From: Ignavibacteria bacterium
GTDB taxonomy: Bacteria > Bacteroidota > Ignavibacteria > Tepidaquicellales > OLB5
NCBI GenBank assembly: GCA_017303675.1
Contig: JAFLBX010000002.1
Location: forward strand, 757,091 to 821,090
Direction: 5' to 3'
Length of the DNA stretch: 64,000 nucleotides
A program made the translations under genes and the position numbers. The notes under the pieces were generated by a model, which was not told the DNA's origin, did no database searches, and worked only from the letters and a program-made list of their open reading frames with translations. Shown one piece after another: positions 1-64,000 of the stretch (position 1 is its first letter; every line of letters starts with the position of its first letter).

Positions 1-453
1 ACTGATATCAAAGCTTGAAACGTTATTTTTGAATTTAACTATCACTTCGCCAAGTGAGAAATGCAGGACCTTATCGTTATACCTGTAGCACATACCTGTA
101 TAGTTCACACTACCGAAACTCCGCATAGATTCCGCAATATTCTGAACCGCATACGAATTTTCAGATACCCCGGCTTTAAGCTTCACAACAGAAACTGAAT
201 ACCTGTTTCTACCTACGGAAGAAGCATTGAAATCATTCCGGCTTTCTATAAGCGGTGAAATTGTGCCGATTACTTTATTCATTTCACTCAGTGGAGTATT
301 ATCACTGAACTTGACGGCAATGTAACCGTTATTTTCAGTCATAAAATATTTGCTGCCCTGGTAATAGACAAAATGATCTTTGGAATATGAAATGAAAGGA
401 TTAGAAAAAGCTGCTATAAAAACCAAAATAAAGAATCTGATAAATGTTTTCAT
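1..453 (-). CDS. Secreted protein, N-terminal part (possible S8 protease prodomain), cut by window edge
   Basis: An open frame of 151 codons starts with ATG at 453-451 and runs off the left end of the window, so the protein is incomplete. It opens with a Sec signal peptide (MKTFIRFFILVFIAAFS) followed by about 130 residues of soluble sequence. The segment near residue 135 (LGEVIVKFKNNVSSFDIS) resembles the strand that begins the fervidolysin-type propeptide of subtilisin-like (S8) proteases, which are common T9SS cargo in this lineage. That assignment is inference from a short match; no catalytic residues lie in the window. It is transcribed in the same direction as the thi operon but starts 105 bp after arfB ends. 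Confidence 0.6.
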   Translation of the reverse strand, partial: MKTFIRFFILVFIAAFSNPFISYSKDHFVYYQGSKYFMTENNGYIAVKFSDNTPLSEMNKVIGTISPLIESRNDFNASSVGRNRYSVSVVKLKAGVSENSYAVQNIAESMRSFGSVNYTGMCYRYNDKVLHFSLGEVIVKFKNNVSSFDIS

Positions 454-557
454 ATATTTAGCCGGAACTTTGATGATGAATTATAGCTAAATTAATGAAA
501 AAATTCGAGTAAAAATATATCTGTTTAAATGTTAATACTGACGAAATTCGTTATATG

Positions 558-980
558 TTATTCATCATCAAAGTCTTTTTTTCTTCTGTTCTCTTTCTTT
601 TTGCTGTGTTTGCGTTTTTCTTCCAGCACCTGTTGTTTGGATGAGTAGCTTTTAACGGTTTTAATGCGGATCTTTTCTTTTATCAATGCAGCATTTATAA
701 GCTTGATGAACTTTTCAATGGCTTTTTTCCTGTTGCCAAGCTGGGTTCGCTCGGTTTGTGATGTTATCCTTAAGCTGTGATCTGAATCAAGCTTATTATA
801 GAGCTTTTTCTGCAGGGTTTCTTTTATTTCATCATCAATAACAAGTGAGCCGGGAATATTGAAAACGAGCTCTACCTTGGTTTCAACTTTGTTAACATTC
901 TGTCCGCCTTTTCCGCCGCTGCGGGAGGTGTTAAACTTAACTTCTTTAAGAATTTTATTCAGATCTATATTCTTTAACAT
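558..980 (-). CDS. arfB: Peptidyl-tRNA hydrolase ArfB (ribosome rescue)
   Basis: 140 residues, the usual length of ArfB/YaeJ. The release-factor catalytic GGQ lies at residues 25-27 inside SRSGGKGGQNVNK, and the tail from about residue 110 is a run of lysine and arginine (KRKHSKKKENRRKK). In ArfB this tail enters the empty mRNA channel of a stalled ribosome so that GGQ can release the nascent chain. It has no domain for stop-codon recognition, which separates it from RF1/RF2. ATG start at 980. It is the last gene of the thiamine run, 20 bp after thiD, probably by read-through and without a role in thiamine synthesis. Confidence 0.9.
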   Translation of the reverse strand: MLKNIDLNKILKEVKFNTSRSGGKGGQNVNKVETKVELVFNIPGSLVIDDEIKETLQKKLYNKLDSDHSLRITSQTERTQLGNRKKAIEKFIKLINAALIKEKIRIKTVKSYSSKQQVLEEKRKHSKKKENRRKKDFDDE

Positions 981-1000
981 AATTTTGTAAAATTTAAAAA

Positions 1001-1801
1001 CTATTGTTCTACCGGATTAAACCCTTTTCCTATCTTTTGAGTTCTTTTTAATGATCTGACTACATAGCCTTTGGCTTTATCAATTGATTCAATTAAACTG
1101 AATCCTAAAGCTAGATTTGACGTTATTGCCGCAGATAAAGTGCAGCCGATCCCGTGAGTATTGCCGGTTGAAACATAATTAGTGTTAAAAAGATAAAATT
1201 TTTTGCCGTCAAACAGGACATCTGTTCCAAGCGGTAAACCTATTGAATGTTTTAAATGACCTCCTTTAACAAGTACATTTTTCGCTCCAAGCTCAAAAAG
1301 CATCAAAGCGGCAGTTTCAAGGTCATCAAGAGATTCTATTTTCAATCCCGTTAATATCTCAGCTTCCGGGATATTCGGAGTAAGCAGGTATGTTTGTTTA
1401 AGCAATAGCTTTTTCAGCGCCGTAATTCCCTGCTTATTCAGCATAACGAACGAGTTTTTTGAATAGATCACAGGATCAACAATAAGCTTTATGTTTTTTT
1501 TACGTTTAAAGTATCCGGCAATTACTTCTATAGCACCTGCACCGGCTAACATTCCTGTCTTAGCTGTTTTGATATCAAAATCATCGAACACACTTTTCAT
1601 TTGCGCGTTTATCTGTTTTTTTGTTACTGAAACAGATGACTGCACTCCCTTTGTATTTTGCGCTGTAACGGCTGTAACTACAGAAAGGCCGTATACACCA
1701 TGGTTTTTAAAGGTTTTGATATCTGACTGAATACCTGCTCCGGCTCCGGAATCTGAACCTGCAATTGTTAATACACATTTTTTTGCTTTGCTGATTGCCA
1801 T
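1001..1801 (-). CDS. thiD: Hydroxymethylpyrimidine/phosphomethylpyrimidine kinase ThiD
   Basis: 266 residues, full length for ThiD. It phosphorylates HMP to HMP-P and then HMP-PP, the pyrimidine half of thiamine, in the cytoplasm. The N-terminal glycine-rich ribokinase-fold motif GSDSGAGAG is at residues 15-23, followed by the family segment SVVTAVTAQNT. The C-terminal nucleotide and anion-hole motif appears as GNTHGIGCTLSAA near residue 215; families normally read GTGCT, here GIGCT. ATG start, 7 bp after thiE, so it is translated within the thi operon. It provides the HMP-PP used by the neighbouring ThiE. Confidence 0.93.
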   Translation of the reverse strand: MAISKAKKCVLTIAGSDSGAGAGIQSDIKTFKNHGVYGLSVVTAVTAQNTKGVQSSVSVTKKQINAQMKSVFDDFDIKTAKTGMLAGAGAIEVIAGYFKRKKNIKLIVDPVIYSKNSFVMLNKQGITALKKLLLKQTYLLTPNIPEAEILTGLKIESLDDLETAALMLFELGAKNVLVKGGHLKHSIGLPLGTDVLFDGKKFYLFNTNYVSTGNTHGIGCTLSAAITSNLALGFSLIESIDKAKGYVVRSLKRTQKIGKGFNPVEQ

Positions 1802-1808
1802 AATTTTA

Positions 1809-2429
1809 CTAAATTAATTTCTTTTTTAATTCCCTTAATACTTTTACAGGGTCTTTTGAATTAAGCACAGAACCGATAACTGCAATTCCATGAACATTTG
1901 AAGTTAATACATCCTCAATATTAGCGGGTGAAATTCCCCCGATGGCTATCACCGGTATCTTTATTTTTTTCACTACTTCAGTAAGCAATTTTACACCTTT
2001 GGCTTTTTCAGGTTTATATTTGGTTTTAGTGGGATATATATGACCAAAGCCTATATAATCTGCTCCTTCTTTTTGACGTAATAGTGCTTCCTTTATTGAA
2101 TGCGCTGTACCTCCTATTATTTTTCTGCTGCCCAGAAGCTTTCGGGCATCTTTTACCGGGATATCTTCCTTGCCTAAATGAACACCGTCAGCATCTGAAG
2201 CCATTGCTATATCTGTTCTGTCATTAACTATAAACAGAACTTTATGTTCCCTGCAAAGCTTCAATATTTTTTTTGCAATATTTATCAGCTCACCTGTTGG
2301 CAGTGATTTATCGCGAAGCTGAATTATATCCGCCCCGCCTTTAATTGCCATTTTTGCAATCTGAATATGTGAATATTTATTCTGAATCACTGTATCAGTT
2401 ATCAGGCATAATCTGCCGATCTTTTTCAT
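1809..2429 (-). CDS. thiE: Thiamine-phosphate synthase ThiE
   Basis: 206 residues, a complete TIM barrel. It joins HMP-PP and thiazole phosphate to give thiamine phosphate. Diagnostic elements are all present: GADIIQLRDK near residue 32, FIVNDRTDIA near 65, DGVHLGKEDIP near 82 (the HLGxxD pyrophosphate and magnesium site), GHIYPTKTK near 130, and the phosphate-binding AIGGI near 163. It follows the tenI-like gene with 1 bp between stop and start, so the two are probably translationally coupled. This copy keeps the catalytic signature that the tenI-like copy lacks, so it is the better candidate for the true synthase. Confidence 0.94.
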   Translation of the reverse strand: MKKIGRLCLITDTVIQNKYSHIQIAKMAIKGGADIIQLRDKSLPTGELINIAKKILKLCREHKVLFIVNDRTDIAMASDADGVHLGKEDIPVKDARKLLGSRKIIGGTAHSIKEALLRQKEGADYIGFGHIYPTKTKYKPEKAKGVKLLTEVVKKIKIPVIAIGGISPANIEDVLTSNVHGIAVIGSVLNSKDPVKVLRELKKKLI

Positions 2430-2430
2430 T

Positions 2431-2994
2431 TTACAACTCTCCTAATACTTTTTTGTAATGCGATATATTTCCTTTAATATTTTGCGAATAAAAAAGATCG
2501 CTTATTGCAGCAACACCATACGCTCCGGCTTTAAGGCATTTTTCAGCCCGAATGGGATTTATTCCACCTACAGCAATAACAGGGATTGAAACTTTACTGC
2601 ACACAATCCTTAACTTTTCCAAACCCTGCGGCTTACCGAATTTTACTTTTGAGGGAGTCCTGTAAACCGGGCCGAACAGTACGTAATCAAATCCATCTTT
2701 TTCTGCCTGCAAAGCTTCTGCAAGGGAATGCACACTTTTTCCTGATATCATACTTTTGCAGAATTTTTTGATATATCCGGCAGGGATGCCGTTAGTTACT
2801 GCGTGAACGCCGCCGAGACCTGCAAGCAATGCTATATCAAATCTATCATTAATAATTATTTTAGTAACTTTCCCATCCACGTTCCGCATTAGTTTTTTTG
2901 CCAGCTCAAGGACCTCGCCGGTTGTGGAATGTTTTTGGCGAAGCTGCACAGCTTTAATGCCGCACTTAGAAAGCGAAATAATTTTCCTGTGCAA
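2431..2994 (-). CDS. tenI: TenI/ThiE-family protein (probable thiazole tautomerase); start uncertain
   Basis: 187 residues from a TTG at 2994. It has the ThiE/TenI barrel: GIKAVQLRQKHS, IINDRFDIA, GKSVHSLAEA, FGPVYRTPSK and AVGGI. It lacks the HLGxxD site of ThiE (reads HAVTNGIP), so TenI-type thiazole tautomerase activity or another non-synthase role is likelier. The frame stays open upstream to 3093 and encodes PFRLLAITPGEVSGKT, which matches the first barrel strand (normally LYLITD). TTG at 2994 would remove that strand. No ATG or GTG lies in the extension; only CTG (3045), ATT (3060) and ATA (3081) could serve. The true start is therefore probably upstream and non-canonical, or the assembly has an error. 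Confidence 0.82.
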   Translation of the reverse strand: MHRKIISLSKCGIKAVQLRQKHSTTGEVLELAKKLMRNVDGKVTKIIINDRFDIALLAGLGGVHAVTNGIPAGYIKKFCKSMISGKSVHSLAEALQAEKDGFDYVLFGPVYRTPSKVKFGKPQGLEKLRIVCSKVSIPVIAVGGINPIRAEKCLKAGAYGVAAISDLFYSQNIKGNISHYKKVLGEL

Positions 2995-3080
2995 TGTTTT
3001 GCCGGAAACCTCTCCGGGAGTAATTGCAAGAAGCCTGAACGGCAGTTTATTTTTGGGAATGGAAGATGTTTTGATTTTTA

Positions 3081-3404
3081 TTAGTAGATTTTCTTAAAGT
3101 ATGATTCCTGCTGTGTTCTGTAATCTGTATATATTCCTGAGGAATAATCCTGCTTTATAACATATGTACCTGTTTGTTTAGCATTAACCCATTCAAGCCA
3201 TATTTGCTCGTTGGCCGGGGTATTTTCTTCGTATTGAAGAATCCGTTTAACATTATCTGTACTGTAAGTAACGTAATAAAATTGTTCATCATGGGAAATT
3301 GTTACTTTGAAATCACCAAGCATATAATCTCCGTCAAATGTCTGTGAATACGAAACTGCAGCTGAAAAAATTAAAAAGAATATGACAAACGTTAGTTTTT
3401 TCAT
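3081..3404 (-). CDS. Small secreted protein of unknown function inside the thi operon
   Basis: 107 residues with a clear signal peptide (MKKLTFVIFFLIFSAAVSYSQ), leaving about 86 residues exported. The mature part is rich in Tyr, Thr and Gln, has no cysteine and looks like a small beta-sheet domain. I do not recognise the family. It lies between thiG (35 bp upstream) and the tenI-like gene in the same direction, so it is almost certainly co-transcribed with thiamine genes under the TPP riboswitch. Whether it has a role in thiamine or precursor handling in the periplasm is unknown. ATG start at 3404. Confidence 0.72.
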   Translation of the reverse strand: MKKLTFVIFFLIFSAAVSYSQTFDGDYMLGDFKVTISHDEQFYYVTYSTDNVKRILQYEENTPANEQIWLEWVNAKQTGTYVIKQDYSSGIYTDYRTQQESYFKKIY

Positions 3405-3439
3405 TTTAAGCTGAATTTATTTCTCAGGTGATTTATTTA

Positions 3440-4216
3440 TCAGGAATTAATTAACCCTTCCAGCGGGCTTGACGCTTTTGCGTAAAGTCTTTTCGGAATT
3501 CTGCCTGCCTCAAATGCGAGCCTGCCGGCTTCGATTGCGAGTTTCATAGCTTGTGCCATTTTAACCGGGTGTTCAGCCCCGGCAATTGCTGTATTCATAA
3601 GGATTCCGTCTACACCAAGCTCCATAGCAAGCGCAGCATCGCTTGCTGTACCCACACCGGCATCCACAATGACAGGTATATCAATCAGATCACGGATAAT
3701 TTGAATATTATACGGATTGCGTATGCCCATTCCGCTGCCAATAGGAGCGCCAAGGGGCATTACAGCCGCGCATCCCATATCTGCCAGCTTGCGGCAAGTT
3801 ATCGGGTCATCGTTGCAGTATGGCAGCACAATAAAATCATCCGCAAGAAGCTGCTCTGCAGCTTTCAACAGCTCTGTAACATCAGGGAATAATGTTTCAT
3901 CATCACCAATTACTTCAAGCTTAACCCAGTTAGTTTCCAGCGCTTCGCGCGCAAGCTGCGCTGTGAGCACAGCTTCCTTAGCTGTAAAACAGCCGGCAGT
4001 ATTTGGCAGTATCCAGTATTTGTTTCTGTCAATCATATTCATGATGCTTTCCTGTCCGTCAGCGCTTTTTAAATTAAGCCTGCGTATTGAAACTGTAATA
4101 AAATCCGTTCCGCTTGCTTCGAGTGACTGAAGCATTGTATGCGGATCAGGGTAACGTGAAGTACCCACTATTAATCGTGATTTAAACTCTTTTCCCGCTA
4201 TTGTTAGGTTACTCAT
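3440..4216 (-). CDS. thiG: Thiazole synthase ThiG
   Basis: 258 residues, full length. ThiG forms the thiazole phosphate ring from deoxyxylulose phosphate, dehydroglycine and the sulfur carried on ThiS. Visible signatures are [17 protein letters not shown] at the N terminus, the Schiff-base lysine region [11 protein letters not shown] near residue 95, [14 protein letters not shown] near 140, [12 protein letters not shown] near 157, and [17 protein letters not shown] near 187. It follows thiS after an 88-bp gap that holds a small palindromic repeat. ThiO in the same operon supplies the dehydroglycine aerobically. Confidence 0.95.
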
Positions 4217-4226
4217 AATTTTTATA

Positions 4227-4300
4227 TTGTCATGCTAAATCGTTTTCAGCATCTTAAAATGTTATTACTGAAGCAGACCCTGAAACAAGTTCAGGGTGAC
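4227..4300. repeat. Palindromic intergenic repeat between thiS and thiG
   Basis: This gap holds two short palindromes. The first reads TCATGCTAAATCGTTTTCAGCATC and is degenerate. The second is an inverted repeat with arms ACCCTGAA (4277-4284) and TTCAGGGT (4290-4297) around a 5-nt loop. A related palindrome occurs at 19298-19318. They look like REP-type dispersed hairpins, and this one could also stabilise or partly terminate the thi transcript. Confidence 0.5.
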
Positions 4301-4304
4301 AAAA

Positions 4305-4511
4305 CTACCCGCCCTGTACAGCATGTACTATCTCAATACTATCATTTTCATTCAGCATAGTTTCATTCCATTTACTCTTTGGAATGATCATATCATTTAC
4401 AGCTACGGCTATTCCGCGTGGCTCTTTTCCGTTTAACCTCAAAGCAACAAAATCACTTAAATTCATTTTTCCCTCAAGTTCCAGAACTTCGCCATTTATC
4501 TTAATATTCAT
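4305..4511 (-). CDS. thiS: Sulfur carrier protein ThiS
   Basis: 68 residues, the usual size of ThiS. A ubiquitin-like fold is suggested by the N-terminal strand MNIKINGEVLEL and by RGIAVAVNDMIIPKSKW in the middle. The protein ends in the required Gly-Gly (HAVQGG), which is adenylated and then converted to a thiocarboxylate that donates sulfur to ThiG. The activating enzyme ThiF is not encoded in this window. It sits 5 bp after thiO, so it is part of the operon. ATG start at 4511. Confidence 0.95.
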   Translation of the reverse strand: MNIKINGEVLELEGKMNLSDFVALRLNGKEPRGIAVAVNDMIIPKSKWNETMLNENDSIEIVHAVQGG

Positions 4512-4516
4512 TTTTC

Positions 4517-5638
4517 TTATACAGTTTCTTTGTAAAATCTTTCAATCCCGAAACCACTCAATGCTTCGCTTTTTTTGCCGGAAGCTATCCAATCACTTAG
4601 TTCAAAAGCTGTCACTGGTGTTAATAATATTCCGTTGCGGTAATGACCTGTGGCAAAATACAAGCCTTCTATTTCTGAATCGCCTATAATCGGCATATGG
4701 TCACGGCTGCCGGGTCTTAACCCAACATCTATTGATTCAATTGAAAGGTCATAAATTGAAGGCACTGCTTCCCAGCCTCTTTCAAGCAGCCGGAAAATTT
4801 CTCCTGCAGTCGGATCGGTATCATATCCCTGCTCTTCAACACTGGCGCCCAGAATAAGCCGCCCGTCACTTTTAGGCAGCAGGTATACATCAGGAGCTCT
4901 GACAACTTTTGTTACACGGCATGAATCGTTCAATCTCAAATTTATGATCTGCCCTTTAACAGGCCTAACAGGCGGCTGCAGATTTTCCGGTAATCCCGGG
5001 ATCTGTTTTGACCAAGCACCGCCTGCAACAATTATATTTTCAAACTTCAGGTCCTTGCCGTGAACACTGACTCCTTCAATTTTGCCGTTTGTGATATTAA
5101 TATTTTCTACATTATGCTCTTCATATAATTTGCCGCCGCATTTTTGGAACGCGGTCTTAAGAGCATCAAGCAATAACCGGTTATTTATTTGAGCGTCATC
5201 TTCAATCCATATAGCGCCGGTACAGCGCGGTGAGAGGAATGGCTCAATTTCTCTGGCTTCGCTGCCTGTTAGCCAGAGTACCGGCATACCTATCTTTTCG
5301 CGGAAGTCATACAGCCTGCGAAGCCTTTCAGCATCATCCCTGTCAAATCCGGGAAGAATGCATCCTGTTTTTTCAAGCTCAACTTTAATACCGCTATCGG
5401 CATATAATTCTTCAACAAAACGGGGGTACATATCCAGGCTTTTACGGCAAAGATAAAACAGTTCTATATCTTCAAAACCCATTTCTGCCTGCGGAGCAAG
5501 CATACCTGCAGCAGCCCAGCTGGCGCTTCTTCCGGCTATATGGCGCTCAAGTATTTCTACGTTAATTCCCTTTTTGGCGAGCTGCCATCCTAGAGATAGG
5601 CCGATTATACCGCCGCCAATGATAATTGTGTTACTCAT
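4517..5638 (-). CDS. thiO: Glycine oxidase ThiO (FAD-dependent)
   Basis: About 373 residues. The N terminus TIIIGGGIIGLSLGWQLAKKG is a Rossmann FAD motif (GxGxxG), followed by ASWAAAGMLAPQAE, typical of ThiO. The C-terminal part has GLRPGSRDHMPIIG and GHYRNGILLTP, the ThiO/DAO substrate and FAD segment. It oxidises glycine to the imine used by ThiG, the oxygen-dependent route that replaces ThiH. The frame reaches a TTG at 5647, but the ATG at 5638 is preferred because it places the FAD strand at the usual distance from the N terminus. It lies 5 bp upstream of thiS. Confidence 0.94.
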   Translation of the reverse strand: MSNTIIIGGGIIGLSLGWQLAKKGINVEILERHIAGRSASWAAAGMLAPQAEMGFEDIELFYLCRKSLDMYPRFVEELYADSGIKVELEKTGCILPGFDRDDAERLRRLYDFREKIGMPVLWLTGSEAREIEPFLSPRCTGAIWIEDDAQINNRLLLDALKTAFQKCGGKLYEEHNVENINITNGKIEGVSVHGKDLKFENIIVAGGAWSKQIPGLPENLQPPVRPVKGQIINLRLNDSCRVTKVVRAPDVYLLPKSDGRLILGASVEEQGYDTDPTAGEIFRLLERGWEAVPSIYDLSIESIDVGLRPGSRDHMPIIGDSEIEGLYFATGHYRNGILLTPVTAFELSDWIASGKKSEALSGFGIERFYKETV

Positions 5639-5651
5639 TATATTCAAAAAG

Positions 5652-6128
5652 TTATTTACTTTTTACTTCAGTATATTCAAGTCCCCATGGACCCATACCA
5701 GTTACCTGGAATGTTACACCTTCTTCACCAGTAAAAACATAATGCGCTTCGTTAACAGGGTTTAAATAATATGAACCAATTGTAAACTTCCGGGCATTTG
5801 ATGTATCAATTGAATTCCCGAAGCCAATATAAACTGCGCCTTCCAAAACTGTTACCCTTTCATCTTTTGGATGCGTATGCGCCGGCAGTTTATAAAAGGG
5901 CGGGAATTTTACACGCATTGTAAAAATTCCCTCCTGCTGCGGATTGCCTTCGAGCACACTTATCATTGCGCCCGCAGGAAGCGATGGCGGAGCGTTAACC
6001 CATACAATGCTTTCAGGAATAACCTGTATTGCACCTTTGGGCAATTCCTGTGAAATAAGTACTGTGCAATTGGAATAAATTATAACTGCAAAGAAGTAAA
6101 AATTTATGTACTTAAAAATTGTTTTCAA
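5652..6128 (-). CDS. Secreted cupin-domain protein in the thi operon
   Basis: 158 residues from a TTG start at 6128; no nearby ATG gives a better signal peptide. The first 27 residues are hydrophobic (FYFFAVIIYSNCTVLISQ), consistent with export. The rest is a single cupin barrel: PAHTHPKDERVTVLEGAVYIGFG holds the metal-binding His-x-His and Glu of cupin motif 1, and the second motif is near PVNEAHYVF. The substrate cannot be read from sequence. It lies between thiC and thiO (13 bp from thiO), so it is co-transcribed with thiamine genes. A link to thiamine is inference only; an unrelated passenger is equally possible. Confidence 0.8.
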   Translation of the reverse strand: MKTIFKYINFYFFAVIIYSNCTVLISQELPKGAIQVIPESIVWVNAPPSLPAGAMISVLEGNPQQEGIFTMRVKFPPFYKLPAHTHPKDERVTVLEGAVYIGFGNSIDTSNARKFTIGSYYLNPVNEAHYVFTGEEGVTFQVTGMGPWGLEYTEVKSK

Positions 6129-6172
6129 GAATTCTCAATAATTTTCAGATAAACGAATAAATAAACTTTGAG

Positions 6173-6192
6173 TTCCCCGCCTACGCGGGGAA
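6173..6192. repeat. GC-rich hairpin between thiC and the cupin gene
   Basis: Perfect 8-bp inverted repeat TTCCCCGC / GCGGGGAA with a 4-nt loop. There is no T-tract on the minus strand, so it is not a terminator for thiC. It may protect the 3' end of the thiC segment or be a dispersed hairpin repeat. Confidence 0.5.
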
Positions 6193-6199
6193 AATAAAA

Positions 6200-8221
<2,022 letters not shown>

Positions 8222-8270
8222 TTATATATTTTAATTTTCAATTTCTTTTTATAACATATTTCCGTAAATA

Positions 8271-8334
8271 AAAAACCGTTTACCTTACTTCTGTTTTCCG
8301 GTGCAGGAAAATAGATACAGGATAAACGGTTTTA
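8271..8334 (-). terminator. Riboswitch-controlled terminator upstream of thiC
   Basis: In the minus-strand transcript an outer stem forms between TAAAACCGTTTA (8334-8323) and TAAACGGTTTTT (8282-8271), 11 of 12 pairs, followed by further T-rich sequence. An inner hairpin pairs CTATTTTCC with GGAAAACAG. The same GGAAAACAG occurs at the 3' edge of the riboswitch, so CTATTTTCC can pair with either copy. This gives a choice between antiterminator and terminator, as expected for transcriptional TPP switches. Confidence 0.75.
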
Positions 8335-8338
8335 TTCT

Positions 8339-8435
8339 GTTTTCCTACGCCGGCATTACCCGGATCAGGTTTCAGTCATGCTTTGCATGACAAGGGTTTG
8401 ATCTCAGCCTTCCTATTGAAAAGCACCCCTACAGT
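8339..8435 (-). promoter_or_regulatory. TPP riboswitch (THI element)
   Basis: The minus strand carries the conserved THI-box elements in order: GGGGTGC at the 5' side, GGCTGAGATCA (pyrimidine-sensing arm), ACCC, then CCTGATCCGGGTAATGCCGGCGTAGG. P1 can form between CTGT (about 8435) and ACAG (about 8339). The variable P3-type hairpin is GTCATGCAAAGCATGAC. It lies about 145 nt upstream of the thiC ATG and should reduce expression of the whole thi operon when thiamine pyrophosphate is abundant. Confidence 0.96.
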
Positions 8436-8436
8436 T

Positions 8437-8444
8437 CAAATATA
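8437..8444 (-). promoter_or_regulatory. Promoter -7 box for the thi operon
   Basis: The minus strand reads TATATTTG, an exact fit to the Bacteroidota -7 consensus TAnnTTTG, ending just before the first base of the TPP riboswitch. Transcription would begin about 5-8 nt later, right at the riboswitch 5' stem. Confidence 0.65.
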
Positions 8445-8492
8445 GCTAATAGATTACATAAATAAAAAGCAAAATTCCTATTAATTGGTTCC

Positions 8493-10433
8493 CTACTTCA
8501 AGATCACCATTTTTTTCGTTTCAGTAAATTCCCCGGCTTTAAGCCTGTAGAAATACAAACCGCTGCTTAGATTTGCAGCGTCAAATTCAATTTCATATTT
8601 CCCGGCAGTAAGCTCTTTATTTACAGCCTTTGAAACCTCTCTGCCCATCATATCGTAAATTACCAGCTCTGCCATTGTACGGTAGGGCAATGAAAACTGT
8701 ATAACAGTTTTAGGATTGAATGGATTCGGGTAATTCTGAGAAAGTGAGAATTCTTTTGGTAATTCAGGATCTCCGCTGACAGGCGTCAGGTCTCCGTAAT
8801 AAAAATTAATATCTGTAAGATTATTGCTTTCAATTGTTACAAACCTGGATTTTGATTCATAACCCATTCTGCTGCAGACTATTTCATACTGGCCGGGCGG
8901 CATCATTTTGATCTCATAAGTACCGCTGTTACCTGTGATACCAAAAGAACGGTAAATATTCCCGAACCGGGCATATAAAAATGCATTATCGATCCCTGTC
9001 AAAACAGAATTATCTCCATTAAAATAAACACCCCCTAAAACACTTATATTTGTTTGCTGGTCATTGGTTACCCTGAATACACCTATATCGATTCCGGTAA
9101 GATTGGAATCAGTATAAATTTGCTGTGCATCTTCCCAGAATATTGTTGAAGGATAATAAGTTGGAACAAATGAAACGCTGTACGATATCTCATCGTCATC
9201 AAATGCCATAAGGTCTATTGTATCTGGAGGAATATTCGGTAAAGTGTAAGTTCCGTTTGGCTGTATCCCTACGGAATCAATTACTATTACTTCTCCGCCG
9301 AGTTCAGAATGTTTTATAGCCTTTACATAACCGCCTGTTACAGGCATGCCGTTATCGCTGTATTTCACTGTACCGGTTATTGTTACATTAGTGGATACAC
9401 CGCCATTTGTTGTTTTAAGCAAAGTACCATATCTTCCCGCAGCCCATAAATTTCCTTCACTGTAATTCAAATCGTAAAGGGTAACATTTGTTGGCAATCC
9501 GGTATGCTGCAATTCCCAGTTCAAACCACGATTGGTTGTCCTTAATATATTCCCTCTGTTTCCCGCAATCCATCCTGTATCAATATTTATAAAATGCATG
9601 CATAATAGATAGTGCATGTACGGTGGAATCTCAGGTATTTCTAAATCTATCCAGTTCATTCCGCCATTTGTTGTGCTGAAAAATTTCGGGAAAGGCACAC
9701 CGCCTTTGTACCAAACATTCACATACCCGCCAACGTAGCCTGTATTGGGATTCAGAAACTGTATGTTATGTAAGTTTGCGACGTGGCCGCCGAAGAATCC
9801 CGGAAAATTGGATTTCACCCAGTTGGTACCGCTATTGGTGGTTCTGAAAATTACGTTCCTGTTATCGTTGCCGGTGCCTTCTTTGGCTGTAAACCAGCCT
9901 GTGTTTGGGTTAACAAAAAAAACTGAATGTATAAAGTTGCTTTCATCCAATACGCCTGTTATTTCATTCCATTGAATTCCGCCATCAGTACTTTTGAAAA
10001 TATGCGGAATACCATTATTACCGTTAGCAGTAACAAACCCTGTTAAGGCATCTGCAAAATAAACTGAATTGCAGTTTATTGAATCGATCAATTCCGCTGA
10101 AAACCATAACGCCCCTCCATTAGTGGTTTTCCAAACATTTGCCGGCGCGATAACAGTTGCAGAACCTCCGGCTAACCAGCCGGTATTTTCATTTATGAAG
10201 AATATGTCATTTGCAGGATCAGGAATGGAAGTTGAATCCCATGTCAACCCTGAATTTGTTGTTTTATATATTATAGCACTCAACATCCAGAATTGGTTTA
10301 TCATATAACCGGTTTGGGAATTAACGAAATGTATCCGCTTAAGATCAGCGCTTGTTGGTGAAGGCATTTCTACCCATTGACCGAATGCGGATGAAACCGT
10401 TATAAATAATGCTGCTAATATGGTCTTTATCAT
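8493..10433 (-). CDS. T9SS-sorted beta-propeller (Ycf48/BNR-type) surface protein, cassette 1
   Basis: 646 residues. Signal peptide MIKTILAALFITVSSAFGQ, then about six propeller repeats with the pattern VWKTTNGG, IFKSTDGG, IFRTTNSG, FFSTTNGG, ILRTTNRG, LLKTTNGG (residues 20-330), as in Ycf48-like and sialidase/BNR propellers. Two carboxypeptidase-regulatory-like beta domains follow (about 335-550), and the end is a T9SS type A sorting domain with SQNYPNPFNP. It should be exported by Sec and then T9SS to the cell surface. The ligand is unknown. It begins 2 nt after the stop of the TrmB-type gene, so the two are one operon. A close architectural paralog is at 35442-37319. Confidence 0.9.
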   Translation of the reverse strand: MIKTILAALFITVSSAFGQWVEMPSPTSADLKRIHFVNSQTGYMINQFWMLSAIIYKTTNSGLTWDSTSIPDPANDIFFINENTGWLAGGSATVIAPANVWKTTNGGALWFSAELIDSINCNSVYFADALTGFVTANGNNGIPHIFKSTDGGIQWNEITGVLDESNFIHSVFFVNPNTGWFTAKEGTGNDNRNVIFRTTNSGTNWVKSNFPGFFGGHVANLHNIQFLNPNTGYVGGYVNVWYKGGVPFPKFFSTTNGGMNWIDLEIPEIPPYMHYLLCMHFINIDTGWIAGNRGNILRTTNRGLNWELQHTGLPTNVTLYDLNYSEGNLWAAGRYGTLLKTTNGGVSTNVTITGTVKYSDNGMPVTGGYVKAIKHSELGGEVIVIDSVGIQPNGTYTLPNIPPDTIDLMAFDDDEISYSVSFVPTYYPSTIFWEDAQQIYTDSNLTGIDIGVFRVTNDQQTNISVLGGVYFNGDNSVLTGIDNAFLYARFGNIYRSFGITGNSGTYEIKMMPPGQYEIVCSRMGYESKSRFVTIESNNLTDINFYYGDLTPVSGDPELPKEFSLSQNYPNPFNPKTVIQFSLPYRTMAELVIYDMMGREVSKAVNKELTAGKYEIEFDAANLSSGLYFYRLKAGEFTETKKMVILK

Positions 10434-10434
10434 A

Positions 10435-11322
10435 TTAAATTTTTCCTGAAGGTTTATTAATACTTATTATTATTTCCTGAAACTCTGACGGTGCTGCTGA
10501 TCTTTCCCAGTAATTTTCAAACAGGTCGTACATATTTTCCGCATATTGCCTGTCATTTATTACCAGGTCAGTTTGTTTGTTTTTTTGTGAACCAGGGTCT
10601 CCGGCTAAATTTACAAATACTTTTTCCCTGTCAATAATTACCATATTGGGAATCTCTATTGATGTCAGCTTTACCTGCTCGCCATAACTTTCGAATACAC
10701 GGCAAATGTTAAGAAGGTCATCATTTGAAGCGTTTACGGTTTTATCACCCTTTTTAACACGAAAATCCAGGCTTATTTTATAAAGTGACCTGATCGATCC
10801 GCCCCCTTTAATAAAATTCAAACTGAAATCATTGATATCATCTGTTACAATACCTTTTAGCCTGTTCATAGAGAGAATTTCTTTTTTAGCACTTTTTATC
10901 AGACCCATATATTTTAATACACGGTGCTTATTGAAGCCCCTTATTAGCTCAACATTATCTGTTTTATCATCGCTTTCCGCAGGATTCTGTTTATAAAAAG
11001 ATTCAAGCTCTCCAAACGTATCTTTAAGTACTGAAATCTTGTTTTTCAGGTTTTCATTATAATCCTTCTCAAGTTTGCCTATGATCACTTCGGGATTAAT
11101 TATTTGGTATTTAAGAGTTGTGTTGGTTTCTATTATATTGCAATAGCCTTTTTCAGCAAAATGTTTTAAAGTATCATAAATGGAATTTCTGAGCAGCTTG
11201 GCTTCATCGGCAATTTCGGGAACGCTCATTGGAATCCCCTTCATCAGAACAATGAATACTTTGGCGTCAAATTCTTTAAACCCAATTGATTTAAACTTAT
11301 CAATTATAATTTTTTTATCCAT
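10435..11322 (-). CDS. TrmB-family transcriptional regulator, cassette 1
   Basis: 295 residues. An N-terminal winged helix (about residues 10-75) has MSVPEIADEAKLLRNSIYDTLKHFAEKGYC, typical of TrmB. A short coiled region (85-115) leads to a C-terminal effector-like domain (120-280) containing LIRGFNKHRVLKYM, VFVNLAGDPG and YAENMYDLFENYW. TrmB proteins usually sense small ligands; the ligand here is unknown. It is about half identical by eye to the protein at 37613-38443. A perfect palindrome lies 7 bp before the ATG, directly next to the -7 box, implying autorepression. The downstream gene is the propeller surface protein. Confidence 0.87.
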   Translation of the reverse strand: MDKKIIIDKFKSIGFKEFDAKVFIVLMKGIPMSVPEIADEAKLLRNSIYDTLKHFAEKGYCNIIETNTTLKYQIINPEVIIGKLEKDYNENLKNKISVLKDTFGELESFYKQNPAESDDKTDNVELIRGFNKHRVLKYMGLIKSAKKEILSMNRLKGIVTDDINDFSLNFIKGGGSIRSLYKISLDFRVKKGDKTVNASNDDLLNICRVFESYGEQVKLTSIEIPNMVIIDREKVFVNLAGDPGSQKNKQTDLVINDRQYAENMYDLFENYWERSAAPSEFQEIIISINKPSGKI

Positions 11323-11329
11323 AATTCAT

Positions 11330-11346
11330 AGTACTTTTAAAGTACT
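11330..11346. promoter_or_regulatory. Palindromic operator of TrmB-type regulator 1
   Basis: AGTACTTTTAAAGTACT, an 8-1-8 perfect inverted repeat centred on TTTTAAA; arms extend to 11325-11351 with 11 of 13 pairs. It lies 1 bp downstream of the -7 box, so a bound protein would block transcription start. Regulator 2 has a palindrome with the same TTTTAAA centre in the same place. Binding by TrmB is inference. Confidence 0.65.
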
Positions 11347-11347
11347 A

Positions 11348-11355
11348 CAAATATA
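11348..11355 (-). promoter_or_regulatory. Promoter -7 box for the TrmB/propeller operon 1
   Basis: TATATTTG on the minus strand matches TAnnTTTG. It is 26 nt upstream of the ATG and abuts the palindromic operator. Confidence 0.6.
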
Positions 11356-11390
11356 GATTAATTTATTGGAAGTGTCAATACCAGTAAAAA

Positions 11391-11413
11391 TAAAAAAACC
11401 CGCATTAGCGGGT
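11391..11413 (-). terminator. Rho-independent terminator of the pgsA-HU-ruvX-AlbA_2 run
   Basis: Minus-strand stem ACCCGC / GCGGGT (11413-11408 with 11403-11398), TAAT loop, followed by a run of T residues (11397-11391). It lies 27 bp after the stop of the AlbA_2 gene. Confidence 0.8.
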
Positions 11414-11439
11414 ATTTTAGGAAAAAATATAATTTTATT

Positions 11440-12114
11440 TCAATTTAAAGTATAAAAATCTTCTTTTTCGTGGTTATGCAGTCTTATTATATCAGCTCTT
11501 ACAAGATTTACAAGTATCCTGCTTGCGCGGCGGTTGGAAAGATTAAGGAATTCACGGAATTCTTTAAGTGTAACACTATCATGGCTCTGCAGATATTCGA
11601 GCAGCGCTTTCTCTTTATCCCCAAGATTTATTATCTGCGGAGGAGCATCTTGTCTCAGCTTTTTTAACACTTTGATCGTTTCTTTGGAAGCCTGAACAGA
11701 TCTATCTTTTACCCTGATATATACCTTTGTTTCATCATCATCTGATTTCCCGTTCTCTATAAGCCGGTGAGGTTTCTGAAAGCTTTCCGGAATATTAACA
11801 ACGATCACATCTTTTCTGTAAATATGCATGATATCCAGGGAATAACTGATCTCCGGTTCACAAAAATATTTCGCAGCAAGATGAATGTATTCAATCTCTC
11901 CTTTTTCGCTTTCAACTCCTACAACAGATTTGTCATCATCTATTCCGAACAGGATTTTCCCCCCATGAGTATTAGCGAATGCGAGCATTTCTTTGGCAAT
12001 TTTTTCAGGCTCTGTGAACTTGCGTTTGAATTCAGTGTATTGGTTCTCACCTGCCTCGATCAATTCATTAAGCTCATACAGCGTTAACCGCTTATTTGTT
12101 GTAATATTTTTCAC
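11440..12114 (-). CDS. AlbA_2 (Schlafen-type) DNA-binding domain protein with winged helix
   Basis: 224 residues from a GTG at 12114. Residues 10-130 form an AlbA_2/AAA_4-type domain: NQYTEFKRKF, KEMLAFANTHGGKILFGIDDD, VVGVESE, and VYIRVKDRSVQAS. The C-terminal 60 residues are a probable winged helix (LEYLQSHDSVTLKEFREFLNLSNRRASRILVNLVRADII). Such proteins are usually annotated as RecG-like or putative transcriptional regulators; the exact function is not known. It follows ruvX by 24 bp and is the last gene before a strong terminator. Confidence 0.82.
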   Translation of the reverse strand: MKNITTNKRLTLYELNELIEAGENQYTEFKRKFTEPEKIAKEMLAFANTHGGKILFGIDDDKSVVGVESEKGEIEYIHLAAKYFCEPEISYSLDIMHIYRKDVIVVNIPESFQKPHRLIENGKSDDDETKVYIRVKDRSVQASKETIKVLKKLRQDAPPQIINLGDKEKALLEYLQSHDSVTLKEFREFLNLSNRRASRILVNLVRADIIRLHNHEKEDFYTLN

Positions 12115-12138
12115 TGCAAAAAAACTTTATTAATTAGT

Positions 12139-12600
12139 TCAGAAATGCGCAGGGTTAATGATAAGTTCCTTTTTACGGCTATCAAGATAGCTTTGAAGCA
12201 TTATTGATGCAGATATGATATCAAGATTTCCTTTTTGCTGCCTTTTCTTTTTTTTCATTCCGGACTCAAGCATTGAATCAGATGCCATTTTAGAAGTAAA
12301 TCTTTCATCCCACCTAATAATACCTGTATTAGAAAACTGAGTTTCCTTCAGGACTTTTTTCAGCTCAGCTTCAAACTTTTCGACTTCTTTGGTTTGTTCA
12401 GAGCGCTCACCTTTTAAAGTAAGCGGATAGCCGATCACAATGAGAGAAATGTTTTCTTCATTAATATATTTCAGGATCCGCTTGAAAATTTCTTTATTAT
12501 TGGGAAGGACTTCCCTGCCGAAAGCTATAGTAGAAGATTCATCTGAAACAGCTATTCCAACCCTGACAATACCGTGATCGATTCCTAATATTTTAGCCAT
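12139..12600 (-). CDS. ruvX: Putative pre-16S rRNA nuclease / Holliday junction resolvase-like RuvX (YqgF)
   Basis: 153 residues, an RNase H-like fold. The first acidic residue is in ILGIDHGIVRVGIAVSD (family DxGxxRxGxA), the second region in LIVIGYPLTLKGERSEQT, and the last acidic pair in IRWDERFTSKMASDSML. The enzyme matures 16S rRNA 5' ends in E. coli and is near-universal in bacteria. In the family the segment after ERxT often has a Lys-rich stretch before DxxSA; here it is KKKKRQQKGNLDIISA. ATG start. Confidence 0.92.
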   Translation of the reverse strand: MAKILGIDHGIVRVGIAVSDESSTIAFGREVLPNNKEIFKRILKYINEENISLIVIGYPLTLKGERSEQTKEVEKFEAELKKVLKETQFSNTGIIRWDERFTSKMASDSMLESGMKKKKRQQKGNLDIISASIMLQSYLDSRKKELIINPAHF

Positions 12601-12653
12601 AACAGAACGCAGATATTTATTAAAAAAATTTACTGATAATATAAAATAAAATT

Positions 12654-12697
12654 ATTCAAACTACAAAAGCATTTTATAAAACTCTTGTAGTTTGAAT
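12654..12697 (-). terminator. Long hairpin between the HU-like gene and ruvX
   Basis: Inverted repeat with 16-nt arms, 15 matching (12654-12669 with 12682-12697), core CAAACTACAA / TTGTAGTTTG. In the minus-strand direction it is followed by TAATTTTATTTTATATT. It probably terminates or attenuates transcription after the HU-like gene, which is expected to be expressed more highly than ruvX. Confidence 0.65.
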
Positions 12698-12759
12698 TTT
12701 AAAATTTTATTCTTTCAGCAGCAATTACCGGGCTTCAGATAAAAATTTTCTGAAGAAGA

Positions 12760-13095
12760 TCAGTCTAAAGGTTTTTTGAGGAATTCTTTAAGTAATTTTC
12801 CGGGTTTAAAGTGCATTTTTTTTCTTGCCGGTACAAAAACAAATTCCCCTGTTTTCAGATTCCTGGCTTTAGGTTTTGGTTTTGTTGTTTTAACTTCGAA
12901 TACACCAAAATCACGGATCTCAATTCTCAGGTCAGGACTTGCAGTCATGAGAAGCTCTCTGATACTGTCAAACAAAGCGTCAACTGCAGCCTTTTCAGAA
13001 ATTTTCCTTCCTTCAAACTTTTTCGCCAGCTTGATCTCAATATCTTTTTTTGTTAATGTCCTAACACGCAGTTTCTTTTCTGTTGTTGATTCCAT
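12760..13095 (-). CDS. HU/IHF-family DNA-binding protein
   Basis: About 111 residues. The body is a histone-like HU fold: LTKKDIEIKLAKKFEGRKISEKAAVDALFDSI (helices), then IEIRDFGVFEVKTTKPKPKARNLKTGE (beta arms) and KKMHFKPGKLLKEFL. The arm motif GxFxxxxxxxxxARNxxTG is clear. It bends and compacts DNA; IHF-type and HU-type cannot be separated. The frame has an ATG at 13107, but the bases GGAGAGGG just after it form a good Shine-Dalgarno for the second ATG at 13095, so the second is preferred. It lies 28 bp after pgsA. Confidence 0.9.
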   Translation of the reverse strand: MESTTEKKLRVRTLTKKDIEIKLAKKFEGRKISEKAAVDALFDSIRELLMTASPDLRIEIRDFGVFEVKTTKPKPKARNLKTGEFVFVPARKKMHFKPGKLLKEFLKKPLD

Positions 13096-13123
13096 ATCCC
13101 TCTCCATTTTAATAAGTTAAAAA

Positions 13124-13696
13124 TTATTTATTTTTGATAAATCTTTGAAAATATGATAATAAAGACAATATAGCCAGCACTATAGAAATAAATAGCAAAA
13201 CAGTATATAAAAGTTCCGTAATTTCACTATGATAGGAAAGAAAATTTCCAAACTGACCGTTTTTGGCCCCTATTGTTAAAATTGAAGTAAAAATTGCACT
13301 TCCAATAAAAAATACAGCAAGCTTACCTGTCCAGTTTGATTGTAATACTATGTTCTTTTTAGAACTTAAATATAAACCCCCTGCCAGTATAACCGCATCA
13401 CGCAATACAGTGATTATTACAAACCAAAGCGGAATTATTCCTTTGAACAACAGAACAATTACAAGTGCAATTACAGTTGTTTTATCAGCAAGCGGATCGA
13501 TAATTTTTCCAAGCTCACTTATTTCATTCCTGCTTCTTGCAAAATACCCGTCAAGCAGATCGCTTAACCATATTATAAATATCATAATACAGGTTAAAAG
13601 ATAGTCATCATTTAACAGGAAATACAAACAAATACCCAGTAATAAAAATCTTGATAGACTTATAAGGTTCGAAATGTAAAAAAAATCTTTGTTCAA
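13124..13696 (-). CDS. pgsA: CDP-alcohol phosphatidyltransferase (PgsA-type)
   Basis: 190 residues with about five to six membrane segments. The diagnostic active site DxxDGxxARxxxxxxxxGxxxDxxxD is present as SDLLDGYFARSRNEISELGKIIDPLADK near residues 45-72. Enzymes of this family join a CDP-diacylglycerol to glycerol phosphate or a related alcohol; phosphatidylglycerophosphate synthase is the most likely role but the alcohol cannot be read from sequence. Start is TTG at 13696; no ATG precedes the first membrane helix. It is first in a run with the HU-like gene, ruvX and the AlbA_2 gene. Confidence 0.87.
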   Translation of the reverse strand: MNKDFFYISNLISLSRFLLLGICLYFLLNDDYLLTCIMIFIIWLSDLLDGYFARSRNEISELGKIIDPLADKTTVIALVIVLLFKGIIPLWFVIITVLRDAVILAGGLYLSSKKNIVLQSNWTGKLAVFFIGSAIFTSILTIGAKNGQFGNFLSYHSEITELLYTVLLFISIVLAILSLLSYFQRFIKNK

Positions 13697-13810
13697 TTTA
13701 CCTTAACTTAATTTAGATCAGTCATTACATATATAATAAGTGCCGGAATGAATCTACAATAATTTATGCAATTCTATAAAGCAAAATAATGTTATTTAAC
13801 TGTGGTTAAC

Positions 13811-13888
13811 TTAACATTGTATAAATGTTAAAAATTAAAGAGCAGGATGTATTACTGTATAATATTTATACATTTATCTACAAATATA
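13811..13888. promoter_or_regulatory. Divergent promoter region with two palindromes (pgsA / M16)
   Basis: The 286-bp AT-rich gap between pgsA and the first M16 gene holds two inverted repeats: TTAACATT / AATGTTAA (13811-13818, 13824-13831) and the 7-3-7 palindrome TGTATAATATTTATACA (13856-13872). A minus-strand -7 box TATATTTG lies at 13888-13881, giving a pgsA leader of about 180 nt. The palindromes could be operators; no regulator can be assigned. Confidence 0.45.
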
Positions 13889-13982
13889 CAAAACAAAAAA
13901 TTTAAAAATTATTCATTTTTTTAGCTTTTTTATTACAAAGCACATAGTTATTTTGCTTAAATACCCGAAATTTATTCAAAAA

Positions 13983-15317
13983 ATGGTAAAATTCTTAACA
14001 ATTATTTTATATATCATGTTAATTTCTAACAGTGAAAGCCTTGTTGCCCAGATTTCAGCTATTGAATTCAGGGAATTTGATCTTGATAACGGTTTACATG
14101 TTATACTTCATAAAGATAATACTAACCCTATAGTAAGCGTTGATATCTGGTATCATGTTGGTGCAAAAGATGAAGACCCGGGAAGAACAGGTTTTGCGCA
14201 TTTGTTTGAACATATGATGTTCCAGGGGTCAAAAAATGTAGGTAAAACCGATCATTTCAACTATATACAAAATGCAGGCGGCACATTGAACGGTACTACC
14301 AACCAGGACAGAACAAATTATTTTGAGACTGCACCAAGTAATCAGCTTGAACTGCTTTTGTGGCTGGAATCAGACCGTATGGCAACCCTGCAGGTTACAC
14401 AGGAAAACTTTGATAATCAGCGTGAAGTTGTTAAAGAAGAAAAGCGGCAAAGATATGATAACGTTCCATATGGTTCAAGATGGGGAGAAATGATGAAAAG
14501 GCTTTTTAAGGGACAAACGTATGAATGGATTCCAATAGGCTCAATGGAAGACCTTAACAGCGCTGACCTAAATTACGCACAGGAATTTTACAGAAAATAC
14601 TACTCACCTGATAATGCAGTAGTTGTAGTTTCAGGTGATATTGATTACGATGAGACAGCTTCTTTGGTTAAAAAATATTTCGGTGATATTAAACCTGCAA
14701 ATACTATTAAGAACAAATACGCTAAAATTATTTTCAACCAGGGTGAAGTTAAAGATGTGATTTACGATAATGTGCAGCTTCCCGCGGTTTATATTGGTTA
14801 TAAGATCCCCGGAACTACTGATAAGGATATTCAGGCACTCGAAATACTTTCAATGATACTTGGCGACGGAAGAAGCTCGAGGATATATAAAGATATAGTT
14901 TATGAAAACAAATCAGCTAAATCTGCAGGTTCCTTCATTTGGGATAATGAAATTGGTGGCATGTTCATAGTTTATGCCACCGGATTTAAAGATACAAATC
15001 CTGATTCCCTGATTAGCAGGCTTACTTCTATAGTTAATTCAATTACTACAGAACATGTAAATGATACCGAGCTTGAAAAAACAAAAAATGCCCTGGAAAA
15101 CGATCACATAAACAGGATGCAGACTATAATGGGAAAAGCAGATATGCTTGCTTCCTACTGGACCTTTCATAAAAATACTTCACTTATTAATACTCATATT
15201 GATGAATTCCTAAGTGTAAGCAAAGAGGATATTTTAAATGCTGCAAAAAAATATCTAAGCTCAAACAACAGGGTTGTTTTAACTTACCTGCCAAACAAAG
15301 ATAAAAAAATTAATTAA
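13983..15317 (+). CDS. M16-family zinc peptidase (active subunit type) 1
   Basis: 444 residues from ATG 13983; the frame also opens with TTG at 13953, but the ATG gives a cleaner signal peptide (MVKFLTIILYIMLISNSESLVAQ). The zinc site HxxEH is HLFEH within GFAHLFEHMMFQGS, and the distal glutamate lies in QREVVKEEKRQRYDN. This is the inverted-zincin peptidase family of pitrilysin and bacterial PqqL-like proteins; M16B members act as heterodimers of active and inactive halves. It is exported to the periplasm. It leads a three-gene M16 run (60 bp to the next gene), the third member of which lacks the zinc motif. Confidence 0.93.
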   Translation: MVKFLTIILYIMLISNSESLVAQISAIEFREFDLDNGLHVILHKDNTNPIVSVDIWYHVGAKDEDPGRTGFAHLFEHMMFQGSKNVGKTDHFNYIQNAGGTLNGTTNQDRTNYFETAPSNQLELLLWLESDRMATLQVTQENFDNQREVVKEEKRQRYDNVPYGSRWGEMMKRLFKGQTYEWIPIGSMEDLNSADLNYAQEFYRKYYSPDNAVVVVSGDIDYDETASLVKKYFGDIKPANTIKNKYAKIIFNQGEVKDVIYDNVQLPAVYIGYKIPGTTDKDIQALEILSMILGDGRSSRIYKDIVYENKSAKSAGSFIWDNEIGGMFIVYATGFKDTNPDSLISRLTSIVNSITTEHVNDTELEKTKNALENDHINRMQTIMGKADMLASYWTFHKNTSLINTHIDEFLSVSKEDILNAAKKYLSSNNRVVLTYLPNKDKKIN

Positions 15318-15377
15318 TCCGGAAGTAAATATCCGGTTCAAAACTTTATAAGTTCAATAGAAAATAAGCGGAATATT

Positions 15378-16685
15378 TTGCAGGAAACGATCACAGATAA
15401 ACAGGTTATATTCAGCGAACACACATTAAAAAACGGTTTAAAGATTATTTTAGCCCCGGATAATTCTATTCCCGCCGTAGCTGTAAATTTATGTTACCAT
15501 GTCGGCTCTAAAAATGAAGATAAAGATAAACGCGGCTATGCTCATCTTTTTGAGCATTTAATGTTCGAAGGCTCAAAGAACATACCGCCCGGTGACTATG
15601 ACAGGCTTTCACTTCAGGCAGGATGCGAAAATAATGCATACACCACAGAAGATAAGACCAATTATTACCTGTTAACCCCTTCTCACCAGCTGGAATTTGG
15701 TTTATGGCTGGAATCTGACCGGATGCTTGAGTTTTCAGTTACCGAAGAAAGCCTTAGGGTACAAAAAGGCGTTGTAATTGAAGAGAAAAAACAGGTTTTT
15801 GATAACAGGCCGTACGGCTCAGTCAGCCTAAAATTCGCACCCCTGCTTTTTGATAACAACGGTTACAGCTGGGATACTATCGGGAATGTAAATGATATCA
15901 AGAAAGCTGCTTTAGCTGATGTAAAAGAATTTTACGAGAAATATTATGTTCCCAATAATGCTGTATTGACTTTAGCCGGTGATTTCGAACCGGAGGAAGC
16001 TTTAAGGCTGACTGAAAAATATTTTGGACCCGTATCCTCCGGTAAATATGATCAGGATGAACTGAAAAAAAGAGTAAGTTTCACAGATAAACCAATTGCT
16101 AAGGAAATCCGAAAAGTTATTTATGACGATGTTCAGCTTCCCGGACTTTTTGGTGCTTATAAAATACCTGAAGAAAATTCTGATGAGTTCTTTGTTTTTG
16201 ATATATTAACAGATATACTTTCGACGGGTGAAAGCTCAAGGCTTTATAATGAGCTGGTATATAAAAAACAGATGGTATCTGATATTGGATGCTGGGTTGA
16301 AGGCAGAGAGCTAACAGGTCTGCTGCATTATTATGCAATTCTGCTGCCTGGTGTTAGAATAGATGAAGTGCAGAATGAAATAGACAGGATATTTAATGAC
16401 GCTGTTGAAGGAAAGATCACAGAACGTGAGCTTACCAAGATAAAAAACAGGATTGAAACCCGGAATATTTACAGGCTTCAGACAAATCTTTCAAAAGCTG
16501 ATATGCTTTCACACTTCAAAACCTTTTACAATACACCGGGAATGATAAACTCAAACTTAAGCAGATATATGTCTGTAACCCTTGATGATATTCAAAATGC
16601 CGCAAAAAAATATCTATCAGGCAGCGGCAGGGTTATACTTGAATATCTTCCGAAGGAAGAAAAGAATAAATTTTCAAAAAATTAA
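15378..16685 (+). CDS. M16-family zinc peptidase (active subunit type) 2
   Basis: 435 residues from a TTG start at 15378; there is no in-frame ATG before the domain. The zinc motif is HLFEH in GYAHLFEHLMFEGS, and the downstream glutamate lies in VQKGVVIEEKKQVFDNRPYG. It is clearly paralogous to the preceding gene along its whole length. Unlike the flanking two M16 proteins it has no visible signal peptide, so it may be cytoplasmic or its true N terminus may lie elsewhere. It ends 8 bp before the ATG of the third M16 gene. Confidence 0.92.
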   Translation: MQETITDKQVIFSEHTLKNGLKIILAPDNSIPAVAVNLCYHVGSKNEDKDKRGYAHLFEHLMFEGSKNIPPGDYDRLSLQAGCENNAYTTEDKTNYYLLTPSHQLEFGLWLESDRMLEFSVTEESLRVQKGVVIEEKKQVFDNRPYGSVSLKFAPLLFDNNGYSWDTIGNVNDIKKAALADVKEFYEKYYVPNNAVLTLAGDFEPEEALRLTEKYFGPVSSGKYDQDELKKRVSFTDKPIAKEIRKVIYDDVQLPGLFGAYKIPEENSDEFFVFDILTDILSTGESSRLYNELVYKKQMVSDIGCWVEGRELTGLLHYYAILLPGVRIDEVQNEIDRIFNDAVEGKITERELTKIKNRIETRNIYRLQTNLSKADMLSHFKTFYNTPGMINSNLSRYMSVTLDDIQNAAKKYLSGSGRVILEYLPKEEKNKFSKN

Positions 16686-16693
16686 ATACGTTG

Positions 16694-18133
16694 ATGTTTA
16701 AACTTAAAATCATATTTTTTTTATTATTAATAATATATATGAGCAATAATATTACAGCCCAGGATGATGTATTGGACAGGACAAAACCCCCGAAACCGGG
16801 TCCGCCCAAAGATGTACAGTTTCCGGAATATTTTGATACAACATTACCAAATGGAATAAATATACTTGTAATTGAAAATAACAAGATACCTGCAGTATCG
16901 GTCAGAATGGTATTTAAAGATGCCGGCTCATTTTATGACGGCGATAAATACGGTTTGGCCTCACTAACAGCTGAAATGCTGACCAAAGGTACATCCAACC
17001 GAACAGCAACACAAATAGCTGAAGAAATTGATTTTGTAGGTGGCAGTATAAATGCCGGCAGTGACTGGGACGGAAGCTACATTTCGTTATCTGTACTCAG
17101 GAAACATCTGAATACAGGAATTGAAATTCTTGCTGATGTTGCCCAGAACCCGGTTTTTGAAGATGAAGAGCTTTCACGTGTAAAAGAGCAGAGATTATCT
17201 TCAATATTACAGGGTAAGGATGATGCAGGTCATTTAAGCGATAAAAGGTTTAATAAAGTGGTTTACGGAACTCTGCCGTATTCAAATCCAGCTGAAGGCA
17301 CAGAAGAAACTGTGAAAAAGATCACAAAAGCTGACCTGCAGGAATTTTATAAAATGAATTATTATTCAGGTAACCTTATAATTGCATTTGTAGGCGATAT
17401 TACAAAAGAAGAAGCCCTGAAAATAACTGAAGAGAAATTCAACAAGCTGCCTAGAGAAGGAATAAACAGGGTAAATTCTTATAAATTTGATGAGAACAGC
17501 TCGGCAAAAAAAGTATATATAATCAACAAACCGGGCGCTGTGCAGTCAAACCTGAGAGTCGGGCATATTGGAATTCCAAGGAACAATCCTGACTTTATCG
17601 CAGTAACAATAATGAATACCATACTTGGCGGATATTTTGGCTCAAGGATAAACTACAATCTGCGCGAAAAACACGGTTTCACCTACGGCGCAAGGAGCTA
17701 TTTTAATCCGCACCTGTATTCAGGTGATTTTTCAGTGGATACTGATGTCAGGAATGAAGTAACCGATACATCTGTTACATTGATCATAGAAGAGCTTAAA
17801 CGGATTACAACTGAAGAAATAACAGATGAAGAGCTGACAACTGTAAAGAACTATATGACAGGTGTATTTCCGCTGCAGCTTGAAACAGCCAATGCTGTAG
17901 CATCAAGAGTAATTAACCTGAAACTATATAATCTGCCGAAAGATTATTACAGTAAATACATAAGCGCTATAAACGCACTGACAAAACAGGATATACTGAA
18001 TGCAGCTAAAAATTACATCAAACCTGAAAACATCACAATTGTAGTTTCAGGTGATGCAGGTGCCGTAAAAGATAAGCTTTCAAAATTCGGCGAGGTACAG
18101 GTATTTGATGCTGACGGGAACAAGATCAATTAG
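16694..18133 (+). CDS. M16-family peptidase-like protein lacking the zinc motif
   Basis: 479 residues from ATG 16694 (a TTG precedes it at 16691). Signal peptide KLKIIFFLLLIIYMSNNITAQ. The place of HxxEH reads YGLASLTAEML, so zinc cannot be bound. The C-terminal Arg/Tyr substrate-binding region of M16B partners is present as LREKHGFTYGARSYF near residue 330. This fits the non-catalytic half of an M16B heterodimer, whose partner would be one of the two upstream HxxEH proteins. The signal-peptide-bearing gene 1 is the likelier partner, which is inference. Confidence 0.92.
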   Translation: MFKLKIIFFLLLIIYMSNNITAQDDVLDRTKPPKPGPPKDVQFPEYFDTTLPNGINILVIENNKIPAVSVRMVFKDAGSFYDGDKYGLASLTAEMLTKGTSNRTATQIAEEIDFVGGSINAGSDWDGSYISLSVLRKHLNTGIEILADVAQNPVFEDEELSRVKEQRLSSILQGKDDAGHLSDKRFNKVVYGTLPYSNPAEGTEETVKKITKADLQEFYKMNYYSGNLIIAFVGDITKEEALKITEEKFNKLPREGINRVNSYKFDENSSAKKVYIINKPGAVQSNLRVGHIGIPRNNPDFIAVTIMNTILGGYFGSRINYNLREKHGFTYGARSYFNPHLYSGDFSVDTDVRNEVTDTSVTLIIEELKRITTEEITDEELTTVKNYMTGVFPLQLETANAVASRVINLKLYNLPKDYYSKYISAINALTKQDILNAAKNYIKPENITIVVSGDAGAVKDKLSKFGEVQVFDADGNKIN

Positions 18134-18204
18134 CAATTAGCAGTGAGTAATGAATAATTAGTATAAGCAACAAGTAAATGGACTTTATACATAAATAACA
18201 TTTA

Positions 18205-19239
18205 ATGGAAGAAAATAAAACTGCTGCAAAAAAGCCTTCTGTAAGCACTAATGGTAATTCCGCAATGAATGATGTTGAGATGGTTAAATACCTGAACAGC
18301 AAATTTACGGAGCTGAAAAGTGAAGTGGCAAAAGTTATTGTTGGTCAGGATGCTATTGTTGACCAGATAATTATAGCAATTCTTGCCCGTGGACATTGTT
18401 TATTGGTGGGTGTACCCGGACTAGCAAAAACACTGCTTGTTAAAACGCTGGCAGATGTTTTAGAGCTTAAATTTTCAAGAATTCAGTTCACACCTGACCT
18501 TATGCCAAGTGATATTATAGGCACCGAAATCCTTGAAGATAACCGAACAACCGGCTCCAAGAACTTCAAATTCATTCACGGACCCGTTTTTGCGAATATG
18601 GTTCTTGCGGATGAGATCAACCGTACACCGCCTAAAACACAATCTGCATTACTTGAAGCCATGCAGGAGCATAAGGTAACAGCTGCAGGAACAACCTATA
18701 CTCTTGATGAACCGTTCTTTGTACTTGCAACGCAGAATCCAATCGAACATGAAGGAACCTATCCCCTGCCGGAAGCGCAGCTTGACAGGTTTATGTTCAA
18801 TATCTGGCTTGACTATCCAAGTATATCGGAAGAAATGGATATTATCAAATATACGACCAGCATGTATTCACCAAAGCTGAATATAGTATTAAAAAAAGAT
18901 GAAATTACCATGCTGCAGGAGCTTGTAAAACGTGTTCCTGTTTCAGATAATGTAATAGAATACACAGTTAACCTGGTAAACAGAACCAGACCTGCAGGAG
19001 CAAATGCACAGAAATACATTAAGGACTGGCTTGAATGGGGTGCAGGACCTAGAGCTTCCCAGTACCTGATACTTGGCGCAAAAACAAATGCGATACTCAG
19101 CGGAAGATACTCCCCTGAAATTGAAGATGTCAAAAAGGTAGCAAAGCCAGTACTCAGACACAGGCTTATTACTAACTTCAACGCCGAAGCAGACGGAATT
19201 AAGACTACTGATATAATTGAGAAACTTTTGAGTGAGTAA
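18205..19239 (+). CDS. MoxR-family AAA+ ATPase
   Basis: 344 residues. Walker A GVPGLAKT (near residue 72) and Walker B MVLADEINRTPP (near 132), with TQNPIEHEGTYPLPEAQLDRFM sensor region and a C-terminal lid (GPRASQYLILGAK). The family acts as chaperone-type ATPases that mature or activate partner proteins, usually VWA proteins encoded nearby together with DUF58. No DUF58 or VWA gene is adjacent here; the nearest VWA protein is at 31450 and is a secreted T9SS protein. The first 25 residues are a Lys/Ser/Asn-rich tail. ATG start. Confidence 0.93.
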   Translation: MEENKTAAKKPSVSTNGNSAMNDVEMVKYLNSKFTELKSEVAKVIVGQDAIVDQIIIAILARGHCLLVGVPGLAKTLLVKTLADVLELKFSRIQFTPDLMPSDIIGTEILEDNRTTGSKNFKFIHGPVFANMVLADEINRTPPKTQSALLEAMQEHKVTAAGTTYTLDEPFFVLATQNPIEHEGTYPLPEAQLDRFMFNIWLDYPSISEEMDIIKYTTSMYSPKLNIVLKKDEITMLQELVKRVPVSDNVIEYTVNLVNRTRPAGANAQKYIKDWLEWGAGPRASQYLILGAKTNAILSGRYSPEIEDVKKVAKPVLRHRLITNFNAEADGIKTTDIIEKLLSE

Positions 19240-19297
19240 GGTAGTTGAGTTGTTGAGTAGGTAAGTAGTTAATCAAATTTTGAAGTAATTTTTTGTC

Positions 19298-19318
19298 ATG
19301 CCGAACTTGTTTCGGCAT
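19298..19318. repeat. Palindromic intergenic repeat
   Basis: ATGCCGAA / TTCGGCAT with a 5-nt loop. It resembles the palindrome pair at 4227-4300 (TCATGCnGAAnnnGTTTCnGCATC pattern) and is likely the same dispersed hairpin family. A frame that reads through it (19293) is not used as the start of the next gene. Confidence 0.5.
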
Positions 19319-19352
19319 CTCTTTAGATTTGTTTAATTGTTATAAATTCATA

Positions 19353-19706
19353 ATGAAAACATTAATATATTTTTCACTTTTTATTTCTGCCTTTTGCCTT
19401 ATCGCATGTTCTGGCACAAAAATTTCTAAAAACACGAAAGATCTTAAATCATCAAAGTACTTCCGCATTCTGGCTGATGCTGATGATGACCCTATTTATG
19501 TAAAACTGCAGGATGACCTTGGAATTGACCCAAAAATGGAAAGATATACTATTATTGTTGATGTAAGAGATAATAATACTGCGATGCAATATGTATTGTT
19601 TGGTGATGAATATAATCCAACCCGATTCAGCTGGACGCAGTTGAGCGAACAGGTACGCTCTGGCTTGTTGAACTGGACCGGAAGCAATAAAGAACGGCTG
19701 GATTAA
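19353..19706 (+). CDS. Small lipoprotein of unknown function
   Basis: 117 residues from ATG 19353. The longer frame from 19293 starts inside a palindromic repeat and would bury the signal peptide, so it is rejected. The N terminus MKTLIYFSLFISAFCLIAC ends in a lipobox (LIAC), after which SGTKISKNTK begins the mature lipoprotein. The rest is acidic with one predicted alpha/beta segment (MERYTIIVDVRDNNTAMQYVLFGDEY). No family recognised. It stands alone between MoxR and a convergent M61 peptidase. Confidence 0.8.
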   Translation: MKTLIYFSLFISAFCLIACSGTKISKNTKDLKSSKYFRILADADDDPIYVKLQDDLGIDPKMERYTIIVDVRDNNTAMQYVLFGDEYNPTRFSWTQLSEQVRSGLLNWTGSNKERLD

Positions 19707-19718
19707 CAAATAATCTTG

Positions 19719-19758
19719 TTGTTGGTGAAAAACTGCACATGCAGATTAGCACCAACAA
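19719..19758. terminator. Hairpin between convergent genes
   Basis: Stem TTGTTGGTG / CACCAACAA (19719-19727, 19750-19758) enclosing a small inner palindrome CTGCACATGCAG. No long T-tract on either strand, so termination strength is uncertain. It sits 13 bp after the lipoprotein gene and 17 bp before the end of the M61 gene. Confidence 0.45.
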
Positions 19759-19774
19759 AGGAATTTAAAATAAA

Positions 19775-21580
19775 TTATTTTAACTCAAGCCACTTGTTAT
19801 AGATCTTCTTCTGTAAAGCTGTGGGACTTGCCGACATTTCAAGCTTATAATTTGAAAGCTTTATTTCTTCCATACTTAGCTTGGCTTCGATAAGTTTATT
19901 ATTCCTGAAAGCTGTAACTGTTATTCTCTCGCCGGTTTTTAATTCACGAATGCGTTTTTCTGCTTCTTCGTAGCTTAGGCGGCTTCCGTCAACAGCAATT
20001 ATTTCATCACCGCTTAGCAAACCTGCTTTTTCAGCGGATGAACCCGCGATAACTTCTTCGATAATAATTCTATTTTCGTTCTTGGAACACTTTAAGCCTA
20101 CTATTGGCGTAATAACAGAGTCGCTGTGAGTTAAGACTAGACCTGCATACCCAAGATATTTTTCCCATTCAATTGGCTTAACGCCATAAACGTAATCATC
20201 AAAGAATTGCTTAAGTGATCTCCCGGCGAATTTTTCACAGGTCTTTCGGAAGTCATCATTTGTATAGCCTTTTTCATCAAGCGGGAATTTTTTGAACATG
20301 TAGCGAAACACATCATCCAGTGAATGTTCATTCTTTGAAGCATTTCTTATTTCCATATCGAGCACTATACAAACATGTGAACCTTTCGAATAATAATCTG
20401 ATTCAGAATTGTAAGAATTTGCAGATCGTTTCCAGAATTTGACCCAGGCATCAAAGCTTGATTCAGTTAAAGGCTGAATTTTATTGCCGGGCCTGCGGCG
20501 CTCATCATCAACACCTGCGGTAATTTCCTTGTAGAAGTTTTCAATGCTCATCTGCCCTGTTCTCACCAGCATAAGCCCGTCGTAATAACTGGTTCCTCCT
20601 TCAGCTATCCATAGTTCCGATGTATAGTTTTCCTTCGTCCAGTCATACGGCGTCAAGCCTGCCGGCTTTAGCTGCTTAACATTCCATGTATGGAAAAACT
20701 CATGTGATATCAGCCTCAAAAACGACTCATACCCGGCTTCGGTCTCAAACGCCTGAGGCTTAACACCAACTACAGTTGAGTTAATATGCTCTGTACCGCC
20801 TCCGCTTTGCGGTGTGCAGTGCACAATAAAAGTATAATGTTTGTACGGAACACTTCCCCAAAACTCGAAATTCTTTTCAATGATAGTGGTAAAATCTTTT
20901 ATCAGTCTTTGTTTATCATATTTAGCTTCGCCAAAGAAACTGATTGTATGCTTAATTCCCCTTACTTCAAAATCAAAATCAGTTTGCGTGCCAATTTCAA
21001 GTGGGCAATCAGCGAAGTAGTCATAGTCAGGGGCGAAAAAAGTATTTGGTTCATTATTGTAATTTTCCAACCCTGTAGTAACATGCCAGTTTTCATAAGG
21101 CTCAACTTTAAGAATTAATGGCTTTTTATAAAACTTAGGTGCAAACATGAATACTGCCAGGTTATTAATAAATCCGTGCTCACTATCTAATCCGCGTGTA
21201 CGGGAAAGAAAATCATTTGCAAACACTTTGTATTTAACAATTATTGAGTTTCCGTTTTTTTGTATCTGCCAGGTTGCTTTATCTGTTTTTTCCCATTTAA
21301 GTTGTTTACCCTTTTCATTTTCAGCGGTAAACTCCTGAACACCACCTGAAAAATCAAAAATTAAATATCTTCCTGAGCGCCAAGCAGGCATTTTAAGCTC
21401 AAAAAATTTATTTTGTGCCGGTACATTACTGATCTCTATTTTAACATGAAAAAAATGTGAAGAAGGGTCCGGCATAGAAAGTGAATATTCGACAGGAAAA
21501 TTTTTTCCATTAGAAACGGTGCGGGATTTTATCATTTGAGTTATAACACTAAAAATTAAAATTATAAGAAATAGCTTCAT
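19775..21580 (-). CDS. M61-family (glycyl) aminopeptidase with PDZ domain
   Basis: 601 residues. Signal peptide of about 20 residues, an N-terminal beta domain, then the zinc-binding HExxH as SHEFFHTWNVKQLKP near residue 290 with the downstream Glu in LWIAEGGTSYYDGL. A PDZ domain occupies about 490-575 (GSSAEKAGLLSGDEIIAVDG). This is the M61 domain order. M61 enzymes release N-terminal residues, glycine preferentially in the type member. Likely periplasmic or outer-membrane associated. ATG start; it stands alone, transcribed toward the lipoprotein gene. Confidence 0.93.
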   Translation of the reverse strand: MKLFLIILIFSVITQMIKSRTVSNGKNFPVEYSLSMPDPSSHFFHVKIEISNVPAQNKFFELKMPAWRSGRYLIFDFSGGVQEFTAENEKGKQLKWEKTDKATWQIQKNGNSIIVKYKVFANDFLSRTRGLDSEHGFINNLAVFMFAPKFYKKPLILKVEPYENWHVTTGLENYNNEPNTFFAPDYDYFADCPLEIGTQTDFDFEVRGIKHTISFFGEAKYDKQRLIKDFTTIIEKNFEFWGSVPYKHYTFIVHCTPQSGGGTEHINSTVVGVKPQAFETEAGYESFLRLISHEFFHTWNVKQLKPAGLTPYDWTKENYTSELWIAEGGTSYYDGLMLVRTGQMSIENFYKEITAGVDDERRRPGNKIQPLTESSFDAWVKFWKRSANSYNSESDYYSKGSHVCIVLDMEIRNASKNEHSLDDVFRYMFKKFPLDEKGYTNDDFRKTCEKFAGRSLKQFFDDYVYGVKPIEWEKYLGYAGLVLTHSDSVITPIVGLKCSKNENRIIIEEVIAGSSAEKAGLLSGDEIIAVDGSRLSYEEAEKRIRELKTGERITVTAFRNNKLIEAKLSMEEIKLSNYKLEMSASPTALQKKIYNKWLELK

Positions 21581-21760
21581 TGTTTACTAAAATCGTTATA
21601 AAATTATTGAAATTTAATTTATAAAATCATGCACTAAATTTTTAACTCAATTAATGATATAATTATCAGGAAAATTGAATCCTGCTTAATCTATACAAAT
21701 ATTTCCATATTAAATATTATCAAAATTTGTCATATTACATCAAATAACAAATCAATAGTA

Positions 21761-22033
21761 ATGAGTGAAAGAATAATAAAATGTATCAAATTAGGAACTG
21801 AACTTCCCGGATTAGACGCTCCCCCGCTTCCAAATGAACTTGGTCAGCGGATATATGAAAATGTTTCAAAACAGGCTTGGCAGGAATTTCTTGAACATTT
21901 CAAGATGGTAATAAATGAATACCGCCTTGATCTGACTAGTCCCTTAGCTGACCAGGTATTTGAACAAAAAGCCGATGAGTTCTTCTTTTCTGACAATTAT
22001 AAGATGCCTGAAGGCTACATTCCGGAAAAATAA
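21761..22033 (+). CDS. YggX-type Fe(2+)-trafficking protein
   Basis: 90 residues, the size of YggX. The conserved cysteine is Cys8 (IIKCIKLGTELPG), followed by the family pattern PNELGQRIYENVSKQAWQEFLEH and INEYRLDLTSP. YggX proteins protect iron-sulfur clusters from oxidative damage and help iron handling in proteobacteria. The family is best known from proteobacteria, so its presence here could reflect transfer, which is inference. Single gene, ATG start, divergent from the M61 gene across a 180-bp AT-rich gap. Confidence 0.9.
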   Translation: MSERIIKCIKLGTELPGLDAPPLPNELGQRIYENVSKQAWQEFLEHFKMVINEYRLDLTSPLADQVFEQKADEFFFSDNYKMPEGYIPEK

Positions 22034-22143
22034 GCAAAAAAATAACTTATTCACGTTAGATTTTTTATAAAATTATGCTTGTTTTTAGAAGATTTATAAT
22101 TATATTAGGGGTAAGTCGGGGATAAAATTTAAATAAAAACAGC

Positions 22144-23085
22144 ATGAAAAAGAATTTACTGTTTTTCATCGGAATACTATCTATAATAACTTCTGCTGCA
22201 ATATCGCAGCCCAGTTCACCAATATTGGTTGAGCCTCCAAAAGATGTTGATGTTGCATTAGCACCCGTAACTTTAGAATGGAATGAAGTTGCCGGAGCGC
22301 TATGTTATAGGGTAGAGATTTATACCGACACAACCAGTCCTGATAAATTTACCGGTACATGTAATGCACCTACATCACATTTTGATATTCCGATATCAGA
22401 AACAGAGATGAATACAACTTATTACTGGAGAGTCTTCGCCTGCAGCAATGAAGGCTGGAGCGCTCCTTCAGGATTTTTTGCTTTTACTACACAGGCAACT
22501 GATGCTGTTGGCAGTATTGAAAATCTGACAGACGGAGTTATTGACCTCATTGCTGATGAGGAAATAGCTGCACCTTTCGGCAACCAGCTTATTCACAGAC
22601 TTAATAAAGCTAAAACAAGACTGGACAACAACAATGAATTCCTTGCTTTGATAGAAATGGCTTTATTTAAAGCAAGAGTAATTATTTTACGATTTTCAAA
22701 CCAGATAGACCAGGAAACTTACAATTCATTAAATTACAGCTCCGATGGTGTAATTGACCTAATTGTAGATGAAGAGAGCAGACCCGGAACACTACCAAGT
22801 GCTGAAGATTATTTAATACCTAAAAATTTTGACCTGAGCCAGAATTATCCGAATCCGTTTAACCCGAGCACAACGATAGAATATTCAATTCCAAAAGACG
22901 CGAATGTAACTATGAAAATTTACGATGTACTTGGCAAAGAAGTTGCTACACTTGTAAATGAACAGAGATCAGCAGGAACTTATATCATAAACTGGAACGC
23001 TTCTAATTTCAGCAGCGGTTTATACTTCTACAGGATCACAGCAGGTGAATTTACCGATACAAAGAAAATGTTTCTTATCAAATAA
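22144..23085 (+). CDS. T9SS-sorted secreted protein with fibronectin-like domain
   Basis: 313 residues. Signal peptide MKKNLLFFIGILSIITSAAISQ, then a fibronectin type III-like domain (about 25-120; ITLEW-type strands, YYWRVFACSNEGWSAPSGFFAFTT). Two copies of the phrase DGVIDLI(A/V)DEE follow at about 138 and 201, bracketing a helical segment. The end is a T9SS type A sorting domain (SQNYPNPFNPSTTIEYSIP). The internal duplication is unusual. Function unknown; probable surface adhesin or scaffold. Followed by a strong terminator. Confidence 0.87.
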   Translation: MKKNLLFFIGILSIITSAAISQPSSPILVEPPKDVDVALAPVTLEWNEVAGALCYRVEIYTDTTSPDKFTGTCNAPTSHFDIPISETEMNTTYYWRVFACSNEGWSAPSGFFAFTTQATDAVGSIENLTDGVIDLIADEEIAAPFGNQLIHRLNKAKTRLDNNNEFLALIEMALFKARVIILRFSNQIDQETYNSLNYSSDGVIDLIVDEESRPGTLPSAEDYLIPKNFDLSQNYPNPFNPSTTIEYSIPKDANVTMKIYDVLGKEVATLVNEQRSAGTYIINWNASNFSSGLYFYRITAGEFTDTKKMFLIK

Positions 23086-23113
23086 AATCACCGGAAATAC
23101 AGTTTACTTTATT

Positions 23114-23153
23114 AAAGAAGAGTGTTATTTTATAATAACGCTCTTCTTTTTTT
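23114..23153 (+). terminator. Rho-independent terminator of the fibronectin-like T9SS gene
   Basis: Stem AAAGAAGAGTGTTAT (23114-23128) with ATAACGCTCTTCTTT (23135-23149), 14 of 15 pairs plus one G-U, followed by a T run. Confidence 0.88.
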
Positions 23154-23200
23154 AGGGTATACAGGTTAATTCAACAAAAAAAGGGAACCAACAGGAATAT

Positions 23201-25327
23201 TTGGATTTCAGTAACTTAAATATCAGACCGGACAGTATTTCGACTGAACATAATTCAGATGAACAGGCAATTCAATATCATTCTGTTCTGCTTGATCTGA
23301 AAAAAATGGATAAAGCTGATCTACATGTATTTCTGAAAAAAGTACTGGATGTAGTATCAAATACTTTGGATGTTGAACGTGTTTCGATCTGGTTTTTTAA
23401 TGAAGGCAGAACTTCTATTTACTGTGACTATCTTTATCTTAAAAAATTCGGTGAATTTGCCAATGAGACTACACTTACTGTTGAGGATTATCCCAATTAT
23501 TTCAAAGCAATTGAATCAATGCTATATGTGGCAGCTGATGATGCACGTACGGATATTAATACCTGTGAATTAAGTGAAAGATATTTAAAGCCCCGCGGTA
23601 TTTATTCAATGATGGACGTTCCGGTTTACTTTAACGGTGAAATTATTGGTATAATTTGCCATGAAGAACAGGATAAATTAAGGAACTGGAAGCGGGAAGA
23701 AATTGATTTTGCTACGGCAATTTCGACCCTCGTTTCAACATCAATAGAAATTGACTTTGGCAAAAATAAAGAAAAAGAATTTCATGAAAGCCAGAGATTT
23801 CTTTCAACACTTATAAGTAACCTGCCGGGGTATGTTTACAGGGTTAATAAAGATGGAGACACCTGGTCAATTCAATATATTAGTGATGGTGTTTACGACC
23901 TGACCGGATACAAACCTGATGAGCTTACGAGGAATAAAGTTCTTTATTACTCGATGATGGTTAATGAAGAAGATAAAGCTTCAGGAAGAGAGATAATTTC
24001 AAAAGCGCTGGCTGCCAAACAACCCTACAGGATAAATTACCGGATAAGTACTGCTGAAAACAAGATCAAATGGGTCTGGGAGCAGGGACGCGGCGTTTAC
24101 GGTGAAAACGATGAGCTGATTGCCACAGAAGGTTTTGTAACTGATATCACAGAAAAAAAGCTGTTTGAAGAAGAGATAATCAAAAAGAACAACGAGCTTT
24201 CTGCTATATATAACTTCGGCAGAGCACTAAGCAGACTGGCAGAACCGGATGCATTAATAAATGATATAGGCAGCATGCTTATTAAGCTGTTTAACGGAGA
24301 AAATATATTTATTGCTCTATACAACGAATCAGATAATGTAATATCATATCCTTTTTATGTCATGGATAATGAACGGAAAGATATTGAAAGCCGTATGTTT
24401 GGCTCAAATCTTTCTGAATTCATTATAAAGTCCAGAAAAGGGATGATACTGAATGAAAATCTGGCTCAATCACTTAAAATATTGGGAATTAATTACAACG
24501 AAGATAACGCAAAAGCTCTTTTAGCTGCCCCTATGATCGCCGGAGAAAAAGTTATAGGCGTAATAGTTATTCAGAATTATAAGCTTGAAAATTCATACAC
24601 CCAAAGCCAGCTGGAATTACTTACAACAATTGCTTCACAGGCAGCTATTGCTCTGGAAAATGCTTACCTTTATGCTGAGGTCACTAAATCACTCCGCGAA
24701 AAAGAACTCCTGCTTCAGGAAGTACATCACCGGGTAAAAAACAATCTGCAGGTAATGTCCAGCCTCATAAAGCTGCAATCAAGGTACCTTCAGGATGATA
24801 AAATGCTGGAGATACTGAAAGAAACAGGGGGCAGGATACAATCCATGGCAATTGTTCATACTAAAATTTATAATTCCAAAGACTATGAATATATTCAGTT
24901 TGGTGAGTACGTAAAAAACCTGGTAGAAAATTTCCAGAGCGCATACGGTTATAAGCTTAGGAATGTAAGGTTCAAGATAAATATTGGTGAGCTAAAGCTG
25001 AATATAGATACAGCAATTCCGTGCGGACTGATAATTAATGAGCTTATATCAAATTCTGTTAAATATGCGTTCCCTGATGGCGGTGAAGGTAAAATTGATA
25101 TATCTGTAGAAAGAGTAAACGGAAATATTTTTAAGCTTGTTGTAAAAGATAACGGAGCCGGTTCTGAATTAGGCAAAGAAATTAAAAATTCCGATACTTT
25201 GGGAATTCAGCTGATAACTTTACTTACCAGGCAGCTTAACGGTACAATTGATATCAGCTCAGAACCGGGCAAGGGTACTGAATTTGAAATTACATTTGAA
25301 GAAGCTATTTATAAAGCAAGAAGATAA
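23201..25327 (+). CDS. Hybrid GAF/PAS sensor histidine kinase (HisKA_2 type)
   Basis: 708 residues, no membrane segment, so a cytoplasmic sensor. Order: GAF domain (about 30-185), PAS domain (200-320, GYVYRVNKDGD to WVWEQGRGVYGEN), second GAF (330-490), then HisKA_2 with the phosphoacceptor His in EVHHRVKNNLQVMSSLIKLQ near residue 508, and a HATPase (NELISNSVKYAFPDGGEG, VVKDNGAG, LGIQLI). Start is TTG at 23201 with AGGA 5 bp upstream. HisKA_2 kinases usually pair with an unlinked response regulator; none is adjacent here. The signal is not predictable. Confidence 0.92.
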   Translation: MDFSNLNIRPDSISTEHNSDEQAIQYHSVLLDLKKMDKADLHVFLKKVLDVVSNTLDVERVSIWFFNEGRTSIYCDYLYLKKFGEFANETTLTVEDYPNYFKAIESMLYVAADDARTDINTCELSERYLKPRGIYSMMDVPVYFNGEIIGIICHEEQDKLRNWKREEIDFATAISTLVSTSIEIDFGKNKEKEFHESQRFLSTLISNLPGYVYRVNKDGDTWSIQYISDGVYDLTGYKPDELTRNKVLYYSMMVNEEDKASGREIISKALAAKQPYRINYRISTAENKIKWVWEQGRGVYGENDELIATEGFVTDITEKKLFEEEIIKKNNELSAIYNFGRALSRLAEPDALINDIGSMLIKLFNGENIFIALYNESDNVISYPFYVMDNERKDIESRMFGSNLSEFIIKSRKGMILNENLAQSLKILGINYNEDNAKALLAAPMIAGEKVIGVIVIQNYKLENSYTQSQLELLTTIASQAAIALENAYLYAEVTKSLREKELLLQEVHHRVKNNLQVMSSLIKLQSRYLQDDKMLEILKETGGRIQSMAIVHTKIYNSKDYEYIQFGEYVKNLVENFQSAYGYKLRNVRFKINIGELKLNIDTAIPCGLIINELISNSVKYAFPDGGEGKIDISVERVNGNIFKLVVKDNGAGSELGKEIKNSDTLGIQLITLLTRQLNGTIDISSEPGKGTEFEITFEEAIYKARR

Positions 25328-25334
25328 TCATATA

Positions 25335-25754
25335 CTATTCACCAATAATTTTCACAAGCACTCTTTTTTTTCTTTTCCCGTCAAACTCGCCGTAAAATAT
25401 CTGTTCCCAGGGTCCAAAATCAAGCTTGCCGTTTGTCACTGCCACAATTGCCTCCCTGCCCATTACTGATCTTTTTAAATGTGCATCAGCATTATCTTCC
25501 CCTGTATTGTTGTGTTTATATTGGGTGTATGGTTTTTCAGGCGCAATGTTTTCGAGCCATTTATCAAAATCACTGTGCAGTCCGCTTTCATCATCATTAA
25601 TAAACACACTTGCAGTAATATGCATAGCATTGCACAGCAGGATACCTTCTTTTATACCGCTATCGGCCAGGCAATGTTCTATATCCGGAGTTATATTAAT
25701 ATATGCTCTTCGGGAAGGTGTATTGAACCACAGCTCTTTCCTGAATGATTTCAT
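25335..25754 (-). CDS. YjbQ-family protein (secondary thiamine-phosphate synthase type)
   Basis: 139 residues, the typical YjbQ/UPF0047 size. Family motifs are [23 protein letters not shown] near residue 37 and [35 protein letters not shown] near 92. Some members complement thiE mutants, giving the name secondary thiamine-phosphate synthase, although the physiological role is unsettled. It is separate from the thi operon in this window and has no riboswitch. ATG start, with a TATATTTG -7 box 34 bp upstream. It is convergent with the kinase gene (7 bp between stops). Confidence 0.92.
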
Positions 25755-25787
25755 TGAAAATATAATATTTAGTTAAATGATTTAAAG

Positions 25788-25795
25788 CAAATATA
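25788..25795 (-). promoter_or_regulatory. Promoter -7 box for the YjbQ gene
   Basis: Minus strand TATATTTG, exact TAnnTTTG match, 34 nt before the ATG. Confidence 0.5.
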
Positions 25796-25817
25796 ATATA
25801 TCACATTAATTAAATCA

Positions 25818-27338
25818 TTACCTGTTATTTAAATAATTGATATATCTCATATCAAGAAAAACCTCAAAGTCAAAATCTGAAATACTGCTCATTTCATCAA
25901 ATAAATCATCTGATTCCTTGATTTTACCTTCGAGCCTGTATATTTTTCCAAGCTCAAACATCGCATGCGGCTTTAGCCACGTTTCTGCTTCAACAGATAT
26001 ATTGATACATTTTTTATAATTTTCTGCAGCAGATCTCAGGTCGTTTTTCAGGAAAAAAGTATTGCCAAGCTCAAAATATACCTTAGCAATATCATCTTCA
26101 CTCAGCTTTTTTCCTGAATACTCCGGGTTCAACAAATTATTATAAGTAACCAAAGCTTCATCAAGCTTGCCGCATTCCCGCAAATTCATAGTTACTATAA
26201 GCAGTGAATCAAACTTATTCAGTCCCCTGCCCTTCCTCTGCTCAGCCAGTCTATAGAAAAACTTTTCACCTTCACCATCACGTTCATTAATATAATTTTC
26301 CCTTACTTTCGAGTAATTTTCGAGAGCTTTCAGCCTGTTCCCGGATAACTCATACGAAAGCCCGAGAAGAAATAAACTTACATTATATCTGTCATCGTTG
26401 TGCACATATTTCAAATGTTCTTCAAAATTCCTGATTGCTTCATTGAAATTATTTTTTCTGAAATACGCTGTCCCAAGCAATGAGTAAGCCCCCTTTTTCA
26501 TTTCATTTTGCAATGAATTGGTATTCAGCCTCAGTGCTTCATTTGTAAGCTCAATCGATTCATCCATTCTGCTCATCTGCTGATAAAGGCTGGCAAGAAA
26601 AAGCCTGAATACGGGGCTTTGCGGATATTCTTTTACAAGCTGCCGCATAATGTTCACTGCTTCAAAACTTTGTTCTTCACGCTCTTTGATTGAAAAAAAT
26701 GAGAGGTAAACTCTTGATTCCACTGAAGTGAATTTACCTTTTTCATAAGAAGTTTTAAGATATTGTTTGCCTTCCTTTAAATTTCCTTCAAAACCTATAA
26801 TAGAAAGCAGCCATTGGTATTTTCCCGGAACAAAACCGATTGCGATCTTATATAAACCAAGCCCCATATAAGCATCGTAATAACCGGGATTTTCTTTCAC
26901 AAGGTCACTTAAGATCCTGTACCCGGTTTTACCGCTGAATGCTGCTCCAATCAGATTTTTATTAAGGTTCAGCATTAAAAGAGACCTATAGCTGTGTGCC
27001 AGCCCAAGAATGTACATTGAATCGTAATCTTTTTCATTTTTATCCAGTTTTTTCTCGGCTATTTCTATAACTTTATCACTCAATTCCAGAAACCTGAGAT
27101 AATCATCATTGCTTCTGCTTGGCAATGCTTTATAGAAATATATTTGGGATGAATAGAATAAAGGTCTCAGATCTTCAGGATCTTCCTTTTGAAGACTGTT
27201 AAAAAAGTTCTCTGCTTCATCAAACTTCAGATCGTAAATTAAATCCATGCCGGCTTTGATTTTTTCATCTGGAATAGCCGCTTTAAGTGAATTCAGTTGT
27301 ATTAAAAATACTATAAATACCAGTAAATATCTTTTCAT
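25818..27338 (-). CDS. Secreted TPR-repeat protein
   Basis: 506 residues with a signal peptide (MKRYLLVFIVFLIQLNSLKAA). The body is an alpha-solenoid of tetratricopeptide repeats: EAENFFNSLQKEDPEDLRPLF, GAYSLLGTAYFRKNNFNEAI, ALENYSKVRENYI, VYFELGNTFFLKNDLRSAAENYKKC and HAMFELGKIYRLEGKIKES. No enzymatic domain seen. TPR proteins of this kind act as protein-interaction scaffolds, here in the periplasm; partner unknown. ATG start. It is divergent from the NDH-2 gene. Confidence 0.87.
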   Translation of the reverse strand: MKRYLLVFIVFLIQLNSLKAAIPDEKIKAGMDLIYDLKFDEAENFFNSLQKEDPEDLRPLFYSSQIYFYKALPSRSNDDYLRFLELSDKVIEIAEKKLDKNEKDYDSMYILGLAHSYRSLLMLNLNKNLIGAAFSGKTGYRILSDLVKENPGYYDAYMGLGLYKIAIGFVPGKYQWLLSIIGFEGNLKEGKQYLKTSYEKGKFTSVESRVYLSFFSIKEREEQSFEAVNIMRQLVKEYPQSPVFRLFLASLYQQMSRMDESIELTNEALRLNTNSLQNEMKKGAYSLLGTAYFRKNNFNEAIRNFEEHLKYVHNDDRYNVSLFLLGLSYELSGNRLKALENYSKVRENYINERDGEGEKFFYRLAEQRKGRGLNKFDSLLIVTMNLRECGKLDEALVTYNNLLNPEYSGKKLSEDDIAKVYFELGNTFFLKNDLRSAAENYKKCINISVEAETWLKPHAMFELGKIYRLEGKIKESDDLFDEMSSISDFDFEVFLDMRYINYLNNR

Positions 27339-27426
27339 ACCTGCTTAACAATAATTTAAGAAAATAAATTCCATTTTTAAGCAAAAAATTGCATTTTTTT
27401 ATATTTTAAGTAACTTTTAATCTTGC

Positions 27427-27434
27427 TATTTTTG
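27427..27434 (+). promoter_or_regulatory. Promoter -7 box for the NDH-2 gene
   Basis: TATTTTTG matches TAnnTTTG, 24 nt upstream of the ATG at 27458. Confidence 0.5.
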
Positions 27435-27457
27435 TATAGAAAAGGTTAAACATAAAG

Positions 27458-28681
27458 ATGAAAAAGAAACTAGTTGTTTTAGGCAGCGGCTTTGGCGCGT
27501 TCAGCGCATTAAAAGAGCTTGATACAAACCTGTACGATATAAAAATAGTCAGTCCCCGTAATCATTTCCTTTTTACATGCCTCCTCCCAAGCACCACTGT
27601 AGGCACCATTGAATTCAGAAGCATTATTGAACCGATCAGGAATATAAAAAATGCAGTTTATATCCAGGCATTCTGCAGTAAAATAGATGAAGCTGCAAAA
27701 ATAATTTACTGCGAAGATACTGATACACAGAAACAGTTTACACTAGATTACGATATCCTGATTATTTCAGTGGGTGAGATAACAAATTCATATAACATTG
27801 AAGGTGTTGAAAAATATGCTTATTTCTTGCGGGAAGTTGCAGATGCCAGAAGAATAAGGATAAAAGTAATTGACTGCTTTGAAAATGCATCTATTCCGGG
27901 TTTAAGCGAAGAGGAAAAGAAAAGCTTTCTTAGATTTGTTGTTTGCGGAGGCGGCCCTACCGGTGTGGAATTCGCAGCAGAGCTTCATGATTTTATCGAA
28001 GAGGATGTAAGGAAGAAATATCCCGGGATGGAAAATGATATTGAGATAATTCTGATAGAAGCAGGCGATAAGCTGCTAAATTCATTTGATGAAAAACTTT
28101 CAGAATACACACTTAAGATCTTCAAAAGGCAAAAGATAAATGTTAAAACAAAATCATATATAACCAGGGTAACAGAAAAAGAAATTTATGTAAACGACGG
28201 CAAACACTTCAATTACGGTTTGCTTGTATGGGCTGCCGGGAATACTGCTACCGGACTTATCAGAAACAGCACTTTGCCAAAGAACAAAAGAAATAAGCTT
28301 GTAATTGATCATTACCTTAAAGTATTGGGCACAGAAAATATTTATGCACTGGGTGACTGCACTGAAATACCGGATGAACCTTTCCCGGTAACAGCACAGG
28401 TAGCACAAAGGCAGGGAAAATATTTAGGTAAAGCACTTAATAAACTTGCAAAAGGTAAAGATATAAAACCTTTCAAATATAAAGACCTTGGTATGCTTGC
28501 ATACATTGGCAGCCATAAAGCGCTTGCCAATACAACACAGTATAAAGGAAGCGGATTTGCTACGTGGATATTCTGGAGAAGCGTTTATATAACCAAGCTT
28601 GTGAGCTTAAAGAATAAGATCCTGGTACTTTTTGACTGGTTCAAAACATTTGTGTTCGGAAGAGATGTGAGTAACTTTTAA
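27458..28681 (+). CDS. ndh: Type II NADH dehydrogenase (FAD-dependent pyridine nucleotide-disulfide oxidoreductase family)
   Basis: 407 residues. FAD-binding Rossmann motif LVVLGSGFGAFSALKEL at the N terminus, second (NADH) Rossmann FVVCGGGPTGVEFAAEL near residue 170, and the FAD-contact motif NIYALGDCTEIPD near 298. The middle NDH-2 phrase RNHFLFTCLLPSTTVGTIEFRSIIEP supports NDH-2 over other disulfide reductases. The C-terminal 50 residues (FATWIFWRSVYITKLVSLKNK) would form the membrane-attaching amphipathic helices. It passes electrons from NADH to quinone without pumping. ATG start; its stop overlaps the stop of rmuC by 4 bp. Confidence 0.92.
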   Translation: MKKKLVVLGSGFGAFSALKELDTNLYDIKIVSPRNHFLFTCLLPSTTVGTIEFRSIIEPIRNIKNAVYIQAFCSKIDEAAKIIYCEDTDTQKQFTLDYDILIISVGEITNSYNIEGVEKYAYFLREVADARRIRIKVIDCFENASIPGLSEEEKKSFLRFVVCGGGPTGVEFAAELHDFIEEDVRKKYPGMENDIEIILIEAGDKLLNSFDEKLSEYTLKIFKRQKINVKTKSYITRVTEKEIYVNDGKHFNYGLLVWAAGNTATGLIRNSTLPKNKRNKLVIDHYLKVLGTENIYALGDCTEIPDEPFPVTAQVAQRQGKYLGKALNKLAKGKDIKPFKYKDLGMLAYIGSHKALANTTQYKGSGFATWIFWRSVYITKLVSLKNKILVLFDWFKTFVFGRDVSNF

Positions 28682-30009
28682 GGCAAAAGCTTTAATTCAC
28701 TTTGATCATCATTTTCGTTATCTTCTGCTGAGCGGTCAACTATCCTTGGGTCAATATTTTTAGTAGCTTTAGCACCCATTAATTTCAGGTTTTCTGCGCG
28801 GCTTATTATATTGCCTCTGCCTTCAGAAAGTTTTTTCATAGCACCCTCATAACTTTCATTGGCTCTTTTCATTCTGGTGCCAACCTCGATCAGATCATCA
28901 ACAAACCCCGAAAGCTTATCGTAGAGCTCACCGCCTTTTTTGGCTATTTCAAGCGCATTCCTGTTCTGTTTTTCCTGTTTCCAGATACTGGATATTGTAC
29001 GTAAAGTTGCAAGTAAAGTAGAGGGACTTACAATTACTATATTTTTTTCAAATGCATCATAAAATAACGCTGCATCATTCTGCACTGCAAGTGCAAATGC
29101 AGGTTCAATTGGAATGAACATAAGCACAAAATCCAGGCTTTGCAAGCCGTACAGATTCTGATAATCCTTTGGACTTAACCCTTTTATATGCCTGCGAATT
29201 GAATTAATATGTTCACTCAGTGATCTTTCTTTAATTGACTTATCTTCGGCAGAACAATACGCTTCGTAAGCTGTAAGTGATACCTTAGAATCAATAATCA
29301 TGCTTTTATTATCAGGCATATTTACAATTACATCTGGTCTTAGATTAGAGCCATCATCAGATTTAATAGTTTCCTGGATGACAAATTCCCTGCCCTTAAC
29401 AAGACCTGATTTTTCCAGGATACTTTCGAGTATGTATTCACCCCAATTACCCTGTGTTTTTGTATCGCCTTTTAATGCACGTGTAAGGTTATTTGCCTCT
29501 TCTGACATTTGTTTATTCAGCTCATGCAGAAATTTCAGCTGTTCTGCCAGCGCAGCGCGCTCTTTGGTCTCGGTAATATAAACATCATTTACTTTTTTCT
29601 CAAAATCAGCAATTCGCTCTTTTAAAGGTGTTAGTATCGTATCCAGATTTTCTTTGTTCTGTTCTGTGAATTTTCTGCTTTTATCTTCAAGGATTTTCCC
29701 TGCGAGATTCTCAAATTCTGCAGTAAATTTCTTTTGAAGATCAGCAAAATCATTTTTTTGTTCAATAAGCCTGGATTCAAGGTTGTCATTATTTGCTTTT
29801 GCTGCTGCCAGCTCACCTGTTAGCTCTATTACTTTTTTACGCTGTTGTTCAGTAAGTGAACCGGCATCATTGAGCTGCTTTTCTTTTTCGGCTAAATTAA
29901 GTTCTTTTTCAGAAAGTTTGGAAATTAATGCAGATTGTCTGCTCTTTGAAATAAAATATCCAAGCAAAGCACCTATAAGCAATCCCGAAATTAAGAGTAT
30001 TATTTCCAT
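28678..30009 (-). CDS. rmuC: DNA recombination protein RmuC
   Basis: 443 residues. N-terminal membrane helix (ILLISGLLIGALLGYFISKS), a long coiled coil (about 25-175), then the RmuC domain: LTRALKGDTKTQGNWGEYILESILEKSGL, LRPDVIVNMPDNKSMIIDSKVSLTAYEAY, DFVLMFIPIEPAFALA and SPSTLLATLRTISSIWKQEKQNRNA. The Asp and Lys of the nuclease-like PD-(D/E)xK motif can be seen in RPDVIV...IDSKVS. It limits inversions at inverted repeats. ATG start, 17 bp after the TPR gene upstream. Confidence 0.94.
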   Translation of the reverse strand: MEIILLISGLLIGALLGYFISKSRQSALISKLSEKELNLAEKEKQLNDAGSLTEQQRKKVIELTGELAAAKANNDNLESRLIEQKNDFADLQKKFTAEFENLAGKILEDKSRKFTEQNKENLDTILTPLKERIADFEKKVNDVYITETKERAALAEQLKFLHELNKQMSEEANNLTRALKGDTKTQGNWGEYILESILEKSGLVKGREFVIQETIKSDDGSNLRPDVIVNMPDNKSMIIDSKVSLTAYEAYCSAEDKSIKERSLSEHINSIRRHIKGLSPKDYQNLYGLQSLDFVLMFIPIEPAFALAVQNDAALFYDAFEKNIVIVSPSTLLATLRTISSIWKQEKQNRNALEIAKKGGELYDKLSGFVDDLIEVGTRMKRANESYEGAMKKLSEGRGNIISRAENLKLMGAKATKNIDPRIVDRSAEDNENDDQSELKLLP

Positions 30010-30026
30010 TTTAATTCAGTTTGTTT

Positions 30027-30860
30027 TTATTTTCCTTTTTTTTCTTTAGCTTCCTTAAGATAACCGCTCATTGTTTCAGTTAAAGCAGGGTCTATCCGCA
30101 AACCTTTTTCCATATTCATAATTGCGTTATCATAATCGCCTTTATACAGGTAAGCTATTCCCATCCGGCAATATGCCTCAGCTGAATTGGGATCAAGTTC
30201 AAGCGCTTTATTAAAATCAGCAATAGCCTCATCATACTTCTGCATTTCACGGTAAATTGCCCCGCGGGTATTATAAACATCTACCCTGTTTGGCCCGTAC
30301 TCAACAGCCTTGTTCAGATCATCAAGCGCACCGGTTGTATCTCCGGAAAACAGCCGCATAGAGCCCCTGTTCCTATATGAATCAACGTGATCAGGCTTTA
30401 TTTTTATTGCTTTATCAAGCAAAGCCAATGCTTCTGAAGTTTTGTTTTCACCGTAGTATATAACTGACATTGAATTTATTGATACAACATCATCCGGATT
30501 CAGCTCAAGTGCTTTTTGATAGCTTTTTATTGCTTCTTCGCCATTTTGCAGATAAACATAAACAGTGCCCCTGCCGCTGTGGGCTTTGTAGTTCTTGGGA
30601 TCCAGCAATATAGCTTTTTCGAAATCACTAAGCGCTTCTTTTATCTTTTTCAAAAAGATAAGAGTGTTTCCGCGGGAAATATATCCTTTTACACTATCGG
30701 GATTGTATTCTATATATTTTGAATAGCTGAAATATGCGTCAGCAAACCTGCCTTCATTAAAATACTCTTCACCTTGCGTAAATAGTACCTCTGATTCCTG
30801 TGTAAATACCGGAACGCTTATAAGTAAAAATAATATAACTAATTTTAGTATGTGTATCAT
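30027..30860 (-). CDS. Secreted TPR-repeat protein 2
   Basis: 277 residues with a signal peptide (HILKLVILFLLISVPVFTQ) and about seven regular TPR units of 34 residues, each with the pattern of YISRGNTLIFLKKIKEALSDFEKAILLDPKN. The repeats fill nearly the whole protein. It probably acts as a periplasmic or surface scaffold. ATG start at 30860; upstream neighbour yqeY-like is 24 bp away, downstream is rmuC, so the three may be co-transcribed. Confidence 0.88.
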   Translation of the reverse strand: MIHILKLVILFLLISVPVFTQESEVLFTQGEEYFNEGRFADAYFSYSKYIEYNPDSVKGYISRGNTLIFLKKIKEALSDFEKAILLDPKNYKAHSGRGTVYVYLQNGEEAIKSYQKALELNPDDVVSINSMSVIYYGENKTSEALALLDKAIKIKPDHVDSYRNRGSMRLFSGDTTGALDDLNKAVEYGPNRVDVYNTRGAIYREMQKYDEAIADFNKALELDPNSAEAYCRMGIAYLYKGDYDNAIMNMEKGLRIDPALTETMSGYLKEAKEKKGK

Positions 30861-30884
30861 TGAATGATATTTTTCAGGATTACC

Positions 30885-31301
30885 TTATGATACAGATTTA
30901 GCTTTAACAGTCTCGCTTACAAGTCTTCCGTCATACAAGCCATTATATTTTTCCTTGAAAAATGGCATGATCTCCTTCATTGTTTTGCCTTCAGCTATTA
31001 AGCCTGATACAATTTCTTCGATCTTTTCCCTGCTAAGCTGTGCTGGAAGGTAAGCTTCGAGTATCTTCTTCTCTTGATTCAGCTTTGTAACAGCCTCATC
31101 TGAAACACCAAGCGCTATTGTATCATCGGCGTTTTTAATGAATTTCCTGATTATTTTAAATTCATCATCTTCAGTCATTTCTTTTCCGCTTTTGGACTGG
31201 GTGAATATTTCGGCATAAAGTGTTGAAAGCAGATTGGCTTTCACAGTTTCTTTGGCAAGTTTTGCCTGCTGCATGTCTTTTCTTATTGTTTCTATCAGCA
31301 T
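30885..31301 (-). CDS. GatB/YqeY domain-containing protein
   Basis: 138 residues, the normal YqeY length. The family helix bundle is clear: IRKDMQQAKLAKETVKANLLSTLYAEI near the N terminus and ILEAYLPAQLSREKIEEIVSGLI near residue 83. It is related to the tail domain of the GatB amidotransferase subunit that contacts tRNA; the function of the stand-alone form is unclear. ATG start at 31301; first in the run yqeY - TPR - rmuC. Confidence 0.93.
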   Translation of the reverse strand: MLIETIRKDMQQAKLAKETVKANLLSTLYAEIFTQSKSGKEMTEDDEFKIIRKFIKNADDTIALGVSDEAVTKLNQEKKILEAYLPAQLSREKIEEIVSGLIAEGKTMKEIMPFFKEKYNGLYDGRLVSETVKAKSVS

Positions 31302-31420
31302 TTTAATAATTTAAAGTAAAATTTCACTAATTCTTTAAAATTATGAACATTTCTCGAAATTTAAACTGCCTAAATTTATCTATATTAAATATTGTAAGAA
31401 CAATTCCTTAAATGATGTAT

Positions 31421-31449
31421 TATATTTGTAATAAGAAAGGAGATGATTT
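31421..31449 (+). promoter_or_regulatory. Promoter -7 box and strong ribosome binding site for the VIT/VWA gene
   Basis: TATATTTG at 31421-31428 fits TAnnTTTG. It is followed by AGAAAGGAG (31434-31442), 7 nt before the ATG, one of the few strong Shine-Dalgarno sequences in the window. Confidence 0.65.
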
Positions 31450-33528
31450 ATGACAATAAGATCTCTTTTTACCCTGTTTATATCCATTCTTACCATATCT
31501 TTAAGCAGCCATTTATATTCAAACGGAGTTTCAGTTGTAAATGCAGCAACAGGAATTTACCTGAAATTAACATCCAGTGATGTGTTAGTTAATTGCGAAA
31601 GCCAGGTTTCTGTTGTAACTGCAACTCAGATATTTCTTAATAATTTAGGCGCGGATAAGAATATCAAATATGCATTCCCAATGCCTGAAGGAGCTAGTGC
31701 AATAAGTCTCAGGTGGAAAATAAATGGCTTATGGTACCAGGCTCAAATTAATCCAAATTCACAGGATACCGGTTTACCCGGAGGTTCTATGAACAATAAC
31801 CTTAAAACACATTTAGGTTCAACACCTTTATTCTTTACAATACCACAAACAGTTAAAACTGACTCCAGTTTAATAGTTGAACTTAAATATGTAAAGCTTC
31901 TTCCTTATTCATTCGGAAATGTTACATTTACATTTCCAAACAACTACAGTCTTATCCAGACAGCAATACTGAACAGCCAGGTTCTTGATTTCAATCTGTC
32001 ATCACCAAGAACAATAGACAGTATCAGGCTTGTAAGTACTCAACCGGTCACAGAATTTTCCAATAACGGAACCACTGCACACATAAAAAGTGTACTTATG
32101 GAATCAGCTGCAAACCAGAATTATTCCGTTAAGTATTCGCTGAACCTGAACCAGCTTGGTTTGTACAGTTATTCAACCTTAATACCCCAGGCGCAGCTGC
32201 CGGACTCTCTGGGTGGATTTTTTACATTTATTGCTGAACCCGATCCGGGTTCCAACCAGGTTATAAAAAAAACCTTCACGCTTATAGTCGACCGTTCAGG
32301 AAGCATGAGCGGAGATAAGATAATACAGGCAAGAAATGCAAGTAAATTCATTGTGAATAATCTGAATGACGGCGACAAGTTCAATATTGTTGATTTTTCG
32401 GACAATGTGCTCTCGTTCCGTCCGGGACATGTAAATTATACAAACCAGTCTAGGGATTCAGCTCTTAATTATATCAATGCATTTATAGCAAGCGGAGGTA
32501 CAAATATTTCCGGAGCATTTTCAACAGCAGTACCGCAATTTTCCACCAGCAATGATAGTTCTGCGAACATTATTATATTCTTTACTGATGGTCAGGCTAC
32601 TTCAGGCATCACTAATACAACACAATTGCTGGCACATGTTAGAAATCTGATTATAAGTACTGAAACTAACATATTCCTTTATTGTTTCGGAATCGGGAGC
32701 GATGTTAATGTTCAGCTGCTGACACTATTAGGTTCTCAAAATAAGGGTCTGGCTGAATTTTTAGGTAACGATGAATTATACAGCAGAATAACTGATTTTT
32801 ACCTGCGTATAAGAAATCCAGTTCTGCTATCGCCTACAATCTCATTTTCTCCTTCAAATGTGATAGAAGTGTATCCTTCGCCTCTGCCAAATTTGTACAA
32901 AGGGCAGCAAATGATAGTATCAGGAAGATACCTGCAGCCCGGACCGGTAACTGTAACTTTAAGCGGATATGCTTTTAATCAGCCGGTTTCATACCAATAC
33001 AGCTTTAACAGGATTGATACAGCAGATTCACGGTACCAATTCCTAACTAAAATATGGGCTAAACAGAAAATTGATTACCTGCTGGTACTTTATTATGCTT
33101 TAAATCCTAGTGACCCGGCTGCATTGGCTTTAAAAGCTCAGATTATTCAAATAAGCATTGCTTATGGCGTTCTTTCACCGTTTACCAGCTTTGGTTCAGT
33201 AACAGCAGTTAATGAACCGGTAAATGAACCAAATATTAATGCTGAAACTTATGTACTAACGGGGAATTATCCAAATCCTTTCAATCCCTCAACTACCATT
33301 AAGCTTCAGGTGAATAAACAGATATTTAAAACAGCTTATGTAAGGATCTATAATATTACCGGTCAGCTTATAAAAGTAATAAGGTTTAATATAAACGGTA
33401 AAGGAATTTATGAGATTCCATGGGATGGCACTCTAAGCACCGGATTAAACGCTCCTTCCGGTGTATATTTTTATGTTATTGATCTTGGTGAAATCTTGCT
33501 CAACAATAAAATGGTTCTGCTGAAATAA
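31450..33528 (+). CDS. T9SS-sorted VIT and VWA domain protein
   Basis: 692 residues. Signal peptide (about 25), a VIT domain (30-240, with KYAFPMPEGASAISLRW and YVKLLPYSFGNVTFTFP), then a von Willebrand A domain (about 275-450) whose MIDAS motif DxSxS is intact (VDRSGSMSGDKI) with the later Thr/Asp in TDGQATSG. A short beta region leads to the T9SS sorting domain (GNYPNPFNPSTTIKLQV). The inter-alpha-trypsin-inhibitor-like VIT-VWA pair suggests a metal-dependent adhesion protein on the cell surface. Ligand unknown. Confidence 0.92.
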   Translation: MTIRSLFTLFISILTISLSSHLYSNGVSVVNAATGIYLKLTSSDVLVNCESQVSVVTATQIFLNNLGADKNIKYAFPMPEGASAISLRWKINGLWYQAQINPNSQDTGLPGGSMNNNLKTHLGSTPLFFTIPQTVKTDSSLIVELKYVKLLPYSFGNVTFTFPNNYSLIQTAILNSQVLDFNLSSPRTIDSIRLVSTQPVTEFSNNGTTAHIKSVLMESAANQNYSVKYSLNLNQLGLYSYSTLIPQAQLPDSLGGFFTFIAEPDPGSNQVIKKTFTLIVDRSGSMSGDKIIQARNASKFIVNNLNDGDKFNIVDFSDNVLSFRPGHVNYTNQSRDSALNYINAFIASGGTNISGAFSTAVPQFSTSNDSSANIIIFFTDGQATSGITNTTQLLAHVRNLIISTETNIFLYCFGIGSDVNVQLLTLLGSQNKGLAEFLGNDELYSRITDFYLRIRNPVLLSPTISFSPSNVIEVYPSPLPNLYKGQQMIVSGRYLQPGPVTVTLSGYAFNQPVSYQYSFNRIDTADSRYQFLTKIWAKQKIDYLLVLYYALNPSDPAALALKAQIIQISIAYGVLSPFTSFGSVTAVNEPVNEPNINAETYVLTGNYPNPFNPSTTIKLQVNKQIFKTAYVRIYNITGQLIKVIRFNINGKGIYEIPWDGTLSTGLNAPSGVYFYVIDLGEILLNNKMVLLK

Positions 33529-33542
33529 AACTGAACTTAATT

Positions 33543-33587
33543 TATAAATCAAAAAGCCTCTTAATTTAAGAGGCTTTTTGATTTATA
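33543..33587. terminator. 22-bp bidirectional terminator
   Basis: Perfect inverted repeat: 22-nt arms 33543-33564 and 33566-33587 around one base, with AAGCCTCTTAA / TTAAGAGGCTT core and A/T tracts on both flanks. It lies between convergent genes and should terminate both the VIT/VWA gene and the opposite 176-aa gene. Confidence 0.9.
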
Positions 33588-33604
33588 GTGATTCTTTAAG
33601 AATA

Positions 33605-34135
33605 TTATTTGACAGTTTGCTGCCTGCTTACTTCTTCCCATGCATTAGGTGAAAAAAAGCTGTATGATTCCCGTCTGTAAGTAGCATAATAAGCATAGCC
33701 CCACAAGGGGGTATTTGGATAGTAATACAGGTTTTTAGTATTGATATCCAGTACTGAAGGAAATTCAGCTGCAGCAAAATGTTTGGGGCAGTACCTGCTT
33801 AGATACCCGGCAAGCTCTGCTGAAATGTTCTGAGTAATAATTAAAGGATATACAACCAGCATAGCTCCAAAGCCTAATGGCGGACCTGTTCTGTGCCTGT
33901 TGGCTAATGAGAACATTTTTTCGCTGTATAAACGCAGCTCTTCTCCGGTAGCTCCTTCAGGCATATATTTAGCGCAAATATAACAATCCACTTTTCCGAA
34001 TTTAGTGACTTCTACCCTGCTGCGTTTAAATACCCGGTCAGTTCCTGCCTGTTCATTAACGCTAATTGCTTCGAAGCCGTAATATTTCAGCCAGCCTTCC
34101 AGCATATGGAAATATTTTTCAGATATATCAGACAT
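33605..34135 (-). CDS. Conserved-looking protein of unknown function
   Basis: 176 residues, no signal peptide and no membrane helix, so cytoplasmic. N-terminal EKYFHMLEGWLKYYGFEAISVNEQ, then CYICAKYMPEGATGEELRLYSEKMF and LGFGAMLVVYPLIITQN. The last 60 residues are Tyr-rich. I do not recognise a family. The overall mix of alpha and beta suggests a folded enzyme or binding domain. ATG start with a TAAATTTG -7 box at 34148-34155, almost next to the start. Genes on both sides are secreted proteins, with no clear functional link. Confidence 0.65.
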   Translation of the reverse strand: MSDISEKYFHMLEGWLKYYGFEAISVNEQAGTDRVFKRSRVEVTKFGKVDCYICAKYMPEGATGEELRLYSEKMFSLANRHRTGPPLGFGAMLVVYPLIITQNISAELAGYLSRYCPKHFAAAEFPSVLDINTKNLYYYPNTPLWGYAYYATYRRESYSFFSPNAWEEVSRQQTVK

Positions 34136-34147
34136 ATTTAGAGATTA

Positions 34148-34155
34148 CAAATTTA
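34148..34155 (-). promoter_or_regulatory. Promoter -7 box for the 176-aa gene
   Basis: Minus strand TAAATTTG fits TAnnTTTG, 13 nt before the ATG, so the leader would be very short. Confidence 0.5.
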
Positions 34156-34190
34156 AAGATAATTATACAGATTAATTTATTATACTTTTA

Positions 34191-35252
34191 TTACCGTCTT
34201 CTGTTCCAGTTGATAGTATCAGCATTCAAAAGACGCAAATACGTGTTAGATGCATGTTCAAAACCTACCCAGCAGAAATATGTACTGTCTTCCCCGGATG
34301 CTCCGCAATTAACGGGATCTATATAACCCAGCGACTGTTTTGTTTCGACATGTTTATAAATGATGCTATCCTTCATAAAATCGTATGTTGTCTGGATAAG
34401 CGCTGCGATAAGCGGCGGTACTGTTGTCGGAATATTTTCACTGATTATATTCGGTAATCCTGCCCATGCATAAGGGACTACATCCTTTGTATTTACACAA
34501 CGATGAGACTGGCTTCCGGTTGATAACATTTGGGCATGATATGTATTTACAAATGAAACATTGCCAACGGTGGGAGCGGCAAATGTATATGTTTCAAGCT
34601 TAAATTTTGAGGTAAAACCAAGATCAATAAACCACTTAGTGATCAGTGTTGCCATTGCACCACCCAAGGAATGACCCGTTATAAACATTTTTTGCTTGGA
34701 AGAGTTAAGTGTATTTAAATAAGACTGTAAGCTCGTAAATGTTACAGGATCACTTGTATTAAGCAAAGTATCCAGTCCGCGGTACGACCCCAATGCAACA
34801 GAATCTCCTCCCCCTGAATAGGGCCATTTTTCCATATCCCAAACTTCTAGGTCTTCTACAATATTGGCAAAGTTAAAAACAGTCCCGCGAACGCAGATAG
34901 CGTATTTTAAAGAATCACCGGTTGAATCGACTGCCATATACATCAGGTTATCACCTGTCGGGCTAATACCGGGTCCCCAGCATACTTTCCAGCTGCCGCC
35001 GGTAGAATAATTAGTATCCGCTAGCTGCAGATTGATTGAATCTCTTATCTGCAGAGCATTTGTATTACCTTCGGCAACATAGCATAGTGCTGATAGAGTC
35101 ATCATCACACCTGCTTCGCCCTGGTCATACCCGCCGAACATAGGAGTTGTAATTCCGCCATTTCCCATTAGGTCATCACTGCATCCGCTGAAATGATAAG
35201 AAATTAACATTACACTAAATGCAAAAAAAGCTGTTTTTATTGATCCTGTCAT
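34191..35252 (-). CDS. Class 3 lipase-type alpha/beta hydrolase, probable lipoprotein
   Basis: 353 residues. The N terminus is a signal peptide ending in a lipobox-like YHFSGC (residues 19-24), so it is probably a lipoprotein; Phe at -3 is less usual. The nucleophile elbow GHSLGGAMATLITKW is at about residue 193, the class 3 lipase signature, with the Asp and His expected after FAAPTVGNVSFVNTYH and CVNTKDVVPYAW and near HVETKQ. Substrate probably a lipid ester. ATG start. Faces the propeller gene across a terminator. Confidence 0.9.
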   Translation of the reverse strand: MTGSIKTAFFAFSVMLISYHFSGCSDDLMGNGGITTPMFGGYDQGEAGVMMTLSALCYVAEGNTNALQIRDSINLQLADTNYSTGGSWKVCWGPGISPTGDNLMYMAVDSTGDSLKYAICVRGTVFNFANIVEDLEVWDMEKWPYSGGGDSVALGSYRGLDTLLNTSDPVTFTSLQSYLNTLNSSKQKMFITGHSLGGAMATLITKWFIDLGFTSKFKLETYTFAAPTVGNVSFVNTYHAQMLSTGSQSHRCVNTKDVVPYAWAGLPNIISENIPTTVPPLIAALIQTTYDFMKDSIIYKHVETKQSLGYIDPVNCGASGEDSTYFCWVGFEHASNTYLRLLNADTINWNRRR

Positions 35253-35290
35253 GAATAAATTTGTCTTTTATAAACTTTCCAAATAATTTT

Positions 35291-35298
35291 CAAATATA
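35291..35298 (-). promoter_or_regulatory. Promoter -7 box for the lipase gene
   Basis: Minus strand TATATTTG, exact match, 39 nt before the ATG at 35252. Confidence 0.55.
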
Positions 35299-35359
35299 CA
35301 TTATTCATAATTAGGTTACAAAGGGTTAAAATACTCCGAAATTCAAATTTTATCAAAAC

Positions 35360-35402
35360 AAAAGGCTGTCATTCTACGGAGGTACGAGAATGTCAGCCTT
35401 TT
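35360..35402 (-). terminator. Terminator of the cassette 2 propeller gene
   Basis: 16-nt arms AAAAGGCTGTCATTCT (35360-35375) and AGAATGTCAGCCTTTT (35387-35402), 15 of 16 pairs, then T residues on the minus strand. It is 40 bp after the stop of the propeller gene. Confidence 0.82.
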
Positions 35403-35441
35403 CTAAAGGAGGAGAAAATTCAGGAAAAATCCAGCAAGTTA

Positions 35442-37319
35442 CTATTTTACCAATACCATCTTTTTAATATCGGTAAACTCTGAAGTTATTATTCTGTAAA
35501 AATAAATTCCGCTTGCAAATTTTGCAGCATTCCAGTCCAGTTTATAACTGCCTGCTGTTAACTGCTGATTAACCAGTATTTCAACTTCTTTGCCCAACAT
35601 ATCATAAACAGCCACTTTTACCATGGAGTTCTTGGGTACATCGATATTAATATTAGTTACCGGGTTAAACGGATTAGGATAATTCTGGCTTAAGTTAAAT
35701 GTTTTAGGAACAATTCCTGAAACAGGCTCTATGCCAATAACATTAATGCCTGTCATATAAAAATTAATTGTATCAGGGCTAACACTGCCAACTGTTACAT
35801 TTTTTTCTGCCTGCCAGTAACCCATTCTGTCGCAAATTACCCTGTAATTGCCAGTTGTAATATTATTAATATCATACGGACCGCCCGAGCGTGATACTGA
35901 AAACCCCTTAAACTCATTTCCGCTCATAGCGTAAACTATAGCATTCTGCAAACCTCCGGTTTGAGGCGGGGCAACAAATACACCGCCGCTGATAAATGAG
36001 TTTCCGCCTGAGCCTGTTATATTAAATACTTTTACATCAACATTAAATAAATTATTGTTCACATATAGTGTTTTTGATGCTGTCCAGCTTATTGTTCCGC
36101 TAGCATTACCGGTATGATAAGTTGGTACGAACTGCGGCGGGAAGGCATCAATATCTTCATCATTAGGATATGCCATAATATCAACGCTGTCAATAGTTAA
36201 ATTCCTCAGCATATAGTCACCGTTAAGCTGAATACTTGCAGTATCTACTATCTGTACAGTATTTGACTGAGCATCATATCTTAACGCTTTAACCATACCT
36301 TTTGTAACCGGCTGACCGTTGGGGAATGTAACTTTTCCGGATACGGCAAAGGGCGGGCCGAACACACCTCCATTGATAGTTTTCTGTACTGAACCTGAAA
36401 GCCCTACAGTATAGCCCAGATTCCCTTCAATGAAATAAACAGAGTTCAGGTCTTTATCTGAACTTGATACCTGGGAATTCCATATAGAGCTGCCATTAGT
36501 TGTCTTAAGAATTATACCGCTCTCACCAACAGTATACCCGGTCAAAGCATCACGGAAGTGGATAGAATTCAGATCTCTATTCACAATCCCCTGCTGTATC
36601 CAGGTTTCTCCCCCGTTGGAAGTTTTATAAATTACCCCGGATGAACCGTATTCATAACCGCCTACGGCATAGCCGATATTATCTGTTGGAAATGTTATAC
36701 TTCTGAAATCTATATCTGTTGTAGAAGGAGAAACTTCATACCATGAAGAACCGCCATTGATGGTTTTATAAATAACACCGCTGTAAGGTTCAGTCATTTT
36801 ACCGCCGGCAATGAAACCTGTTTGCGGATTCCTGAAATATACAGAGTTAAATTTATTGCCGTACATACTTACGAACTGGAGTTCCCAGTTCAAGCCGGCA
36901 TCAGTGGATTTTAGTATCTTGCTGTTGTAACCAACAGCATAGCCTGTATTATTATCGGCAAAATTAACTGCCAGCAAAGATGCCTGGTGCAGGTCTGCCC
37001 AGCTAACGCCGCCATCAGTAGTTTTAAACAAAGTACCTTCGCTTATATAGCCTGTATAGGGATTGCTGAAATAAATTGATGAACCGCTAAAGGCAGTTGA
37101 TATCACCAGCCAGTTTGTTCCGCCGTTAAGGGTCTTTAATATGATACCATTACCCGACATATAACCAGTATTGGCATTAACAAAAAATACAGACTTCAGA
37201 ACATTTTCTGTGCCTGACTGCAGTGGATACCACCCGTTTTGCGCTGTGAGGCGTCCGGACACAGAAAATATTACAGCCAGTATAAAGCCGAATATAATAT
37301 GTATGTATTTTTTATTCAT
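35442..37319 (-). CDS. T9SS-sorted beta-propeller (Ycf48/BNR-type) surface protein, cassette 2
   Basis: 625 residues from ATG 37319; a GTG five codons earlier is possible but GAGG before the ATG favours the ATG. Signal peptide KKYIHIIFGFILAVIFSVSG, propeller repeats with IYKTINGG, IYKTSNGG, ILKTTNG and TTDGGVSW phrases (to about residue 330), two beta domains, and a T9SS sorting domain (SQNYPNPFNPVTNINIDVP). It is a full-length paralog of the protein at 8493-10433. A palindrome (37346-37360) close to the regulator 1 operator lies in its leader, which suggests control by one of the TrmB-type regulators. Confidence 0.9.
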   Translation of the reverse strand: MNKKYIHIIFGFILAVIFSVSGRLTAQNGWYPLQSGTENVLKSVFFVNANTGYMSGNGIILKTLNGGTNWLVISTAFSGSSIYFSNPYTGYISEGTLFKTTDGGVSWADLHQASLLAVNFADNNTGYAVGYNSKILKSTDAGLNWELQFVSMYGNKFNSVYFRNPQTGFIAGGKMTEPYSGVIYKTINGGSSWYEVSPSTTDIDFRSITFPTDNIGYAVGGYEYGSSGVIYKTSNGGETWIQQGIVNRDLNSIHFRDALTGYTVGESGIILKTTNGSSIWNSQVSSSDKDLNSVYFIEGNLGYTVGLSGSVQKTINGGVFGPPFAVSGKVTFPNGQPVTKGMVKALRYDAQSNTVQIVDTASIQLNGDYMLRNLTIDSVDIMAYPNDEDIDAFPPQFVPTYHTGNASGTISWTASKTLYVNNNLFNVDVKVFNITGSGGNSFISGGVFVAPPQTGGLQNAIVYAMSGNEFKGFSVSRSGGPYDINNITTGNYRVICDRMGYWQAEKNVTVGSVSPDTINFYMTGINVIGIEPVSGIVPKTFNLSQNYPNPFNPVTNINIDVPKNSMVKVAVYDMLGKEVEILVNQQLTAGSYKLDWNAAKFASGIYFYRIITSEFTDIKKMVLVK

Positions 37320-37345
37320 TATTTTTAACCTCACAAAAATTCTTT

Positions 37346-37360
37346 AGACTTGTAAAGTCT
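37346..37360. promoter_or_regulatory. Palindromic operator upstream of the cassette 2 propeller gene
   Basis: AGACTTGTAAAGTCT, a 6-3-6 perfect inverted repeat. Its core ACTTGTAAAGT differs by one base from the core of the regulator 1 operator (ACTTTTAAAGT). It lies 27 nt upstream of the ATG. Confidence 0.55.
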
Positions 37361-37412
37361 GCTAAATTAATAAATGGTTTTATCCATTCATACGTAATTT
37401 AACAGTAATTTA

Positions 37413-37420
37413 CAAAAATA
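37413..37420 (-). promoter_or_regulatory. Promoter -7 box for the cassette 2 propeller gene
   Basis: Minus strand TATTTTTG fits TAnnTTTG, giving an 85-nt leader that contains the palindrome at 37346-37360. Confidence 0.45.
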
Positions 37421-37612
37421 ACAGCATAAAAATCGCTATCATTATCAAAAGGATCTGAAATCCCTGAAAACCGTTAACCACCATAGCTTATTTCCTTCAT
37501 TTTTTAGGGTTTTTTGCAGCTTATATAATTAATAAAAGCAGCAAAAAAATGAAAAACAAACTGATAACTCCGCGTAATGAAAATTTAATTTTAAATTCCA
37601 TAGCAGTATTTA

Positions 37613-38443
37613 TTAAGTTTTATTTTTTTTAAATTCATCAATAGTTAATGCTTTCTCCCAGTAATTATTAAAAAGATCTTTCATGTGCGAAGCATAATCA
37701 GGATTCTTAATAATAAGGTCTGCTTGTTTATGTTTAGGTACGTTCTTATCGACTGAAAGATTTATAAAAACATTTTCTGAATCAAATACTGTAATGTTTG
37801 GTAATTTATAAGGTGCCAGCCTTACTTTCTCTCCCCCTTTTTCAAAAAGCTCGCAAGCAGCAACAAGTTCAGCATTTAATGCTTTATCTTCACTAAGCTG
37901 GTATAATGACCTGATCACACCGCCTTCTTTTATGAATACCTGGGCATCACGGCTAAGCTCTTCAACAACAACCCTGCGGGGACTGTACATTCCCAGGATT
38001 TCCTTTTTGGAAGTGTTAACAAGCTCCATATAACGCTGCACACGGTGTTTATTAAATCCGCGTATAAGCTGAATATTCTTATCTGGCCCTTCAGTTTTTT
38101 CAGATTCCGATTTGTATATCTGTTGAAGCTCACCAAAGGTTTCATTCAGGCTTTCGAGCTTCCTGTTGAAGTTCTTTTTATAATCGCTGGTAATTTTATC
38201 TAAAATGATCGCAGGGTCTATTATCTGGTAGTTTAAAATAGTATTGGTTTCAATTTCGTTGCAATATCCTTTTTCTACAAATGATTTAAGAATATCATAA
38301 ATTGAATTACGGATAATTTTAGCTTCCTTAGCAATTTCAGAAGCGCTCATAGGAGAGCCCCCCAATAATACTATCAGCACTTTGGATTCATATTCTTTGA
38401 ATCCTAAAGTTTTGAGGCGTTCTATTAAAATTTCCTTATTCAA
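37613..38443 (-). CDS. TrmB-family transcriptional regulator, cassette 2
   Basis: 276 residues from a TTG start at 38443. Same architecture as the regulator at 10435-11322: winged helix with SASEIAKEAKIIRNSIYDILKSFVEKGYC, linker helix, and a C-terminal domain containing LIRGFNKHRVQRYMELV, VFINLSVDK and YASHMKDLFNNYWEKA. The operator palindrome overlaps the start codon, so autorepression would block both transcription and early translation. It is followed after 293 bp by the propeller gene, unlike cassette 1 where the two genes are 2 nt apart. Confidence 0.87.
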   Translation of the reverse strand: MNKEILIERLKTLGFKEYESKVLIVLLGGSPMSASEIAKEAKIIRNSIYDILKSFVEKGYCNEIETNTILNYQIIDPAIILDKITSDYKKNFNRKLESLNETFGELQQIYKSESEKTEGPDKNIQLIRGFNKHRVQRYMELVNTSKKEILGMYSPRRVVVEELSRDAQVFIKEGGVIRSLYQLSEDKALNAELVAACELFEKGGEKVRLAPYKLPNITVFDSENVFINLSVDKNVPKHKQADLIIKNPDYASHMKDLFNNYWEKALTIDEFKKNKT

Positions 38444-38485
38444 TATTGCTGTAGTTTTAAACTACTGCAATATAGCAAAGTATAA
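38441..38485 (-). promoter_or_regulatory. Promoter and palindromic operator of TrmB-type regulator 2
   Basis: Perfect core GTAGTTT T AAACTAC (38451-38465) inside longer arms (38441-38457 and 38459-38475, 15 of 17 pairs). TATACTTTG at 38485-38477 on the minus strand resembles a -7 box with one extra base. The palindrome covers the TTG start at 38443 and shares the TTTTAAA centre with the regulator 1 operator. Confidence 0.6.
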
Positions 38486-38554
38486 TTGAATTGTCAATAT
38501 ACCTAATATAGCTATTTTAGTCACTGCTTAAACTAATGATTTACAATAAATAAA

Positions 38555-38582
38555 AAGCGATCAAACAGTATATTTGATCGCT
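38555..38582 (-). terminator. Terminator of an orphan minus-strand transcript
   Basis: Stem AGCGATCAAA / TTTGATCGCT (arms 38573-38582 and 38555-38564), followed on the minus strand by TTTTTATTTATTG. No annotated gene ends here, so it points to a transcript from the structured region just upstream. Confidence 0.7.
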
Positions 38583-38962
38583 GAATTAACAAACTGAAAT
38601 GAAAAACAGAAAAGAAGGAAATGAAAATAAAATAGCTAGGTTTTAAAAGAGGGCGTTAAAAACTTAGCGCAGCTTCCTGAACTGCAGTGATCATAATTGT
38701 TTCTCCCGCCCTTCGAAAGAGGACAATTTATCAAGACAGAGGCTGCTGCGCTTATTATCATTAACAATTTTTTATTAAAATAAATCTCAATTTTATTCTA
38801 AACCGGGGTCATGGAAGCTCACTTTTAATTACCTCCGTTGACGCCTTTGGAGCTTACTCTGACCCCGGTCAACAACATTAGTAAGAGATGATTGAAATTT
38901 TCTTAAACTGTTTAAACTTTCTGTTGTAAAAATAATATATTTAGTATGATTTGCCAAAGATA
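38583..38962 (-). other. Unexplained structured element with own promoter-like box (candidate ncRNA or REP/MITE-type repeats)
   Basis: In this gap a minus-strand -7 box TATCTTTG (38962-38955) is followed by two long hairpins and the terminator at 38555-38582. Hairpin A (38802-38869) has the 10-bp stem ACCGGGGTCA / TGACCCCGGT and an inner AAGCTC / GAGCTT stem; its GGGGTCAGAGT end resembles REP hairpins linked to RAYT transposases. Hairpin B (38666-38752) has AGCGCAGC / GCTGCGCT and inner AATTGT / ACAATT. A 41-codon frame (38761-38636) overlaps hairpin B. GC content is higher than in other gaps. The rest of the gap up to the terminator at 39149 is AT-rich and empty. Confidence 0.45.
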
Positions 38963-38981
38963 TTTAAATACGTTTGTTAAA
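38955..38981. repeat. AT-rich palindromic motif, copy 1
   Basis: CAAAGATA-TTTAAATA-CGTTTG-TTAAA. A near-identical copy is at 41021-41047 in the same orientation (about 24 of 27 bases). It contains overlapping divergent TAnnTTTG boxes (TACGTTTG on plus, TATCTTTG on minus). The copies flank the T9SS gene at 39197-40936. Confidence 0.5.
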
Positions 38982-39148
38982 AGCTAAAATCAACAAAAAA
39001 GTCCCGGTAAATTACTTTATATTGTATTTTTATTGAAATTTTACACATTTTAAAATGACACAAATCTAGTTTTGTTAAAAGTAGATAATTACTTATTTTT
39101 CAATTAATTACTAACAGATAGGTAGTGAAAAATACATTATAAAGAAAA

Positions 39149-39173
39149 ACCCCGTTATTTTTAATAACGGGGT
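39149..39173 (-). terminator. Terminator of the 579-aa T9SS gene
   Basis: Stem ACCCCGTTATT / AATAACGGGGT (39149-39159, 39163-39173) with a 3-nt loop, followed by a T run on the minus strand. Confidence 0.87.
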
Positions 39174-39196
39174 AAATTAAAAATTTGAGTGATTAA

Positions 39197-40936
39197 TTAT
39201 TTCACTAATACCATTTTTTTAGTTTCACTGAAGTTTTCGGCAGTCAAACTGTAAAAATAAATTCCGCTCGGATAATCAGCCGCATTGAAATCAGTGCTGT
39301 AAATACCCGCCTGTATATTTTCGTTAACCAGTACTTTTATTTCTCTTCCAAGAGCGTCATAAATAACAAGTTTTACAAAACCACTTTTAGGAATGGAAAA
39401 CTTGATAGTTGTATTTGGATTAAATGGATTCGGATAGTTCTGTTCTAATGAATACTTTGCAGGTATCATATTACTAGCAGGCTCAATACCAATCAGGTTA
39501 AAACAATTATAATAATAGTTTTTAATATTATCAGTAGCATTTAGCAAAGCACACACGCTTTGGTTATTATTGCTTCCTCTTGCAATTGTATAGGAGTATA
39601 CAACTACTTGTGTATCTCCTGAATTCATCGTGAACGGTCCGGAATTCATCAAATTCCTGACATCATTACCAGTACTGTCATACCAGCCGGTTTTTGTACA
39701 TGCATCTCCGGAATATACATATGTAGTTGGCTGACCGGTAGTATAATTAATCAAAGTATTACTGCAACCATCTTTCCCGCGCAGCATTTCGTATGCAACT
39801 GATGCACTATCAGGGTCTCCGTAACAAACTGTTCCGCTGTTAAAAAAACCAAAATGACCGGACATTAATTTCATTTTATATCCAACAAGTGTGTTACAAG
39901 GCAGCTTTGCAGTATCACTGTTATTACCTGTAAATACAACCGGACCCTGAAGCATCCTGTATCCAACAGCCGGAGGAGCTGCTCCGTAAACAGGGTCGTT
40001 ATTATCAAAATTATAAGTAAAAGCAATATTTCTTGAAGTATCACACCCTGTTGCATCATCATTAGCTTCACCCAGATCAGCATCATTAACTAAACCTATA
40101 TAAGTGCTATCCCATACTTTTCCGCTTTTATTAATTATCTTATACCTGATAAAATATGTATCTCTGAATCCTTCAGAATCAAAGGCATATGCTAGCTGCT
40201 GAACTTCTACTCCGAGCGGCAGAGTTCCTCCGGGGAGGCTTAACTCTCTGGCATGAGGATTGTTAGTACAATTGGTATAATCCATAAAAACAGAAAACAT
40301 CATTTCTGAGGGTCTGGAGTTTCCAATTCCGGTACCTGGTCTGTCAGAATTCCAACCAGGCTGATAACCTGCTATACCGTTGACTTCGACATATGGAGCA
40401 CCCTGTCCAACCGGCCAGGAAGCCCATGATGAATAAACAAAAGTATAGGTTCTGCCTCCGGCATTTTTAGTGATAGTACCGCCGTTTACAAGGGATTGAT
40501 CATTAAGGCTGACAAGGTAACCGCTGAATGCAGGGTCACTGCATACAGAAGATGGAGGAACCTGCCCAATAACAGGAATATTACCCGGAGAATAATGCGT
40601 ATTGTACATTGAAGCAGCTAATCTCAGCTCTTTTTGATTTGAGCCGATATTTACCTTTGCACCTATCCACAGGCCTGATGCAAATACCGTTGTCATTCTT
40701 TGTGCTGCTGCAACCGGCCAGATAAACCCGGCATCTCCGCTCACAAAAGTAATTTTATCATAGTTAAAATATCCGTCTGTTCTGAATACGGTATTTATAT
40801 TACCGCTCTGAAGGAAAATACTTTGAGCAGGAGCAAATGATGATTCAATGTTAAGCAATGAGCCTTCACGTTCTTTTGAAAAAGAACCTGACGCTAGAAA
40901 TAAAATAAGGACTGCAAAGAGGACTAAATTTTTCAT
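39197..40936 (-). CDS. T9SS-sorted secreted protein of unknown function
   Basis: 579 residues. Signal peptide KNLVLFAVLILFLASGSFS. About 450 residues follow with the phrases FASGLWIGAKVNIGSNQKELRLAASMY, FDSEGFRDTYFIRYKIINKSGKVWDSTYIGLVNDADLGEANDD and MNSGDTQVVVYSYTIARG. These recur in a large T9SS family of the lineage with no known function. The C terminus is a T9SS type A sorting domain (EQNYPNPFNPNTTIKFSIP). Several Cys residues could form disulfides outside the cell. ATG start. Flanked by the AT-rich palindromic motif copies at 38955 and 41021. Confidence 0.87.
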   Translation of the reverse strand: MKNLVLFAVLILFLASGSFSKEREGSLLNIESSFAPAQSIFLQSGNINTVFRTDGYFNYDKITFVSGDAGFIWPVAAAQRMTTVFASGLWIGAKVNIGSNQKELRLAASMYNTHYSPGNIPVIGQVPPSSVCSDPAFSGYLVSLNDQSLVNGGTITKNAGGRTYTFVYSSWASWPVGQGAPYVEVNGIAGYQPGWNSDRPGTGIGNSRPSEMMFSVFMDYTNCTNNPHARELSLPGGTLPLGVEVQQLAYAFDSEGFRDTYFIRYKIINKSGKVWDSTYIGLVNDADLGEANDDATGCDTSRNIAFTYNFDNNDPVYGAAPPAVGYRMLQGPVVFTGNNSDTAKLPCNTLVGYKMKLMSGHFGFFNSGTVCYGDPDSASVAYEMLRGKDGCSNTLINYTTGQPTTYVYSGDACTKTGWYDSTGNDVRNLMNSGPFTMNSGDTQVVVYSYTIARGSNNNQSVCALLNATDNIKNYYYNCFNLIGIEPASNMIPAKYSLEQNYPNPFNPNTTIKFSIPKSGFVKLVIYDALGREIKVLVNENIQAGIYSTDFNAADYPSGIYFYSLTAENFSETKKMVLVK

Positions 40937-41020
40937 ATTAAATTCAGGTTAGTTATGAAATAATTTTTAAGCAATTATGGTTTTTGCTAATATAAAAATA
41001 GCACATTCCATAGGTATAGG

Positions 41021-41047
41021 CAAAGATTTTTAAATAGATTTGTTAAA
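41021..41047. repeat. AT-rich palindromic motif, copy 2
   Basis: CAAAGATT-TTTAAATA-GATTTG-TTAAA, the second copy of the motif at 38955. Includes a plus-strand TAGATTTG. It lies in the gap between the T9SS gene start and the next plus-strand gene. Confidence 0.5.
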
Positions 41048-41131
41048 TGTAAATATTGATATTTATATGATAATTATCTACAATATCAAAGTTTTTTATT
41101 AATTTTCAGCGTTTTTGCAGTTTAATTAATT

Positions 41132-41139
41132 TAGATTTG
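41132..41139 (+). promoter_or_regulatory. Promoter -7 box for the 477-aa gene
   Basis: TAGATTTG, a TAnnTTTG match, 34 nt before the ATG at 41173. A second identical box lies at 41035-41042 within the repeated motif. Confidence 0.5.
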
Positions 41140-41172
41140 TTAAATACACAAATCCAAAACCAATCATAAAAT

Positions 41173-42606
41173 ATGCGGGAATCAAAGCTTACTGAGATGG
41201 TTAAGGGCATCAGCCCGGCAGAATTCAGAAAATTCGGTGAATTCCTGAACTCACCCTACCATAACAAAAGCAGAAAAATTATTCAGCTTTACGAACTGAT
41301 CAACTTTAATTATGATGAATTCGATGCAAATGTCATTACCAATGAAAAAATTGCCAAGGCAATTTTCAGCGGTGAAGGCGATAAAGATCAGAACGTAAGG
41401 ACCCTCATCAGCAGTTTTACTGCCCTGCTTGAAGAATTCCTGGTGATAGAAGAGCTGAACAACAATTCATTACATGGTAAAACATTCCTGCTTAAATCTT
41501 TGCGTGATAGAAACATACTTAAGACCTTTGATATGGTATCAAAGGAAATAACTGACATCCAGCAAAAAGATTTTAACAGGAATACCGATTATTATTACAA
41601 TGAATTCACTTTCAAAGAAACATGGCTTAACTATCACGGTGAAGATCTTGATCTTGACCTGGATAAAAGCTACCAGGAAATGAGCGATAATGCTGACCAC
41701 CTTTTCATAGTAACAAAACTTAAGGTACTGAACACAGTTATAAGCAGAAAGATACTTTCAGGCATCAGCATTTATAAAACATATTGGGCTGTTGAAAATA
41801 TCCTTAAATATATCGAGAAAAATATCGATGATATCGAGCAGCATCATCCGATAATTTATTCTGAATATAAAATCTTGATGATGGTGCTTGAGCCTGATAA
41901 GGTAAAACATTTTCATGATCTTGAAAAACACGTTTTCCATAATATTTCACGATATAACGAAGAAGAGCTTGAGCAGGTATATTATTCGCTTTCAAATTAC
42001 TGTGTAAATAAAATTGCCCTTGGTGAAGATAAGTTTGTTAACGAGCTGTATAAGATACATTCCAACTTCGAAAAGACAGGTTTCTATGAAAAGAATAAAA
42101 ACCTTCAGTACACAGATTTTATAGGAGTGATAATTTGCGGGCTAAATATGAAACAAATGAAGTGGGTCGAACACTTCTTTGATACATACAAAGGCAATAT
42201 AGCAAGCGAAGTTAAGCGTGATACTATAAATCTTTCTTCAGCACTTATTGCCTTCCAGAATAAAAAATATAAGGATTGTGTCGGATTTTTGAGCAAGGTT
42301 GGATATAAATACACGTACTTTTACCTTAAATCAAAGGAAACGCTAATTAAAGCATATTACGAACTGGGAGAAATAGAATCACTTGAAGCTGTAGTAGATG
42401 CTGCAAAACATTACCTGAAGCGTCATAAGGAAATGTTATCGATCCATTTTGACAGGTATATCCTGTTCCTGAATTACGTAATAAACCTGCTGAAGCTGGA
42501 TAAGAAACAAAAACCCGAGCTTAAAATGCTGATGAAAAAGCTTGATGAGAACAGGACAACAATTGCCCGTGAATGGCTTATTGAAAAAATTATTGAAATG
42601 AAATAG
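41173..42606 (+). CDS. Large helical protein of unknown function
   Basis: 477 residues, cytoplasmic, almost entirely alpha-helical by composition, with helix pairs such as FRKFGEFLNSPYHNKSRKIIQLYELI, DQNVRTLISSFTALLEEFLVI, RYNEEELEQVYYSLSNYCVNK and IKAYYELGEIESLEAVVDAAKHYLKRHKEM. This is compatible with a TPR- or HEAT-like solenoid, but no repeat is clean enough to name. I do not recognise a family. It is a stand-alone gene, convergent with fmt (3 bp between stops). ATG start. Confidence 0.72.
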   Translation: MRESKLTEMVKGISPAEFRKFGEFLNSPYHNKSRKIIQLYELINFNYDEFDANVITNEKIAKAIFSGEGDKDQNVRTLISSFTALLEEFLVIEELNNNSLHGKTFLLKSLRDRNILKTFDMVSKEITDIQQKDFNRNTDYYYNEFTFKETWLNYHGEDLDLDLDKSYQEMSDNADHLFIVTKLKVLNTVISRKILSGISIYKTYWAVENILKYIEKNIDDIEQHHPIIYSEYKILMMVLEPDKVKHFHDLEKHVFHNISRYNEEELEQVYYSLSNYCVNKIALGEDKFVNELYKIHSNFEKTGFYEKNKNLQYTDFIGVIICGLNMKQMKWVEHFFDTYKGNIASEVKRDTINLSSALIAFQNKKYKDCVGFLSKVGYKYTYFYLKSKETLIKAYYELGEIESLEAVVDAAKHYLKRHKEMLSIHFDRYILFLNYVINLLKLDKKQKPELKMLMKKLDENRTTIAREWLIEKIIEMK

Positions 42607-42609
42607 GGT

Positions 42610-43539
42610 TTAACCTTTGAATTTTTTGAACATACCTACGTGACCGTTAAGGAACTCCACTGAGTTCATCCTTCTTTTGCCTTCTATCTGAAGCTCGGTG
42701 ATCTCGAGGAATTCATTAAGGGTAGAAACATACAACCTGCCTTCTTTAATAAAAAACCTGCCCGGGCCCTTAAGGCTATCCCAGTGTGATTTAACAGTAC
42801 TAAAAATTTTAATTATCTTACCGTTATATTCTGTAAATGCCCCGGGATATGGTGAAAGTCCGCGGATAAAATCATAAACCCTGTCAACAGGAGTATCAAA
42901 GTTTATTCTGCAATCTTCTTTAAATATTTTAGGCGCAGGCGTTGCTTCACCATTATTCTGTTTTGAAACCAGCGGATTTCCGCCTGAATTCTCTATCAAA
43001 TCAACAGTATCAAATAAGACCTGAGCCCCCATTGTTTTTAGCTTATCATGCAAAGTACCGGCAGTATCATCACTTGTTATATCAATTCTTTTTTGCATAA
43101 TGATATTGCCTGTATCAACTTTTTCCTGCAGGAAAAAAGTTGTAACACCTGTTTCACGCTCACCATTAATAATTGCCCAGTTTATAGGGGCAGCTCCGCG
43201 GTATTTGGGAAGAAGCGATGCATGCAGATTTATCGATCCGTATTTAGGAATCTTAAAAATATTTTTAGGCAGTATCCTGAACGCTACAACCACTATAAGA
43301 TCAGGTGAAATCTCTTTTATATCATTTATAAAATCCGGGTCCTTCAGGCTGGAAGGCTGTAAAATACTAAGGCCACGCTCTGATGCAAACTTTTTTACAT
43401 CACTTTCCGAAAGATGCTGCCCCCTGCCTTTGGGTTTATCCGGTACTGTTACTACTGCTGATATTTTATGATGTGTATTTAAAAGGGCGTCAAGTGAAGG
43501 TACGGCAAACTCCGGCGTACCCATAAATATGATATTCAT
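42610..43539 (-). CDS. fmt: Methionyl-tRNA formyltransferase
   Basis: 309 residues, full length. It formylates the initiator Met-tRNA using 10-formyl-THF. N-terminal Rossmann-like domain starts FMGTPEFAVPSLDAL; the catalytic phrase INLHASLLPKYRGAAPINWAIINGERETGVT holds the Asn-His and the SLLPxxRG loop, with TAGTLHDKL. The C-terminal OB-like domain (from about 205) begins PAPKIFKEDCRINFD. It overlaps the stop of def (TAATG), so the two are coupled, the order def-fmt being common in bacteria. Confidence 0.96.
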   Translation of the reverse strand: MNIIFMGTPEFAVPSLDALLNTHHKISAVVTVPDKPKGRGQHLSESDVKKFASERGLSILQPSSLKDPDFINDIKEISPDLIVVVAFRILPKNIFKIPKYGSINLHASLLPKYRGAAPINWAIINGERETGVTTFFLQEKVDTGNIIMQKRIDITSDDTAGTLHDKLKTMGAQVLFDTVDLIENSGGNPLVSKQNNGEATPAPKIFKEDCRINFDTPVDRVYDFIRGLSPYPGAFTEYNGKIIKIFSTVKSHWDSLKGPGRFFIKEGRLYVSTLNEFLEITELQIEGKRRMNSVEFLNGHVGMFKKFKG

Positions 43540-44120
43540 TATTTCCTGTGTATTATAGGTTTTCCTTTTTTAGGAAGTTCTGCCAATAGATAATCAGTTT
43601 CTATTTCTCCTTTTCTGATCAGATCAAGCTCAGGCTTAAGGAGTTTTTTCTCATCTTTGTTTAAATGATCAATAAAAAGCACACCGTTTAAATGATCGAT
43701 CTCATGCTGTGCAACCCGCGCTAAAAACCCTTTAAGTTCTACATAATGTTTATTCAGGTCAAGGTCCTGGTATTCCACATATATTGTTTCAGGCCTGGTA
43801 ACATCAGCACGCACATACGGAATGCTGAGACAGCCTTCTTCGAGTGTAATTTCACCGTGATGATCTTTTATTACAGGATTGATAAGTGTAATAGGTTCGG
43901 TTTTTATCTTTTTCTTATCTTCAGTGCGTGAAATATCGATTACAGTTACAGCAAGTTCACTTCCTATCTGCGGAGCGGCAAGCCCAATCCCAGTTGCCCT
44001 GTGCATTGTTTTGAACATACTGCCAACAAGCTCAATGAACTTATCATCAATTTTTGTGACCTTTTTGGTCTTTTTTCTTAAGACCTCGAAACCGTATGTA
44101 TAAATGGGTAATGTTTTCAA
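43539..44120 (-). CDS. def: Peptide deformylase
   Basis: 193 residues. All three metal-site motifs are present: GIGLAAPQIG near residue 42, EEGCLSIP near 94 (Cys ligand), and QHEIDHLNG near 136 (HExxH ligands). It removes the formyl group from nascent chains. Start is TTG at 44120; a -7 box TATTTTTG lies at 44127-44134, so the leader would be nearly absent. The last 35 residues are a charged tail (LNKDEKKLLKPELDLIRKGE). It forms an operon with fmt. Confidence 0.96.
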   Translation of the reverse strand: MKTLPIYTYGFEVLRKKTKKVTKIDDKFIELVGSMFKTMHRATGIGLAAPQIGSELAVTVIDISRTEDKKKIKTEPITLINPVIKDHHGEITLEEGCLSIPYVRADVTRPETIYVEYQDLDLNKHYVELKGFLARVAQHEIDHLNGVLFIDHLNKDEKKLLKPELDLIRKGEIETDYLLAELPKKGKPIIHRK

Positions 44121-44302
44121 TATTTACAAAAATATCCGTAATTGTTTGAAAAATCAATTCAAGAAAAATGAGTTATTTATGATACTATCAATATATGTGT
44201 ATATCGTTTTTATTCCGTTTGAATTTTACCATAAATCCAAGTATTGAATAAGCGAAGATTTTAGGTTAAACTTACAGCAATTAAAATAAAAATTTTGATT
44301 AA

Positions 44303-45274
44303 TTGACTGTATTGATAAATACATTTAAAATAATAATTGTTTCACTTGCAAGCTTAATATTTACTCTCGGCGCATATTCTCAAAGTTATATGGTATATAA
44401 GCCTGAATTAAAGCTGAAAGATAAATTCAGGTTTAATGATTCAACCAAAAGCAGCACTGAAAAAAAGCTTAACAGCGGCAGCCAGTTCATGAAGCCAAAA
44501 TATAAAATAAACTACTATAAATTTGCAGCAATTACAGGTGTAACCGCTGGCGCATTCTGGTGGCTGCATAATTATCAGAAAAATGCATGGTGGAGCGGGC
44601 AACGCGGGCAATTTCACATTCAAAATGACTGGGATTATGCGATGAGTGCTGATAAAACCGGACACTTTTTTGACGGAGCTTTAATACAGGCTATTTACCG
44701 AGGTGCGTTTGAGTGGGCTGGATTTAACCCTACCGCTTCAGTGTGGCTCGGAGCTGCATTCAGTATTGCATATATGACCGATGTGGAAATTGAAGACGGC
44801 TTCGCAAGGGACTGGGGATTTTCAGTTGGTGACCAGATCTGCAACGTAACCGGAGCATTATACCCCGTAGCGCAGTATTACTGGAAGCCGCTTAGAAGCT
44901 TTAATTTTAAATGGAGCTATTACCCTTCCGAGGATATAACAAGCGGTAAAAAGAACGGCGCATTTCTTGATGATTATAACGGCCAAACAATGTGGCTATC
45001 AGTAAATGTACATGATTTCCTTGGTAAAAAGGCAAAGAAATTCTGGCCGGATTACCTGAATATTGTAACCGGTTATGGTGTAAATCATTACCAGGAATAT
45101 GATAAACGCTACGCAGATTATTATGTTGGACTTGATCTGAACTGGGAGCGCATCATTCCCGGCAATTCAAAATTTATGCTTTGGTTCAAAAATGTAATCA
45201 ACCATTTCCGCTTTCTTCCTCTGCCTGCTTTAAGATTTAATAAAGACGGCGTAACTTATATTGTTAACTTCTGA
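44303..45274 (+). CDS. DUF2279 (YfiM-like) secreted protein 1
   Basis: 323 residues from a TTG at 44303. Signal peptide LASLIFTLGAYSQS, then a disordered Lys/Ser-rich linker (about 45-65), then the DUF2279 core from about 70: WWLHNYQKNAWWS, DKTGHFFDGALIQAIYRGAFEWAGFNPTASVWLGAAFSIAYMTDVEIEDGFARDWGFSVGDQICNVTGAL. The latter DxxGHxxxG phrase is the family hallmark. Members are predicted lipoprotein or outer-membrane components of unknown role. The stop overlaps the start of the next gene (TGATG), so it is coupled to a paralog. Confidence 0.86.
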   Translation: MTVLINTFKIIIVSLASLIFTLGAYSQSYMVYKPELKLKDKFRFNDSTKSSTEKKLNSGSQFMKPKYKINYYKFAAITGVTAGAFWWLHNYQKNAWWSGQRGQFHIQNDWDYAMSADKTGHFFDGALIQAIYRGAFEWAGFNPTASVWLGAAFSIAYMTDVEIEDGFARDWGFSVGDQICNVTGALYPVAQYYWKPLRSFNFKWSYYPSEDITSGKKNGAFLDDYNGQTMWLSVNVHDFLGKKAKKFWPDYLNIVTGYGVNHYQEYDKRYADYYVGLDLNWERIIPGNSKFMLWFKNVINHFRFLPLPALRFNKDGVTYIVNF

Positions 45275-46311
45275 TGAAAAAAAATATTTCCGATAAACTT
45301 ATAACGGCTTTAACTGCATTATTGATATTTTCTATCACTATTAATGCTGAGGAAGCATCAGGCCTGAAAGGATTATCAGAAATAAAGCTTAAGCTAAAAG
45401 AAAAGCAAAAATCAGAATTTTTCAAGCCTGATCTCAATGGCATTAAAAAAACTTTTGCTGAAAAAAAACTATCAATTACTGATCTTTCTTATGAAAAGAA
45501 CAGCACTCCCCGTAAAATAAAGCAATATAAAGCTGACCCGTTAAAATTAACCATACTTGGTGTAGTTGGTGCAGGTGTGTTTACCGGATTCCATATTTAT
45601 TATTCAAACACATGGTGGAAAGATCAAAGGGATTATTTTAAATACGCGGCAGATGGATATTACGCCAGGAATATGGATAAAGCTTCGCATATTTATACAG
45701 CAAATTTTTTCACAGTTGCTACTTCTGTTGCTTATGAATGGGCTGGAATTTCCCCATCTAAATCTCTTTTATACGGTGCAATTACATCCCTGGCTTACGA
45801 AACATATATTGAAATAAACGACGGTTTCGCTCCGAACTGGGGATTTGACTGGGGTGATATGGGCGCAAATGTTTTCGGTGCGGTTTATCCTTTTATACAG
45901 GAAGAAGTGAAGCCTTTCAGGCATATTAATTTTAAATGGAGCTTTAAACCGGGCTGGATTAAATCAAAAACTTCAAGCTCACAGGATGACCTTCTGGATG
46001 ATTATACTAATATGACCTTTTGGTTAAGCGTTAATCCAATGATTGCTTTGCCAAAAGAAGTGACAAAAGCTAAATTATACCCGAATTTCCTCGCTTTAGC
46101 TGTCGGGATGAGCATTAAGAACGCTTCGCATGTTACAGGCAGCGGAACTGCCAAAGTCGAATGGTTTTTATCACTTGACTGGGATGTGAATCAGCTTCCG
46201 GGAAAATCAGATTTTATGAAAAAACTGAAGAAAATACTCAATTTTTACCATTTCCCGGCACCTGCAGTAAAGATTTCTCCTGAGGGAGTCTGGTATGGAC
46301 TTTATTTTTAA
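45274..46311 (+). CDS. DUF2279 (YfiM-like) secreted protein 2
   Basis: 345 residues, a paralog of the previous gene. Signal peptide TALLIFSITINAEE, a Lys-rich linker, then TFHIYYSNTWWKDQRDYFKYAADGYYARNMDKASHIYTANFFTVATSVAYEWAGISPSKSLLYGAITSLAYETYIEINDGFAPNWGFDWGDMGANVFGAV in short phrases that match the first gene. The His and Asp of the GHxxxG-type phrase appear as KASHIY. The ATG overlaps the previous stop. The two probably form one outer-membrane or periplasmic unit. Confidence 0.85.
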   Translation: MKKNISDKLITALTALLIFSITINAEEASGLKGLSEIKLKLKEKQKSEFFKPDLNGIKKTFAEKKLSITDLSYEKNSTPRKIKQYKADPLKLTILGVVGAGVFTGFHIYYSNTWWKDQRDYFKYAADGYYARNMDKASHIYTANFFTVATSVAYEWAGISPSKSLLYGAITSLAYETYIEINDGFAPNWGFDWGDMGANVFGAVYPFIQEEVKPFRHINFKWSFKPGWIKSKTSSSQDDLLDDYTNMTFWLSVNPMIALPKEVTKAKLYPNFLALAVGMSIKNASHVTGSGTAKVEWFLSLDWDVNQLPGKSDFMKKLKKILNFYHFPAPAVKISPEGVWYGLYF

Positions 46312-46323
46312 GTATTTTTCTTT

Positions 46324-46331
46324 TATTTTTG
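46324..46331 (+). promoter_or_regulatory. Promoter -7 box for the small gene and rpmB
   Basis: TATTTTTG fits TAnnTTTG, 34 nt upstream of the ATG at 46365. Confidence 0.5.
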
Positions 46332-46364
46332 TAGCTTTAATACAATTTCACATATCATAAACCG

Positions 46365-46568
46365 ATGGCTAAACAACAAACATTTGCAGATAAAGCAGGA
46401 AAATTAGGCAAAAAAGCTGAAGTAGTTATTGATCCGGATTCAGGAAAAGAAACTAAACTGCTGAACGTAAAATTCATAGAATCAGTTAAAACTGAAAAAG
46501 GCACCTGGAAATTCTTGGAAAGAATGCAGAAGGTGTATGAATCATCTTTGAAACCGTATAAACCGTAA
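46365..46568 (+). CDS. Small basic protein upstream of rpmB (possible ribosome-linked protein)
   Basis: 67 residues, basic, with the segment VKFIESVKTEKGTWKFLERMQKV. This has a loose resemblance to DUF4295, a small protein that follows rpmB-rpmG in Bacteroidota (pattern ..SxKTGxxxFxE..). The resemblance is low-confidence inference. The gene lies 63 bp before rpmB and may be co-transcribed with it from the -7 box at 46324. ATG start. A ribosome-associated or translation-linked role would fit its position, but nothing is proven. Confidence 0.7.
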   Translation: MAKQQTFADKAGKLGKKAEVVIDPDSGKETKLLNVKFIESVKTEKGTWKFLERMQKVYESSLKPYKP

Positions 46569-46631
46569 CAATAACTGTTTACAGTTTATTTTTTAGTAAG
46601 AATTTTTTAACCAGGAAAAGAAAACAGTACA

Positions 46632-46859
46632 ATGTCAAAAGTTTGCGAATTAACCGGAAAAAAACCGCTATCAGGAAACCACGTTTCCCACGCGCATAAT
46701 AAAACAAAAAGAAAACAGCTTCCCAACTTACGCACCAAAAGGATCTGGGTTGAGGAAGAAAATAAATATGTTACCCTGAAGATTTCAACAAGTGCTCTCA
46801 GAACACTGAAGAAAAAAGGCTATGCTAAAATGGTAGCTGAAATGAACAGGGCCAGCTGA
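46632..46859 (+). CDS. rpmB: 50S ribosomal protein L28
   Basis: 75 residues. L28 signatures are CELTGKKPLSGNHVSHAHNKTKRKQLPNLRTKRIWV and the C-terminal basic KISTSALRTLKKKGYAKMVAEM; the former is the rRNA-contact part (NxxSxxxxxTxR...P). It is normally neighbour to rpmG (L33), which is not present here. ATG start. Followed by a terminator. Confidence 0.95.
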   Translation: MSKVCELTGKKPLSGNHVSHAHNKTKRKQLPNLRTKRIWVEEENKYVTLKISTSALRTLKKKGYAKMVAEMNRAS

Positions 46860-46891
46860 TCTAAAAAACAGTTTTCTAAAAACAAATTTTG

Positions 46892-46922
46892 GGAGTGTAA
46901 TTTTCATTACACTCCTATTATT
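46892..46922 (+). terminator. Rho-independent terminator after rpmB
   Basis: Stem GGAGTGTAAT / ATTACACTCC (46892-46901, 46906-46915), followed by TATTATTTTG. The T-tract is interrupted. Confidence 0.72.
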
Positions 46923-46965
46923 TTGTGTAACGGTGTATTAAAATATTGTTAAAGATTTCTGCATT

Positions 46966-47709
46966 TTGCAAAACATCCCCAAAATAAGCGTAATAATACC
47001 CACACTTAACGAAGAAAAACTCATCGTTAAAACGCTTGAACAATTCACTCAACAAATAAAAAACAAGTTCAATTTAGAAATAATCATTTCTGACGGCGGC
47101 AGCACCGATAAAACACTTTCGTTGCTTACAGATAATGTAGATAAAGTAGTGCATGCTATCCCGGGAGTTAAGCAAAACATTCCCCAGGGCAGAAATGCAG
47201 GCGCAAAAGCTGCGGACGGAAAATACCTTTATTTTATCAACGCAGATACCATCCTTCAGGATGTAAATAAATTCTTTGAAAGAACTGTGACGGAATTCAG
47301 CGACAGCAGGAACCTTGCCATTACCTGCAGGTTTCATGTATTCCCGGAAGATGTCCGTTTATCCGATAGATTATTCCATGGGTTTTATAATAACTATGTT
47401 CGTTTGCTCAATAAGCTTGGAATGGGTATGGGCAGGGGTGAGTGCCAAATGGTACGAAGCGATGTATTTATGAAAGTGAACGGTTATAATGAGCTGCTTG
47501 CCGCAGGGGAAGATTACGACCTTTACCGAAGGATAAAAAAGCTTGGTTCAGGCAGGATAAAATTCCTGAATGATGTGCTTGTGTATGAATCACCCCGCAG
47601 ATACAGGAAATTCGGATACCTGAAGGTGCTGGGCGACTGGACAAAAAATTCCTTTTCAGTATTCTTTAAAAATAAATCGGTTAGCAAAGAATGGGAAGCA
47701 GTGAGGTAA
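46966..47709 (+). CDS. Family 2 glycosyltransferase
   Basis: 247 residues from a TTG at 46966. GT-A fold: ISVIIPTLNEEKLIVKTLE at the N terminus, the nucleotide phrase IIISDGGSTDKTL near 45, the metal DxD-like YFINADTIL near 93, and AAGEDYDLYRRI (catalytic ED) near 178. It adds a sugar from an NDP donor, substrate unknown. No membrane helix; cytoplasmic side. It probably belongs with the nearby LPS/surface glycan genes. Confidence 0.9.
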   Translation: MQNIPKISVIIPTLNEEKLIVKTLEQFTQQIKNKFNLEIIISDGGSTDKTLSLLTDNVDKVVHAIPGVKQNIPQGRNAGAKAADGKYLYFINADTILQDVNKFFERTVTEFSDSRNLAITCRFHVFPEDVRLSDRLFHGFYNNYVRLLNKLGMGMGRGECQMVRSDVFMKVNGYNELLAAGEDYDLYRRIKKLGSGRIKFLNDVLVYESPRRYRKFGYLKVLGDWTKNSFSVFFKNKSVSKEWEAVR

Positions 47710-47750
47710 GCAACAGATTTCTGCATCCAAAATCCTAAAGTTATATTGCT

Positions 47751-47789
47751 ACAGACACAAAGTCACAAAGACCACCAAGGTACACAAAG
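47751..47789. repeat. CACAAAG-type degenerate tandem repeat (right flank of GxxExxY gene)
   Basis: Several degenerate units of CACAAAG(A/T) (acagaCACAAAGtCACAAAGaCCACCAAGg). A matching degenerate stretch on the other strand lies at 48262-48300. Such repeats often surround GxxExxY genes and suggest a dispersed cassette. Confidence 0.55.
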
Positions 47790-47830
47790 AAATTCCGGAA
47801 AGTTTAAAAGTTAAATAATTATATACACTG

Positions 47831-48241
47831 TCAATTGATAATTCTTTTAATTCCATTTTTTATCAATTCTACATTAAAATTAATCAAGTATCCTAAACGT
47901 TTTCCTGTAAGATTCAAATGGCTTAATACCTGAGCGCTCCATAATGGATTTACCTGTTCAACTGCTTTTATTTCGACAATAACCAGATTTTCAACAAACA
48001 CATCGAGTCTAAGTCCTTCTTCAAAAATCATTCCATCATATCTTACCGGAAGATCGATTTGTCTGACAGCGTTTAAGCCTGCCTTATGCAGTTCATAGAC
48101 AAAACAAATCTCATAAATTTTTTCCAGTAAACCTGGCCCTAAAGCTTTATGAACTTTGAAAGCAGAATTCACAATAATTTTTCCGATTTCTTCTTCTCTT
48201 TCGCTTAATGGCAGGAACTTACTTGATTTTTCAGAATCCAT
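47831..48241 (-). CDS. GxxExxY protein
   Basis: 136 residues. The eponymous motif is present: GPGLLEKIYEICFVYEL (G-x-x-E-x-x-Y), followed by VRYDGMIFEEGLRLDVFVENLVIVEIKAVEQVNPLWSAQVLSHLNLTGKRLGYLINF, the PD-(D/E)xK-like Asp, Glu and Lys layout. The family is scattered through many phyla with unknown role and looks nuclease-like. It interrupts an otherwise glycan-related neighbourhood and is flanked by CACAAAG-type repeats. ATG start at 48241. Confidence 0.92.
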   Translation of the reverse strand: MDSEKSSKFLPLSEREEEIGKIIVNSAFKVHKALGPGLLEKIYEICFVYELHKAGLNAVRQIDLPVRYDGMIFEEGLRLDVFVENLVIVEIKAVEQVNPLWSAQVLSHLNLTGKRLGYLINFNVELIKNGIKRIIN

Positions 48242-48261
48242 AAAATTTAATTTTCATTCAA

Positions 48262-48300
48262 TACTTTGTGAATCTTAGTGCACTTCGCGCCTTAGTGTCT
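48262..48300. repeat. CACAAAG-type degenerate tandem repeat (left flank of GxxExxY gene)
   Basis: Degenerate CTTTGTG / CTTAGTG units (read as CACAAAG-like on the minus strand), between the GxxExxY start and the hldD stop. Pairs with 47751-47789. Confidence 0.5.
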
Positions 48301-48307
48301 ATGAAAT

Positions 48308-49294
48308 TTAAACTGAAAGAGTAATTCCAGGGATCAAATAATTCTTCACATAGTCGTCAATTGAAACTTCCAGCTTCATAATTTCATTATTATACCCTGC
48401 TTCACGAAGCTTAGTGATATTTGCCTTGCTGAAATACTGGTACTGGTCTTTAATATTATCAGGCATATCGATCCACTCAATCTGCATTTGTTTACCTAAA
48501 GCTTTAAATACAGCAGCAGCTGCAGCAAGCCATGTTGAAGCAGTGCCTGAGCCTATATTAAAGATACCTGTCTTATTCTTCCCTGAGCCGAGAACAGGAT
48601 CAAAAAACACGGTCATACCCACTGCATCTTTTATATATACGAAATCGCGAAGCTGTTCGCCATCTTTATATTCCTGCTTTAGTGAACGGAATAATTTCAG
48701 CTTACCGGTTTCTTTTATCTGGTCATATGCTTTATTCACCATTGAGCGCATATCACCTTTATGTGATTCATTAGGACCAAATACATTGAAATATTTAAGT
48801 CCTGTGAACTTATCAAGGAGTTTATTTTCAATCACCCACATATCGAACATCTGCTTAGATAAGCCGTATTTATTCAGCGGCTTTAGTTTTGGGATGATAG
48901 CAATATCATCATCAAATCCGTTTTCACCATTGCCATAAGTAGCCGCACTTGAGGCATATATGTACTTTGCATTATTATTTAGGCACCACTTTCCCAGTGA
49001 TTTGGAATACTCTACATTATTTTCGATAAGATATTCCATATTATTTTCAGTGGTTGAGCTGCAAGCTCCCATATGATAAATAGTATCAACCTTATAATTG
49101 ATAGCGCTTTTATTAATTTTGGTTAAGAAAATATCTTTATCGATGTAGTCTGAAAATTTTAAACCGGAAATATTCTGCTCTTTTGAGCCGTTAGTATTTT
49201 CATCAACAAGGATAATATCAGATATCCCCTGTTTATTCAGTTTCCAGCATATTGCACTGCCGATAAATCCTGCACCGCCTGTAATTATCTTCAT
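48308..49294 (-). CDS. hldD: ADP-L-glycero-D-manno-heptose 6-epimerase
   Basis: 328 residues, an extended SDR epimerase. NAD motif ITGGAGFIGSAICW at the N terminus, ASSAATYG (catalytic Ser/Thr) near 114, the YxxxK as YGLSKQMFD near 141, and KYFNVFGPNESHKGDMRSMV, a phrase typical of HldD. It makes the L-glycero form of ADP-heptose for the LPS inner core. It fits with the GT9 (heptosyltransferase-like) gene at 56610. ATG start at 49294. Confidence 0.93.
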   Translation of the reverse strand: MKIITGGAGFIGSAICWKLNKQGISDIILVDENTNGSKEQNISGLKFSDYIDKDIFLTKINKSAINYKVDTIYHMGACSSTTENNMEYLIENNVEYSKSLGKWCLNNNAKYIYASSAATYGNGENGFDDDIAIIPKLKPLNKYGLSKQMFDMWVIENKLLDKFTGLKYFNVFGPNESHKGDMRSMVNKAYDQIKETGKLKLFRSLKQEYKDGEQLRDFVYIKDAVGMTVFFDPVLGSGKNKTGIFNIGSGTASTWLAAAAAVFKALGKQMQIEWIDMPDNIKDQYQYFSKANITKLREAGYNNEIMKLEVSIDDYVKNYLIPGITLSV

Positions 49295-49456
49295 AGTAGT
49301 TGTAATTTAATTTACAAATTTAAGATTTTGTTATATCTAATTCAATTTATTACACATTTTTACATATTTTTATATTTTTTTCAATGGAATTTCAGTTAAG
49401 AAATGGTTAACTTTCTCTTAACTCAATTAACTATATATTTCTCGTGGAGGTATAAC

Positions 49457-50371
49457 ATGAAGAAAGCATTACTATTAATTTTTTTTACATCTATAATATC
49501 CGGCTCTGTATTTTCCCAGAACTGGACAGAAGGGTTTGAGTCAAACGACTCTACATCTCTTCCTGCTGGTTGGAGTGTATATAACAGGGCAAATTTTCCA
49601 ATACAGCCTTTTACAAACTGGACAGTTAGAGACACAGGCAAAGTTTTACCTGGTGTTAACGCTATAAGGTTATCTCGTTCACATACAGGCTTAAAAGCTA
49701 TTGGAGTAAGCTGGTATACAGGAATAGATACTAATACCGGAACAAGTACAGTTTCAGATGCCTGGCTGGTTTCAAAAAGGATCCAGGTCCATTCATCATC
49801 AGCAATCATGACTTATTGGCTTGCAGGAGGTACTCCTACTTTACTGGATAGTCTTCAGATATGGATAAGTACAGTTGATTCAACACCTCAATCATTTACT
49901 CATTATTATGAAACACAGGTCATAGGTCCGGGAACCTGGGGTGAATTTACCCAGTTCGCAGTTGATTTTAGTTCTTATGTAGGGCAGACAGTTTGGGTTG
50001 GCTTCAGGTATAATATGGATGTGACAACGGACGGCGTTTTTATGCACATAGATGATGTTGAAGTTAACAATCCAATCGGCATTCAGAATATAAGCACTGA
50101 AATTCCTCAAAAATATGCGCTTAAACAAAATTACCCAAATCCGTTTAACCCGGTTACAAACATTGAGTTTAGTATAGCTAAAACTAATCAGGTTAATTTA
50201 ATTGTGTTTAACTCACTTGGTCAGGTTGTATCAACTCTTGTTAACCAGGAATTAAAACCCGGAACATATAAATATGACTTCAATGCTTCCGGATTGCCAA
50301 GCGGTTCATATTTTTACAGGCTAACAGCAGGTGATTTTGTACAGACAAATAAAATGATACTTGTTAAATAA
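49457..50371 (+). CDS. T9SS-sorted secreted protein with choice-of-anchor (cleaved adhesin-type) domain
   Basis: 304 residues from ATG 49457, preceded by GGAGG 8 bp upstream; the longer frame from 49403 lacks a start signal and is rejected. Signal peptide MKKALLLIFFTSIISGSVFS. The main domain (25-205) has WTEGFESNDSTSLPAGWSV, AWLVSKRIQVHSSSAIMTYWL and VGFRYNMDVTTDGVFMHIDDVEV, the pattern of the choice-of-anchor J/cleaved adhesin lectin-like fold. The end is a T9SS sorting domain (KQNYPNPFNPVTNIEFSI). Probably a surface carbohydrate-binding protein. Followed by a strong terminator. Confidence 0.9.
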   Translation: MKKALLLIFFTSIISGSVFSQNWTEGFESNDSTSLPAGWSVYNRANFPIQPFTNWTVRDTGKVLPGVNAIRLSRSHTGLKAIGVSWYTGIDTNTGTSTVSDAWLVSKRIQVHSSSAIMTYWLAGGTPTLLDSLQIWISTVDSTPQSFTHYYETQVIGPGTWGEFTQFAVDFSSYVGQTVWVGFRYNMDVTTDGVFMHIDDVEVNNPIGIQNISTEIPQKYALKQNYPNPFNPVTNIEFSIAKTNQVNLIVFNSLGQVVSTLVNQELKPGTYKYDFNASGLPSGSYFYRLTAGDFVQTNKMILVK

Positions 50372-50400
50372 AATCATCATTAAATAGTTTTTATCAAAAA

Positions 50401-50427
50401 GGGACGCAATTTTGCGTCCCTTTTTTT
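50401..50427 (+). terminator. Rho-independent terminator after the choice-of-anchor T9SS gene
   Basis: Stem GGGACGCA / TGCGTCCC (50401-50408, 50413-50420) and a run of seven T residues. Confidence 0.93.
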
Positions 50428-50489
50428 ATGCATGGACTGAAATTAATCGAACACTGATGAAACGGATATAACTGAATTATAACAAAGCT

Positions 50490-50600
50490 CCCCTCCTGTT
50501 ATTAGGAGGGGAAATTCAAAACAATCGTCATATTGTTTTGAATGGGGTGGTCAAAATGAAATATGGATCATTCTGCTTGACTGCGTTACACCCACGGGTG
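50490..50600. repeat. Cluster of hairpin-forming intergenic repeats
   Basis: Three hairpins in about 110 bp: CCCCTCCT / AGGAGGGG (50490-50497, 50504-50511), ATTCAAAACAAT / ATTGTTTTGAAT (50514-50525, 50532-50543), and ACACCC / GGGTGT (about 50586-50600). The rest of the 50428-50897 gap holds no convincing gene; a 68-codon frame over it (50538-50744) is made of these repeats. They look like REP-type dispersed elements. Confidence 0.55.
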
Positions 50601-50864
50601 TATCTTGTAAAGAAGGGATTTAAAAACTTAAGATATAAGCACTTTTTACCTGAATATTTAAACAACCGGCATCATCGGCGTTCTATGGCTTCTGTAATTC
50701 CTGCCAGAGCGGGATTCCGGCGGCTAATTTTGGGAAATAGGTAATCAGTTTCACAAGTGTTCATTAAGTTTTTAGCGGAGTTTCATGCTGCAATTCTATA
50801 AAATCAGCAAATAAATAACCCTCAAAAAACTTCGATTTTCATTGAAACTGACCATATGATTAAA

Positions 50865-50872
50865 TATATTTG
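50865..50872 (+). promoter_or_regulatory. Promoter -7 box for the DUF2723 gene
   Basis: TATATTTG, exact TAnnTTTG match, 26 nt before the ATG at 50898. Confidence 0.6.
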
Positions 50873-50897
50873 TTTTTCATAACATTTTACCAAATAC

Positions 50898-53717
50898 ATG
50901 AATTATAAGAGGCTGAATTACATTTTTGCCGGAATAGTGCTGCTTATTTCCGCTATTACCTATTTATACACCATGCAGAAAACCCTTTCTTTTTGGGACT
51001 GCGGTGAGTTCATTGCTTGCGCATATACACTTTCCATTCCGCACCCTCCGGGCGCGCCGTTATGGATCCTTCTTGGTAAAGTCGCTACAATGATACCAAT
51101 AGGGTCAAATCCCGCTTTAAGGATGAATGCTCTTGCGGCAATAAGTTCAGCTTTTACAGCGGCATTTTTATACCTCGTAATAGTTTCTGTTATTAAGGTA
51201 TGGAAAAAAGAGATAACAAATAACTGGGATGCAATAATGATCTATTCAGCCGCAGCCATAGGCGCGCTCTCATTTACATTCAGTGACGCTGAATGGTTCA
51301 ACGCTATGGAATCTGAAGTATACGCATTGGGAACAATGCTTGTCGGGCTTTGTATCTGGCTGCTTATGCACTGGTGGGAAAAAGCTGACGAAAAAGGAAA
51401 TGAAAGAATACTGCTTCTTGTTGCTTTTATAGTTGGTATTTCTCTCGGTATCCATTTGCTTGTTGTACAGGTAATTCTGGTTGCCGGTTTTATATTCTAT
51501 TTCAGGAAACACAAATACGAAAGAAAAGGATTTTTAATAGCAGTCGCAATTTCTGCGGCCGCGTTCATTGCCATTTACCCGATAACAGTAATTTGGTTCC
51601 CAACATGGCTTGGCGGCGATATTAAAGCATTTAAGATAGAAGACAGCGGGGCTGTTACATTGTTTGCTGCGCTGATAGCGCCTGCGCTTATTTACGGCAT
51701 TTACTGGGCTATCAAAAATAAAAAACAAACTCATGCCGTTGCGTTTTCTGCTATCTTCCTCGTTATACTGGGATACACGATCTATGCCGGAGTAATATTA
51801 AGGGCTAGAGTTGATAATATCCCTATCGATGAGAACGATCCGAAAAATCTTCCTTCACTGGTATCATACCTTAGCCGTGAACAGTACGGCGATGCACCTT
51901 TCTGGCCAAGGAGATACTCACAGGAACCGATGCATAAAAGGACATGGTCTATGTACACGAGTGATATAGATTTCATGTGGCGCTACCAGATAAATCAGAT
52001 GTTCAACCGCTACCTTGGCTGGCAGTTTATCGGCAGAGAAAGTTATGACCAGGATGTTGGTATCGGCTGGAACGCATCAAGCGGCTCAAAAATGCTGATA
52101 ATTATCGGGCTCAGCGCATTGCTGCTGGCATCGATGTATTTTTATTCTTCTCAAAAATATCTTTACAGCTTAGTAAGTGTAATTTTATTGCTGGTGGTGG
52201 GGGCAGCGGGATTCTGGTCTACGGCATTTAAAGCCATACCGTTCCTCATCGGGCTCTTCGGGCTCTTCTACCACTTCCGAAAGGACTGGAAGCTGGGTCT
52301 TACATTCCTTTGGATGTTCCTGCTTATGGGTGTATTCACAGCGCTCTTCCAAAGGCAGCAGGACCCGCAGCCGAGGGAAAGAGATTACTTCTATACCGGG
52401 GCATTCTTTGTTTATTCATTATGGATCGGTATAGGTATAATGGGCATTTTGGAGCTTATTAAAGAAAGCCTTCCCAGTATCCAGATGAATAAGATAATTT
52501 CAGGTACAGTGCTTGCAGCATGTCTTGTTATGGTGCCGGGTATGATGTTCAAAACGAATTTCCATTACAATAACAGGAATGATAATACCGTTCCTTTTGA
52601 GTATGCTTATAACCTTCTGCAGGGTATCGATAAAGACGCAATACTATTTACCAATGGTGATAACGATACATTCCCGTTATGGTACCTGCAGGCAGTTGAA
52701 GGCTACAGAACTGATGTAAGGGTTGTTAATCTGAGCCTTCTGAATACTGACTGGTACATACTTGAAATGAAGAATTCAATGCCTTACGGCAGCTTAAAAG
52801 TACCGATCAGCTACAGTGATGATGAAATAAAACGCCTTTCCCCTATTCAATGGGGTGATTTCAAGGTTGTAAGCGTAACTGTTCCGCCTACAGCTTACCC
52901 GGATTCACTCAAAGCAAAGAACCAGACACCTGATAAGCTTTCATGGCGTATGCCGTTCACTTTCGCATCCGGCAATGTAAAAGCTGTTAAAGTTCAGGAC
53001 CAGATGATATTTGATATAGTTAAAACAAACAACTGGCAAAGGCCGATGTATTTTTCAGCCACAGTTACAGAAGATAACTTCATCGGTCTTGAAGAATATG
53101 TTGTACAGGAAGGTATGGCTAAGCGCATTGTGCCGTTTAAAGCCGATGGCCTTACACAGTTCAGGATAAATGAAGAAAGAATGTGGAAGAACTTCATGGA
53201 AACTCCCGCAGGTTATTCAAAAACCCCGCAGGATGGCTACTTCTTTAAGAACTTCCAGAATCCGGATATTTTCTTCAACCAGGTAGAAACCAATGCTGTA
53301 CAAAGCTACCGCACACAGTACCTGCAGTTCGCGTATGAATATGTGAACCGCGGCGATAAAGCAAAAACCAACCAGGTGCTTGACAGGATGGAAGCTTTAT
53401 TCCCGAAAAATATAATTCCATACGATTACAGAATATTATACGATGTTTCCATGCAGTATCTGAAAGCAGATAATATAGCTAAGTTCAATGAGCTCTCACC
53501 CATAGTTGAAAAAGAAGCAATTGACGCAATGAACAAGAATCCGAATGATATTCAGTCATACTGGAATCCATACAAGCTGCTGCTTGATATTTACGAAGCA
53601 AGAAATGATTACGCAAAAGCGCTGGATATATTGTATAAGCTTGACAGGCTTTCGCCCAATAACCCTGAGGTTAAGAACAAAATAGAGAACATGAAACAGA
53701 AGCAGCAGAGTAAATAG
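50898..53717 (+). CDS. DUF2723 membrane protein (PMT-like glycosyltransferase) with TPR-like tail
   Basis: 939 residues. The N terminus RLNYIFAGIVLLISAITYLYTMQKTLSFWDCGEFIACAYTLSIPHPPGAPLW is the DUF2723 hallmark, with Asp-Cys-Gly-Glu at residues 37-40 resembling the acidic motif of PMT-type C-superfamily mannosyltransferases. About a dozen membrane helices follow to about 570, then a periplasmic domain and a TPR-like tail (SPIVEKEAIDAMNKNPNDIQSYW, YAKALDILYKLDRLSPNNPEV). It likely uses a polyprenyl-phosphate sugar to modify surface proteins or lipids. First of a glycan run. ATG start. Confidence 0.9.
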   Translation: MNYKRLNYIFAGIVLLISAITYLYTMQKTLSFWDCGEFIACAYTLSIPHPPGAPLWILLGKVATMIPIGSNPALRMNALAAISSAFTAAFLYLVIVSVIKVWKKEITNNWDAIMIYSAAAIGALSFTFSDAEWFNAMESEVYALGTMLVGLCIWLLMHWWEKADEKGNERILLLVAFIVGISLGIHLLVVQVILVAGFIFYFRKHKYERKGFLIAVAISAAAFIAIYPITVIWFPTWLGGDIKAFKIEDSGAVTLFAALIAPALIYGIYWAIKNKKQTHAVAFSAIFLVILGYTIYAGVILRARVDNIPIDENDPKNLPSLVSYLSREQYGDAPFWPRRYSQEPMHKRTWSMYTSDIDFMWRYQINQMFNRYLGWQFIGRESYDQDVGIGWNASSGSKMLIIIGLSALLLASMYFYSSQKYLYSLVSVILLLVVGAAGFWSTAFKAIPFLIGLFGLFYHFRKDWKLGLTFLWMFLLMGVFTALFQRQQDPQPRERDYFYTGAFFVYSLWIGIGIMGILELIKESLPSIQMNKIISGTVLAACLVMVPGMMFKTNFHYNNRNDNTVPFEYAYNLLQGIDKDAILFTNGDNDTFPLWYLQAVEGYRTDVRVVNLSLLNTDWYILEMKNSMPYGSLKVPISYSDDEIKRLSPIQWGDFKVVSVTVPPTAYPDSLKAKNQTPDKLSWRMPFTFASGNVKAVKVQDQMIFDIVKTNNWQRPMYFSATVTEDNFIGLEEYVVQEGMAKRIVPFKADGLTQFRINEERMWKNFMETPAGYSKTPQDGYFFKNFQNPDIFFNQVETNAVQSYRTQYLQFAYEYVNRGDKAKTNQVLDRMEALFPKNIIPYDYRILYDVSMQYLKADNIAKFNELSPIVEKEAIDAMNKNPNDIQSYWNPYKLLLDIYEARNDYAKALDILYKLDRLSPNNPEVKNKIENMKQKQQSK

Positions 53718-53805
53718 ATCACAATTTCAATTACGGCAGCTATCATAGCAATATTATTTGCTTAAGGTGGCTGCCGTATCAGTTTAAAATTATTCAGAAT
53801 TTTTA

Positions 53806-55809
53806 TTGAGCCAGAAAAAACAAGTAAAAAAAACGGCGGTTAAAACACAGAATAAGCCTGTAGCTGCAGATGTTAAGATATACGGTTTTATCGGTGTTGG
53901 CCTGCTTGCTCTTATAGCTTATTATTACGCAAGGACATTCAATTTTATACAGGATGATTCCTTTATTACTTACCGGTATGTGAAAAACTTCACCGAAGGC
54001 AACGGGCTCGTATTCAATATCGGAGAACGTGTTGAAGGCTATACATGCTTTCTCTGGGTTATACTGCTCTCCGGAGTAAAATCACTTGGATTTAATTTTA
54101 TCTCAGCATCACAGGTACTTGGGATAATCTCTTCGCTTCTGACATTACTTTTCACATATTTAATTTCGTCAAAAATATTCCCTAAAACCAAGGGTTCAGC
54201 ATATAATCTGGTATTCACGCTTTCAGCATCGGCAATGCTTACCGCAAACGGTTCGTTTGCCTATTGGGCTGTCAGCGGAATGGAAACAGGATTGTTCGCT
54301 TGCCTGATAACACTGGGAATATACTTATATCTCACAGAGATAAGGGAAAATTCCGACGGCTTCCCAATTTCATCGCTGGTATTTTTATTTGCTGCGTTAA
54401 CAAGACCCGAAGGAAACCTGATTTTTGCAGTTACAGTTCTGCATAAGCTTATAATTACACTCAAACAAAACCGTGCCGAAGGCATTTCCCCGATTAAAAC
54501 TCTGCTGAGTAAAAATAACCTGATTTGGTTAAGTCTTTACCTTGTGCCTGCAATTATATTCATGATATGGCGGTATTCATATTACGGTTATATGCTGCCA
54601 AATACATTCTATGCAAAAACAGGTTCATCGCTTGAATACTTCGCTACAGGGTTTGATTATACTTGGACCTTCCTGAAATCATACGGATTTTACGGCTTAT
54701 TTGTATTGATAGCATTTTACACCCTAACTTCAAAAGAAAAATTCTACAGCTATCTTTACCTTGTAATGATATTTGTTGTATTTACTGTTTACGTGATCTT
54801 TGTAGGCGGCGATGTATTAAGACCTAACCGTTTCTTTGTACCAATTATGCCGGTATTCTTTATCCTGGTGCAGGAAGGGCTAGCAATGCTTGTGAGCCTG
54901 TTCGATAAAAAGCGTGAAATGGCAATGGGCGCAGTTGTGGGACTGCTGATAATAGGAGGCTCGTTATATTACACATACAGCAATGAAGCCGAAACGATTA
55001 AGGGTTACGCTGAGCTTGAAAATGGACTTGTTGAAAAAATGAAGCTCACCGCAGGCTGGCTGAAAAATAAACAGACACAAAACGGCAAACCACTCACAGT
55101 AGCAGCCACAACTATAGGGGCAATTTCATATTATTCAGATGTGATTTTAATAGATATGCTTGGGCTTACAGATAAGGAAGTGGCGCACAATCCGAAGCCA
55201 ATACCTGAGATTTCGAGCAAAGATGTAGGCTGGAGGGAAAGAAATTATAATGTTGAGTACATTATGAGCCGCAAGCCTGATTATATTTATTTTTCAACGG
55301 GCATAAAGCCCAGCGCTTATGCTGAGCGCGGATTATTCACAAGCAATGAGTTCATGAAATATTACTACCCGTATTATTTCACAATAAAAGAAGCAGGCTT
55401 TACTGATGTAATGTATAAGCGCAAAACTGATGATGAAGTAAAGCAGATTACGGAGCTTCCCCCGAATCCGAATTACCAAAAATCCTTTGTAAACCTGTAT
55501 AACCAGGCAATGAACACTACAAAGGATAAAACCAAGCTGCAGGAAGCCATCAATCTGTACTTGCAGTCAGCTGCTGCGGGACCCGCAGGCTGGGGCACAC
55601 CATATCAGATGATTGGCGACATTTATATGCAGCAGAAGAACAAGGATGAGGCATTTAAAAATTATCAGAAAGCGGTTCAGCTGGATGATTACAACGTAAT
55701 GGCACATTACTATCTATACCAGCTTTACGCAGAAAAAAACGATACAGCCAATGCAATGGCTAATTTAAATAAAATAAGAAAGTACGCGCCTGAAATGCTG
55801 GGCAGATAG
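53806..55809 (+). CDS. Membrane glycosyltransferase (mannosyltransferase-type) with TPR tail
   Basis: 667 residues from a TTG at 53806. After a Lys-rich tail, about ten membrane helices; the first loop phrase IQDDSFITYRYVKNFTEGNGLVFNIGERVEGYTCFLWV is typical of GT-C arabinosyl/mannosyltransferase-like proteins (DDxF...GERVEGYT). Later segments VGGDVLRPNRFFVPIMPVFFI and VDMLGLTDKEVAHNP belong to the same family. C-terminal TPRs follow from about 570. It probably acts on polyprenyl-phosphate sugars at the outer face of the inner membrane. Confidence 0.88.
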   Translation: MSQKKQVKKTAVKTQNKPVAADVKIYGFIGVGLLALIAYYYARTFNFIQDDSFITYRYVKNFTEGNGLVFNIGERVEGYTCFLWVILLSGVKSLGFNFISASQVLGIISSLLTLLFTYLISSKIFPKTKGSAYNLVFTLSASAMLTANGSFAYWAVSGMETGLFACLITLGIYLYLTEIRENSDGFPISSLVFLFAALTRPEGNLIFAVTVLHKLIITLKQNRAEGISPIKTLLSKNNLIWLSLYLVPAIIFMIWRYSYYGYMLPNTFYAKTGSSLEYFATGFDYTWTFLKSYGFYGLFVLIAFYTLTSKEKFYSYLYLVMIFVVFTVYVIFVGGDVLRPNRFFVPIMPVFFILVQEGLAMLVSLFDKKREMAMGAVVGLLIIGGSLYYTYSNEAETIKGYAELENGLVEKMKLTAGWLKNKQTQNGKPLTVAATTIGAISYYSDVILIDMLGLTDKEVAHNPKPIPEISSKDVGWRERNYNVEYIMSRKPDYIYFSTGIKPSAYAERGLFTSNEFMKYYYPYYFTIKEAGFTDVMYKRKTDDEVKQITELPPNPNYQKSFVNLYNQAMNTTKDKTKLQEAINLYLQSAAAGPAGWGTPYQMIGDIYMQQKNKDEAFKNYQKAVQLDDYNVMAHYYLYQLYAEKNDTANAMANLNKIRKYAPEMLGR

Positions 55810-55830
55810 CAGCTAACGGACAATTAATTT

Positions 55831-56508
55831 ATGGGACTATACAACGATATTAAGATATACTTCAAAATGATGTTCAACTACAAGCCTAAAACTTTCTGGA
55901 ATGAGCTGCTGACAAACTCATTTGACCTGAAAGGCGTTGGGCATTACCGCCTTAGCAATGAAGAGAACCTTAAGATGTACGAGGAAAAGAAAACTGTGCT
56001 TATGGGTGAAATGAAAAAAGCAGGTATTGAGATCACGCCTGATATGAATATAGTTGAAATTGGAATAGGTGTTGGCTACTGGACAGATTTTTTCAGCTCT
56101 CTTGGCGCAAAGAATTATACAGGTAATGATATTGCCGAAATATCGATTATAAACCTGCAGAAAAAATACCCGCAGTATAATTTTATACACGGTGATATCA
56201 GCGAAGTAAGGCTGCCTGAAAATACTTTTGATCTTGGCGTTATGATAGACGTTACCCAGCATATTACAGATGATGAGAGATTCAAAAAGGCTATGGATAA
56301 CCTGTGGCGCTCATTAAAAAGCGGCGCAAAGCTGATAATTACCATGTGGGACCCGGCAAAGAACGTTTACCTTGCAAACAAGCTTCGCCTGAACCGGATC
56401 GAAAAACCCCGCGGAATTGAATGGTATCAAAAGGTTTACGGGAATTCAGAAGTACTTACCAAGGTAGATTTTAATGATAAGTATTTTGTGATATTCAGAA
56501 AGCCTTAA
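55831..56508 (+). CDS. Class I SAM-dependent methyltransferase
   Basis: 225 residues. SAM-binding motif I is VEIGIGVGYWTDFFSSLGA (GxGxG near residue 75), with the acidic end of strand 2 in YTGNDIAE and motif 4 in GVMIDVTQHI. It may methylate a sugar or a lipid-linked glycan in this cluster, but substrate is unknown. 21 bp after the previous gene, so likely the same operon. ATG start. Confidence 0.9.
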   Translation: MGLYNDIKIYFKMMFNYKPKTFWNELLTNSFDLKGVGHYRLSNEENLKMYEEKKTVLMGEMKKAGIEITPDMNIVEIGIGVGYWTDFFSSLGAKNYTGNDIAEISIINLQKKYPQYNFIHGDISEVRLPENTFDLGVMIDVTQHITDDERFKKAMDNLWRSLKSGAKLIITMWDPAKNVYLANKLRLNRIEKPRGIEWYQKVYGNSEVLTKVDFNDKYFVIFRKP

Positions 56509-56609
56509 TACCAGTTAAAGCTTTTTCTGTTGTTTACAGGTCTGTACTAAATTATTTTCCTGATGCCCGCCTTCGCGGTCATTACAAAAACTAACTCGTA
56601 AAATCAGGT

Positions 56610-57689
56610 ATGAAAATATTAATTAACGCGTTATCAGGTATTGGTGATGCATTAATGTTCACACCTGCGCTTGCCCTTCTGAAAAAACACTCACCCGAAA
56701 GCATTATTGATATTGCCGTTATGTTCAAACCGGTTGAAGACCTGTTTAGAAACAATCCGCATGTAAACAAAGTTTACTTTATAGATTTCCTCAAACAATC
56801 TAAATTCAAATCGTTAAAACAAACCCTTGAGCTCAGGAAGCTTAAATATGATGTATCAATAAACGTTTATCCTTCTAACCGCAGGGAATATAATCTTGTA
56901 CAATACCTCCAGGGGGCGAAGGTAAAAATTGCACACAGGTATAATAATTACTCAAAGTCTAACCTGGATTTCCTGAATAATATTTTGATCGATGAGGTTA
57001 AAGACAGGCACAATGTCATAGAAAACTTTGAGCTTGTTAAGGTTGCTTTTCCGGGCATGAATGCTGAAGAAACAGGGCCGCTTGAGGTATATTTAACCCG
57101 CGATAACGCGGACTTTGCCGAACAATATTTTAACGATAACGGGCTGAATGATAAATTAACCATTGGATTTCATGCAGGCTCAGCAACTTTTAAAGGCCAT
57201 ATTAACAAACGCTGGTCACCGGTTAAATACGCTTCTCTAGCAAAACAGCTTGTTATGCAATATAACGCGCGAATACTGCTTTTTGGCACTGAAAAAGATG
57301 TTAACGAAATGATACAGACTCTCGGGGGTAAAAATGTAATTATCCCTGAAACTAAGAACCTGATGGAATCTCTGGCATTAATGGAAAAGTGCAGCCTGTT
57401 TGTAAGCAATGATTCAGCGTTAATGCATATGGCTGCGGGACTCGCAATACCGCAGGTAGCGGTATTTGCATATACCAATTACAAAGAGCTTTACCCCTGG
57501 CAAAACCGGCATATTATTGTGCGAACTGAGCTGGACTGCTCACCCTGTTTTTTTAATTCACCTAAACCCGTAAATTGTATTTATAAAGGTAAGGATGAAT
57601 TCAAATGTATTAAACTTGTTGAAGTAAGTGATGTAATGGGAGCATGCGAAGTGTTAATCGAAGAAATTCCACGTAATGTTAAACCTTGA
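56610..57689 (+). CDS. Glycosyltransferase family 9 (heptosyltransferase-like)
   Basis: 359 residues, GT-B fold. N-terminal ILINALSGIGDALMFTPALALLKKH is the GT9 start; the C-terminal donor site has SLFVSNDSALMHMAAGLAIPQVAVF, and the GFHAGSATFKGHINKRW phrase matches the heptosyltransferase linker. It resembles WaaC/WaaF enzymes that use ADP-heptose, consistent with hldD nearby. Its 3' end overlaps the convergent TonB-receptor-like gene by 36 bp. ATG start. Confidence 0.9.
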   Translation: MKILINALSGIGDALMFTPALALLKKHSPESIIDIAVMFKPVEDLFRNNPHVNKVYFIDFLKQSKFKSLKQTLELRKLKYDVSINVYPSNRREYNLVQYLQGAKVKIAHRYNNYSKSNLDFLNNILIDEVKDRHNVIENFELVKVAFPGMNAEETGPLEVYLTRDNADFAEQYFNDNGLNDKLTIGFHAGSATFKGHINKRWSPVKYASLAKQLVMQYNARILLFGTEKDVNEMIQTLGGKNVIIPETKNLMESLALMEKCSLFVSNDSALMHMAAGLAIPQVAVFAYTNYKELYPWQNRHIIVRTELDCSPCFFNSPKPVNCIYKGKDEFKCIKLVEVSDVMGACEVLIEEIPRNVKP

Positions 57690-59612
57690 CATTGCGTTTA
57701 AGAACCCTCCCCTATCCATGAACGGGTAAACTCCCGTGTTATAAATTATCCTGTCCAGAATATTTTCAAAAGTTAACCCAAAAGTGGCTTTGCCTATCCT
57801 GCCCATTATGTAAAAATCTAATGTTGCGTTGGCAGGGATTCTAATGCTTCTTTCCAATGAATTTAATTCGAATATAAACGGCTGGAATGTATTTGCACTA
57901 CCGGAATAATATAGTGCCCTGTATTCTGACCAATAGCGGGTTCCAAGTCCGATTTTGTATTCAAGTTTATTCTTGAAGGCATTGTCTTCCCATGCTAAGT
58001 TTATCCTGCCATAATTTTCAGGACTATCCATATTATGATCATTTCTAAACGAGTATGAATGATTTAATCCAATCTTAATTTTAAACACTTTAATTTCAGA
58101 AAATAAATTTACTCCTCTGAATACAGTTGAAGGTGGATAATTAAGCAGGGTAAAATAGTAATCGTAAGTTCTCGTTTTGTAATAATAAAACTCTGTACCC
58201 ACATTCATGAAATCGTTCTTGTAAACTGCTGAAGTGCTTACATGGTTATCCTTATAACTGTACTGCAGCTTAAACTGCATGTTTTCGCTTTCCGAAAATT
58301 TCAGTTTATACTCTGCTCTAGCGCCGGGAGTAATGCTAATGCTGTTAAAACCGGCAGCGTAATATTCATAATCAAATGCCTCAGAAAATCCCCTTACGAA
58401 TCCGGAGAGCAACAGATCGTTATATTTTAAGGTTAGCTCCTGAATAAAATTAATATTTTTAGTATTTCTGTAAAAAGGCTCAGTCCCAAAACTAAAATTA
58501 TAATTTTTAATCGTATAATTATATTCTCCTTCAGTATTAGAATACAAATTTAACGCGCGGGATAAGCTAAAATTCAATTCTTCTTTTAATTTTATTCCAT
58601 AATTAATCCACTGGTAATTATTTTTTTCGTAAATACCGTTGGGATTGCTGCGATTCTCTTCATCCCTGTACATGCGGAATGAATTGCTGACAAAAACCTG
58701 AATGAGTGTTCTGGAATTCTTACCGGTTTTGAAAATTGTTCCCAGATCAACATCAAATCTTTCTTTTATATCGTATGCATCACCGTTAAACACAAATGCC
58801 TCTGTAGCATCAAAAACTTCGCCTTTATCCCCAAGGTTAACAGTATCAGGATCAATACCGCTATTAAGCCCTTTCTGGATCCTTGCATAATTTACATAAG
58901 CGAAAAAATTAAGCTTATTGTTTGGAGCAAATGTCAAATTGAACCTGCCAAGCCATTTATCAAAATCGCTGTTTGTATAATGCCCGTCATAGGAGTGTTT
59001 TGTTATGCCAAAATTAAAATTCAGCTTACGGAATAAATTCTGGTGGAAATTTCCGTCAAAGTAAAGATTTTCATACCTATCCTGGTAGTAGCTTATTTCA
59101 GTATATGGTCTGAATTGGAAGAGCTGCCGTTGAATAATATTTATTGTGTTGCTGTATCCATAAATATTATTGCTGTAGTCACCTGAAAATTCAATTTCCG
59201 CTATCTCATTCCTTGAAAACAAATTATAATCTATCGAACCATCCAGCGGATCATTAATCGGTCTGCCATGTCTAAGCAAGCCAGTTCTGGTATAAGGCTG
59301 CTGGTTGTAATTTACAGGGTTAAGCTGGCCAACATCCATGAATTTTGTATAATATCCCGGTATATAGTTAAAAATATCCTCAAGAGTTTTGGCAGGGTAC
59401 CACAAAAATCTGCGGCGTGTTAGAGTATCGGGAGATGTTTTGTTTATGTACTGGTAATTATGGTCAGCCAGAATAAAATTCTGAACATACAATGTGTCTT
59501 CTTTTTTTACGGGGGCTGTTTGCGGTTTTGTTGTATCCTGTGTAAAGGTAATGATATTAATTGATATCAATAATAGAAAAAATGTTATTATATTTACTAT
59601 ATTTTTATTCAA
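57654..59612 (-). CDS. TonB-dependent-receptor-like outer-membrane protein (plug and barrel)
   Basis: 652 residues from a TTG at 59612. Signal peptide NIITFFLLLISINIITFTQ, a plug-like domain (about 75-155: TLEDIFNYIPGYYTKF, LLRHGRPINDPLDGSIDY, IAEIEFSGDYSNNIYGYSNTINII), then alternating aromatic beta strands to the C-terminal Phe-rich end (FNITWNFFD). The plug phrase resembles the TonB-dependent receptor plug, but no TonB box can be seen, so transport function is unproven. The ligand is unknown. Overlaps the GT9 gene end by 36 bp. Confidence 0.82.
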   Translation of the reverse strand: MNKNIVNIITFFLLLISINIITFTQDTTKPQTAPVKKEDTLYVQNFILADHNYQYINKTSPDTLTRRRFLWYPAKTLEDIFNYIPGYYTKFMDVGQLNPVNYNQQPYTRTGLLRHGRPINDPLDGSIDYNLFSRNEIAEIEFSGDYSNNIYGYSNTINIIQRQLFQFRPYTEISYYQDRYENLYFDGNFHQNLFRKLNFNFGITKHSYDGHYTNSDFDKWLGRFNLTFAPNNKLNFFAYVNYARIQKGLNSGIDPDTVNLGDKGEVFDATEAFVFNGDAYDIKERFDVDLGTIFKTGKNSRTLIQVFVSNSFRMYRDEENRSNPNGIYEKNNYQWINYGIKLKEELNFSLSRALNLYSNTEGEYNYTIKNYNFSFGTEPFYRNTKNINFIQELTLKYNDLLLSGFVRGFSEAFDYEYYAAGFNSISITPGARAEYKLKFSESENMQFKLQYSYKDNHVSTSAVYKNDFMNVGTEFYYYKTRTYDYYFTLLNYPPSTVFRGVNLFSEIKVFKIKIGLNHSYSFRNDHNMDSPENYGRINLAWEDNAFKNKLEYKIGLGTRYWSEYRALYYSGSANTFQPFIFELNSLERSIRIPANATLDFYIMGRIGKATFGLTFENILDRIIYNTGVYPFMDRGGFLNAMSRFNITWNFFD

Positions 59613-59653
59613 TTAATAGTTTATTCTGAATTTTACAGCTTTCTACAAATAAG

Positions 59654-59672
59654 ATTCCTGCCATTCAGGAAT
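59654..59672. repeat. Palindromic intergenic repeat
   Basis: ATTCCTG / CAGGAAT with a 5-nt loop, between the receptor and lolD genes. Same style as other dispersed hairpins of the window. Confidence 0.4.
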
Positions 59673-59703
59673 GACAATATACAAGAAGAATTAAAAGTAC
59701 TTA

Positions 59704-60393
59704 TTAAACCTGTATCAATCCATCCACCATTTTCAGTGTGCGGTCAGTCATTTCTGCGAATTTTTCATTGTGCGTTACAATTACGAATGTCTGATTATAT
59801 TTTTTGCGCAGGTCAAATATCAGGTGCATAACTTCATCGCTGTTCTTTGTGTCAAGATTTCCAGTCGGCTCATCTGCAAGTATAACCTTGGGTGAATTTA
59901 TCAGTGCGCGGGCTATTGCAACTCTTTGAGCTTCGCCGCCTGATAGTTCTGACGGCTTGTGATGAAGCCTTTCACCAAGTCCTACTTCGGTTAGTATATC
60001 TTTAGCTTTTTGTTCCACCGATTTCATCGATTTACCCGATATCATCGCAGCCAGGCAAACATTTTCAATTGCGCTGAATTCCGGCAGAAGGTGGTGAAAC
60101 TGAAATACAAAGCCTATACGGGTATTGCGGAACCTTGCAAGCTCATTGCTTCCCATACTGAAAACGTCTTCGCCGTCAAAAATTACTTCGCCCTTGGTTG
60201 GCTTATCAAGTGTGCCAATTATATGCAGCAATGTGCTTTTTCCGGCACCTGAAGGTCCGACAATTGTTATTACCTCGCCTTCATAAATTTCAGTATCAAT
60301 ACCCTTTAATACCTTCAGTGTTTCCACTTTAGATACCTGGTATTCCTTGGTTAAGCCTTTTGTTTTTATTATTACTTTTCTTGCTGTATCCAA
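59704..60393 (-). CDS. lolD: ABC transporter ATP-binding protein LolD-type
   Basis: 229 residues from a TTG at 60393. Walker A GPSGAGKST near residue 47, Q-loop FQFHHLLPEFSA, ABC signature LSGGEAQR near 144, Walker B ILADEPTGNLD near 165, H-loop VTHNEK. The FQFHHLLPEF phrase is typical of LolD/MacB-type ATPases. It energises the transfer of lipoproteins from the inner membrane; the permease at 60546 is upstream in the same direction, 152 bp away. Confidence 0.92.
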   Translation of the reverse strand: MDTARKVIIKTKGLTKEYQVSKVETLKVLKGIDTEIYEGEVITIVGPSGAGKSTLLHIIGTLDKPTKGEVIFDGEDVFSMGSNELARFRNTRIGFVFQFHHLLPEFSAIENVCLAAMISGKSMKSVEQKAKDILTEVGLGERLHHKPSELSGGEAQRVAIARALINSPKVILADEPTGNLDTKNSDEVMHLIFDLRKKYNQTFVIVTHNEKFAEMTDRTLKMVDGLIQV

Positions 60394-60417
60394 AATTTTC
60401 CTGCAATTTTTAACGAG

Positions 60418-60540
60418 GCCTGAAAGACCTCGACTACATTTCTAGTTCTTTGTGATTTTAGATATTCTGATTATGTTATATACTATTTATATACACATTT
60501 TCATTGCTCACTGTACATTGTTCATTGTACATTGCACATA
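60418..60540. repeat. Degenerate tandem and palindromic repeats between lolC and lolD
   Basis: CGAGG / CCTCG hairpin near 60413-60432, then a stretch of CATTG-type units (TTCATTGCTCACTGTACATTGTTCATTGTACATTG pattern, 60499-60537). No gene. Possible transcript-processing site. Confidence 0.4.
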
Positions 60541-60545
60541 GCTAA

Positions 60546-61772
60546 TTATTCCCAGCGAATAGCTTTTATAGGCTCCTGCCTTGCAGCTTTAAATGCCGGG
60601 TATAATGAGGCAGCAAATGATATCAACAAAGCGCATAAGCCCACATAAATAAAATCAGTATATCTTATATCAACAGGCAATGCGTCAATTGAATAAACCA
60701 TGCTATCAAGCGGGTAGAATTTAAATTTTATCTGTGCTAAACAAACGCCAAGCCCCAAAATTGAACCTAAAACAGTGCCGTAAATACCTATTAAAATACC
60801 TTCGAACATAAAAATCTTAAGTATACCGGAGTTCTTAGTACCCATTGCCTTTAATATGCCAATATCCCGCTTCTTTTCTATAACCGTCATAGTTAATGAG
60901 CCTACAATACTGAATGAAGCAACTGCTATTATGAGTGAAAGAACTATAAAAGCGGTCCACCTTTCAACCTTCATAACTGAATAAAGGTCTTCATGAAGGT
61001 CATACCATGAATTGATCCTGTAGCCATTTCCTAATACTGCTCTGAGTTTCTGCTTTGTTTCCTCAGAATTATCAATATCACTTATCCTCAGCTCAACACC
61101 GTTAACTGCATTTTTAAGGTCATACAGGCTTTGTGATTTGGGTATTGAAATAAATGAATAAAGCTTATCGTAATCACGGTTATTTGCGTCAAATATCCCG
61201 CGGACTATGAACTTCTGTGTCCTGGGAGTTATTATCTGTGTTAAAGCTTTTTCCATTCCAACTGTGCTCATAACTGTGATAGTATCCAGCACTCTTGCTT
61301 CAAGCTTGGCAGCTAGGCTGTTGCCCAGCACTATGCCGCCGAATTCATCATTATCACGGAATTCAAAAGTACCAAGGTTCACTTTATCCTTTACATCAGA
61401 GAGTCCCGATATTTTTTTATCATCAACGCCTTTTACAAAGGCAACTATGTTATTTTTTTTAGTTGAAATAACCCCTTTGTTCATTGTATAAGGAGCAATT
61501 TCAGTAGGATTTGATTCCACTGAAATTTTACTTATCAGCGAAGCATAGTCAGTAACCGTGGAGCCTGTATCCGCTTCCACCCTGATATGCGGATCAAAAC
61601 CTGTGAGAGTATCAAGCTGGAATTTATTGAATCCGTTGAACACTGAAAGCATAACAATTAAAGCAGTAACGCCAACAGATAGCCCTATTACGGAAATTAA
61701 AGTAATTACAGTAATAAACTGAACTTTTCGTTTTGAAAGCAGGTATCTTCCGGCAATGAATCTTTCAAACAT
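60546..61772 (-). CDS. lolC: LolC/LolE-type ABC transporter permease (FtsX-like)
   Basis: 408 residues. N-terminal membrane helix (ITVITLISVIGLSVGVTALIVMLSVFNGF), a large periplasmic MacB_PCD-like domain (about 50-265), then three helices with the FtsX motif: VLSLIIAVASFSIVGSLTMTVIEKKRDIGILKAMGTKNSGILKIFMFEG. The last residues YPAFKAARQEPIKAIRWE are the LolC/E end. With LolD it releases lipoproteins. LolC and LolE are not distinguishable here, so the partner may be a homodimer. Confidence 0.92.
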   Translation of the reverse strand: MFERFIAGRYLLSKRKVQFITVITLISVIGLSVGVTALIVMLSVFNGFNKFQLDTLTGFDPHIRVEADTGSTVTDYASLISKISVESNPTEIAPYTMNKGVISTKKNNIVAFVKGVDDKKISGLSDVKDKVNLGTFEFRDNDEFGGIVLGNSLAAKLEARVLDTITVMSTVGMEKALTQIITPRTQKFIVRGIFDANNRDYDKLYSFISIPKSQSLYDLKNAVNGVELRISDIDNSEETKQKLRAVLGNGYRINSWYDLHEDLYSVMKVERWTAFIVLSLIIAVASFSIVGSLTMTVIEKKRDIGILKAMGTKNSGILKIFMFEGILIGIYGTVLGSILGLGVCLAQIKFKFYPLDSMVYSIDALPVDIRYTDFIYVGLCALLISFAASLYPAFKAARQEPIKAIRWE

Positions 61773-61793
61773 TATTTTTTAAACAGCTCCGTT

Positions 61794-62615
61794 TTATTCA
61801 TCAAAAACTAAAATTGGCTCTCTGTAAAGCCTTACTTTTTTTGAATCTATTTTATGCTGAATATGTTTCTGCAGTTCTTCGTTGCGTTTATCAATATTTT
61901 CATCCGTATTAAGAGCATCAATAAGTATCTTAATATGAAGTACCCTGTTAGGTATCAGGTGCCTTGAAATACCCGCCGGCAGCTTTTGATCAAATCCAGC
62001 TATTTTTATAATATCCTCTTTTTTCAAACACGGAAACACGAACAAAAGCCCTTCATCAGGCGAAAGTGTTTTTACATCAGAAATATCCGTATCACTGTCT
62101 ATCCTGGTGTAGCTGTACTTTTCATCGTAATACCTGTTTAGTGCCGCAAGCTGAGATAACATGGTTTTCAGGTCATTATCAAGCGTAACTGAAACAGCTT
62201 CTCCTTCTGAAGAGTAAACAAGTAAATCACATGCTGAAGCAGTATTTTTTGTTCTTTGGATTTTTTTCAGCTTAAGCCCTGCTGATGATGCGAACTCTGT
62301 GAGTTCTGCCATAGTCATAAAGCTGACATAGTGATACCAGGTTTTAAGTACAACTTCTTCTGAAGCATAATCTACAAGCTGTGCCAATATTGCTTTGCAG
62401 CCCAGCTGCTTTAAAGCTTCAAACCTGTTTGCTCCATCTATCAGTATATGGCTCTCATTATATTTAGCAACAATTAACGGATTATAAAGAACGTGCTCAT
62501 CTTTAAAACGGTCAACTAGCCTGCTGCTTCTGTTACCTTCGCATTCTTCATGTAATGCAACAGCTTTTGAAGGCAGAAGTTTAAGTTCAAACTTTTCCCC
62601 GGCGAGGATGGACAT
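61794..62615 (-). CDS. ParB N-terminal-like protein (SbnI/serine-kinase-like family)
   Basis: 273 residues. Residues 1-100 are a ParB/Srx fold: LPSKAVALHEECEGNRSSRLVDRFKDEHVLYNPLIVAKYNESHILIDGANRFEALKQLGCKAILAQLVDY. The continuation VVLKTWYHYVSFMTMAEL is typical of SbnI and free-serine-kinase-like proteins rather than chromosome-partition ParB. The C-terminal half (130-273) is unfamiliar but fits that family. Possible roles are O-phosphoserine formation or transcription control; not decided. ATG start. Neighbours are lolC and a beta-barrel gene. Confidence 0.8.
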   Translation of the reverse strand: MSILAGEKFELKLLPSKAVALHEECEGNRSSRLVDRFKDEHVLYNPLIVAKYNESHILIDGANRFEALKQLGCKAILAQLVDYASEEVVLKTWYHYVSFMTMAELTEFASSAGLKLKKIQRTKNTASACDLLVYSSEGEAVSVTLDNDLKTMLSQLAALNRYYDEKYSYTRIDSDTDISDVKTLSPDEGLLFVFPCLKKEDIIKIAGFDQKLPAGISRHLIPNRVLHIKILIDALNTDENIDKRNEELQKHIQHKIDSKKVRLYREPILVFDE

Positions 62616-62710
62616 AATTTAATTTTTGGTCAAAATTTTAAAGGCAATATAACAATCATAATAATTGATTTCTGTATAAAGATTAATCCTATAGTTATTG
62701 GCTTAAATCA

Positions 62711-63574
62711 CTAAAAAGTATAACCTAAGCCCCCTGAAATGCCCCAGGTTCCGGCCTCTTCAAGTCCGTATGAACTGCCAATTGAAAATCCAATTCTCTT
62801 GGAAAGTACAAATCCCAGCCCGCTGTATATGCTATGAGAATTATAGTTAAGCCGTGTGTTTCTGGTAAATGAATATCCGGCGTAGCAAGAAACATTTTTC
62901 GATATATCAACTGATGGACCTCCTGAAATTACAATTTCAGGTTCAATTGAATAATTGTATGAATTCTTGGCGCTGTCTATCTGATTCTGAATAACTGCAG
63001 GATATTTTTTTGTATTAGGAAAGTCACGCCTTTGCAGCAAATTCAGCTCAAAGCTCAGGTCATACCCGAATCTGCCGTTAACATACCCCTGTGCAATCCC
63101 GAAATAAAAATCTGCTTTACCTGTGCCAAGCTCTTTTGACTGGCTTGCAGTTGGAAGCTTAACGATACCCTGTATACCGTGAATTAAATAATCCGTTTCA
63201 AGAAAGGAATATTTAATTCCAAGGTATGAGTCACCAAAGCCGCTGACCTTATTTCCCTGGAAATTGTAGCTTTCAGTAAACGGGGAAAGTCCCCCTGAGA
63301 GCTCTAAATTATCAGTAATTCCATAACTAACAGAAACCGGAATATCAATAACTTCATCTCCGTAAGAAATTCCAATTGAAAGATTAGTTTTACCTTTTTC
63401 AGTTGTAAACGCGTCAACACCGTAACCGGGCCTGTTGGCATTCAACAGGTATGAATATGCAGTCTGGCCAAGTATATCAAGCAAACGGTTCCCGCGCACG
63501 CGCTGTGCGGAAGTATCGCTGCTAAAGAGCAAAAGTAAAAACAAAACCGGCAAAGCTCCGCAGTATTTTTTCAT
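62711..63574 (-). CDS. Outer-membrane beta-barrel protein
   Basis: 287 residues. Signal peptide CGALPVLFLLLLFSSDTSAQ, then amphipathic beta strands with alternating aromatic residues (VSVSYGITDNLELSGGLSPF, DSYLGIKYSFLETDY, KADFYFGIAQGYVNGRFGYDLSFELNLLQ) and a C-terminal Phe (SGGLGYTF), which is typical of barrels inserted by BamA. It resembles the phenol-degradation meta-pathway/transporter-type barrels. Substrate unknown. ATG start. Confidence 0.82.
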   Translation of the reverse strand: MKKYCGALPVLFLLLLFSSDTSAQRVRGNRLLDILGQTAYSYLLNANRPGYGVDAFTTEKGKTNLSIGISYGDEVIDIPVSVSYGITDNLELSGGLSPFTESYNFQGNKVSGFGDSYLGIKYSFLETDYLIHGIQGIVKLPTASQSKELGTGKADFYFGIAQGYVNGRFGYDLSFELNLLQRRDFPNTKKYPAVIQNQIDSAKNSYNYSIEPEIVISGGPSVDISKNVSCYAGYSFTRNTRLNYNSHSIYSGLGFVLSKRIGFSIGSSYGLEEAGTWGISGGLGYTF

Positions 63575-63592
63575 TTCAGTATTTTTAACAAA

Positions 63593-63618
63593 AAACGGGC
63601 ATAAAGTTATGCCCGTTT
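63593..63618 (-). terminator. Terminator of the truncated lipoprotein gene
   Basis: Stem AAACGGGCATAA / TTATGCCCGTTT (63593-63604, 63607-63618) followed by a T run on the minus strand. Confidence 0.85.
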
Positions 63619-63641
63619 AAAAGATGTACTATTATAAAATT

Positions 63642-64000
63642 TTATTTACTTACTATTTCAACTTCATTTGTTGCAATCACGGTACCGTCTTTCTTTAAGC
63701 AGCTGACCTTATATTTTCCGGGCTCTTTAAATTCTACATCATCAAAGTGAATATAATCCCAGCTTGATTGTACTGTGAACGGAAATGTTTCTACAGCCTT
63801 TCCTGAAGCAACATCTGTAACATTGATATCAACAGAAGTAACACCAATCGGTTTTTTAAGCTTAAGCATCACTGTAATTGTGCCGGTAGTGAACTTTGTG
63901 CCTTCACCGATCTCTTTAGTAGTATATTTTTCACAGAAATAAAGCCTGTCACCGCCTGTCAGATCCTGCAGCTTAGAGCATGATACAACTACTAAAAATA
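63642..64000 (-). CDS. Lipoprotein, N terminus beyond window edge
   Basis: The frame is open from 63998 to the stop at 63642, so the ATG at 63872 is internal. The visible part begins FLVVVSCSKLQDLTGGD, where VVSC is a lipobox; the first residues are outside the window. About 110 mature residues form a small beta domain (TSVDINVTDVASGKAVETFPF, FDDVEFKEPGKYKVSCLKKDG). No family recognised; immunoglobulin-like or carbohydrate-binding folds are possible. Confidence 0.75.
   Translation of the reverse strand, partial: FLVVVSCSKLQDLTGGDRLYFCEKYTTKEIGEGTKFTTGTITVMLKLKKPIGVTSVDINVTDVASGKAVETFPFTVQSSWDYIHFDDVEFKEPGKYKVSCLKKDGTVIATNEVEIVSK

Follow-up and report, generated by a model that had tools for sequence, protein, structure and literature searches.

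Organisation of the locus

The window, as we call the whole stretch of 64,000 nucleotides that was analysed (C2:757091-821090), comes from an Ignavibacteria genome of 3.65 Mb in two contigs. In it a gene for a secreted protein and a gene for a TrmB-like regulator flank a gap on whose minus strand lie, in this order, a promoter motif, a hairpin that we call B, a second hairpin called A and a terminator-like hairpin. The features are as follows, in minus-strand order:

40993-41047, minus: second copy of the 55-nt composite promoter motif, preceding the secreted-protein gene
39197-40936, minus: gene for a secreted protein with a Por secretion tail, upstream flank of the unit
39149-39173, minus: terminator-like hairpin of the secreted-protein gene, parting that gene from the unit
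38927-38981, minus: putative composite promoter P1, with TTTAACAAA at 38981-38973, TTTG (-33) at 38958-38955 and TATTTTTA (-7) at 38934-38927
38801-38870, minus: hairpin B (z -4.0; model R3)
38666-38752, minus: hairpin A, a four-helix rod forming the conserved core (from the fold and 12 of 15 family genomes)
38630-38657, minus: conserved 3' tail AACGCCCTCTTTTAAAACCTAGCTATTT, mostly unpaired in predictions
38547-38582, minus: predicted intrinsic terminator, a stem of 12 pairs at 38582-38556 with a T tail
38497-38469, minus: promoter of the TrmB-like gene, TTGACA-17-TATATT, downstream of the unit
38470-38445, minus: palindrome of 26 nt overlapping that promoter, the element spanning 38445-38497
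37613-38443, minus: gene for the TrmB-domain regulator, downstream flank of the unit

The initial annotation had described an orphan minus-strand unit with a promoter box, two GC-rich hairpins in AT-rich DNA, a T-tailed terminator and no recognised gene, and all of this holds except the role given to the box. The GC content reaches 0.47 in hairpin A and 0.49 in hairpin B, whereas the adjoining intergenic DNA lies at 0.20-0.28, and the only open reading frames of at least 40 codons within 38444-39196 have 42 and 43 codons. Folded as a whole, the 415 nt of the unit give a z-score of -4.9, equalled by none of 100 shuffles.

The TrmB-like gene has a promoter of its own, which suggests that it is independent of the unit's transcript. 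The palindrome over this promoter is probably an operator and perhaps has a role in autoregulation; by eye, each of the 10 further loci that have the gene downstream shows the same arrangement. A cis-regulatory leader of the TrmB-like gene would always lie upstream of it and be transcribed with it, and the unit does not behave in this way, since a terminator-like hairpin and the gene's own promoter lie between, one genome (G014) has hairpin A with no such gene adjoining and another (G004) has the gene with no hairpin A. Named relatives sharing this regulator gene are MAGs of Ignavibacteria, one of which is filed as Chlorobiota. At E <= 1e-20 the regulator finds four matches in its own genome, itself counted; a second TrmB-like gene in the window (10435-11322, minus) is a paralogue with 50% identity.

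Beyond the secreted-protein gene, a plus-strand gene (41173-42606) encodes a protein of 477 amino acids with no Pfam or NCBIfam match. It belongs to a greatly expanded gene family, with 42 matches at E <= 1e-10 in its own genome, 6-49 in the 15 genomes of the taxonomic family and 0-42 in the 17 order relatives searched. Close orthologues (at least 49% identity) occur in 13 of the 15 family genomes, G001 included; none was found in G004 or G007, both also without hairpin A, and this joint absence fits the shared loss of one segment and is no evidence of a functional link. When the flanks of 10 of the 42 paralogues were compared with that in the window, a single match appeared (111 nt, 71% identical), located at the 3' end of the secreted-protein gene and outside the RNA unit, besides an overlap between two of the flanking stretches themselves.

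Structure and distribution of hairpin A

On comparative grounds, hairpin A is a real structured RNA. It folds at -36 kcal/mol (z -3.4, none of 200 shuffles as good), and in six relatives folded singly the z-scores range from -2.65 (L007, where 2 of 200 shuffles did as well) to -5.97. A BLAST search with the unit in 59 genomes, the own one included, found long matches of 78-83% in five genomes of the same genus. A further six genomes, two of which belong to other genera of the family, had shorter matches around the hairpin; all 12 loci were taken into the alignment of hairpin A and none was dropped. Over the thirty pairs counted on this alignment (A2), 96.7% of the cells are paired, compared with 34-58% in slid versions, and part of the unpaired remainder comes from L012, in which the closing stem has been replaced and still pairs when folded alone. 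A compensatory double change is seen in 10 of the 30 pairs (15 cells), and none of 500 shuffles matched four of the five covariation measures, the fifth (further pair types) being matched by 46. The base changes retain the G-U pairs of one strand. In the window, model R1 of the hairpin gives the minus strand 119.4 bits and the plus strand 19.9, so that the minus strand is the likelier RNA.

Much of the rod does not vary. The alignment and its pair table give 34 unchanging positions, 26 of them in paired columns; 5 of the 8 pairs in helix 2 and 4 of the 7 in helix 4 never vary. The apical segment GAAGGGCGGGAGA (38714-38702) is the same in 11 of the 12 loci, and its single-stranded loop of five nucleotides, AAGGG, is invariant in all 12. 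Two further motifs were looked for by eye and rejected: a pseudoknot of the apical AAGGG with GCCCU of the tail suits most loci but fails in L008, L009 and L012, and a kink-turn in the unit would lack G-A pairs.

Compared with the hairpin of the own genome, those of the 11 relatives are 78-99% identical over 58-97 nt: the four nearest reach 97-99% and the remaining seven 78-90%, with three of the seven aligned over no more than 58-77 of 96 nt. The surrounding DNA stands lower, at some 65-76% in the 10 relatives with a longer alignment, which in the closest ones includes the unit. Model R1 matched 12 of 391 genomes of the class, all within the family and making up 12 of its 15 genomes, and with laxer filters in 37 closer genomes it matched the same 12 besides weak rows; the alignment was built from BLAST hits, so these matches are partly circular. 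The class search used strict filters and scored 10 candidates per listed genome, the laxer filters were used for 22 order relatives, and more divergent relatives could be missed. Run unfiltered on 14 further loci, order relatives included, R1 gave nothing above 16 bits, and weak matches of 17.8-22 bits (in G033, G034 and G016 and as second matches in the own genome and G008) were treated as chance.

Hairpin A and the regulator gene are neighbours in 11 of the 12 genomes. Among 26 contigs with a relative of the regulator it was present in 9 of the 10 whose gene is at least 74% identical and in none of the other 16, most of these nine contigs being family genomes already counted, under public names. 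The exception is G014 (87% complete), where hairpin A has no regulator gene beside it and no regulator homologue passed 1e-20. Three family genomes are without the hairpin: G001 (75% complete), G007 (64%) and G004 (97%). In G001 the neighbouring gene is present and the contig ends inside the secreted-protein gene, which puts the hairpin A region out of view. In G004 the regulator gene is present and, by eye, directly preceded by a formyltransferase gene, of which the window also has a copy; the RNA segment is therefore truly missing there and, given the completeness of this genome, the RNA appears to be dispensable in some members of the family.

Hairpin B is a separable module

Hairpin B folds at -29.9 kcal/mol with a z-score of -4.0, again better than all of 200 shuffles. 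Its model, R3, has one strong match in each of 8 of the 15 family genomes, the own genome included; weak matches of 16.8-21.5 bits were treated as chance. The apical GGCGTCAACGGAGGTAA (38845-38829) is invariant in six close genomes. Of 21 pairs no more than 3 carry double changes, and the term for covariation comes out slightly unfavourable; folded singly, L003 favours a different inner fold and L007 reaches a z-score of -2.0, with 8 of 200 shuffles as good, so that the support from the close genomes is moderate. Conserved structure with covariation is thus found for hairpin A, and the support for hairpin B is weaker.

In two genomes, G006 and G009, the stem of hairpin B has been replaced yet pairs again (z -2.8 and -4.0; in G006, GACUGAGGC pairs with GCCUCAGUC) and the loop has been kept but for one base in G006. 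In both, hairpin B lies behind a P1-like promoter, beside the orthologue of the gene at 41173 and ahead of a secreted-protein gene. In G006 hairpins B and A are on separate contigs; in G009 they share one contig with the secreted-protein gene between them, and the two hairpins are therefore separable modules. They differ in distribution, a feature that goes beyond the initial reading, and hairpin B, with a loop displaying GGAGGUAA, would be the second and optional one. The secreted-protein gene itself lies upstream of both modules in the window and is absent from the gap in G003, G013 and G014.

Genome-wide copy counts and covariance searches in related genomes had been proposed as checks on the two hairpins. 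The searches recovered A and B in the family genomes numbered above, and each hairpin has one strong copy in its own genome, the next rows standing at E 0.14 and 0.26 (109 of 1680 and 122 of 441 first-look candidates were scored for this count). Within that scope, neither hairpin behaves as a dispersed repeat.

Promoter and terminator motifs

The box TATCTTTG at 38962-38955 had been taken for a -7 element. A TAnnTTTA/G stands 20 nt downstream of its TTTG, a pattern (TTG-N20-TAnnTTTA/G) found upstream in 8 of the 12 hairpin A loci, and the box is thus probably the -33 element. Pairs of TTTG and TAnnTTTA/G spaced by 18-20 nt are expected about 0.06 times per 700 nt of local composition. The 55-position pattern of P1 occurs at exactly two places in the window with at most one mismatch, where none is expected, and its sharing by the RNA unit and the secreted-protein gene reflects either duplication or co-regulation. 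The motif resembles the primary promoter of Bacteroides, given in a passage of PMC7366714 as TTTG near -33 and TAnnTTTG at -7, a consensus that is that of Bacteroides and may not be that of Ignavibacteria. Transcription from P1 would start near 38920, and a start there makes the RNA some 370 nt long rather than 400. Four loci lack the motif: the contig of L010 extends only some 120 nt upstream of the hairpin, and a secreted-protein gene lies close upstream in L008, L009 and L011. A second promoter directly 5' of hairpin A (TTTTGTTATATGATwATAA) was dropped, its regular expression having matched only one of the 12 loci (L006).

The predicted terminator was correctly annotated as T-tailed, and a script found a terminator-like hairpin with a T tail in 11 of the 12 loci, L008 being the exception; the sequence of these hairpins differs in each locus and none was equalled in 40 shuffles. 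The promoter and terminator of a free-standing small RNA are therefore present as sequence motifs. No family of Rfam 15 reached its gathering score on the window, and permissive scans gave sub-threshold rows only, nine near the unit and four in 11 related loci. The proposal of a new non-coding RNA of about 400 nt has gained from conservation, covariation, promoter motif, terminator-like hairpins and the lack of an Rfam match, with its length put somewhat lower.

Discussion

What the comparisons show is a structure, a strand, one strong copy, separable modules, a promoter motif and a terminator-like hairpin, and the intergenic stretch is very probably a new small-RNA gene. From the two motifs we infer that it is transcribed as one RNA: RNA polymerase would start at P1 and stop at the terminator (about 38550), and the product would carry hairpin B, hairpin A and the conserved, mostly unpaired 3' tail. 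Our preferred reading, held tentatively and at a little less than an even chance, is that this is an independent non-coding RNA gene of one Ignavibacteria family whose RNA of some 370 nt acts in trans, with hairpin A as a protein platform. Hairpin A would then be the working part and a site of recognition. Its partner would most likely be a protein, since the unchanging bases of the hairpin sit for the most part in paired segments, on both strands, and not in a single-stranded seed. The conservation of hairpin A above its surroundings is in agreement with this, as are the TrmB-like gene's own promoter and the genomes that have hairpin or gene without the other. Against it, hairpin A lies some 50-120 nt past the end of a secreted-protein gene in the three loci L008, L009 and L011 that lack P1, and may be a piece of a 3' untranslated region there. 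The tail, conserved only in the closer genomes, could moreover be an antisense seed, and the loop of hairpin A, being both single-stranded and invariant, is another possible seed; together they keep an antisense reading alive.

Such an antisense small RNA, in which the hairpins only stabilise and mRNAs are recognised through pairing by the tail (GCCCUCUU..ACCUAGCUAUUU) or by purine-rich apical loops, is possible though unlikely. The ACCTAGCTATTT of the tail is identical in six genomes and nearly so in L010, well above its surroundings, and the heads of both hairpins expose G-rich segments, that of A with its unvarying AAGGG. The tail is only partly seen in L011, however, and is not seen in L008, L009, L012 and L013, where hairpin A is conserved, and the concentration of unchanging positions of A in paired columns does not suit a loop seed.

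It is doubtful that the hairpins are cis elements of messages, with B as part of the 5' leader and A at the 3' end, and form a free unit only elsewhere. The messages meant would be those of the secreted-protein gene in G006 and G009 and, for A, also in G011. In G006 and G009 hairpin B does lie between a P1-like promoter and the start of that gene with A behind such a gene, and in the window the same 55-nt promoter precedes it. In the window, G003, G013 and G014, by contrast, the unit stands apart from any gene and ends in a terminator-like hairpin of its own; in the window another such hairpin cuts it off from the upstream gene.

Both hairpin heads show purines that resemble a Shine-Dalgarno sequence (GGCGUCAACGGAGGUAA in B and GAAGGGCGGGAGA in A). 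The RNA could be a decoy for the anti-Shine-Dalgarno end or for a GGA-binding protein, switched on with the secreted-protein gene through the shared 55-nt promoter, but we consider this improbable.

A short protein gene hosted by hairpin B is very improbable. A frame reading MLLTGV..S.GVNGG[NK] is open in five of six close genomes (in L007 it has a GTG start and runs on), and a frame with NGGNYG passes through the hairpin in G006 and G009. This frame has an internal stop in L003, however; the variable columns fall on all codon positions (5/16, 3/17 and 7/16), the wobble bases of GGC GTC AAC GGA GGT are invariant across the six close genomes, and the replacement of the stem in G006 and G009 has kept the pairing.

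That the hairpin A unit is a divergent 6S or other housekeeping RNA deserves still less credence. The idea draws on the shape of the hairpin, a rod of some 90 nt, and on the lack of any match to the Rfam models of 6S (RF00013) and 6S-Flavo (RF01685) in its genome, the latter negative saying little alone since RF01685 was silent in control genomes too. Of 119 class genomes the RF00013 model matched four, in two of which the score passed Rfam's cut-off, and model R2, built from these four candidates, found a 6S candidate at one place in the own genome, C2:209767-209931 (plus strand; locus L131), with the motif CACCCACTGTG and a T-tailed end; R2 matches 14 of the 15 family genomes and 30 of 37 relatives at E <= 1. 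Hairpin A is therefore not the 6S RNA of this genome, and the unit has no RF00013 row in the window or permissive scans. The SRP RNA likewise lies elsewhere (C2:417442-417539, 70 bits, the only RF00169 match in the genome), with no RF00169 row on the unit, and Rfam scans of the unit found no match to tmRNA or RNase P. As far as sequence can tell, the unit as main 6S or SRP RNA of the genome is refuted.

The REP or MITE insertion that was offered as the other option, prompted by GC-rich imperfect palindromes in AT-rich surroundings, is barely credible and at the sensitivity of these searches is refuted by copy number, and the position of hairpin A beside one gene and the one-strand G-U pairs also tell against it.

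As a candidate RNA family the unit is well supported and defined well enough for searching and testing, in a lineage that is little studied and for the most part uncultured; among titles and the opening lines of abstracts, the literature held nothing on non-coding RNAs of Ignavibacteria. It suggests that a hairpin-bearing, AT-rich gap in such a genome can be a single-copy RNA gene and not a repeat. The 6S candidate missed by Rfam's model in this order indicates that RNA annotation is incomplete here.

Comparison with known systems

RNAs of a comparable kind are the orphan motifs Chlorobi-1, Bacteroides-1 and Bacteroidales-1, whose Rfam numbers appear in a table of Weinberg et al. 2010 (PMC2864571). 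They too are computationally recognised, lineage-specific structured RNAs of Bacteroidetes/Chlorobi, but the Rfam rows on the unit or its relatives include none of them. Like 6S RNA and 6S-Flavo, the unit is intergenic and free-standing, with a rod-like hairpin RNA of a related group; by eye there is no likeness to 6S, as hairpin A folds without a large central bubble. With the small bacterial SRP RNA (Bacteria_small_SRP, RF00169) it shares a hairpin of about 100 nt with a conserved purine-rich side. RNAs of the CsrB/RsmZ type titrate a protein, and the apical GGA segments of the unit's hairpins (ACGGAGG in B and CGGGAG in A) recall them, although the unit has one conserved GGA site per hairpin rather than many. 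With REP and MITE elements it shares a GC-rich imperfect palindrome; unlike them, it is present as one strong copy, keeps the same locus across species and shows covariation of the kind seen in RNA.
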